DNA from: Alphaproteobacteria bacterium
GTDB lineage: Bacteria; Pseudomonadota; Alphaproteobacteria; Rhizobiales; Hyphomicrobiaceae
DNA length: 32,270 bases
Assembly (NCBI GenBank): GCA_022600345.1
Contig: JAHZKP010000155.1
Coordinates: 1 to 32,270, forward strand
Reading direction: 5' to 3'
The notes below the pieces were generated by a model that was not told where the DNA came from, did no database searches, and saw only the letters and a list, made by a program, of their open reading frames with translations. Positions 1-32,270 of this stretch are shown piece after piece. Position numbers and translations under genes: made by a program. The stretch's first letter is position 1. Every line of letters begins with the position of its first letter.

Positions 1-156
1 ACGCGCGACATGACCACCGAGCGCTGACGTCCGGCAGCGTTCGATGGCGCTCATCACCTTCAACTGATCGAAGCTCACGTGCCCGTGGTTGGCATCACGC
101 CAACCGGGACCGTGATCGCGGAAGATGTCCGCGACCTCCAGAGCTGGGCGGGACAT
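1..156 (-). CDS. IS91-family transposase, N-terminal part (runs off the window)
   Basis: An open frame starts at an ATG at 156-154 and runs off the left edge. The visible 52 residues begin MSRPALEVADIF and contain SFDQLKVMSAIERCRTSALG, which I recognise as the start of IS91-type (Y2, rolling-circle) transposases common in rhizobia. The zinc-finger and catalytic regions would lie outside the window. It starts 12 bp after the stop of the tyrosine recombinase at 169, which is the usual gene order in these elements (recombinase, then transposase). I infer that it was co-transcribed with the recombinase. Whether the full gene is intact cannot be judged. Confidence 0.75.
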   Translation of the reverse strand, partial: MSRPALEVADIFRDHGPGWRDANHGHVSFDQLKVMSAIERCRTSALGGHVAR

Positions 157-168
157 GATCCGCGCCGG

Positions 169-794
169 CTACTTTGGTGGCTCGTCTTTCTTACTCTTGA
201 GCTTGTTGTTCGACGTCAACCGATCCAGCGGGCTTGTCACCGTGCGCAGCGTGCTTGTCGCGACATGAGCGTAGCGCGCCGTCGTGTCGAGCTTGGCGTG
301 GCCGAGCAGGACCTGGATCACCCGCACATCGGTGTGGTTCTCCAACAGATGCGTCGCGAACGAATGGTGAAGCGTATGCGGGCTCAACCAGGAGCCGAGT
401 CCGGCAGCATCGGCAGCCCTGTGGCAGGCGCGATTGAGTTGCCGCGTCGTTATCGGCAGGAGCGGGTCGCGCCCTGGAAACAGCCAGCCCGGCGAGCGGC
501 ACTGAAGCCACCATGCGCGCAGCAACTCCAAGAGCTGCGGCGACAGCATCGCGTGGCGATCCTTGCGGCCCTTACCCATCTCTACTCGGATCAGCATGCG
601 CTTTGAATCGATGTCGCTAACGCGCAGCATGACAACCTCGCCGCCGCGAAGTCCGGCACCATAGGCGACGCTCAACGCCGCTTTGTACTTGAGCCCCGGC
701 CCTGGTGTAGCTTCGAGCAGGTGGCCAACGTCTTCAGGCGAAAGCACACGCGGCAGCTTCCTGGGATAGTGCGTGCGGGCCAGTTGGTTGGCGA
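169..794 (-). pseudogene. Tyrosine recombinase/integrase, 5' truncated at the CRISPR array
   Basis: About 208 residues resemble the catalytic half of the XerC/D-like recombinase that travels with IS91-type transposases. Visible motifs are GAGLRGGE (first catalytic Arg), GKGRKDRHAMLS, LLGHAKLDTTARY (box-II His and the Tyr nucleophile region) and the C-terminal SPLDRL. The homology starts exactly where CRISPR repeat 1 ends (position 794/795), so the N-terminal core-binding domain is missing; upstream in-frame codons come only from repeats and spacers. The canonical HTLRHSFATHLLE box reads HTLHHSFATHLLE (near 362-400), so the catalytic Arg of the HxxR motif is His. With truncation plus loss of a catalytic residue, the protein is very probably inactive. 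Confidence 0.8.
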
Positions 795-1490
795 GGTCCG
801 GTCGGCCCGCGTCGCGATCTCTGCTATGATTCCCTCGTCGTAGATCCCCTTTTCTCCTGGGTTCCGGTCGGCCCGCGTCGCGATCTCTGCTATGATTTTG
901 CCCGGCAACACCAGCGGGATGCAAGCGTTCCGGTCGGCCCGTGTCGCGATCTCTGCTATGATGCGTCCGATCCGCGCGCTGTCTGCTACGCGGTTCCGGT
1001 CGGCCCGCGTCGCGATCTCTGCTATGATTATGCGTTCGCCAACCCGGCTCTCATCAGCGTTCCGGTCGGCCCGCGTCGCGATCTCTGCTATGATCAAATC
1101 CAGAACCGCAGCAACCTCAGCGCGGTTCCGGTCGGCCCGCGTCGCGATCTCTGCTATGATCACACGTTCGGTTATCGCGCCTTCATTCTCGTTCCGGTCG
1201 GCCCGCGTCGCGATCTCTGCTATGATCCGTTATAGCGGGGTTCCTTGTACCCTGTAGTTCCGGTCGGCCCGCGTCGCGATCTCTGCTATGATCCGCCAAT
1301 CTTGCTGCCATCGAACTTGCCGGTTCCGGTCGGCCCGCGTCGCGATCTCTGCTATGATGTGTCATCGTATAAGGGTGGGCTCCTAGATGTTCCGGTCGGC
1401 CCGCGTCGCGATCTCTGCTATGATCACTTAAAGCGCGAGACCTTCCGCGCGTGTGTTCCGGTCGGCCCGCGTCGCGATCTCTGCTATGAT
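795..1490 (+). CRISPR. Type II-C CRISPR array: 11 repeats of 36 bp, 10 spacers of 30 nt
   Basis: Repeats begin at 795, 861, 927, 993, 1059, 1125, 1191, 1257, 1323, 1389 and 1455, a strict 66-bp period. The unit starts GTTCCGGTCGG and ends ATCTCTGCTATGAT. Repeat 1 differs at base 2 (G for T) and repeat 3 carries one C-to-T change; the others are identical. All ten spacers are 30 nt and different from each other, and I found no match to the rest of the window by eye. Three signs give plus-strand transcription: the tracrRNA anti-repeat is complementary to the plus-strand repeat, each repeat ends in an extended -10 element, and a terminator follows repeat 11. The cas genes lie on the opposite strand. 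Because the period is divisible by three, several long but meaningless reading frames cross the array. Confidence 0.97.
1455..1490 (+). promoter_or_regulatory. Repeat-embedded extended -10 promoter (representative; present in all 11 repeats)
   Basis: The last nine bases of each repeat are TGCTATGAT, matching the extended -10 consensus TGnTATAAT except for one base. In Neisseria meningitidis and Campylobacter jejuni type II-C arrays, promoters at the 3' end of each repeat start transcription within the following spacer. By analogy, each spacer here would have its own start site about 7 nt inside it. No good -35 is visible, which is usual for extended -10 promoters. This is inference from sequence and precedent. 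Confidence 0.6.
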
Positions 1491-1492
1491 AG

Positions 1493-1528
1493 GCTCTCTG
1501 CAACCCATTGGTTGCGGAGAGCTTTTTT
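1493..1528 (+). terminator. Rho-independent terminator of the CRISPR array transcript
   Basis: A 13-bp stem (1493-1505 with 1510-1522, one G-U pair) and a CATT loop are followed by six T residues on the plus strand. It begins 2 bp after the last repeat, so it ends plus-strand array transcription before the cas genes encoded on the other strand. Confidence 0.9.
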
Positions 1529-1592
1529 ATGATTCGCGCGGAAAAAAATGGCGTTTCGGCGATGTTGTCGGGAGCTCGTCATGCCGTTTTCC

Positions 1593-1606
1593 TGAGACCG
1601 GTCTCA
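1593..1606. repeat. 14-bp perfect palindrome over the cas2 stop codon
   Basis: TGAGACCGGTCTCA is a perfect inverted repeat whose last three bases (1604-1606) are the complement of the cas2 TGA stop. It has no T-run after it on the minus strand, so it is a weak candidate terminator for the cas operon. It could instead be a protein-binding site or be accidental. Confidence 0.4.
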
Positions 1607-1948
1607 AAATAATTGGAGTTGGTCCGGCTGCCTTGAGCGCTTGACCAAAGTGCTACCGCGGTAGGTCTTGATCATACCGTATTGCTTGTCAGTGATGAAC
1701 AGAATGTCCACCTTGCCGCCTACAGGGATTTTACCGCCAATTCGCTGAGCGATCGCTTCGGCCTGTTCTTTGCTGCTGGCATGCCGGATATAGCATGAAA
1801 GCTGCATCATCATGAAGCCCTCGTCGAGCAGCAGGTTTCGGAAACCCGTTGCCTCCTTGCGTTCCGCCTTGGTCAGGACCGGGAGGTCAAACATCGCCAT
1901 CATCCACATCGATTGATATCCTGAACGTGCCTTATATCTCGGAGGCAT
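1604..1948 (-). CDS. cas2: CRISPR-associated endoribonuclease Cas2
   Basis: Cas2 joins Cas1 in the spacer-integration complex, where it is mainly structural. The 114-aa product has the Cas2 core: a first beta strand MMAMFDLPV carrying the conserved Asp, LLDEGFMMMQLSCYIRHA, and VDILFITDKQYGMI. Its length is normal for type II Cas2. I chose the ATG at 1948 over one at 1987 because GGAGCAGGAG lies just upstream and because the longer form would only add residues overlapping cas1. The gene overlaps the 3' end of cas1 by 17 bp, so translation is probably coupled. It is last in the cas9-cas1-cas2 operon and its stop lies about 75 bp from the array terminator. Confidence 0.93.
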   Translation of the reverse strand: MPPRYKARSGYQSMWMMAMFDLPVLTKAERKEATGFRNLLLDEGFMMMQLSCYIRHASSKEQAEAIAQRIGGKIPVGGKVDILFITDKQYGMIKTYRGSTLVKRSRQPDQLQLF

Positions 1949-2879
1949 CTCCTGCTCCAATCGCCAGCCTGGCGGCGGCGTCTTCATGCAATGGCAAAGG
2001 CGAGAGCGGGAACATCAGGTCGCGGCGTTCGCCCAGGTAGACCTGTGCCAGCGACTGGGCACACCGAACGAGTACGGTCGACAGGGTCGAAACGCCTGCG
2101 TCTGTTTCGTAATCGGAGTGGAGCACGGCTGCGAGGCGCCGCTTGATTGCAGGAGTCAGTTCGATAACGTCCTCGTCGCGCAGCTCCTTTACGATAACGT
2201 CGACAGCGGGACGGAACGGCTCCATGAGATCGTCGGCGAGCCTCAGGCTGTTGCCCGCGCTCTTGTGGTGGAGACTGAGAGAGGGATGCAGCCCCGCCGC
2301 CACGATAGCGCGGGCGGTCGATGCCCTGAGAACCGTATAGCCGTAGTTGAGAAAGACGTTTGTCCCGTCAGCGGAGCGGTCGCGACGGAAATCCGAGCCA
2401 AAGAGCGCCGGCCAGTACTTTTGGGCGGCTTGCGCTTCGATGTTGTCGGGGTCACCGGAGCGAACCCTCCGGGCAAGCGTTTCAAGGACCAGCGGCGAGC
2501 CTGAAAACTCGGCCAGTGCGGCTGCCTGCGATCGGACCTTTGCCTTGACGATCTGTGCCCACACGCGTTTGGCGGTTGGTCGGGCGGCTGCCGCCTGGGC
2601 CTCGAAACGCGTACCTTGGGCATAGTGTCCGCTGAGTGGCAACAGGACGGCTGCCGGCTCGAAACGCGGCGAGCATATGACGAGCGGTGCCCCGTGCTCG
2701 GCCAGCGCGGCGATTAATTGGTTGGAGTAGGTGAGCGCGGGCGTCGAGGCTATCACGGCCTCAATGTCATCTAAAGGGACGTCGCCGACATGTCCGTCAG
2801 CGTTGTCGACCCGCAGAAGCCCCCGGTAGAGCGACAGGCGCTGACCAGGATTTGAGATTTCGACGATTTGCCCGAGCAT
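1932..2879 (-). CDS. cas1: CRISPR-associated endonuclease Cas1 (type II)
   Basis: Cas1 is the metal-dependent integrase that inserts new spacers. The 315-aa product starts MLGQIVEISNPGQRLSLYRG. It contains DDIEAVIAS and TYSNQLIAALAEHGAPLVIC in the N-terminal domain, and YGYTVLRASTARAIVAAGL followed by LADDLMEPFRPAVD in the helical catalytic domain, where Glu, His and Asp residues coordinate the metal (the Glu/Asp-containing LADDLMEPFRP stretch is visible). GGAGG lies 6 nt before the ATG at 2879, which fixes the start; an upstream in-frame ATG at 2915 lacks such a site. Cas9 ends 72 bp upstream in the same orientation, consistent with one operon. Confidence 0.95.
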   Translation of the reverse strand: MLGQIVEISNPGQRLSLYRGLLRVDNADGHVGDVPLDDIEAVIASTPALTYSNQLIAALAEHGAPLVICSPRFEPAAVLLPLSGHYAQGTRFEAQAAAARPTAKRVWAQIVKAKVRSQAAALAEFSGSPLVLETLARRVRSGDPDNIEAQAAQKYWPALFGSDFRRDRSADGTNVFLNYGYTVLRASTARAIVAAGLHPSLSLHHKSAGNSLRLADDLMEPFRPAVDVIVKELRDEDVIELTPAIKRRLAAVLHSDYETDAGVSTLSTVLVRCAQSLAQVYLGERRDLMFPLSPLPLHEDAAARLAIGAGDASEI

Positions 2880-2951
2880 GAGTGCCTCCGTTTGACGAAG
2901 GTAGCGCCAATGCACGCGTATATGAATCTCGGGTCGCGGAAGCGTTAATGT

Positions 2952-5900
2952 TCAATCTATGTTCGAATTTTTCGCAAGAACCTTCCCAAGTATGTCGACG
3001 TGAACGAGACGAGCGTTGTTTTTGCGCAAAACTTCAAAACTTCGGAACATCCAATTGAATTCGCCGGCCGTTTTGCGTTTATCGAGTTGTCCGCCTTCGA
3101 AGTGTTCAGCAAGCCTTAGGCGTTTACTACTAATCTCAAGTCGGTGTACTGACATCAGCTTTCGTTTGCCGTTGTGATCGAGCTCGATAACATCGCCCTT
3201 GTGAACGCGCATGACGAGTTTTCCGCCCATTTTCTCCCGTTCCCAGACTGGTCGCCAGCCCTTCTGGTTGACCTCGAAGAGGGTGGCGGCGAACCCTTTC
3301 CACTTCCCATCGCGCATCTGCACGATGTCGATGTGATGGTTTTCGCCAGGGATTAGCGCCTTGTAGACCGCACCGGTTGTCCTGTTCGCGACCGGTATGA
3401 AGTCATTCAGGACCTTGCCAATGCGCACACGGCGCACGCCCTGCTCGCGACCGTGGACACCTTGTGTCTGGGAAAAGTCCTCTAGCGCGGCCTTGAAGTC
3501 CTTTTCGTTGTCCTTGCTCACCTTACCCTTGTCGTCGCGGTATGGTGCGACGATGGCCTGCAGCTCGGCGCGCAGGACGCGATCACGGATGCTGTCGACC
3601 TCTTTGGCTGACAAATTTGTTAGCGGCTTGCGCGTCACGAGATTTCCGATTTCGCCGGCCTCGGCAGAGCCGCGCACGAAACCGTAGGCCGTTTCTTCGT
3701 GCAGGGCACCGCCTTTGCCATGATCGGGCTTGCGGGAGACAATGACCTGCCGGATCAGCTTCTTGGCGGTCTCGGCGTATTCTGGGAACGGTTCTTCAGG
3801 GGCTGCATCGGTGATGCGCCAATCGCGGCCTTCGCCTTCGAACTGGCCCGCGCGTCGCGACACCTCGTTCAGAAGCGGCCGGTCAATGGCGCCAACGACA
3901 ATGGCGTCAATCGCGTGGTGGCGGTGGTCATCGCGCACCTTGCGAGCCGGTTCGTCATCAGGCTGGTTGTCGCCCCTGAGGATCGCGTTCAGCCCCCACC
4001 GGCGTCGCAGCATGGCAGTAAGATGGCCGGTCGTCACGTAGACGTTGCCCTTGCCGGCGATGACGGTCAAATAGGCGCGCGCCAGCTTTGAAATGTAGCG
4101 CGTCTCGTTGAGCTGGCGCGCTGCAAAACCCCGCTCCTCGTTTTCGAATCGCTCCATAGCATCTTCGGCAAAGCGCCAGCGCTTGTTGGGCGGCAGTAAT
4201 CGCGCGCGGGCCTCGATCTCGGCCCAGTTGTCCTGACCGCCGAAAGCTTCGTGTGGAGACAGCGTGCGCTTTTCGCGATTGGCCTCGCGAAGGCAGACAA
4301 CCTTGTTGGCTGGGCTATCGTCGAGAGTGCGCGAATACGGAAGGATGTGGTCGATTTCTACCCTGTCGGACAGGACATCCTCCCGCACAATCGGTTTGAG
4401 GCTGTATGGGCATAGTGCGATTCCGTCGCCAGCGCGGGCCTGTTCGTCGTACAATCGGAGGCGCAGGAGTGCATCTGCGTTTATCTGCTTACCTGCCTTT
4501 TCCAGCTCCGATCTGCGGGCATCATTGGCATCTCGGTTCTTCTTGTTGGTCCTGCGGTGCTCAGCCTTCTGCTTTTCGCCGAGTTTCAGGTCTCGCGCCA
4601 CCTCGATAACGATCTGCGCCGGTCGGCCATGTCTGCGGATTAACGCGTTGACTAGCTTCTGCAGTTGCCTGAGGCAGCGATGGACGGTCGGATTGGCGAT
4701 GCGCCCATAATGCGCTTCGTAGGGGTCATCACCTGGTGCGTCGGTCCCAGGTAAGACCTGGCGATCCAAAACCTGGGCGTAATAGGGCAGGAATTCGCGC
4801 GGCTCTGGATTGTCGATATCTGAATGATGCCACGTCTCGCCGCGTGCATCACCCGCGCGCTTTACAGCTTCGCTGTACGTAGGGACGTCGGGTGCCATTA
4901 GTTGGGCGAGAACAGCAGCGTTCGCGGTCGCTCCAAGGCGCGCGGTGCCGACTCGAAACGATAGGCACGCAACTTTTTGGGCAGCGTCGGGCGGCAGTTT
5001 CAACTCGGAGTGAAGCCACTCGCGGATCGCGTCGTCGTCGTCTTCGCCGATGAGCTTCCAGACGATTGCGTCCTTCTCTGCCAGTGAGAGGTCATGCCAT
5101 GCGGCACCGAAGGCGCCGTCAGCCGCAAGTTTTTTTGCTGACTCTGCCACGTAGTCTTTAAGACCGTTGACTTCTCCTGCGGCTATCTGGAACCGAACAT
5201 CTGCAGGAGCGCCTGCAGATTTTCGCAATTGCGCTTCGGTTACGTTTTTGCCCTCCAGCAAGCGCTTTACGATCTCGTCGCGCTGCGGGGGCGTCAGCTG
5301 GGTGTTGACCCTCACGCCGACGCCGAACCGCAAGTTGTTCACCGCCTCATATATGATCCGGGCCTCGACACTCGGCAGCGCTTTCGGCAGCCGCTCTTGG
5401 GTGGAGATGAAGGTGCACTTGCCACGTTTCGGCGCCTTCAGTGGGCGCTGGTGGAACATCTCGCCCCGCAAAAGTGAGATGCGTTCATCAGTCAGTTGTC
5501 GGTCATGATGCTGTTGCTGGTTCGCCATGATCGCATCGAACTCGGCCTCCAGCATTGCCCGCATCGGGTAAAACGCATAAAGCTCCTCTCGCCCTTCGCC
5601 TTCGAGACGAATACGCACGGATTGCCGCGTACGCGGTGTCGCCTTGCCGTCCGGGCCACTATGACGCTTCCACAGAAATTCGCCAAACGTGCGTGCACCG
5701 GCTTTGTCTATTTTCTTCGCCAGTCGTTCGGCAGCTGAGGCAATCTTTCCCTTTTCTTTGTCGTCGTCCGGATCGGTCTTGCGGTTCGACTTGAAGCCAC
5801 GGCGTTGATTGAGGTGGATCAATATGCGGCCGATTTCGTGCGGCCCAAGTTTACGATCCAGCGCTTCGGCTCGCAGACGATAGGGGTCGAGATCGATGAG

Positions 5901-6209
5901 TGCCGACCGCGCCTTATGGTCGGTTGGAAGTAAATCGAAACCGATCAACATTTGCATCAGACGCTTGCGGCGCATCAAGAAGCGATCGCGGCGGCGGCGC
6001 GCCCCGCGCGGACCTCTTCGCTTTTCACCGAGCGGCTTTTCGTCCTTTGGATCGCGGCTATCGTCGAAAATTCGTACGCCGCAGTCGATCAACCCCGTTG
6101 CACCAGAACTTGCGCCTGTATCGTCAACGGTGAGGACCGCCCAGCCAATGGAGTTGGTTCCAAGATCGAAGGCAAAGCGCAACCTTCGCGCTGTCGAAGT
6201 AAATTGCAT
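2952..6209 (-). CDS. cas9: CRISPR-associated endonuclease Cas9, type II-C
   Basis: Cas9 is the crRNA/tracrRNA-guided double-strand DNA endonuclease. The product is 1085 aa, typical of the compact II-C group. RuvC-I is FAFDLGTNSIGWAVL with D15. An Arg-rich bridge helix spans about residues 60-85 (GEKRRGPRGARRRRDRF). RuvC-II is IVIEVARDLK with E536. HNH is EIDHILPYSRTLDDS with D620/H621 and Asn about 644. RuvC-III is HHAIDAIVVGAID with H765 and D768. The last ~250 residues form the PAM-interacting/wedge region. All catalytic residues are present, so I infer an active nuclease. The ATG at 6209 is preferred because GGAAGGGG sits 3-5 nt upstream; a GTG at 6230 would add seven residues. It heads cas9-cas1-cas2 and is divergent from the tracrRNA. 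The PAM cannot be read from the sequence. Confidence 0.97.
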   Translation of the reverse strand: MQFTSTARRLRFAFDLGTNSIGWAVLTVDDTGASSGATGLIDCGVRIFDDSRDPKDEKPLGEKRRGPRGARRRRDRFLMRRKRLMQMLIGFDLLPTDHKARSALIDLDPYRLRAEALDRKLGPHEIGRILIHLNQRRGFKSNRKTDPDDDKEKGKIASAAERLAKKIDKAGARTFGEFLWKRHSGPDGKATPRTRQSVRIRLEGEGREELYAFYPMRAMLEAEFDAIMANQQQHHDRQLTDERISLLRGEMFHQRPLKAPKRGKCTFISTQERLPKALPSVEARIIYEAVNNLRFGVGVRVNTQLTPPQRDEIVKRLLEGKNVTEAQLRKSAGAPADVRFQIAAGEVNGLKDYVAESAKKLAADGAFGAAWHDLSLAEKDAIVWKLIGEDDDDAIREWLHSELKLPPDAAQKVACLSFRVGTARLGATANAAVLAQLMAPDVPTYSEAVKRAGDARGETWHHSDIDNPEPREFLPYYAQVLDRQVLPGTDAPGDDPYEAHYGRIANPTVHRCLRQLQKLVNALIRRHGRPAQIVIEVARDLKLGEKQKAEHRRTNKKNRDANDARRSELEKAGKQINADALLRLRLYDEQARAGDGIALCPYSLKPIVREDVLSDRVEIDHILPYSRTLDDSPANKVVCLREANREKRTLSPHEAFGGQDNWAEIEARARLLPPNKRWRFAEDAMERFENEERGFAARQLNETRYISKLARAYLTVIAGKGNVYVTTGHLTAMLRRRWGLNAILRGDNQPDDEPARKVRDDHRHHAIDAIVVGAIDRPLLNEVSRRAGQFEGEGRDWRITDAAPEEPFPEYAETAKKLIRQVIVSRKPDHGKGGALHEETAYGFVRGSAEAGEIGNLVTRKPLTNLSAKEVDSIRDRVLRAELQAIVAPYRDDKGKVSKDNEKDFKAALEDFSQTQGVHGREQGVRRVRIGKVLNDFIPVANRTTGAVYKALIPGENHHIDIVQMRDGKWKGFAATLFEVNQKGWRPVWEREKMGGKLVMRVHKGDVIELDHNGKRKLMSVHRLEISSKRLRLAEHFEGGQLDKRKTAGEFNWMFRSFEVLRKNNARLVHVDILGKVLAKNSNID

Positions 6210-6250
6210 AGGCCCCTTCCAAAAATTCACCGTCGGTTGAGACGCTAGCA

Positions 6251-6266
6251 GATTGCGCTTGCAATC
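6251..6266. promoter_or_regulatory. Short inverted repeat between cas9 and tracrRNA
   Basis: GATTGC-GCTT-GCAATC is a perfect 6-bp inverted repeat in the 86-bp divergent region between the cas9 start (6209) and the tracrRNA. Its position would suit a shared operator, but nothing else supports this. Confidence 0.3.
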
Positions 6267-6287
6267 CGAACACAGATGATGTTCTCA

Positions 6288-6293
6288 TATAGT
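6288..6293 (+). promoter_or_regulatory. Putative -10 element of the tracrRNA promoter
   Basis: TATAGT (5 of 6 matches to TATAAT) lies directly before the anti-repeat, placing a start near 6300. No -35 with standard spacing is convincing: the nearest, TTGCAA at 6259-6264, is 23 bp away. Confidence 0.4.
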
Positions 6294-6295
6294 TT

Positions 6296-6384
6296 CATAG
6301 CAGAGATCGCGGCGTGGGCTCTCCGATAACAAGGCTTATGCCACGAGATTCAAAGGGTAGGCTCCGGTCTGCCCTTTATCATTT
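6296..6384 (+). ncRNA. tracrRNA of the type II-C system
   Basis: The anti-repeat (6296-6330) begins CATAGCAGAGATCGCG and pairs with the plus-strand repeat over 24 bp with two G-U wobbles. After an internal loop, the end (CGATAAC) pairs again with the GTT..CGG start of the repeat. Such a bulged duplex is what Cas9 and RNase III recognise. Downstream is a nexus-like hairpin GGC-TTAT-GCC (6333-6342), then a 9-bp hairpin (6352-6360 with 6369-6377) followed by ATCATTT as a weak terminator. Cas9 needs this RNA to bind and mature crRNA. It lies upstream of and divergent from cas9. The 5' end is uncertain by a few bases, and the molecule may start inside the anti-repeat. Confidence 0.9.
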
Positions 6385-6645
6385 GGTGATCTTCATTGCT
6401 CACCCCTCGGCGTCACAGTGGTCACAGAATGGAAGGATCATCCGGCCTCAGCTCGGCAACTTCTGGCCATCTAGTCAGGCGGTGGATGGTCGATCTTGGC
6501 CGGTCAATCCATGGTGGATGCTGTTCTCCGTTCGTGGGGCAGACAGCTATCTGCCTGCGGTGTCCGCTAAATGACGTGTCGCTACCGCTACCTTCCATCG
6601 ATCTTTGCGCTGAACACGAGCGATGGTTCATGTCTGCAAACTCTT
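6385..6645. other. Non-coding stretch between tracrRNA and the IS1182 element
   Basis: About 260 bp with no convincing gene. Short frames on both strands have no recognisable domain or good ribosome binding site. It may be debris from an earlier insertion, but I cannot identify an element. Confidence 0.4.
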
Positions 6646-8317
6646 GAGGCTGTGTGAGAACGCGCTGTTGCGCAACCCTGGACAATGTTCGGACCTGTCG
6701 ATGCAAATCCGGCCCTCATGAGCAGTTTTCGGCTCCGATCGTCGCCGTGACTCGCCCAACGGACGACCTGTTTGTGTTTTTTGGCGCTGTAGGCATCACC
6801 GTCATCCCTTCATCGCGTTAATCAGCCCCGGTACGCCAAGTATCGCGATCACCCGCATCATGTTGTAGACCAGCACATGCAGCGCCGTTTCGGTTGCTAC
6901 GTGCTTCAGCGTCTTCATTTTGAAGTGCGTTGCACCCATCCAGGCTTTGATCGTGCCAAATGGATGCTCGACGGTCCTGCTGCGCAGCGGGATCTTATCG
7001 GGATCATCGTCAAGACGTTTTTGGACGCGCTCCAGGATATCCTCGTGTTTCCAGCGACGGATGCGGCGCTCCTTGCCGGTTGTACATCTGTGCTTGACCA
7101 CGCAGGTCACACAGTCGTTTGTCCAGTAATTGCGAAGCGTCTTGCCATCCTGCTTGTTCGTGTAGTGATAGGGGAGCCATTTACCGGCCGGGCACTGGTA
7201 GGCATCCTTCTTGGTGTCATAGACGAAGTCGGCCCTGTCAAAACGCCCAACCGCCGCTGCTTTGGAAGTGCGCGGTTTGGAAACCGTGACGGCAATGCCG
7301 GCCTGCTCACAGGCAACGATCTCCTCGCCTTTATAGTATCCCTTGTCGGCGATCGCTTCGATCGTATCGCCAGCCATCTCGTCCCGCGCTTTGTGCGCCA
7401 TCATCGAAAGGGCATCGCGGTCATAGCCGTGGTTCGTCACTTCGTGTGCGATGATCAGATGGTGCTTGGTTTCGACAGCGCTCTGCACGTTGTAACCGAC
7501 CACGCGGGGCTGCTTGCTTGTCGTCGCCATGGCGCGACAGTCCGGGTCGGTTAGAGAAACTTGCGTCTCGCCGGTACTGTCCATGCGTTGCTCTATGGCG
7601 CGCAGCGTTCGTGCCTCCTTGCGGTAATGAGCGAGCTTCTTGAGAACGCGTGATAGTCGGGCTTCCACTGGATACATGCCGGTCGTTGTCAGAACTTCAT
7701 CTGTCCGATCCAACTCACCCATGTACCGATCGATCGCAGCGTCAATCTCTCCAAGGCGACGTTTGAGCTTCTCGCGCGTGTAGTTCTTAGCTTTGGCATT
7801 GACGGCTTTGAACTTGCTCCCGTCGATAGCGACGAGGCTCGCGTCCAGAAGATCGATATCGCGGCAAAGCGCAATGAATTGCCGGCAGACTTCGCGGATC
7901 GCGGCGCCATTGTCGCGCCGAAAATCGGCAATCGTCTTGAAGTCGGGCTTCAGCCGACCCATCAGCCAGATCAGTTCCAGGTTGCGACCGCATTCACGTT
8001 CCAGTTTCCGCGACGACTGAACTTGGTTGAGATAACCGTAGAGATACAGCTTCAACATCGTCGCCGGATGATAGCCTGGACGCCCGGTATCCTCGGGCTC
8101 GACGTTGAAGCCGAGCGCCGCCAGATCCAGCATGTCGACAAACGCATCGACTGCGCGAACCGGATTGTCCCCGTCGACATAGTCATCAATGCATTCCGGC
8201 AGCAGACTGGTCTGGCTTCGATCCAGCCCCTCGATGAAACGTCTCATGAGAGCCCCCGCTTGTAGCAAGGGAATCATATCATGTTTCACTCAGCCACCGG
8301 CGTTTTCACACAGGCTC
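6646..8317 (-). mobile_element. IS1182-family insertion sequence, complete
   Basis: The element is about 1672 bp and contains one transposase gene. Its ends are 18-bp imperfect inverted repeats: GAGGCTGTGTGAGAACGC (6646-6663) and the complement of GAGCCTGTGTGAAAACGC (8300-8317), matching at 16 of 18 positions. The flanks TCTT and TCTC differ at one base, so no clear target duplication is visible. It lies between the CRISPR-Cas locus and the phage remnant. Confidence 0.85.
6802..8247 (-). CDS. IS1182-family transposase
   Basis: A DDE transposase that cuts and rejoins the ends of its own element. The 481-aa product begins MRRFIEGLDRSQTSLLPE, the typical start of this family. The N-terminal helical domain is followed by the catalytic core: VAIDGSKFKAVN (first Asp), IADKGYYKGEE (second Asp) and TVEHPFGTIKAWMG (Glu), with a Cys-containing insert CVTCVVKHRC before the last motif. 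The frame is intact and full length, so the copy could be active. The ATG at 8247 is preceded by a GGGGG run; an alternative start at 8289 adds 14 residues without family similarity. Confidence 0.93.
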   Translation of the reverse strand: MRRFIEGLDRSQTSLLPECIDDYVDGDNPVRAVDAFVDMLDLAALGFNVEPEDTGRPGYHPATMLKLYLYGYLNQVQSSRKLERECGRNLELIWLMGRLKPDFKTIADFRRDNGAAIREVCRQFIALCRDIDLLDASLVAIDGSKFKAVNAKAKNYTREKLKRRLGEIDAAIDRYMGELDRTDEVLTTTGMYPVEARLSRVLKKLAHYRKEARTLRAIEQRMDSTGETQVSLTDPDCRAMATTSKQPRVVGYNVQSAVETKHHLIIAHEVTNHGYDRDALSMMAHKARDEMAGDTIEAIADKGYYKGEEIVACEQAGIAVTVSKPRTSKAAAVGRFDRADFVYDTKKDAYQCPAGKWLPYHYTNKQDGKTLRNYWTNDCVTCVVKHRCTTGKERRIRRWKHEDILERVQKRLDDDPDKIPLRSRTVEHPFGTIKAWMGATHFKMKTLKHVATETALHVLVYNMMRVIAILGVPGLINAMKG

Positions 8318-8534
8318 TCTCCACAGCGGTACAGGACCTACGTAGAGCGGGTTTGGTTAACGCTTCGTACAAGCTTCCTGAGTGAGGGAAAGAGGACGTC
8401 ACCAGCGACCCGCTTCACAAATGAAACTCGCTGTTTCTTCGAAGACGATGGCGTTACTCCTTTGCTTTGTCGAAATACTGACGATGCGTGATTACCGCAA
8501 ATTATCAGAAATACCGAAAAGCCAGTTTCGCTTT

Positions 8535-9934
8535 TTAAAGATTGTCCAAAGTGTAGCTGCTGGATTCACGTGTCCAGTTGATGAGTTGAGACAGCGCGTC
8601 CACTTGGTCGTCGTGAGTGCCGTTGGGGAATGCCAAGAGTTCGTTCAAAAAGTCATCGAGCCACGCCGCCCGTCTTGGCAGATGCACGCAACCTGCTTCC
8701 AGTTTCGCCGTGCAGGTGCTCATGCGCACCACCTTGTTTTAATCGCGTTCGCATAGATATGCCCGTGCTGCAGGTCCTGGATGAGGCTCATCCCCGAACC
8801 CTTGTCTTCAATGAGGACGGTGTCCGCGCTGAAACGCTCTTTGAGCCGAATGACAGCCCGCTTGAGGTCTGGATAGTCCAACCGTTCTTTCAGAACATCA
8901 ATGATGTAAATTGCTTCCCCTCGCACAAGCGCTGTGACACAGGCAGAGTAGTCGGCAAGGTCAGTGCCCTTCATGGCCGTGTCCCAACTCTGTACGATCG
9001 TATCGCGATAGCTTTCTTTCAAAGGTGGAGAACCAGTATAGCTCGCAAACCACCTGCGTTTGACAAGATTGCCCTTGGGAGGAACCGGAGCCTGCTGATA
9101 TTGAGCGGAAAAATCCGCAGTCCCCATACTTTCTTTGAGTTCCGCCAAGACTGATTGCGGCTCACGTTTCGGTTGAAGAAGATCTCCAACTGAGCGCTTG
9201 TAGAACTTTCCCGAGGCGATCTGCACGCGCTGTTTGCGTTCAGCGATCGCCGGCAGGTTCAGGTGGCGCCAACCTTCTCCCGTGAGCAGATGCCCAGCCA
9301 GGTCGTCGACGTGGAGACGCTGCATGACGACTACAATCTTGTCCTCACGCTTGTTGTCGAGGCGCGACAGGAGGGTTTGGTTGAACCAGGTCTTGACCCT
9401 TTCCCGTGCCGACTGGGAATTTGCGTCCGCTGCCTTCATTGGATCGTCGATGATAAAAATCGAACCACCAAGGCCAGTAAGGGCGCCGCCGACAGTCACA
9501 GATTGTCGTACCCCACCTCGCGTTGTTTGAAACAGCATTTCCGTGTCTTTGGCTGTGTCGATTCGCGTGGCAGAAAAGAGCCTACGATACCAATCGGTCT
9601 TCAAGATATTCCGACATTGATTGGCATGCTTTACGGCCAATTCCTGACCGTATGAAGCGCAAACAATGCGTTCGCCAGGGTTGTGGCCGAGCAACCATGC
9701 CGGGAAAGCCACCGAAGCGTGGATTGATTTCAGCGAGCGAGGTTGGATAGTGATCAGCAGCCGACGGATGTTGCCTTTAGCGACTTCTTCAAGATGCCAT
9801 GCAATCGCGTCGAGATGCCAGTTGTGTTGGTAGCTTTGCCCGCCGCCCACCTCATAGAAGCATTTTTCGGTGAAACCAGAGAGCTTCTGTCGCAGTAGGG
9901 CATCCAGGAGCCGCTGCTTTGAAACACCACTCAT
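8535..9934 (-). pseudogene. Phage terminase large subunit, broken by one frameshift
   Basis: The terminase large subunit is the packaging ATPase and nuclease. The first 404 residues show a degenerate Walker A (LITIQPRSLKS), a Walker B (GGSIFIIDDPMKA) and the nuclease Asp motif VQSWDTAMKGTDLADYSA. The frame then ends at 8720. The natural C-terminus continues in the next frame (8535-8744) as KVVRMSTCTAKLEAG..FPNGTHDDQVDALSQLINW, including the last nuclease Asp. Loss of one base in ATTAAAACAAGG (about 8742-8753) explains it, giving IK-DKVVRM when repaired. It follows the DUF5681 gene by 3 bp, the usual terminase arrangement in alphaproteobacterial prophages. A sequencing error is possible. Confidence 0.85.
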
Positions 9935-9937
9935 CGT

Positions 9938-10354
9938 CTACTTTTCGTCCTTGTCTGGTTCACATTCAGCATAAAGTAGCCGAGACAGAATTTGGTGGTC
10001 TTCCTCTGCAAGCAGGTCCGAGGCAACATCGTCTTGCGCTGCTTTCAACTCTGAGCGGTCGAAGGCTGTCGTCAACATCGGCAAGAGCGCTCGTGTCGAT
10101 GCAACCTTGCCTGCGAAAGAATCCTTCAGGAGACGACGTATAAGAGCCTCCAAATTTGTGACAGATCGACTGCCATTCGCATCACGTATCGAGATTTTTT
10201 CCTCTAAGACGCCACGCACGATATTATTGGGACAAATTTCCTTCTTCTTGCGGCCCCTTGGATTGCCAGATTGTCCAGGCTTGAACCGGCTATGCTTTGG
10301 CGGCTTGCCGTATCCCACGTCGTAGTCCTGAGGTGGTTTTTTCTTGGTCGTCAT
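9938..10354 (-). CDS. DUF5681 domain protein (phage-associated)
   Basis: A 138-aa basic protein with the DUF5681 signature near its N-terminus (YGKPPKHSRFKPGQSGNPRGRK). Such genes usually sit directly before the terminase large subunit, and a role as a small packaging subunit has been supposed from position only. The ATG overlaps the stop of the methyltransferase frame as ATGA, and the terminase starts 3 bp after its end, so the three were one translation-coupled unit. The C-terminal half is helical and acidic. The gene is open, unlike both neighbours. Confidence 0.8.
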   Translation of the reverse strand: MTTKKKPPQDYDVGYGKPPKHSRFKPGQSGNPRGRKKKEICPNNIVRGVLEEKISIRDANGSRSVTNLEALIRRLLKDSFAGKVASTRALLPMLTTAFDRSELKAAQDDVASDLLAEEDHQILSRLLYAECEPDKDEK

Positions 10355-11800
10355 CCCGTCCTCACTTTCTCACTCGATCTGATAATCGTGACCCTGCCGC
10401 GTTTGCCCTTGCGCGCAGTGGTCGATGTCGATTGTCGTTGTGTTGCGATCTCGTTGAAGTGCTCTGAAGTCGAAAGAAGAACGGCGTCATCTTTGGCATA
10501 ACTCTGCCAACGTCTTATGGCGACATCGCAGTAAAGGGGATCGATCTCGATCGCGTGTGCCTTGCGACCAACCTTGTGAGCGGCAATCAATATGCTGCCA
10601 GAGCCCGCAAAGGCATCAAGAGCGACACCGCCCCGAGGGCAGCAGTCCTTCAAGGCATCGGCGAGCATGGCAACGGGTTTGACCGTTGGATGCAATCGCA
10701 ACTCCGCACGCGCTTTGGCTGAGGCTGTGGAAATGCCAGGATACTTCCACACGTTGGTGCGATATCGTCCAGACTGACCAAGCTTGAACGTATTGATGTG
10801 TGGTTCATCTCCGTTCTTGAATGCAAAGATCAACTCATGCCGGGAACGGTAGAAGGTTCCCATGCCGCCATTGTCCTTGACCCAGACAATGAGGTTTTTT
10901 GAGTTCGCTGTAGACAGCGTCACCGGCTTCGAGAAGTTCGTTCATGTGACGCCAATCCATGCAGACGAAGTGGATCGAACCCTTTTTCGAGAACTGAGAA
11001 AGCTGTTTGAGCGAAGTCGTGAGGAAGTCGGTGAACTGTTGCGGCGACATTTCCCCGGACGCATGTGCAAACTCCCGGTGCTTTATTGTGCCGAGCCCAC
11101 ACACATTGCCATCGATACGTACGTTATAGGGGGGATCAGTAAAGACCATGTCGGCGAGGACTTGCGTCTCCTTTTCGGCGGGGCCACGTAGTCTGCCAGC
11201 TGCACCGGCCAGCCTCTCCGGCACGGTCATCAACTCCCGATAGACTCGAGGATCGCGAGCATCTCCGCAGATGAGTAGGTGCGGGCCCAATCGCCAAAGA
11301 TCTCCAAGTTGCGTGACAGGTTCAACGTCGCCGGAAACTTCAGGCAACTCGTCATCTTCATCGTTGTCGGCATCCGTGGGCGTACCGCCGGGCTCGATAA
11401 TCGTATCGATTTCCTCGATCGCGAAGCCCGAAATTCCGACATCGACCTCATCGGGATGTTCCAGCAAGAATTCAAGCTCATCAGCGAGCAGGTCGTAGTC
11501 CCAGAAGGCGTTTTCTGCGAGCTTGTTGTCCGCAAGAATGTACGCCCTCTTCTGGCCGGTCGTCAGATTCAGAAGTCGCAGGCACGGCACGGATTCTAGT
11601 TCGAGGAGTTTTGCTGCCTTCACCCGGCCGTGACCTGCAAGAATGAGCCTGTCTTCGTCAATGAGGACCGGGTTGGTGAAACCAAACTTCTCAATACTGG
11701 CTGCAATCTGCTGAACTTGCTTCTTGGAGTGTTTTCGTGCGTTGCGACTGTAGGGTGCCAAATCCTCTGGAACGAGGTATTCGATCTGTGAACTCGGCAT
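10351..11800 (-). pseudogene. ParB-like nuclease/DNA methyltransferase fusion, frameshifted
   Basis: The N-terminal 120 or so residues are a ParB/Srx-like domain (LAPYSRNARKHS, NPVLIDEDRLILAGHGRVKAAKLLE). A beta-class DNA methylase follows, with the catalytic DPPY motif (MVFTDPPYNVRIDGN) before the AdoMet motif (LDAFAGSGSILIAAHKVGRKAHAIEIDPLYCDVAIRRW). Such fusions are common next to phage terminases and probably methylate adenine or cytosine N-groups in short motifs. The frame breaks at a run of six A on the coding strand (10895-10900): with five, the protein would read YSELKNLIVWVKDNGG; with six it goes out of frame and ends at 10835. The second part is open from 10923 to 10351. A homopolymer error, phase variation or true decay would all fit. 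Confidence 0.85.
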
Positions 11801-11839
11801 TCTGGGCGTTACCTTTCCGGACCTGCGGTATGTAGAAGA

Positions 11840-12544
11840 TCATTTCTTCAGACGCTTGCTGATGAGTGCTGTGAGGTCTTGAACAACTTCGCCCAATTGG
11901 TCGGCAATAGACTGCAACTCGCCGGTAGACACACCATCCTCATCGCCTGGAAGTGACTCCGAGATGCTTTGAATTTTTTTGCGCACACGCGAGAATGTAA
12001 TCTTTCCACTAATCTTCGGCCCCTTCTTCATGGCCTTGCCCGACACCTCCGAGTTTATGTCCTCCATCAACTTGAACAGTTGAACGAGGCCGAGCGACAT
12101 TGGGTGAACAGGATCGCCAAGTTTGTCTGTATAGGCACTCAGGGCCGTTGCACCCTCTGGGGAACTGCGGAAGAGCTCAATGCGTTTCCAAAGCGATCCA
12201 TGTTGCTGCCTTAAGCTTCGAAAATGAGTCTCCGCAGCTTCCCAATGGATGTCTTGGGCCTGTTTCAGATAGGCTTCACCGAAACGATCCCACTTTCGCT
12301 GAATGCGCCGCTGAAGTGCCATTTCTCCATCGGCGACAAATCGGAATGCCTCTGTGGGAGTGGCGAATTGCTCGCGGTAGAGCAGAGCGGCTACATTTTT
12401 TAGGAGGGTGTCGTCATCTGGGTAATTGGTTGAGCCAAGAGGGCGACCACGTCGAGGGACTTTCTGCGTCACGGAATGAATCCAAGAATAGATTGCAGCC
12501 TGCACCTTGAAACGCCGAGGGGCTCCCAGTGCTGCAAGCAACAT
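11840..12544 (-). CDS. Hypothetical protein upstream of the phage packaging genes
   Basis: I do not recognise this 234-aa protein. It is basic near the N-terminus (KVPRRGRPLGSTNYPDDDT), then largely helical and charged, with a Lys-rich C-terminus (ISKRLKK). It lies 39 bp upstream of the ParB/methyltransferase gene in the same orientation, so it is probably part of the same phage-derived unit. The GRPLGSTNYPDD segment looks like a DNA-contacting loop, and a small-terminase or regulatory role is conceivable but unproven. The ATG at 12544 is the first ATG; a TTG at 12574 would add ten residues. Confidence 0.6.
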   Translation of the reverse strand: MLLAALGAPRRFKVQAAIYSWIHSVTQKVPRRGRPLGSTNYPDDDTLLKNVAALLYREQFATPTEAFRFVADGEMALQRRIQRKWDRFGEAYLKQAQDIHWEAAETHFRSLRQQHGSLWKRIELFRSSPEGATALSAYTDKLGDPVHPMSLGLVQLFKLMEDINSEVSGKAMKKGPKISGKITFSRVRKKIQSISESLPGDEDGVSTGELQSIADQLGEVVQDLTALISKRLKK

Positions 12545-13280
12545 CTCACAAAAAAGTGTGATTCGAAATAACAAAAATTGTCGGACACAATTTTAGCGGA
12601 GTCGGGCATGGACAGATCACACCGATCAACTGCCAATGAGATGTTCCAAAGGTTTCCGTGTTACCGATACCACGTGGAAATCCTTCCCTGTTCGCGTCGA
12701 AAAATTCCCTGCTACAAGCTCTAGGGAAATCATGACCTAAGGCATTGAAATCTCGCAGGTAACCGGCGCAGGTTTTGGCTCAGACGTCGCAAAATAGAGA
12801 ATTTTCCCTGCAATTTCCCGAGAAACAGGGAACTTGGCCCCAGAGACCGGTTCGCACCAGACTGCGCCCCAGCCATCATATTCTTATTTTAGAACGACAA
12901 AGCAGGTTTCCCCTAGCGCGGAACTTGTCGCGCGGTTTCCGCGCCTTGCGCCCTTGCGCGTCTTCCAACCGACTTCTGCGACCACACTTTTGGTGCCAAG
13001 CGGCGGCCAGGCCACGAGTATCTCTGCAGCCCAAAAACCGCAAACCTGATTGCTATCTGTGCGCAACAAGCACAGCCGTCGCGCCCGCAAGGGCGGGTGG
13101 ATCGAAACAGGTGCGGTTCTCGGCAGCCGAAATCGGTAATCGTGTGAGGTGCGTTGGCGTCAGCTTCCAGGCCGGTCGGTGAACAACGTTTCGAGACGAT
13201 TACTGCTGCTGCCTCGCCGATCCCGCTCCGCCGTAAGGTTCGCGCTAGGACGCGCACGCCAAGGAAGGAAGAAAAAATTA
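12545..13280. other. Long intergenic region with clustered TTCCCTG/CAGGGAA motifs
   Basis: About 740 bp separate the phage remnant from the rimK operon. I see no supported gene: a 135-codon plus frame at 12775-13182 has Pro/Arg/Ser-rich low-complexity coding and no ribosome binding site. TTCCCTG occurs at 12684, 12705 and 12804, and its inverse CAGGGAA at 12826. No tRNA or obvious attachment site is visible. Confidence 0.5.
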
Positions 13281-13284
13281 TCTA

Positions 13285-13313
13285 TAGACAATAAATGTTG
13301 GCCTATATATAAG
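13285..13313 (+). promoter_or_regulatory. Sigma-70-like promoter of the rimK operon
   Basis: TAGACA (13285-13290) and TATAAG (13308-13313) each match consensus at 5 of 6 positions with ideal 17-bp spacing. The start would be near 13320, about 25 nt before the first gene. It lies in a conspicuously AT-rich patch. Confidence 0.5.
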
Positions 13314-13344
13314 CGTTTTAGGCGAGACAACGGCTGGGTACACC

Positions 13345-13605
13345 ATGGATCAAGTTGCTGAGCGACTATGCGAACTTTACGGAGAGCCGTTCGGTGGCAA
13401 GGACAAGGGACGCTTTCGGATCGCAGCGAAACTTGTTCGCTCGCTTGCCGGGCGGCGGCGCCTTTATGAGGACGACATCAAGCAACTCACCCGCGCCATG
13501 CTGGAGCGTGGCTACGTTCTGATCGACATGGACGGATTCTTCGTCGTCTTATCGGCGAACACGTTTGTGAATTATCGCCGCGCCAACGACGAGTGCTTGG
13601 AGTGA
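13345..13605 (+). CDS. Small hypothetical protein, first gene of the rimK operon
   Basis: An 86-aa protein I do not recognise. It is helix-rich and basic in the first half (GRFRIAAKLVRSLAGRRRLYEDDIKQL) and has a hydrophobic strand-like segment GYVLIDMDGFFVVLSA near the end. It has no signal peptide or membrane segment. Its stop lies 5-8 bp before the next start, so it is very likely co-translated with the RimB-like protease and RimK. Pseudomonas rim operons also contain a third gene beside rimB and rimK, but I cannot claim homology. The ribosome binding site is weak. Confidence 0.65.
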   Translation: MDQVAERLCELYGEPFGGKDKGRFRIAAKLVRSLAGRRRLYEDDIKQLTRAMLERGYVLIDMDGFFVVLSANTFVNYRRANDECLE

Positions 13606-13613
13606 CAAGTGTG

Positions 13614-14159
13614 ATGAAGGCTACGAAACGCGGGCAACCGAAAATTATCGGCTGGCGGGAATGGGTTGGCCTACCGGAATTGGGAATCGCATCGCTCAAG
13701 GCAAAGATCGATACCGGTGCGCGCACCACTGCACTCCATGCCGTTGACTTGCGGCCGTGCGAAAGAAATGGAGAGAAGTGGATCGAGTTCCGCGTACCTT
13801 TGCCAGGGCTGACAACGACGGACCGTTGCCGGGCGCCCGTTGTGGACGAGCGTGAGATCAAGAATACGAGCGGCGTGCCGGAACGGCGATATGTCATCGA
13901 GACGGTTCTTGTTCTTGGCAATCGTCATTGGCACATCGAAGTGTCATTGACCGATCGCGAGAATATGGAATTCGAAACCATCATCGGACGCACGGCAATC
14001 CGCCGTCACGCTTTGCTCGTCGACCCCGGGCGTTCGTTTCTTTGCGGATCGCCTCGCTCATTAACAACAGAGAAAAGCGGTCCACGCGACGCGCGGAAAT
14101 CCAACGTCGTCAAGTTCGCCCAGCACCGCCCGGCTTCCAGCGAAACAAACAAGGAATAA
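13614..14159 (+). CDS. RimB-like retropepsin-type protease (cytoplasmic)
   Basis: Member of the 'ATP-dependent zinc protease'/RimB family (PF05618), which has a retropepsin-like fold. The 181-aa protein has the active-site motif [13 protein letters not shown] (Asp33) and the partner segment [23 protein letters not shown]. In Pseudomonas, RimB is reported to act on glutamate tails added by RimK to ribosomal protein S6; the same job is inferred here because rimK follows 4 bp later. There is no signal peptide, so it should be cytoplasmic. Starts at GTG 13611 and ATG 13614 are both possible, with GGAG at 13599 upstream. The C-terminus after residue 150 is extended and polar. Confidence 0.82.
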
Positions 14160-14163
14160 CCCA

Positions 14164-15069
14164 ATGAAAATTGCCCTGCTCGCGCGTAACTCTAATCTTT
14201 ATTCGCACAAACGCCTCGTGGAAGCTGCTCAGGCCAAAGGGCACGAAATCGACGTCATCAACACTCTCCAGTGCTACATGAACATCGCGTCGCGCCGCCC
14301 GGAAGTCTTTTACGATGGCGAAAAACTCCCCAAGTACGATGCCATCATTCCCCGCATCGGCGCTTCGGTGACATTCTATGGAATGGCAGTGCTGCGGCAG
14401 TTCGAGATGATGGGTGTGTTTCCGCTAAACGAGTCGGTCGCCATCGGGCGGTCGCGCGACAAGCTGCGCTCAATGCAACTCCTGGCACGCGAAGGCGTCG
14501 GATTGCCGGTCACGACATTTGCCTATGATCCAAAACAGACCGACAAGGTTCTGAAGCTTGCCGGTGGATCGCCGTTGGTCATCAAGCTTTTGGAAGGCAC
14601 GCAGGGCATCGGTGTCGTTCTGGCAGATACCGACCGCTCGGCGAAATCCGTGATCGAAGCGTTCCGAGGCGCCAACGTCAACATTCTGGTGCAGGAATTC
14701 ATCAAGGAAGCCGGCGGCACGGATATCCGCGCGCTGGTTGTCGGCGGCAAAGTCGTCGCAGCCATGCAGCGCACTGGCGCGGAGGGTGAATTCCGCTCCA
14801 ATCTGCATCGCGGCGGCAGCGCGACCGCGATCAAGATTTCTCCAGAAGAGCGATCCACCGCGGTCAGATCGGCAAAGGCGATGGGATTGAATGTCTGCGG
14901 CGTCGACATGCTGCGTGCAAATCACGGTCCCGTAGTAATGGAAGTCAACTCGTCGCCGGGACTTGAAGGAGTTGAAAAAGCGACCGGTAAGGACATTGCC
15001 GGACAGATCATCGGCTTCCTGGAAACGAATGCTAAACCCAACAAGACCAAAACCAAGGGTAAGGGTTGA
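14164..15069 (+). CDS. rimK: RimK, ATP-grasp glutamate ligase
   Basis: RimK adds glutamates to the C-terminus of ribosomal protein S6 in E. coli and Pseudomonas and can make poly-alpha-glutamate. The 301-aa product has the same length as E. coli RimK. Family features are the start [22 protein letters not shown], the flexible ATP loop [28 protein letters not shown], and the metal-binding end [18 protein letters not shown]. The C-terminus is Lys-rich (NKTKTKGKG). AAGGA lies 8 nt before the ATG. Its TGA overlaps the ATG of the next gene by one base. The substrate in this organism is inferred from the family. Confidence 0.93.
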
Positions 15070-16112
15070 TGGGGGCACGCGGTGCATTTGAGATCGGGGC
15101 GCAGAACATCGAACCCGGCTCGCGGCGGACCGTCGATCTGCCGGTCAGCGTCATGTCCGATCATACACCCGTGACACTGTCCGTTCATGTCGTGCATGGC
15201 CGGCGATCTGGTCCAACCATGTTTGTCAGCGCGGCCGTGCACGGCGACGAGGTCATCGGCGTCGAGATCGTTCGCCGCTTGTTGCGCACACCCGGTCTCG
15301 ACAAGCTGCAGGGGACGTTGCTTGCAGTTCCGATCGTCAACGCGTTTGGGTTCATGAACCACTCGCGTTATCTTCCCGACCGCCGCGACCTGAACCGATC
15401 CTTTCCCGGCAGTGCCCAAGGATCGCTTGCAGCGCGTCTCGCCAACATCTTCCTGCAGGAGATCGTGGTGCGATCCAGTGTCGGCATAGACCTGCACTCA
15501 GCCGCAATCCACAGAACCAATCTTCCCCAGATCCGGGTTTCACCCGGCAAACCCGAAACGATGGAATTGGCGACTGCCTTCGGTGCTCCGTTCATTCTGA
15601 CTTCGGGTCTCCGCGAGGGGTCATTGAGGCAGGCAGCAGCCAAGAACAAAATCGACATTCTTCTTTACGAAGCGGGCGAAGGGCTGCGGTTCGATGAGAA
15701 TGCGGTCAGAACCGGCGTTTCCGGGATCTTGCGTGTCATGCACCACTTGGGAATGATCTCCAGCCGAAAAGTTTCAAAGCCTAAAGCGCCGCCGATTCAG
15801 TCCCGAACGAGCTATTGGCAAAGGGCGCCGGCTGGCGGTTTGCTGCGAACATACAAGACAATCGGAGAGGAGGTATCGAAAGGTACGGTTTTGGGTATTG
15901 TCGCAGACCCGTTTGGGGATTCAGAGACCGAAATTGCCGCCGACTATGGGGGGCTGATTATCGGCCGCACCAACCTGCCCATCATCAACGAGGGCGATGG
16001 CCTGTTTCACATCGCCAAGATCGCCAAGGCGGACAATGCCGAGGCGACGATAGGCAGCCTTGCCACCCAGTTGGAGGCCGAACCGCTCTTCGACGAAGAT
16101 GAAATCATATGA
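15069..16112 (+). CDS. Succinylglutamate desuccinylase/aspartoacylase family hydrolase
   Basis: A zinc-dependent M14-like amidohydrolase of 347 aa. Zinc ligands appear as AVHGDE (H58, E61) and DLHSA (H143); RRDLNRSFPG (about 105-114) is the substrate-binding loop and LLYEAGEG supplies the catalytic Glu (about 201). The C-terminal domain (ADYGGLIIGRTNLPIINEGDGLFHIA) is the beta-rich lid of this group. Members are often coded beside rimK. I infer that it trims an acyl or aminoacyl group from a RimK product, but the true substrate is unknown. It starts at an ATG overlapping the rimK stop (TGATG) and ends overlapping the next ATG (ATGA). Confidence 0.88.
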   Translation: MGARGAFEIGAQNIEPGSRRTVDLPVSVMSDHTPVTLSVHVVHGRRSGPTMFVSAAVHGDEVIGVEIVRRLLRTPGLDKLQGTLLAVPIVNAFGFMNHSRYLPDRRDLNRSFPGSAQGSLAARLANIFLQEIVVRSSVGIDLHSAAIHRTNLPQIRVSPGKPETMELATAFGAPFILTSGLREGSLRQAAAKNKIDILLYEAGEGLRFDENAVRTGVSGILRVMHHLGMISSRKVSKPKAPPIQSRTSYWQRAPAGGLLRTYKTIGEEVSKGTVLGIVADPFGDSETEIAADYGGLIIGRTNLPIINEGDGLFHIAKIAKADNAEATIGSLATQLEAEPLFDEDEII

Positions 16113-16624
16113 CACGGCGTCCCATCGCTGGCCTCGCGCTGGCTATTGGAACAACTGCGTTCGCCTTGGCTTCTTGTCCATGGGCAACTCTGGGCAGAGT
16201 GGCGATCGTTGCCGGTTATGTGGAACAAGCCTGGTCGGAGGGATTTGGCGGCCCATTTTCAGCTAAGCTCGATACCGGCGCCAAAACGTCGTCCATCAAC
16301 GCGCAAAAAGTTGAAATGTTCCAGCGCGGCGGGCAGGCCTGGATTCGATTCAGCCTCACTAATGAGTCAGAAATTCCAGCGACCTTTGAAAAGAGAATTG
16401 TTCGGACAGCACGGATCAAGAGAGCCGGTGTTGGTGCAGAACAGCGCCCCGTTGCGGTGCTAACAGTCTGCGTCGCCGGCGTCAGGGCGGCAACCGAATT
16501 CACCCTCAACAACCGCAGCGGCATGCAGTACCCGTTTCTCATCGGACGTTCCTTCTTGCAGGGACGGTTGCTGGTAGATTCAGGAGCAATGAACATTGCG
16601 CGCCAATACTGCGGCGCCAACTGA
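16109..16624 (+). CDS. Exported RimB-like retropepsin-type protease
   Basis: A second PF05618-type protein, 171 aa, with AKLDTGAKTSSINA (active-site Asp55) and the partner segment YPFLIGRSFLQGRLLVDSGA. Unlike the first copy it begins with a basic start and hydrophobic stretch (MTRRPIAGLALAIGTTAFALASC), a likely signal peptide or lipoprotein-like leader, so it should act in the periplasm or at the membrane. It overlaps the preceding stop by four bases (ATGA) and closes the operon. An exported RimB relative beside a cytoplasmic one suggests that some modified product, or a different substrate, is outside the cytoplasm; that part is inference. Confidence 0.82.
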   Translation: MTRRPIAGLALAIGTTAFALASCPWATLGRVAIVAGYVEQAWSEGFGGPFSAKLDTGAKTSSINAQKVEMFQRGGQAWIRFSLTNESEIPATFEKRIVRTARIKRAGVGAEQRPVAVLTVCVAGVRAATEFTLNNRSGMQYPFLIGRSFLQGRLLVDSGAMNIARQYCGAN

Positions 16625-16716
16625 AGGTGTGCCAACAAGGCAATGAGGCTGGGCTATCGACCGGGCTCGCGCTGAACTTGGGAAGTGGGCACCAGCAGCA
16701 CCAATCCCGTCAACCG

Positions 16717-16740
16717 GTCCACCCGTCCACCCGTCCACCT
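16717..16740. repeat. Three tandem copies of an 8-bp unit
   Basis: GTCCACCC, GTCCACCC and GTCCACCT follow each other directly in the gap between the rim operon and the next gene. It is a small slippage-prone repeat with no evident function. Confidence 0.7.
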
Positions 16741-16773
16741 GACCGCTGCAAAACAAATTCTCCATTGAAGTCG

Positions 16774-16798
16774 GGAACCGTTGCCGAGGTTGCGCGTT
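16774..16798 (+). promoter_or_regulatory. EcfG (general stress sigma factor) promoter
   Basis: GGAAC, 16 bp, CGTT: a perfect match to the alphaproteobacterial EcfG consensus, 70 bp before the LEA-like gene. Confidence 0.85.
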
Positions 16799-16867
16799 AA
16801 CAAGGGCTCGTCGCGAGTATCGTGATGCGGCTATCTCAAAAAATCATCATTGATGGAGGCCTACGAG

Positions 16868-17434
16868 ATGACAACCAAAGACAACCCAGACGATGCCGCA
16901 AAAGATCTGGCAACCGATTGGCGGGATCTTGAGGTCGAACTGGGCTGGTTTGGCACCCAACTGGATGAAATGCGGGCCCAGCCGGAACGCATTGGTCAGG
17001 ACGTTCTCTCCGATCTGGAGCAACGTTATGAGGACATTTCCCGGCAGGTTGTCGTCCTGAAAGACAAAACCGCAGACCGGCTACAGGAATTGTCCGACGA
17101 TGGCGCGGGAACCGGTGAGGCCGGCTCCACTTTGCAGGACGGGCTGGAGAGCGCCAAGGAAAAGGCCGGCGAACTGGGCCAACAGGTTGCCGGTGCGGCC
17201 GGCGCTGCGGGCGAAGCAATAAAGTCCAAGGCGGCCGAATTGGAAGAGCAGTCCCGACCGTATCGCGAGAATGCAAGTGAGTCCGCCACTGAGGCAGGTG
17301 AACGTGTCAAGCAGGCCGCTAAGGATGTCGGGCATGGGTTTGGCATCGCCTGGGAGGCACTAAAGCGCGACTTTTCGAACGCCTACAAGCGCCTGTCCGA
17401 TACCGACGGCGATGACGACAAGCCCAAGGGATAG
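16868..17434 (+). CDS. LEA-like/coiled-coil stress protein, hypothetical
   Basis: A 188-aa, strongly acidic, wholly hydrophilic protein without Cys. Its middle part is an Ala/Glu/Lys/Gly-rich helical stretch (ESAKEKAGELGQQVAGAAGAAG, EAIKSKAAELEEQ, ESATEAGERVKQAAKDVGHG) resembling late-embryogenesis-abundant proteins, which protect other proteins under drying or osmotic stress. The N-terminal third has heptad-like helices. I know no named family for the whole protein. The ATG at 16868 is preceded by GGAGG at 8 nt; an earlier in-frame ATG at 16853 lacks one. A perfect EcfG promoter upstream marks it as a stress-regulon member. Confidence 0.78.
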   Translation: MTTKDNPDDAAKDLATDWRDLEVELGWFGTQLDEMRAQPERIGQDVLSDLEQRYEDISRQVVVLKDKTADRLQELSDDGAGTGEAGSTLQDGLESAKEKAGELGQQVAGAAGAAGEAIKSKAAELEEQSRPYRENASESATEAGERVKQAAKDVGHGFGIAWEALKRDFSNAYKRLSDTDGDDDKPKG

Positions 17435-17570
17435 TCGTGAACGTGCGGAGCCTTGACCCTTGGGGGGGCGATGCTTTGACAGGCCAAGTTACTGCTGGAT
17501 GATTTGCTTCCAAAGGGCTTGGCGTTAGCAGTAGCGCCCTGGCAGTACGGCTCGAGGCGGATCTTACACT

Positions 17571-18215
17571 TCAAAGACCGAACACATAGCTCACCGCAGA
17601 AATGATTGTGTCCCGGAAGTAGTAAGCCAAATAGGCTGTGAGCCCCACGAGAAGGTAAGCCGAAGTAGCAAACACCCCGTCGCGGCCCATCATTGCCACG
17701 CCAAACAAAAGTATCGCGGTCGCTGGCGGCTGAACACCCCACGGCACCAGCGCCAGCGGTATCATCGTCAACGCGAGCATGCAGATCACCACCGCTGCAA
17801 AACGCCGTTGCAGAACGCCAGAGATCACCCAATTAAGCCTTGGCCTTACGTGACGGTCGACGGCCCTGGCATAGGGCCGGACTTTCTCGGTTGCCTTCTC
17901 CAGCTTGTCTGCCCCGATCGAACGGTCCCGAAGAACCCGCGGGATCCACGGGTGTTTTCGGCCCGCCGCATGCTGTATTGCGATGAGAAAAATCAGCGTG
18001 CCCGTGATTATCGACATGCCGGGAATCGCTCCGACCACCGGTGCTGCGGCAATCAGGCCAATGACGGTGTAGAGCGCGCCGAAACTGCGATCTTCGAAGG
18101 CGTCGAGGACATCGTCGACGGACAACTGACCCTCATCAAGCTGTTCGTCCAGTCGATCGATAATGTCCGTCAGGACATCGACATTTTGGTCCGGCGAACT
18201 CGAATCTGCAATCAC
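17571..18215 (-). CDS. exoD: ExoD family membrane protein
   Basis: A 214-aa integral membrane protein of the ExoD family, known from Sinorhizobium for an effect on exopolysaccharide production, alkali tolerance and nodule invasion; its biochemical role is unknown. The N-terminal 40 residues are acidic and cytosolic (VDVLTDIIDRLDEQLDEGQLSVDDVLDAFEDR), followed by SFGALYTVIGLIAAAPVVGAIPGMS and further hydrophobic segments around residues 130-160 and 165-210. The GTG start at 18215 has AAAGGTGG 8 nt upstream. It is the last of a minus-strand series starting at 20226, with an 80-bp gap to the previous gene, and is convergent with the LEA-like gene. I saw no clear EcfG promoter directly before it. 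Confidence 0.87.
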   Translation of the reverse strand: MIADSSSPDQNVDVLTDIIDRLDEQLDEGQLSVDDVLDAFEDRSFGALYTVIGLIAAAPVVGAIPGMSIITGTLIFLIAIQHAAGRKHPWIPRVLRDRSIGADKLEKATEKVRPYARAVDRHVRPRLNWVISGVLQRRFAAVVICMLALTMIPLALVPWGVQPPATAILLFGVAMMGRDGVFATSAYLLVGLTAYLAYYFRDTIISAVSYVFGL

Positions 18216-18294
18216 GATCTAGTCCACCTTTGTCGAAAGAAATCAGACTGGTCGGGAACTCGCAGGCCCGAGTGTACTTTCCAAAACCCTACAA

Positions 18295-18489
18295 TTACCG
18301 ATCGTCGTCCTGCAACTCATCGCTTCTTCTGACGCGGGTCACACCCTGTTTGCCGGTCTGCGCCCGCTCCAGGCTATCGCGCGTACCAACGTCCCGCGCA
18401 AGTTCACCGCCCGACCGCCCACCTTGGGACGGTGTCGGCAGCGGTTCTTTCTCGTCGCGATTGACTTCATCACTCTTTTTGTCAGCCAT
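18295..18489 (-). CDS. Small hydrophilic hypothetical protein
   Basis: A 64-aa highly charged, probably disordered protein (MADKKSDEVNRDEKEPLPTP at the start, RVRRSDELQDDDR at the end), without membrane segments or recognised domain. AGGAGG lies 9 nt before the ATG, so it is very likely translated. It follows the host-attachment gene by 47 bp and precedes exoD by 80 bp on the same strand, so it belongs to the stress cluster by position. Confidence 0.7.
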   Translation of the reverse strand: MADKKSDEVNRDEKEPLPTPSQGGRSGGELARDVGTRDSLERAQTGKQGVTRVRRSDELQDDDR

Positions 18490-18536
18490 TTAATACAGAC
18501 CTCCTATTCAAAAAAAACGTCGGATGGCTGGCGGAT

Positions 18537-18935
18537 TCAGTCGAGCAACTTCTCGATGTCCTCGACCGGTGAATTCACCAGCGTCTTGTCCGCCTCCGAA
18601 ACCAGTTTGTCCAACACCAACTTATGCAATAACGGTCGCATTTCTCCCAAAGTGCGCGGATCGGCAATCAACACGAGATGTTCGAAATCCTGCACGTGAA
18701 CGCGACGGTTCAACTCGTTGGCCAACTGTTTGGCGAAGGTTGCTTCGTCGGTAGATTGCTTGCTTGATTCAGGCGGACGTTTTCCTGCCGGTCCTTCGTT
18801 GTCGAGGTTGCTGGGTTCGAACTCTTCCTTGAACTCAAGCTTTACGCCATCTTTTGACGTTTGGCGGAACAACTTTGCAATTTCACCGCTGGCCACGACG
18901 ACGAGGGTGTTGGCTGGTATTTTTTCATTGGTCAT
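18537..18935 (-). CDS. Host-attachment family protein (baeRF family 12)
   Basis: A 132-aa protein matching the family annotated in Agrobacterium and relatives as required for attachment to host cells, later grouped with bacterial eRF1-like (baeRF) domains. Typical features are an early strand LVVVASGEIAKLFRQ, the DEATFAKQLANELNRR segment, EHLVLIADPRTLGEMRPLL and a C-terminal helix with KTLVNSPVEDIEKLL. Its molecular job is not established; the eRF1-like relationship suggests action at the ribosome. The ATG at 18935 follows AAGGAAGG at about 8 nt; a start at 18956 would add seven residues. Confidence 0.85.
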   Translation of the reverse strand: MTNEKIPANTLVVVASGEIAKLFRQTSKDGVKLEFKEEFEPSNLDNEGPAGKRPPESSKQSTDEATFAKQLANELNRRVHVQDFEHLVLIADPRTLGEMRPLLHKLVLDKLVSEADKTLVNSPVEDIEKLLD

Positions 18936-19020
18936 GGGTGAGACCTTCCTTCCCAATCTGTCGCGCAGGGCCGGTCGGCACCACCAGCGCCGACCGTGTT
19001 GAAGCTACGCGTTCGCGGCT

Positions 19021-19095
19021 TCAGATCAACAGGTACGCGATAACGATGACAACAAGTGGAATGCCCATGAGCCACGCAATGAGTCCAGGTAGCAT
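19021..19095 (-). CDS. 24-residue single-span membrane peptide
   Basis: ATG at 19095 to TGA at 19021 gives MLPGLIAWLMGIPLVVIVIA followed by YLLI, almost entirely one transmembrane helix. It begins 18 bp after the stop of the 310-aa membrane protein and before the host-attachment gene, all on the same strand. A GAGAGG is upstream. Its placement and composition suggest a real stress-induced small membrane protein, but no function is known to me and there is no independent proof of translation. Confidence 0.5.
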   Translation of the reverse strand: MLPGLIAWLMGIPLVVIVIAYLLI

Positions 19096-19113
19096 GTTTC
19101 AGTTCCTCTCGGT

Positions 19114-20046
19114 TTAATCAGTGGTGGAAGGATGCGCGGCGGACGGGCCCGCCGCTTCGTCACGATGCGAGCCTCCCAATGTTGCGGCCCACCAGCTAGC
19201 CAAACCAGACAGCAGCAAAACGACGGCTGCCCAGAAGCCGGCGAATGCCGTCGAGTTCTTGACCACTTTTATGCTTTGCACCGCTTTTTCTTCAGCCGCA
19301 TCCAGCACCTTCGCGACGCGCTTCTCGACCTGTTGTGCAGGGATGCCCGTCTCTGAAGCGATCACGTTGCGGATATACCTGCGGTCTTCTGCAGTCACTT
19401 CACCGGTGGCCAGGCCGGTCCCAATGATGCTCGTCAGGCGGTCCGTTTGTTGGCCGGTCAGTTCCTTGCCGGTGACCGTTGGGGGGGCGGCCTGACCACC
19501 TTCTTCCTCGGGTACGGTGGCTTGAGAAAATTCCATCCGCGTCAACCGTTCGGTTGCCGATGCCGCCACCGGCTCAACGATGGCGCCGACATTGTTTGCC
19601 ACCGCTCCTGCGGTTGACGACGCTGCTGCAACCCCAGCAACCACGACATGGCTGACGACGGCAACACCCACCAGGATCGACAACGCCCACGTGATCAGGC
19701 CATTGGCGCCGTCGCGGAACTGCACCTCGTCTCCGATGAGCGAAATTCTCGGGCGCATCCGGCCGGTGAAATAGGCCCCCATGGCGCTGGCGTAAATGTA
19801 TGACAACGCGACGAAGATCGCAGCCGCCATGCCGACAACGCCGGGAGAAAGATTGTCGCTGGCAAGCGGTCCTGTCGCATATAGACCGATCGAAGCACCG
19901 AACCCGTATAGAAGCCCCGACAAAGCGGCAGCAATAACGGCCCCGGCAACAACCGCCGACCAATCAACAAAACTGGGATAGTCAAATGTCCGCGCGTCGA
20001 CCTCGATGTCGATCGGCTCTACGGGTCGCGAAGTTTGTTTTTCCAT
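19114..20046 (-). CDS. Hypothetical membrane protein of the stress cluster
   Basis: A 310-aa integral membrane protein. Hydrophobic segments lie near residues 32-55 (AVVAGAVIAAALSGLLYGFGASIGL), 70-95 (GMAAAIFVALSYIYASAMGAYFTG), 115-145 (LITWALSILVGVAVVSHVVVAG) and 270-290 (FAGFWAAVVLLLSGLASWWA). Between them is a soluble loop with TGKELTGQQTDRLTSIIGTGLATGEVTAEDRRYIRNVIAS, a helical region of about 100 residues ending in EEKAVQSIKVV. Similar proteins in rhizobia are annotated as hypothetical or 'PhnA-like'; I cannot assign a function. AAAGAGG precedes the ATG. It lies 24 bp after the DUF3309 gene, so the two are probably co-transcribed. Confidence 0.8.
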   Translation of the reverse strand: MEKQTSRPVEPIDIEVDARTFDYPSFVDWSAVVAGAVIAAALSGLLYGFGASIGLYATGPLASDNLSPGVVGMAAAIFVALSYIYASAMGAYFTGRMRPRISLIGDEVQFRDGANGLITWALSILVGVAVVSHVVVAGVAAASSTAGAVANNVGAIVEPVAASATERLTRMEFSQATVPEEEGGQAAPPTVTGKELTGQQTDRLTSIIGTGLATGEVTAEDRRYIRNVIASETGIPAQQVEKRVAKVLDAAEEKAVQSIKVVKNSTAFAGFWAAVVLLLSGLASWWAATLGGSHRDEAAGPSAAHPSTTD

Positions 20047-20070
20047 GGATGCCTCTTTCTCTACGGCGGG

Positions 20071-20226
20071 TCAGATGCGGCCGAGCAGGGCCAGCAAAAG
20101 GACAATGATGAGCACGCTTCCCAGCAATCCCGAGGGACCGTATCCCCAGGTTCGGCTATGCGGCCATGATGGCAGCGCCCCGATCAGTAGCAGGACGAGA
20201 ACAATGAGTAGGATCGTGCTGAGCAT
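20071..20226 (-). CDS. DUF3309 family small membrane protein
   Basis: A 51-aa protein: a hydrophobic start (MLSTILLIVLVLLLIGALPS), the diagnostic central WPHSRTWGYGPSGLLG, and a second hydrophobic stretch ending LLALLGRI. This is the DUF3309 pattern, which occurs widely in alphaproteobacteria as a two-helix hairpin with unknown function. GGAGG is about 11 nt upstream of the ATG. It appears to be first in a minus-strand series with the 310-aa membrane protein, the 24-aa peptide, the host-attachment protein, the 64-aa protein and possibly exoD. Confidence 0.85.
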   Translation of the reverse strand: MLSTILLIVLVLLLIGALPSWPHSRTWGYGPSGLLGSVLIIVLLLALLGRI

Positions 20227-20341
20227 ACGAGAGCCATCCTCCGGTTAGGGTTTTCACAATTGAGTGATTCAGAAAATTCGCTGCCATCGTGATTCAGCAA
20301 CGGGGGAACTTTCTTTCACGACGCAAGCGCCTTGAGTAGGA

Positions 20342-20366
20342 AACTCAGCGCCCAGGCAATTGTTCC
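20342..20366 (-). promoter_or_regulatory. Probable EcfG promoter of the DUF3309 operon
   Basis: On the minus strand GGAAC, 16 bp, AGTT, one mismatch in the -10 (A for C). It lies about 115 bp before the DUF3309 start. Confidence 0.5.
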
Positions 20367-20473
20367 CTATTTTTCTAAGAACCCCGGCGTCGCTCCCGGG
20401 GGCAAGGTTGGAAATCTGGTCGCGGCGATTTTGCAGAAATAAGACCAATGCAATTTTGCGGTTCCGCAAATAC

Positions 20474-20498
20474 GGAACCAACAATAGTTGGAAACGTT
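20474..20498 (+). promoter_or_regulatory. EcfG promoter of the EF-hand gene
   Basis: GGAAC, 16 bp, CGTT: perfect consensus, 54 bp before the start of the EF-hand protein. A 7-bp inverted repeat (TTTGCGG-TT-CCGCAAA, 20455-20470) lies directly upstream. Confidence 0.85.
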
Positions 20499-20551
20499 CA
20501 CCATTCACCTGCCCGGCCTCATGTCGGGCGTTGACACCAGGGAGAAAAAGA

Positions 20552-20857
20552 ATGAAAACCAGTGCGTTGTATGCTGGTATTGGAGCCGTGTCGGCACTGG
20601 CTATTGTCGTTGCCACAGCTCCTGCCAATGCCGCCGTAGACTGCACCAAAGACTACGACATGATCAGCGGCGGTGCGGAAAGTTTCGATTTAACAATCGA
20701 TGCTGAAGTGAGAGACGGACTTGTCGGTTGGGATATCGACAACGACGGAAAGATCTCTCGGGCAGAATATAACGAAGTTTGCAACAACAACCCCGAAGAG
20801 TACAAGTCGATCGAAAACATGAACTATTTCAAAAAACAGCAGTTGCGCGGACAATAA
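20552..20857 (+). CDS. Secreted single EF-hand protein
   Basis: A 101-aa protein with a signal peptide (MKTSALYAGIGAVSALAIVV, cleavage probably after PANA) and one canonical EF-hand calcium loop, DIDNDGKISRAEY, near residues 67-79. The mature protein of about 73 residues should be periplasmic and may bind calcium. EF-hand proteins of this size often have two loops; only one is clear here. GGGAGAAAAAGA precedes the ATG. A perfect EcfG promoter upstream and a strong terminator downstream make it a single-gene stress-regulated unit. Confidence 0.82.
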   Translation: MKTSALYAGIGAVSALAIVVATAPANAAVDCTKDYDMISGGAESFDLTIDAEVRDGLVGWDIDNDGKISRAEYNEVCNNNPEEYKSIENMNYFKKQQLRGQ

Positions 20858-20878
20858 GCGCAACAGTTGGATCAAACT

Positions 20879-20911
20879 CGGCACCCCCGTTCAACGGGGG
20901 TGCCGATTTTT
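20879..20911 (+). terminator. Terminator of the EF-hand gene
   Basis: An 11-bp GC-rich hairpin (CGGCACCCCCG with its inverse, loop TTCAA) is followed by GATTTTT. It lies 22 bp after the stop. On the minus strand the T-run is weak, so it mainly serves the plus strand. Confidence 0.88.
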
Positions 20912-20961
20912 ATGAAATTCAAATCCGAATTGCCGTTGTGGAATGCACACGACGCGGACGC

Positions 20962-21357
20962 TCAAAATTTCTCGAATTGATATGGCCAGGCGGGAGTCTT
21001 GCCGCTCAGGAATTCACTCGCACCCTCGACCGTTCTCACAACGGTTTTGGGATTGAAGGGTTTTTTCAGAACGCCAACGGCATAGTCACACCATTCCCGA
21101 GCCAGATGCGTTTGGCCGGTGGCGAATACGACTGCACACGAATGATCGTGAGACAGTTCTTTCGCCAGCGTCCCACCCGTGCGCCCATCTTGTAAGTCGA
21201 TGTCGATTACGGCAACTTCGAAATCGTGTTCGTTCGCCAGCGCGCGGGCTTGCGCAGCAGAGTGGGCCGGTCCGATGACGCCATACCCCGCAACTTCAAG
21301 TTCAGCTTGAAGTGCAACGGCAAGCAGTACGTTATCCTCGACCAGCAAGACCTGCAT
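20962..21357 (-). CDS. Single-domain response regulator (FATGUY-like)
   Basis: A stand-alone receiver of 131 aa: acidic pocket LLVEDN, phospho-acceptor Asp52 in VIDIDLQDG, VVFATGQ (Thr switch residue) and LKKPF (conserved Lys). The FATG motif resembles the FATGUY receivers that work with HWE kinases in alphaproteobacterial stress signalling. With no output domain it probably acts as a phosphate carrier or sink. It follows the HWE kinase gene by 40 bp on the same strand and completes a kaiC-like/kinase/receiver unit. The ATG at 21357 begins the receiver exactly; further upstream starts add residues overlapping the kinase gene. Confidence 0.87.
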   Translation of the reverse strand: MQVLLVEDNVLLAVALQAELEVAGYGVIGPAHSAAQARALANEHDFEVAVIDIDLQDGRTGGTLAKELSHDHSCAVVFATGQTHLAREWCDYAVGVLKKPFNPKTVVRTVEGASEFLSGKTPAWPYQFEKF

Positions 21358-21397
21358 TCGTTTTCCAGTAACAGCAATTGACCAAGGTAGAACCCAT

Positions 21398-22459
21398 TCA
21401 AAGGCGGTTGGTTCCACCGTCCGTAGTCCGGTGAAGCAATTCGGCGTCAAGTGTGATGATGCAGGTCAGGCCCGGTTCTTGGTAGTCGAATCTCACATCG
21501 CCCCCCAATCCCGCCGCGCTCGCCTCGATAAAGCGAGTGCCGTAGCTTTTCCTGGTTGGTGGCTGGACCCCAGGCCCGCCGGTTTCGCGCCAGGTCAATG
21601 TCGCCGGCTGACCGTCCGGTTTTCGATATTCGATATGGACGCGACCAGCTTCGGTGCTGAGCGATCCGTACTTCGACGCGTTCGTGGCCAGCTCGTTGAA
21701 AATCAAGGCGAGCGTTTGTGCGGGCTGTTGGGAGACCAGTTGTCGATCGCCGGAAAGTATCGTGCGCGCGACCTCACCCTTGTTGTAGGGCGCCAGGACC
21801 GCATTGGCGATGTCTTCCAGGCTACGGTGGCGGTTGTCGGAGGACCGCAGGAGGTCCTGTACCGAAGACAGCGCGCCCAGCCGTGCACCGAAGCGCTTGT
21901 CGAAATCGGGCAGGTCGGAGCTGTGTCGCAGAGATATCTGGTAAAGAGCAAAAACCGATGCGAGCGTGTTCTTGATGCGGTGATTGAGTTCGTTTTGAAG
22001 TTCTTCCTGATAGTCGATGTAGCGCTTTATTTCGAATTGGCGTTCGCGTGCGGCAATGGCGTTTTCGATGGTCGTGGTCAACTCGAATGGACGCAACGGG
22101 CGGTGCAGGACCGTGAGCAGGATTTTATCCAGAATGTCCCTCAACTCGTCATGCAGTTCTTGGGCACTGACATCATGATCGAGCACGAGCACCAGGGGGA
22201 TTTGAGCCCAGGACGGCTGGGTGTCCGTAAAACCGACGAGGTCTTCCTTGAACTTCTTTGAAAATCCCTCCTGGCTGCAAACCAGTATTGAACGGTGCCA
22301 CGATTGACTTGACGGAGCGACCGAAACCGCAACGCTATCGGGTAGTCTTGAAAAGCGATTGTCGCGAATGGCGGCGACAAGTGTCTGCTCGTCGCGGCCG
22401 AAAGGTGCGTAAATGCCGACTTCAAGTTGACTTTCGCAATTCGGTTGCATTCCGCCCAT
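21398..22459 (-). CDS. HWE-family sensor histidine kinase
   Basis: A 353-aa soluble kinase. The phospho-acceptor box is ELNHRIKNTLASV (His160), the N box IFNELATNASKYGSLS (about 254-267), and the family-defining W-x-E is LTWRETGGPG (W290, E292), followed by GTRFIEASAAGLGGDV. Residues 1-140 have no membrane segment. They include LVLVLDHDVSAQEL and VLHRPLRPFELTTTIENAI, which look like a degenerate receiver lacking the normal Asp pocket. HWE kinases commonly feed the PhyR stress pathway, and PhyR is coded 7 kb away. It starts 3 bp after the KaiC-like stop, so the two are coupled. Confidence 0.88.
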   Translation of the reverse strand: MGGMQPNCESQLEVGIYAPFGRDEQTLVAAIRDNRFSRLPDSVAVSVAPSSQSWHRSILVCSQEGFSKKFKEDLVGFTDTQPSWAQIPLVLVLDHDVSAQELHDELRDILDKILLTVLHRPLRPFELTTTIENAIAARERQFEIKRYIDYQEELQNELNHRIKNTLASVFALYQISLRHSSDLPDFDKRFGARLGALSSVQDLLRSSDNRHRSLEDIANAVLAPYNKGEVARTILSGDRQLVSQQPAQTLALIFNELATNASKYGSLSTEAGRVHIEYRKPDGQPATLTWRETGGPGVQPPTRKSYGTRFIEASAAGLGGDVRFDYQEPGLTCIITLDAELLHRTTDGGTNRL

Positions 22460-22462
22460 TCA

Positions 22463-23923
22463 TCAGCTTGTCGGCAAAGGTCCAGGAGCGCCCGGAGGCG
22501 GCGGATTGAATTCCTCCACCTCGACACCTTCGGGGCCGATTGTGAATTCGTGAATGTTCAGGTCGTGGGGTCCATGCCGCTTCTTGACCGCAGTGATGGT
22601 TCTCCTCACGACGCCAGGCCACTCGTACATCCTAAGCCACAACACGCTATCGCCCAAGTAGCTGACATCCAGGTCGGCTGACTGCTCTTGGCCCAGCAAG
22701 CCATGCTGGGCAACGATCAGCAAGCTCAGGGCCCCGCGCCGGGCAGCATATTTGAGTACCGTATGCATCTGCGTTACGGCCTGGTCGCTATGCGGCAGAG
22801 CGCTAAGATATCCCGTCAGGCTGTCGATCATGATCACTCTGACCTTGTGATCATCCAACGTCTTGACGACGATCTGAGAGAATTCTCCTGGCGAGATTTC
22901 GGACGGGTTGAAATCGCGCAGATGGAGTCGCCCCTCTTCGAAAGGTTTGCGCAATTCGATTCCAAGGCCTTCACTTCTTCGAAAGAAGGTTTCGACCCGT
23001 TCCTCGAACAGATACATCGCGACGTGCTCACCTCGCTCCAGCGCCGCACGCGCGTAAAGCGAGGCGAGGGTGGATTTGCCGGTTCCAGATTGGCCCATGA
23101 CAATGGCGGTCGTGCCTTCTTCAAGCCCACCGCCCAGCATCGAATCGAGGTTGTCGATGTCGCACTTGATTAAGCCGTTGGTGCCGCTGATGTCGGGCTG
23201 CAGATGAGGCAGGAGCCTGGGGTAGACGACCACTCCCTCGCCCTGCCGGATCGAGATGTCATGATAGCCGTCTCTTATCGGAGAACCGCGCAGTTTTTTG
23301 ATTTCCATGCGCCGCTCGGCCAAACCGTACTCCGGCAGGCGCTTTTCCAGCCGGATAATGCCGTGCGCGATGTTTTCGAGTTGGTCCTCTGAACGGTCGT
23401 CGCTCTTGTAGTGCTCGGTGTCAATCAGGATCGTCGTGATGCCCGCATCGTTCAAGAACGACTTGAAACCCAAGACTTCCCGGCGGAATTTTTGCGGGTT
23501 TGAAGCAAGGAGGCGGACTTCCAGCAGACTGTCGTAGACGATCCGTGTCGGGTTGATCTCTTCGATTTGTTGCTGGATGGCGTCGCGTGTCCGATCCAAT
23601 CTCAGATCGGCCGATTGAAATATCGTCTGGTCGGACAGGTTTGGGAGTTCATCACCCGTGCTGAGCGACTGTACGGCCATACCCTCCAACGTCCAGCCGT
23701 GCGATTGAGCAATTTGCTCCAGTTCTTCCTTGGTCTGGGATAAAGACACATAGAGGACAGGCTCTCCAGCCCTGATACCTTCGAGAAGGAATTGCAGTGC
23801 AAGTGTTGTCTTGCCTGTACCAGCAGCACCGCGCAGTAGATAGAAGCGATCGGCGGGAAGGCCGCCATTCAGTATTTCATCGAGCCCGACTACACCCGTT
23901 TGAGCGCGTTTCAGATCGGCCAT
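22463..23923 (-). CDS. KaiC-like double-RecA ATPase
   Basis: A 486-aa protein with two RecA/KaiC domains. Domain 1 has Walker A GAAGTGKTT (32-40) and Walker B RIVYDSLLE; domain 2 has Walker A GQSGTGKST (277-285), MYLFEERVE (catalytic-type Glu pair, about 307-308) and Walker B VIMIDSLTGYL. In domain 1 the position of the KaiC Glu pair reads YVSLSQTKEEL, so the CI-type catalytic Glu pair seems absent. No KaiA or KaiB gene is nearby, so a full clock is not suggested. In rhizobia and Methylobacterium such KaiC-like proteins are coded with HWE kinases, and a role as an ATP-dependent signalling scaffold is inferred. The ATG at 23923 follows GAAGGAAAG. Confidence 0.88.
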   Translation of the reverse strand: MADLKRAQTGVVGLDEILNGGLPADRFYLLRGAAGTGKTTLALQFLLEGIRAGEPVLYVSLSQTKEELEQIAQSHGWTLEGMAVQSLSTGDELPNLSDQTIFQSADLRLDRTRDAIQQQIEEINPTRIVYDSLLEVRLLASNPQKFRREVLGFKSFLNDAGITTILIDTEHYKSDDRSEDQLENIAHGIIRLEKRLPEYGLAERRMEIKKLRGSPIRDGYHDISIRQGEGVVVYPRLLPHLQPDISGTNGLIKCDIDNLDSMLGGGLEEGTTAIVMGQSGTGKSTLASLYARAALERGEHVAMYLFEERVETFFRRSEGLGIELRKPFEEGRLHLRDFNPSEISPGEFSQIVVKTLDDHKVRVIMIDSLTGYLSALPHSDQAVTQMHTVLKYAARRGALSLLIVAQHGLLGQEQSADLDVSYLGDSVLWLRMYEWPGVVRRTITAVKKRHGPHDLNIHEFTIGPEGVEVEEFNPPPPGAPGPLPTS

Positions 23924-24070
23924 TCCGTCTTTCCTTCATTGCTTCAAAGCAGTCCTTAAGAGCCATCATTACGTCGCACACCTGACCAAGTCCATGCGAA
24001 AGCCGCGCAACCGTGAAGCGGTCGCTGTGACCGGGGCAGGCCCGTTCGTCTCGACGCGCAAAAAAGCCAA

Positions 24071-24096
24071 AAGGCGGATCGGGGCCGATCCGCCTT
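24071..24096 (-). terminator. Terminator after the 45-aa membrane protein
   Basis: A 12-bp perfect stem (AAGGCGGATCGG and its inverse) with a 2-base centre is followed on the minus strand by TTTTGGCTTTTTT. It separates the small gene at 24125 from the kaiC-like operon. Confidence 0.88.
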
Positions 24097-24124
24097 CTGC
24101 TCTTTTTCCAATGCAGCCGAAGTC

Positions 24125-24262
24125 CTATTCGACGCCCAGCTTTTCGCTGATCGATCCGGTCTCGATCGAAATCGTGTTTTCATCCTGGTAGTAGATGTAG
24201 CCAAGCGCTGCAAGCGCGACGACAAGGCCACCGATCAAGAACCATTGTGCGCTGTTGCTCAT
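24125..24262 (-). CDS. 45-aa single-span membrane protein
   Basis: MSNSAQWFLIGGLVVALAAL begins the protein, one transmembrane helix, followed by GYIYYQDENTISIETGSI and a short polar tail. AGAGGATG is upstream of the ATG. It has its own perfect EcfG promoter and its own terminator, forming a one-gene unit, which makes it a strong candidate for a genuine stress-induced small protein. I recall similar short proteins in rhizobia but no function. Confidence 0.78.
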   Translation of the reverse strand: MSNSAQWFLIGGLVVALAALGYIYYQDENTISIETGSISEKLGVE

Positions 24263-24300
24263 GAAAATCATCCTCTCTTGAAGCGGGTTCATGCGAGGAT

Positions 24301-24325
24301 AACGGTTCCCTGCCTCTCGGGTTCC
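24301..24325 (-). promoter_or_regulatory. EcfG promoter of the 45-aa membrane protein gene
   Basis: On the minus strand GGAAC, 16 bp, CGTT: perfect consensus, 38 bp before the ATG. Confidence 0.85.
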
Positions 24326-24424
24326 CGATTAAAGTGGCCAGACCAATCACCTACAGCCTGTAAATTTTTCATCGCGCCAACTCAATCCAATTGCAGGAGG
24401 GCGCCAACTCCCGATTCCGCTCGG

Positions 24425-24459
24425 GCAACATGAACTGTCACAGGCAACATGACCTGTCA
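24425..24459. repeat. Imperfect direct repeat upstream of a receiver gene
   Basis: Two 16-bp copies (GCAACATGAACTGTCA and GCAACATGACCTGTCA, 24425-24440 and 24444-24459) lie 19 bp apart, each ending in a TGAC/GTCA half-palindrome. They sit about 90 bp before the receiver at 24546 and could be operator sites. Confidence 0.4.
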
Positions 24460-24545
24460 AAAGACATAGACGCAGGGCGTGCCACTGGCCTAGGGTGGCC
24501 CCAGTATTGCGTCCGGCGTCCTGCCGAGTGTTTGGAGTATTGGCG

Positions 24546-24926
24546 ATGAGGCGGCACGAAGGTCGGTTAAAAGCTTCGCCGCGAAGCCGGTTTCAGGTCC
24601 TTGTCGTCGAGGATGATCCGGTGATCGCGCTAGATGCGGAAATGTGTTTTCTTGAGGCAGGCGCCGACGAGGTCGTGCTTGCTGGCAATATGCGCCAGGC
24701 ATTGGCATGCATTGACGAGAATGCGCCCAGTTTTGCCCTGCTCGACGTGATGCTTGGCGACGAAGCATCGTTTCCAATCGCCGACAAATTGAGCGAACTG
24801 GACATACCGTTCGTGTTTGCATCCGGCTACAGCGATAAGTGTACGTTTCCAGAAGCTCACCAGGATGTTGTCAGGCTGTCCAAACCCTACCGCGCAGCCG
24901 CAATTGCAAACGCTTTGAGACAATGA
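24546..24926 (+). CDS. Single-domain response regulator (FATGUY type)
   Basis: A 126-aa receiver: VLVVEDDPVIALDAE (acidic pocket), Asp67 in FALLDVMLGDE, IPFVFASGYSD (FATGUY-like motif with Ser for Thr) and VRLSKPYR (conserved Lys). FATGUY receivers such as Sphingomonas SdrG and Caulobacter LovR modulate the PhyR stress pathway, and a similar role is inferred. It has no output domain. GGAG precedes the ATG at 24546 by 8 nt; an upstream GTG at 24495 is possible but adds residues unlike a receiver. I found no EcfG box ahead of it. Confidence 0.83.
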   Translation: MRRHEGRLKASPRSRFQVLVVEDDPVIALDAEMCFLEAGADEVVLAGNMRQALACIDENAPSFALLDVMLGDEASFPIADKLSELDIPFVFASGYSDKCTFPEAHQDVVRLSKPYRAAAIANALRQ

Positions 24927-24994
24927 AGCCGCCTGACGATCTTACCAACTCGGGCATTCCGGGCCGCCTCGCAAGCGCGGCTTACCTCCGCCCC

Positions 24995-25882
24995 TTATTC
25001 CCCGGCCGATTGCAGGCGTTCACCGGCCAGTTGAACCGGTTCCTTGAACGTAAGCGTTCTGTAGGGAAACGGTATCTCGACGCCTGCTTCATCCAGACCG
25101 CGCTTTATCGCAGCGACGACTTCATCGCGTGACGCGCGGATCTCGACCGGCTTCGAGCCCGACCACCAGGCGACCTCAAAGTCGACACTTGATGAGCCAA
25201 ACTCTTTCGCGAAGATCTGAACAGGCTTTTCCGGCTTGACGGTATCGGCGCCAGCAAGAGTATTTTTGATGACGTCGCGCGCGGCATCGACATCTTCACC
25301 ATAAGCCACGCCAACGGTGATGGACTGACGCCTGATCGACTGATCGGTCAGCACCTCGACCGGGTTCTTGAACAGGAACGCGTTGGGAACCATGGTCAGC
25401 GCGCCGTCCGTTCCGCGCAGATAAGTGTCGCGCAAAGAGATTTTTTCGACAGTTCCGCTGACGTCCTGGCATTCAACGTAGTCGCCCAATCGCATCGGTT
25501 CGCGAAGCAGGATCAACAGTCCGGCCAGGAAGTTTTCGAAGATGTCCTTGAACGCCAGACCGATAGCCAGCGAGCCGATGCCAATACCCGCCAGAGCTTC
25601 GGACGGCGTCAGTCCGGGCAGTGCGATCGTTGCCGCCACCAGCAGTCCTATCAGCCATATCAAAACGCTTGAGACGGTCTGGACGGCCTCGCGCAGGGCT
25701 GGCCTGAACCTCCGGCTCCTGAGCAACTGACGAATTGTCCAACGAACGGTTCTGGCGACCAGCCAGGTCAACGTTAGGAACACCATGGCCGCAATGACAT
25801 TGGGAGCAATTGCTATAGCGTCTCGCAAAACGGCCTCGAGACGGTCAGTCAGTATTTTTATCGGCGCAATATCCAGCTCCAC
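24995..25882 (-). CDS. MscS-family mechanosensitive channel
   Basis: A 295-aa small-conductance mechanosensitive channel that releases solutes on hypo-osmotic shock. Transmembrane segments lie around residues 28-50 (NVIAAMVFLTLTWLVARTV) and 70-90 (SSVLIWLIGLLVAATIAL), plus the Gly/Ala-rich pore helix (ALAGIGIGSLAIGLAFKDIFENFLAGLLIL). The MscS beta domain follows (MRLGDYVECQDVSGTVEKISLRDT, then LRGTDGALTMVPNAFLF), then the alpha/beta cytoplasmic domain to about residue 285. The ATG at 25882 is 11 bp after the upstream gene's stop, so the two form an operon. Confidence 0.92.
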   Translation of the reverse strand: MELDIAPIKILTDRLEAVLRDAIAIAPNVIAAMVFLTLTWLVARTVRWTIRQLLRSRRFRPALREAVQTVSSVLIWLIGLLVAATIALPGLTPSEALAGIGIGSLAIGLAFKDIFENFLAGLLILLREPMRLGDYVECQDVSGTVEKISLRDTYLRGTDGALTMVPNAFLFKNPVEVLTDQSIRRQSITVGVAYGEDVDAARDVIKNTLAGADTVKPEKPVQIFAKEFGSSSVDFEVAWWSGSKPVEIRASRDEVVAAIKRGLDEAGVEIPFPYRTLTFKEPVQLAGERLQSAGE

Positions 25883-25893
25883 CCTCAGTCCCC

Positions 25894-26679
25894 CTAGTTG
25901 AGCAAATCGGTCGGTTCAATTGCGATCAGACGCTGCACGTCACTCACGGTCTTGTCGACAAAAAGAACATCGGGAATCGAGATTGTCCGCTTCTTCGCCC
26001 CCGCCGTGGTGAGGCGCAAATCCCCCGAGCCGAACCCCAGTATCTTGTGGCGCATGAAGTCTTCGCCATGCTTTTCAAACAGCATGCCGCGAGCGTCGAA
26101 GCTTTCCGCACCGTCGCCGATCCATTTCTCTTCGGTCAACTGGCCAGGCCGGACCCGCCGATAGGTCAGCCTGTCGAAATAGAAGAACGTCGCCAGCAGA
26201 ATGACGGCCAGCGAAATCGATGTTGCCATATAGAAACCGGCATTCATGTGGACGGATAGCTGCGGGATAATACGAGCGAGATCATCAAGCAGGCCGGCCC
26301 AGGCGAGCGTGACCGTGATAAGTCCGACGGTGAGCAAGGCAACGACCGAGTAGATGCCGCGCAACCTGGCGCTGGTGATCAGCAAGGTCAGCAGGAAAAC
26401 GGTAATGTATGTCAGCCCCAGGCCGGTTCCAGGATAAACGTAGAGCGTCTCTCCTCCTTCGGCCGTGAACGGTCGTCCCGCCGCATAGGTTATCAAGCCG
26501 CAGACGAATCCTGTAACACACACCGGCCACCAATAGATCAGGCCGGAATGGCTGTAGATGATAACCTCGGGAAGACTGTCATCGGGGGACGGCAGGTCAT
26601 CAGCCGTTTGGGGAGAGCCATCCAAGTCCGGCATTTCACGCGGCTGTTGCTCGTTTCGCAAAAGGTTGTCTTCTGCCAC
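25894..26679 (-). CDS. Hypothetical membrane protein with C-terminal soluble domain
   Basis: A 261-aa protein I cannot assign. An acidic N-terminus (residues 1-40) is followed by about four membrane segments: IYWWPVCVTGFVCGLITYAA, GLGLTYITVFLLTLLITSA, YSVVALLTVGLITVTLAWAG and MATSISLAVILLATFFYF. After these comes a soluble part of about 90 residues (LTEEKWIGDGAESFDARGML, GDLRLTTAGAKKRTISIPDV) with the look of a small beta domain such as a bacterial PH-like fold. The GTG at 26679 has GAGGAGG 5 nt upstream and is preferred to longer frames reaching 26895, which overlap the AI-2E transporter gene. It is co-transcribed with mscS. Confidence 0.75.
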   Translation of the reverse strand: MAEDNLLRNEQQPREMPDLDGSPQTADDLPSPDDSLPEVIIYSHSGLIYWWPVCVTGFVCGLITYAAGRPFTAEGGETLYVYPGTGLGLTYITVFLLTLLITSARLRGIYSVVALLTVGLITVTLAWAGLLDDLARIIPQLSVHMNAGFYMATSISLAVILLATFFYFDRLTYRRVRPGQLTEEKWIGDGAESFDARGMLFEKHGEDFMRHKILGFGSGDLRLTTAGAKKRTISIPDVLFVDKTVSDVQRLIAIEPTDLLN

Positions 26680-26755
26680 GATTGCCTCCTCAGGTTTGTC
26701 TGCACTCGCTCCCCCGACCAGTTGAAGGGGGCTGTGGCGCAATTGTCTGAGGGGT

Positions 26756-26781
26756 AACTCCTTGCTTCGCAGGTTTGTTCC
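26756..26781 (-). promoter_or_regulatory. Possible EcfG promoter of the membrane protein-mscS operon
   Basis: On the minus strand GGAAC, 17 bp, AGTT (one -10 mismatch), in the 130-bp gap before the GTG start at 26679. Confidence 0.45.
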
Positions 26782-26809
26782 AGATTCAGAATGAAATTCT
26801 GCCCGTGGC

Positions 26810-27919
26810 CTACGGGGAAAGGAACTCCGAGACTGGCCGCAGGCTGTCCACGCGGTCGCAAACGATCTTGAGCGTTGCAAGTAGTGGCACCGCAACGAGC
26901 GCGCCGACCACGCCCCACATCCAGCCCCAGAAAATTATCGAAATGAAAATCGCGACGGGACTGAGGGCAAGCCGGCTACCCAGCATGTATGGGATTGCGG
27001 CATTCGTTACCAAAAACATGACGATGAGATATACGCCCGCCGGCATCAGCGCCCAGGTCAAATTGCTGTAGGTCAACAGCCCAACGAAGCTCAAAATTGC
27101 CGTTATCACCGCCGACCCGACAAATGGGGCATAGCTCAGGACTGTCACGATAACGCCCCACAAGATTGGATTCGGAAATCCGAGCCCCCAACACGTAAGG
27201 CCGACGACCGCGCCGGTCATGATGTTTAAGGCCGTCAACATTATCAGGTAGTAGGAAACGTCCTCCTGGATACTGCGAATGATTTCGACCATGCGCTTCT
27301 TGTCCTTGAAGCGCGGAATGCTCTCGACGCTCTTGCGGACAAACGCATCGCCCGAGGCCAGCAGGAAGTAGAGCAACATCACGACGACACCGATTGAGGC
27401 GACGACCTGGGGTGTGCCGGTCAGGAACTGTTCTGTAACACCGGGCCTTTGGACGCGGACTTCAAGCGGCCGCCCAGCTCCCTTCATCTCCGTTGCAGAC
27501 TCCACCTTATCGGCTGCGTCCTTTAGCTTTTCGATTGGCTTTTTGACGGCGTCCAGCATCTCTTCGATGCGAAAAAAGTTCTGCGGCACACGCTCGACCC
27601 ACTCTCGCGCCGAGCCCGACAATCCATAAACCGTGCTCAACAAAATGATGATCGTGACCGAAACCGTGATCGCCGCGCCGACCGGGCTTGGAAGCCCCAC
27701 TTTTTCAAATATTCGAACCACGGGGTGGAAAAGCATACTCAACAACAGGGCCAGCGTGACCGGGATCAACACCGAAGCAGCAAAGTAGATCGCGTAGAGA
27801 ATCAACAGGACGAATATGCCATTGATGGAAATCGAGCGCCGGTCGGAATCGGTCAGCACCATTACCGGCTTACCGTCCTCGTTCGTGGTGCCGGGGGCCT
27901 GCTCTACTTCAGAAGACAT
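26810..27919 (-). CDS. AI-2E/PerM family transporter
   Basis: A 369-aa polytopic membrane protein of the AI-2E family, whose members export autoinducer-2 or act as Na+/H+ antiporters; the substrate here is unknown. Two N-terminal helices (INGIFVLLILYAIYFAASVL, VTLALLLSMLFHPVV) are followed by TVSVTIIILLSTVYGL and a soluble helical stretch of about 90 residues. The conserved C-terminal half comes next: YYLIMLTALNIMTGAVVGL, FPNPILWGVIVTVLSYAPFVG and IIFWGWMWGVVGALVAVPLL. The length is normal. The ATG at 27919 is chosen; a GTG at 27931 is an alternative. A perfect EcfG promoter lies upstream. Confidence 0.88.
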   Translation of the reverse strand: MSSEVEQAPGTTNEDGKPVMVLTDSDRRSISINGIFVLLILYAIYFAASVLIPVTLALLLSMLFHPVVRIFEKVGLPSPVGAAITVSVTIIILLSTVYGLSGSAREWVERVPQNFFRIEEMLDAVKKPIEKLKDAADKVESATEMKGAGRPLEVRVQRPGVTEQFLTGTPQVVASIGVVVMLLYFLLASGDAFVRKSVESIPRFKDKKRMVEIIRSIQEDVSYYLIMLTALNIMTGAVVGLTCWGLGFPNPILWGVIVTVLSYAPFVGSAVITAILSFVGLLTYSNLTWALMPAGVYLIVMFLVTNAAIPYMLGSRLALSPVAIFISIIFWGWMWGVVGALVAVPLLATLKIVCDRVDSLRPVSEFLSP

Positions 27920-28004
27920 AAACAAAACCACGCAGGTTGACGATCGCTAAAACGTGTGGGTCAACCAATCGCAACAGCCATTGATGACGCCCGGTCGTTG
28001 GCAA

Positions 28005-28029
28005 AACGCGCTGGGAACGGTGGGGTTCC
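28005..28029 (-). promoter_or_regulatory. EcfG promoter of the AI-2E transporter gene
   Basis: On the minus strand GGAAC, 16 bp, CGTT: perfect consensus, about 85 bp before the ATG at 27919. It is back to back with the plus-strand EcfG promoter at 28069. Confidence 0.85.
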
Positions 28030-28068
28030 CAGACCACTGCATCCAATCGCTTTTCAAGCAGATCCACG

Positions 28069-28094
28069 GGAACCCAAAGCCCGGTGTCTTCGTT
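28069..28094 (+). promoter_or_regulatory. EcfG promoter of the DUF2383 gene
   Basis: GGAAC, 17 bp, CGTT: consensus boxes with the longer permitted spacing, 48 bp before the ATG at 28143. Confidence 0.8.
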
Positions 28095-28142
28095 CCCTCG
28101 TCAACGCACGGATGCGTTGAATTCAAAAGAAGGAACGAGATT

Positions 28143-28577
28143 ATGTCAGATAATACCGAAGCCCTGAACGAGATTATCAGCTTCTTGAAGGCCGGCGAAG
28201 AGTTCTACAGAGACGGAGCTGAGCAAAGCGACAACGCGATGTTGAAGAACACCTTCACCGATATGGCGACCGTTCGCAATGCCGCGATCCAGGAACTCTC
28301 AGCCAAAGTGGAGAACCTTGGCGAGGAACCATCGAACGCGAGCTGGGTGGAGCAGGCAAGAAACTTCTACACAACCATGAAGTCCGCGCTTGTCGATGCC
28401 GATGAGGCCTACATCGCCGACCTTGAAGAACATGAAGACCGCACCCTGGAGAAGATCGAGAACTCGCTAAGCGACATCGAGGGCGCCGACGTCGCATCCC
28501 TCTTGGTGCGCCATCTGGGAGCATTCAAGGCAACCCACGACAAGATGAAGTCGCTGAAGGAAGCCTACGTCAACTGA
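28143..28577 (+). CDS. PA2169-like four-helix-bundle protein (DUF2383)
   Basis: A 144-aa ferritin-like/DUF2383 protein without signal peptide. It starts MSDNTEALNEIISFLKAGEE and runs through FYRDGAEQSDNAMLKNTF, a central helix NASWVEQARNFYTTMKSAL, and DEAYIADLEEHEDRTLEKIE to LGAFKATHDKMKSL. Conserved Glu/His residues (HEDRTLEKIE, HLGAFKATHDKM) could bind a metal, as in ferritin-like folds, but the activity is unknown. Proteins of this family are often general-stress-response targets. The ATG at 28143 follows AAGGAACGAGA. It has its own EcfG promoter and a GC hairpin after the stop. Confidence 0.83.
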   Translation: MSDNTEALNEIISFLKAGEEFYRDGAEQSDNAMLKNTFTDMATVRNAAIQELSAKVENLGEEPSNASWVEQARNFYTTMKSALVDADEAYIADLEEHEDRTLEKIENSLSDIEGADVASLLVRHLGAFKATHDKMKSLKEAYVN

Positions 28578-28595
28578 CAGGCTTCGCATGTGCCG

Positions 28596-28620
28596 GTTCG
28601 GGCGGCCTGGCCGCCCGAAC
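28596..28620 (+). terminator. GC-rich hairpin after the DUF2383 gene
   Basis: An 11-bp perfect stem (GTTCGGGCGGC and its inverse, loop CTG) starts 18 bp after the stop codon. No T-run follows, so it may be a weak terminator or RNA-stabilising hairpin. Confidence 0.5.
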
Positions 28621-28739
28621 ACCGTTGCCGCCAACTCAACAAGGACGGCCAACACCTTCGCGCGCGCTGCGACCAGGCGACCGGTCATTCAACTCAATCC
28701 GAGACCCAGGAAAAATTTGCGCAACCCTGCCCGGTCCAG

Positions 28740-28765
28740 GGAACCTCTGGCCTACTTCCCACGTT
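28740..28765 (+). promoter_or_regulatory. EcfG promoter of the PRC-barrel/csbD unit
   Basis: GGAAC, 17 bp, CGTT: consensus boxes, 50 bp before the PRC-barrel gene start at 28816. Confidence 0.8.
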
Positions 28766-28815
28766 TAACCGCTAGTCCGCCCCGCAAGGGCGGTGACGAA
28801 AACATGGAGATTGAG

Positions 28816-29388
28816 ATGAATAAAATGATCACCGCAGGAGCTCTAGCTCTCGCCCTCGCATCGACCGCTTTCACGACAAGCAGCACATGGGCGGCAGGCG
28901 CAAAGGATTCAGCCTTCATTCAATACAAGAGCAATGCAAACCTGCACACTTCCGACTGGGTCGGTGCGCCGGTGAAGAACTCGTCCAACGAAACAATCGG
29001 TGACGTCAACGATTTCGTCCTCGACCAGAACGGTAAGGTCGTTGCCGTGGTCACCGGTGTGGGCGGTTTCCTGGGTCTTGGTGAAAAGAATGTCGCCATC
29101 GACTTTGGCGCTGTCACTCTTTCAATGGGTGAAAACAGCGAGAAGACCGCGATGGTCGACCTCACCAAAGAAGCCCTCCAGGCTGCACCCGAATACAAGG
29201 TGCCTGGAAGCAAGACGATGCGCGACCGCGCCAAGGATGCATCAAAGGCGGCTTCCCAGACATACAAGAGTGCCAAGGAGACGGTGAAGGAAGGCGTCGA
29301 TGCCGCCTCCAAGAAAGCCAAGGAAACCTACGAAGCAACGAAGGAAGCCGTTACAGGCGACGACAAGTCGAAGAACACCGCACAGTAG
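28816..29388 (+). CDS. Exported PRC-barrel protein with LEA-like tail
   Basis: A 190-aa protein. A signal peptide (MNKMITAGALALALASTAFT, cleavage near TWA-AG) is followed by a PRC-barrel domain of about 80 residues (SDWVGAPVKNSSNETIGDVN, DFVLDQNGKVVAVVTGVGGF, NVAIDFGAVTLS), then a Lys/Ala/Glu-rich amphipathic tail with repeating KAKETYEATKEAV-like units resembling LEA proteins. PRC-barrels bind RNA or proteins in other contexts; this exported form is probably an envelope stress protein. GGAG sits 6 nt before the ATG at 28816; an ATG at 28804 would add four residues. It is probably co-transcribed with csbD. Confidence 0.84.
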   Translation: MNKMITAGALALALASTAFTTSSTWAAGAKDSAFIQYKSNANLHTSDWVGAPVKNSSNETIGDVNDFVLDQNGKVVAVVTGVGGFLGLGEKNVAIDFGAVTLSMGENSEKTAMVDLTKEALQAAPEYKVPGSKTMRDRAKDASKAASQTYKSAKETVKEGVDAASKKAKETYEATKEAVTGDDKSKNTAQ

Positions 29389-29435
29389 GTATTCTGTCGT
29401 CAAAACCTCACCTCAGAAATTGGGAGCATTACGCA

Positions 29436-29636
29436 ATGAATTGGGATCAGATCGAAGGCAAATGGAAGCAATACACCGGGCAGATCCAGCAGCAGTGGGG
29501 AAAGCTGACGGAGGATGAGGTGGATCGCGCCCAAGGTCGCCGCCATGAACTCGAAGGCATGATTCAGGAGCGATATGGCGTCGCCAAGGAAGAAGCCGAG
29601 CGCCAGGTGGACGACTGGCTCAAGTCGCAAAACTGA
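29436..29636 (+). CDS. csbD: CsbD family stress protein
   Basis: A 66-aa CsbD-like protein: MNWDQIEGKWKQYTGQIQQQ, then WGKLTEDEVDRAQGRRHELE and RYGVAKEEAERQVDDWL, the full family pattern of four small helices. CsbD was found as a sigma-B-dependent protein in Bacillus; its function is unknown. In alphaproteobacteria csbD-like genes are typical targets of EcfG. Gap to the PRC-barrel gene is 47 bp and no separate EcfG box is seen, so they likely share the promoter at 28740. Confidence 0.92.
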   Translation: MNWDQIEGKWKQYTGQIQQQWGKLTEDEVDRAQGRRHELEGMIQERYGVAKEEAERQVDDWLKSQN

Positions 29637-29642
29637 ATGGCG

Positions 29643-29672
29643 AAAAAAGCACCGCCGAACCCCGGCGGTGCT
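29643..29672 (-). terminator. Hairpin between csbD and phyR
   Basis: A 10-bp stem AGCACCGCCG with its inverse and loop AACCC. On the minus strand it is followed by six T, fitting termination of phyR transcription; on the plus strand it could also stop csbD transcripts but has no T-run. Confidence 0.65.
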
Positions 29673-29740
29673 GGCCTGCTCAAGCAAGGCGGTTTGGCGA
29701 CCTCACTGAGTTCTTCAACAGCCTGCTAGAATCATAGGTG

Positions 29741-29804
29741 TAGAGCATCTTTATCCGACCATTCGATCACGAGGTGTGACCGCGTATGGTCGGATGATGC
29801 TCTA
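29741..29804. repeat. 64-bp rhizobial-type palindromic element at the phyR 3' end
   Basis: Outer arms TAGAGCATC/GATGCTCTA and inner arms TCCGACCAT/ATGGTCGGA form a long imperfect hairpin. Its TAGAGCAT...ATGCTCTA ends recall the abundant intergenic palindromes of Rhizobium and Mesorhizobium genomes. The phyR stop codon (29802-29804) lies in the outer arm. Confidence 0.7.
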
Positions 29805-30611
29805 GTGCGGCCGGGTAGCAAGCGTTCGAGCATTCTCTTCGAAGAACAAGGCCTGGCAGATGAGCGCCTTCAGGGCATTCGGCTGAAAGGGCTTGGTCAT
29901 CAGGAACGTGGGTTCAGGTCGTTTGCCCGTGAGTAGGCGTTCGGGAAACGCCGTCACAAAAATGACCGGCGAAGAAAACGTCTTGAGCATCGAATTAACG
30001 GCATCGATCCCCGAGCTTCCATCTGCAAGTTGAATATCCGCCAGCACCAAGCCGGGTTGAGTTTTTCGGGCCAGCCGGGTCGCTTCTTCCGCGGTTCGGG
30101 CGATGCCGATGACATTGTGTCCAAGACCGGCGGCAATCTCCTCGATGTCGACGGCAATCAGCGGTTCATCTTCGATGATCAACACATCGGTCGTGACTTG
30201 CTCTGCCATTTCGATGCTGGCCTGTTGCAGCAGATCAACGACATCTTCGCTGCTCACACCCAGGACATCGGCAGCCGATTGCTCTGTGAAATTCTCGACA
30301 TAGACTAGTAGAAAGGCCTGGCGCGGCAAAGGCGTGAGCTGCCCCAGCCGTCTGTCCACAACGTCCGATGAATCGCCCTCGGAATTGGCGTCGTCAGGAT
30401 GGTTTCGATCGATTGAGTTCCATATGCTCAAGAACACCTTAAACAAGGCCGGTCTTGGCCCCAATTCTTGCGGGAAGCCGGCTGGATCCGCGATCAACGC
30501 TTCGATCGTTGCCCCGACGTACTTATCTCCGCTTGCCTGACTCCCGCTCAGAGCGCGCGCGAACCTTCGCAGATAGGGAACATGCGGCGTTACCGCTGAA
30601 GCAAAAGACAT
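29802..30611 (-). CDS. phyR: PhyR, anti-anti-sigma response regulator
   Basis: Master regulator of the alphaproteobacterial general stress response. Phosphorylated PhyR binds NepR through its sigma-like domain and frees EcfG. The 269-aa product has the normal layout. Residues 1-135 are an ECF sigma-like domain (HVPYLRRFARALSGSQASGD, LTPLPRQAFLLVYVENFTEQ). The receiver covers 140-260, with E147/D148 (LIIEDEPL), phospho-acceptor D192 in VLADIQLADGSSG, FVTAFPERL and MTKPFQ. All key residues are present. It is divergent from nepR-ecfG with overlapping EcfG-type promoters, the classical arrangement. Confidence 0.96.
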   Translation of the reverse strand: MSFASAVTPHVPYLRRFARALSGSQASGDKYVGATIEALIADPAGFPQELGPRPALFKVFLSIWNSIDRNHPDDANSEGDSSDVVDRRLGQLTPLPRQAFLLVYVENFTEQSAADVLGVSSEDVVDLLQQASIEMAEQVTTDVLIIEDEPLIAVDIEEIAAGLGHNVIGIARTAEEATRLARKTQPGLVLADIQLADGSSGIDAVNSMLKTFSSPVIFVTAFPERLLTGKRPEPTFLMTKPFQPNALKALICQALFFEENARTLATRPH

Positions 30612-30673
30612 TCTGCCACGATCCTTTCTTGCCTACAGGGCCACCTTGCAGGGCGTACACCGCCCCTGTGATA

Positions 30674-30698
30674 AACACCGGTGTCACAGTTGGGTTCC
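30674..30698 (-). promoter_or_regulatory. EcfG-type promoter of phyR
   Basis: On the minus strand GGAAC, 16 bp, TGTT (one -10 mismatch), 63 bp before the phyR ATG. It is divergent from the box pair at 30706, implying autoregulation. Confidence 0.7.
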
Positions 30699-30705
30699 AC
30701 GCGAT

Positions 30706-30730
30706 GGAACTATTTGTCTAACTGGTGGTT
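30706..30730 (+). promoter_or_regulatory. EcfG-type promoter of nepR-ecfG
   Basis: GGAAC, 16 bp, GGTT (one -10 mismatch), about 110 bp before nepR. Only 7 bp separate its -35 from that of the phyR promoter. Confidence 0.65.
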
Positions 30731-30843
30731 ACTCTTCAGAATGCAACACGCGGCGAACATGAACAGCATGCTTTGCGCCGAACCATCGGCGTTGCCATTT
30801 TGGACGTGGCAGCTAGACGAATGACCTGGAAGGGAGGGTGGCT

Positions 30844-31047
30844 GTGACCGACGAGCACGATCAATCAGGCGGTGACAGTCGGCCCAAGGCACCGGAAATG
30901 CCGGACGCCGCCATCGATGCGGTCGGCCGCAAGGTCAAGCAGTCCTACGAAAAATTGCTGAAGGAGCCTATTCCAGACCGCCTGATTGAGCTTCTCGACC
31001 AGCTCGAGCAGTCCTCCCCGGAGAACAATCCGGAGGACAAGACCTAA
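30844..31047 (+). CDS. nepR: NepR, anti-sigma factor of EcfG
   Basis: A 67-aa NepR: acidic N-terminus, then the conserved two-helix core IDAVGRKVKQSYEKLLKEPI, PDRLIELLDQLEQ. NepR holds EcfG inactive until phosphorylated PhyR takes it away. GTG at 30844 has GGGAGG 6 nt upstream; a GTG two codons earlier (30838) is also open. The stop TAA is directly followed by the ecfG ATG (TAAATG), so the two are translated together, which keeps the anti-sigma and sigma levels balanced. Confidence 0.94.
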   Translation: MTDEHDQSGGDSRPKAPEMPDAAIDAVGRKVKQSYEKLLKEPIPDRLIELLDQLEQSSPENNPEDKT

Positions 31048-31599
31048 ATGGCAATCAGTCCCGATCTCAAGGCGGAACTCTTGGCGACGATACCCAACCT
31101 GAGGGCATTCGCTTTCTCGCTGAGCAGCAACGCCGACTTGGCTGACGACCTCGTGCAGGAAACCCTTATGAAGGCCTGGAACAAGATCGATAGCTATGAA
31201 GAAGGCACCAATCTCAAAGCCTGGCTCTTCACAATTCTTAGAAATACCTACTTTTCGCAATTCAGAAAATCGCGGAGAGAAGTCCAGGATACCGATGGCG
31301 ATTATGCATCAAGGCTCACGGTTCAAGCCTCCCAACAAGGCCATTTGGACGTCCAGGACCTGCTTGTTGCGCTAAGGGAACTGACAGACGATCAACGTGA
31401 GGCGCTGCTGCTCGTTGCAGCGGAGGGCTTCAGCTACGAGGAAGCTGCCGAAATTGCAGACTGCGCCCTGGGAACGATCAAGAGCCGGGTCAACCGCGCA
31501 CGCGCCAGGCTTGCCGAACTCATGCAAATAGAATCTGTCGATGACTTCAGCATCGACTCGATCGGCATGTCGGTGGCGCGCGCGGGCCGCCTCCCGTGA
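31048..31599 (+). CDS. ecfG: EcfG, general stress response ECF sigma factor
   Basis: A 183-aa ECF sigma factor. Region 2 includes NADLADDLVQETLMKAWNKI, NLKAWLFTILRNTYFSQFRK; region 4 includes LTDDQREALLLVAAEGFSYE, EAAEIADCALGTIKSRVNRA. It directs RNA polymerase to GGAAC-N16/17-CGTT promoters, of which this window carries at least six exact copies. It follows nepR with no gap. A short C-terminal extension (about 20 residues after the region-4 helix) is usual for EcfG. Confidence 0.95.
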   Translation: MAISPDLKAELLATIPNLRAFAFSLSSNADLADDLVQETLMKAWNKIDSYEEGTNLKAWLFTILRNTYFSQFRKSRREVQDTDGDYASRLTVQASQQGHLDVQDLLVALRELTDDQREALLLVAAEGFSYEEAAEIADCALGTIKSRVNRARARLAELMQIESVDDFSIDSIGMSVARAGRLP

Positions 31600-31615
31600 C
31601 CACGCTATTTTTCCT

Positions 31616-31640
31616 GGAACACCTACCGGCCTCATGAGTT
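31616..31640 (+). promoter_or_regulatory. Possible EcfG promoter downstream of ecfG
   Basis: GGAAC, 16 bp, AGTT (one -10 mismatch), about 90 bp before the 50-aa membrane protein gene. Confidence 0.45.
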
Positions 31641-31674
31641 GACTGAACAGGGTGCGGAAATATCTGCCACCCGG

Positions 31675-31700
31675 AATGCCCGGCACAGTGTCCGGGCATT
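31675..31700 (+). terminator. Hairpin after ecfG
   Basis: A 9-bp perfect stem AATGCCCGG with its inverse and an 8-base loop, 76 bp after the ecfG stop. There is no T-run. It lies in the leader of the small gene at 31732 and could be a weak terminator or a leader structure. Confidence 0.4.
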
Positions 31701-31731
31701 GAGGCTCATCTACTGCGAGGCGAGAACGGCA

Positions 31732-31884
31732 ATGGCAACAAGCAAAAAGACCCCACCAATCGAAAAAACCGCTACCGAAGCGCGTCAAGGCGAGCGCAGC
31801 AATCGCATCATCAAGATCCTCGGCGCCTCGATGGTGTTGGGCCTTCTGGCTGCAATCCTGTTGTCCTACTTTTTCAAATTTTGA
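31732..31884 (+). CDS. 50-aa single-span membrane protein
   Basis: The protein begins MATSKKTPPIEKTATEARQG, a basic hydrophilic half, then one C-terminal transmembrane helix (IIKILGASMVLGLLAAILLS) ending YFFKF, a tail-anchored layout. A GCGAGAACGGCA stretch is upstream with a poor ribosome binding site. It lies 132 bp after ecfG on the same strand with a possible EcfG box before it. No family recognised. Confidence 0.65.
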   Translation: MATSKKTPPIEKTATEARQGERSNRIIKILGASMVLGLLAAILLSYFFKF

Positions 31885-31948
31885 AACCAACGGAGCTTCC
31901 TGACATCGGTTGGAAGCGTGCAGTAAACATACACGTGGAGTTACACCA

Positions 31949-32270
31949 ATGGCAGTCATGCCTATCCCGTTAGCTCCTGCTAGTTCTGCCAATGGCCTCC
32001 GAGGGAGGCTCGCCTTCAATGGCAAACGGCCGCCAGTCTGTTTAAACGGCCCATCCCCACCAACGTCATGGCCGAGCAGTCGGCCATCCACGCAAGGTGC
32101 GGGAATACAGGCGGGTTTTGCATCTCCACGCAGGTTGAAAAGAGAAGCCGGAGCGGATGTCGTCAAGGATGGCTGGCAGAGGTTCCTTGATGCTTGCATG
32201 GGTCTCCACCTTCGTGGAGATGACGGAGGTGGGAGTGGTGATTTTGGGTGGCGCTTCGCGGCAGCAGTCA
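31949..32270 (+). CDS. Possible partial gene running off the window
   Basis: An open frame from ATG at 31949 to the right edge without a stop (107 codons). It starts MAVMPIPLAPASSANGLRGR and is rich in Pro, Ser, Arg and Gly, with no recognised domain; GTGGAG is 8 nt upstream. The composition is unlike an ordinary protein, and it may be non-coding sequence. The minus strand is also open here over a long stretch, which lowers trust in both. Confidence 0.25.
   Translation, partial: MAVMPIPLAPASSANGLRGRLAFNGKRPPVCLNGPSPPTSWPSSRPSTQGAGIQAGFASPRRLKREAGADVVKDGWQRFLDACMGLHLRGDDGGGSGDFGWRFAAAV

Follow-up and report, generated by a model that had tools for sequence, protein, structure and literature searches.

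A predicted, divergently encoded tracrRNA gene in an alphaproteobacterial type II-C CRISPR-Cas9 locus, and candidate natural single guides among its relatives

Introduction

In type II CRISPR systems, a tracrRNA base-pairs through its anti-repeat with the repeat portion of the pre-crRNA, the resulting duplex is cleaved by RNase III, and the nexus and terminal hairpin of the tracrRNA dock in Cas9. The window analyzed here, a stretch of 32,270 nucleotides that is one contig (C44) of a 4.09-Mb assembly judged 99.88% complete, carries upstream of a cas9 gene a short plus-strand segment that appears to be such an anti-repeat. Two questions arise from this arrangement: whether the segment belongs to the tracrRNA of the adjacent locus or is left over from a decayed one, and whether the DNA between cas9 and tracrRNA, here or in related loci, might encode a natural single guide directed at cas9 itself. 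The first is answered for the window, with a probability of roughly 0.96, by a tracrRNA gene at 6295-6384 (plus strand) of a type II-C locus in which cas9, cas1 and cas2 are open and an array is present. The second concerns relatives of the window rather than the window.

Results

The CRISPR-Cas9 locus

The three cas genes lie on the minus strand: cas9, open and 1085 aa long, at 2952-6209 (TIGR01865, E 4.7e-185), cas1 at 1932-2915 (TIGR03639, type II Cas1, E 6.7e-72) and cas2 at 1604-1987 (TIGR01573, E 2.5e-12). The ATG of cas9 is at 6209, with GGAAGGGG immediately before it. Residues D15, H621 and N644 and the motif DHRHHAID at 761-768 fall in invariant columns of an alignment of 15 Cas9 proteins (A3), and we take their roles to be catalytic. 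The cas genes together occupy 1604-6209, and the flanking open reading frames that were scanned are an integrase and an IS1182 transposase; across the operon and these flanking frames, the rest of the window having been scanned in part, the cas9-cas1-cas2 order without csn2 or cas4 is that of type II-C. The phage-type integrase frame (169-924, minus strand) has a nearly full-length match to the catalytic domain and a 5' end that runs into the array, and the IS1182-family transposase gene (6802-8289) lies past the tracrRNA.

In the CRISPR array (795-1490, plus strand), 11 copies of a 36-nt repeat are separated by 10 spacers, each 30 nt long. Nine of the 11 repeat copies are identical, with the sequence GTTCCGGTCGGCCCGCGTCGCGATCTCTGCTATGAT, and the first copy, at 795, is changed at its second base. 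Each repeat closes with TGCTATGAT, which resembles an extended -10 element, and individual crRNAs may therefore begin within each spacer; promoters inside II-C repeats are cited in the portion of PMC10281378 consulted. A terminator-like hairpin of 15 bp with a T-run (1491-1530, plus strand; fold -25.7 kcal/mol) abuts the last repeat. With this hairpin at the last repeat and the change in the first, new spacers may be integrating at the 3' end of the array as it is transcribed. Comparison of the array with phage and plasmid records found no match, and hence gave no PAM for the window's Cas9. The window's cas9 was found in none of eight other genomes of the genus, which marks the locus as accessory and is a point against the tracrRNA reading given below.

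Complementarity of the anti-repeat to its own locus's repeat

The anti-repeat lies at 6295-6330 on the plus strand and, as in type II-C tracrRNAs, is complementary to the repeat of its own locus, pairing with 32 of its 36 bases at a duplex energy of -60.2 kcal/mol. The initial annotation, made from the sequence alone, had described a plus-strand segment nearly complementary to the repeat that pairs again at its end, and this description holds, although the details differ: the duplex consists of 26 continuous pairs, a 2x2 internal loop, three pairs, a 1x2 loop and three closing pairs, and so contains two loops rather than the one described, and a count by hand gives three G-U pairs, one of them at a helix end, rather than two. 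The next independent place in the window reaches -43.0 kcal/mol, against a background with mean -22.5 and s.d. 5.2 over 6293 windows of 46 nt (10-nt steps on both strands, the array excluded and the anti-repeat's own windows included). Because the plus-strand anti-repeat pairs with repeats read from the plus strand, tracrRNA and crRNAs would both be read opposite to the cas genes.

The 17-mer TCATAGCAGAGATCGCG, searched through the 4.09-Mb assembly with three mismatches allowed, occurs without mismatch only at the 11 repeats and at 6295, and its best other place, a single one, has two mismatches. A better anti-repeat elsewhere in the genome, which would have spoken against the assignment, was thus looked for in the assembly and not found, and the model R1 described below matches this genome once, at the tracrRNA. 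One feature of the lower stem counts against the tracrRNA reading: by eye, one pair seems lost in the window, CCGATAAC there corresponding to CCGGTAAC in locus L072. We also considered whether the anti-repeat preserves a cas9 promoter, its minus strand keeping the repeat's -10-like TGCTATGA, and dropped this idea because many relatives, by eye, have lost that end.

Covarying hairpins and the length of the RNA

Directly after the anti-repeat stands the nexus hairpin GGC-TTAT-GCC (6333-6342), followed by a linker, ACGAGATTC (6343-6351; ACCAGAT in many relatives in alignment A1), and a terminal hairpin, AAAGGGTAGGC-TCCG-GTCTGCCCTTT (6352-6377), all on the plus strand. The nexus had been noted at the outset and is borne out by covariation in relatives. 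A single terminal hairpin had been noted as well and is present, with 11 pairs, two of them G-U, instead of the nine first counted, around a UCCG loop. The terminator-like 3' hairpin is conserved, and the U-tract that follows it is weak in the window, where it is broken (ATCATTT).

Alignment A1 comprises 25 loci, the window included, that have the TAACAA motif and the hairpins; for a few of them the automatic choice of hairpin was wrong, and nexus and terminal hairpin were set by eye. TAACAA and the CGG at the loop are among its invariant columns. Over the nexus and terminal hairpin, 96.0% of cells are paired and 11 of 13 pairs show double changes; the two outer nexus pairs covary and are standard in all cells, and nine of the 11 terminal pairs change on both sides. 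The covariation score is 0.816, as against 0.178-0.249 when the pairing is slid and a mean of 0.278 when it is shuffled, and both hairpins covary strongly. With the start fixed in every locus at 36 nt ahead of the UAAC motif and the end taken as that of the hairpin, the window's RNA is 83 nt long, exactly the median of the 25 loci (range 79-109). The impression that the predicted RNA of about 85-90 nt is unusually short and poor in stem-loops is therefore not sustained. No Rfam family reached its gathering score, which counts against the tracrRNA reading.

Conserved place and divergent orientation in relatives

When Cas9 was searched for, 33 of 297 genomes of the order and four of 103 of the family had a match, the window's own counted, and the DNA surrounding most of these matches was extracted. 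Among the 24 loci whose repeat was read, an anti-repeat lies upstream of cas9 on the other strand in 21, although in six of these 21 it is the second-scoring place, outscored by another repeat-like copy. The remaining three loci lack DNA upstream of cas9 or lack the cas9 start.

A model, R1, was built from the 25 loci, the window among its rows. In the window's genome it has a single match, at 6325-6381 (E 2e-7, for a sequence that is itself a model row). Across the order, 32 of 297 genomes carry an R1 match, 26 of them at E < 1e-5; of these 26, 22 are model rows, the other four being G072, G107, G181 and G227, and all except G227 have a Cas9 match. The lack of any R1 match in eight of the 33 Cas9-bearing genomes of the order counts against the tracrRNA reading. 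In the family, six of 102 genomes match, two of them weakly and without cas9, and in the class 29 of 385 match, the window included; at that level, 26 of 29 other loci have a cas9 start on the opposite strand within 1.5 kb and three have none. From a named collection, searched with an alignment, the best 80 of 513 Cas9 loci were fetched, and R1 matches 73 of these 80 at E up to 0.1 (65 at 0.001), divergent from cas9 in 72 of the 73; twelve of the 72 repeat loci of earlier samples, four of these twelve being model rows. The divergence of tracrRNA (plus strand) from cas9 (minus strand), as first described, is thus a layout conserved in relatives.

Some loci depart from this layout. L193 of Limoniibacter endophyticus (1215-1270) has the only same-strand match among the 73 from the best 80 of 513. 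L097 (G227:C17) has a strong match at about 8855 with neither cas9 nor array in 17 kb, an orphan or a relic. L107 and L129 (G428:C9) are tracrRNA matches separated by 371 bp that seem to lie next to a single cas9. Loci dropped from analysis were L027 (motif without hairpins, by eye), L051, L067, L070 and L076-L080 (no motif or no upstream DNA), L105, L123, L126, L084 and L143-L145 (no cas9), L146 (wrong motif), L112 and L118 (motif not found), L193 (same strand) and the seven of the 80 without a match.

Promoter, and the possibility of a relic

A weak candidate promoter may lie at 6259-6293 (plus strand), with TTGCAA at 6259-6264 as -35 and either TCTCAT (6283-6288) or TATAGT (6288-6293) as -10. 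By eye, their position roughly corresponds to that of CTTGAC and a -10 box in many relatives. The best match to the sigma-70 consensus within 6230-6300 (9 of 12 positions) is a different pair, TTGAGA at 6237 with TGCAAT at 6260, from which a longer RNA could start further upstream. It is unlikely that the RNA comes mainly from there, as the CTTGAC of many relatives, read by eye, puts the start at or just before the anti-repeat, and the window has its TTGCAA in that place.

The window's -10 box and U-tract look weaker than those of many relatives, which counts against the tracrRNA reading and would suit an anti-repeat that is merely a relic beside a decayed locus. Relics do exist, as the G227 tracrRNA with no cas9 or array in 17 kb illustrates. 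Such a fate is very improbable here, where cas9, cas1 and cas2 are all open and nine of the 11 repeats have stayed identical. An anti-repeat, covarying hairpins, divergent matches in relatives and a normal length together point to a type II-C tracrRNA.

Predicted folding of the free tracrRNA

In the predicted fold of the free RNA, GGCGUGGGCU in the anti-repeat forms a 10-bp helix with GGCUUAUGCC (6305-6353), and the nexus has a probability of 0.00, rising to 1.00 once the anti-repeat is taken. Free tracrRNA might thus act as a switch, in which the anti-repeat folds onto the nexus and pairing with crRNA frees it, so that Cas9 would be loaded only with a guide. The window's nexus arms pair with the anti-repeat at 0.99, whereas dinucleotide-shuffled anti-repeats average 0.27 (one of 120 as high); in 14 of the 25 loci, among them the window, the nexus is lost in the free RNA (P <= 0.15) and restored (P >= 0.8) once the anti-repeat is occupied; and the native mean of 0.61 exceeds the 0.38 obtained with exchanged anti-repeats. 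Nevertheless, only eight of the 25 loci individually reach 5% in the shuffle test, five keep the nexus when free, and another five lose it without regaining 0.8. Foreign anti-repeats placed on the window's nexus average 0.63 against the native 0.99, with 14% of 22 as high, and short nexus stems compete easily with any long strand. We regard the switch as unlikely.

Candidate natural single guides in related loci

In 13 of 127 type II-C loci (131 before four further duplicates were removed), a sense copy of the repeat lies between cas9 and the tracrRNA, and the 10-13 nt just 5' of the copy are found again near the start of cas9. On one and the same strand, the guide is followed by the repeat copy and then by the anti-repeat. 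A long form of the tracrRNA in these loci would probably guide Cas9 to the start of its own cas9 gene, for autorepression without cleavage in the manner of tracr-L. The loci are L174, L178, L182, L186, L190 and L203, from the named collection, with seeds of 11-13 nt, and L057, L060, L062, L064, L065, L066 and L073, with seeds of 10-12 nt. L186 belongs to Aquamicrobium sp. LC103.

A diverged sense copy within the 110 nt before the anti-repeat outscores all 300 shuffles in L060, L061, L064, L066 and L073, and in L057 four of 300 shuffles do as well; in this search the reversed anti-repeat took the place of the repeat for L064 and L066, and the L066 alignment is gapped. By eye, the copy in L060 and L061 seems to cover the tracrRNA's own promoter (TTGACC or TTGACG as -35, TATCCT as -10). 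Dinucleotide shuffles of the same regions gave such a seed match in 0 to 3 of 2000, and none of 462 pairings of a guide with a foreign region reached 8 nt. The seed idea was then tried on loci fetched afterwards. Among 20 regions drawn from an other-order sample (in which R1 matched 16 of 346 genomes), a few plasmid records and three older loci, L130 alone has a match at the repeat copy, of 8 nt with AGG.

Over the full set, 57 of the 127 loci have a copy-like start pairing with their own anti-repeat. In 11 of these 57, a seed of at least 10 nt ends exactly at the copy start; shifting the end by 3, 6 or 9 nt leaves 1 to 4 such loci. L060 and L064 failed this automatic rule and were added from the earlier seed and shuffle results, bringing 11 to 13. 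Pairing thresholds varied slightly between the seed searches. The spacer between cas9 and tracrRNA is at least 200 nt in 37 of the 127 loci, and all 13 guide loci are among these. In 10 of the 13 loci the seed recurs 87-239 nt upstream of the point where the Cas9 match begins; in L065, L178 and L190 it recurs within 24 nt of that point, at or adjoining the start codon. Cas9 matches can begin as far as about 45 nt into the gene. Long seed matches are also present in L215, L164, L223 and L220 but, by eye, none of them ends at a GTTGC-like copy start, and they were left uncounted.

Where the seed recurs near cas9, the three bases that follow it read GGG in L057, L060, L062, L073, L174, L178 and L190, AGG in L064, L066 and L203, TGG in L186, GGA in L065 and AAA in L182. 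NGG therefore follows the seed in 11 of 13 loci, while GG occurs at 551 of 9396 steps (5.9%) of these regions. Three observations count against the guide reading. Three more loci with 9-nt seeds (L104, L116 and L212) have no NGG. None of the guide loci, except perhaps L073, shows a conspicuous strong promoter for a long form. Finally, pairing of the copy with its own anti-repeat varies in the minimum-energy fold of the stretch from guide to terminator: it takes up 20-24 of 24 bases in L203, L057, L174, L190 and L178, 9-16 in L066, L065, L186 and L062, and 0-6 in L182, L073, L060 and L064.

The window itself has none of these marks. Its spacer between cas9 and tracrRNA is short, at 85 nt; there is no sense repeat copy 5' of the anti-repeat, 261 of 300 shuffles scoring as high as the best candidate; no seed of at least 6 nt occurs at the two best pairing places shown; and the last 9 nt of none of the 10 array spacers recur in 6209-6335. 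The sense copy and the seed of about 11 nt next to a PAM near cas9 that characterize tracr-L are both lacking in the window.

Discussion

The feature in the window is best described as an ordinary tracrRNA of a known kind, a well-supported assignment in which location, orientation and covariation agree. Its direct basis is complementarity to the repeat, covarying hairpins, uniqueness in the genome, and a conserved place and divergent orientation in relatives. From these we infer the promoter, transcript ends, processing and Cas9 binding. Transcription of the tracrRNA would proceed away from cas9, along the strand that also encodes the crRNAs; the anti-repeat would pair with the repeat portion of the pre-crRNA; host RNase III would presumably cut the duplex; and the nexus and terminal hairpin would hold the crRNA:tracrRNA pair in Cas9.

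The closest named relative found is the II-C locus of Rhodovulum sp. PH10 (L214), whose Cas9 is 48% identical to the window's, G322 (53%) and G087 (51%) being closer. Like the window, L214 has a divergent tracrRNA within 100 nt of the cas9 match and a similar anti-repeat core (GGCGTGGCCTCTCCG against GGCGTGGGCTCTCCG); it differs in its nexus, GGCACATGCC, and its lower stem, GTTAAC against GATAAC. A similar layout is described, in the part of PMC10281378 consulted, for the EH CRISPR-Cas9 system (II-C, clade IX) and for Sulfitobacter donghicola Cas9, both with the cas9-cas1-cas2-array order and 36-bp repeats. In the EH system, moreover, a tracrRNA gene about 100 bp long lies upstream of cas9, the array is proposed to run in the same direction as the tracrRNA, and the sgRNA, as in the window's tracrRNA, has an anti-repeat followed by two stem-loops (PMC10281378). 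The sequences are different, and the likeness is one of layout rather than a comparison of Cas9 proteins. The EH system has been tested, with a working sgRNA, promoters proposed within the array's repeats and a measured EHCas9 PAM of NGG (PMC10281378), the same motif that follows the seeds in 11 of the 13 relatives. As excerpted, PMC7606464 gives sgRNAs of clade V only two hairpins and those of clades III, VI and IX, the last being that of EHCas9, longer and more complex forms.

The precedent for the candidate guides is tracr-L of the Streptococcus pyogenes II-A system, a natural single guide whose 11-nt match adjacent to the PAM brings about repression of the cas promoter (PMC11417352, PMC8616872, both in part); a 9-bp match is given in the excerpt of PMC8730458. 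The 13 relatives resemble tracr-L in the same-strand order of guide, copy and anti-repeat, in a seed near cas9, and in NGG in 11 of 13; they differ in belonging to type II-C and in that the long form and the repression are predictions from sequence. The relevant part of a 2021 review states that tracr-L is absent from other subtypes (PMC8616872), and among the matches listed in the openly licensed literature, judged by title and the start of the abstract, none describes a type II-C tracr-L. The scaRNA of the Neisseria meningitidis II-C system acts on mRNA, with no complex with cas9 in gel shifts, according to the section of PMC13431127 consulted. The natural single guides of the relatives are a computational result that is likely real, and the window is without them.

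The window supplies a repeat, a tracrRNA and a 1085-aa Cas9, the set required for constructing and testing a new compact Cas9. Among the relatives, distinct guides that each match their own cas9 region would show selection. If the guide reading is true, PAMs (here NGG) would be readable from genome sequence alone, and self-repression by a natural single guide would not be peculiar to type II-A.
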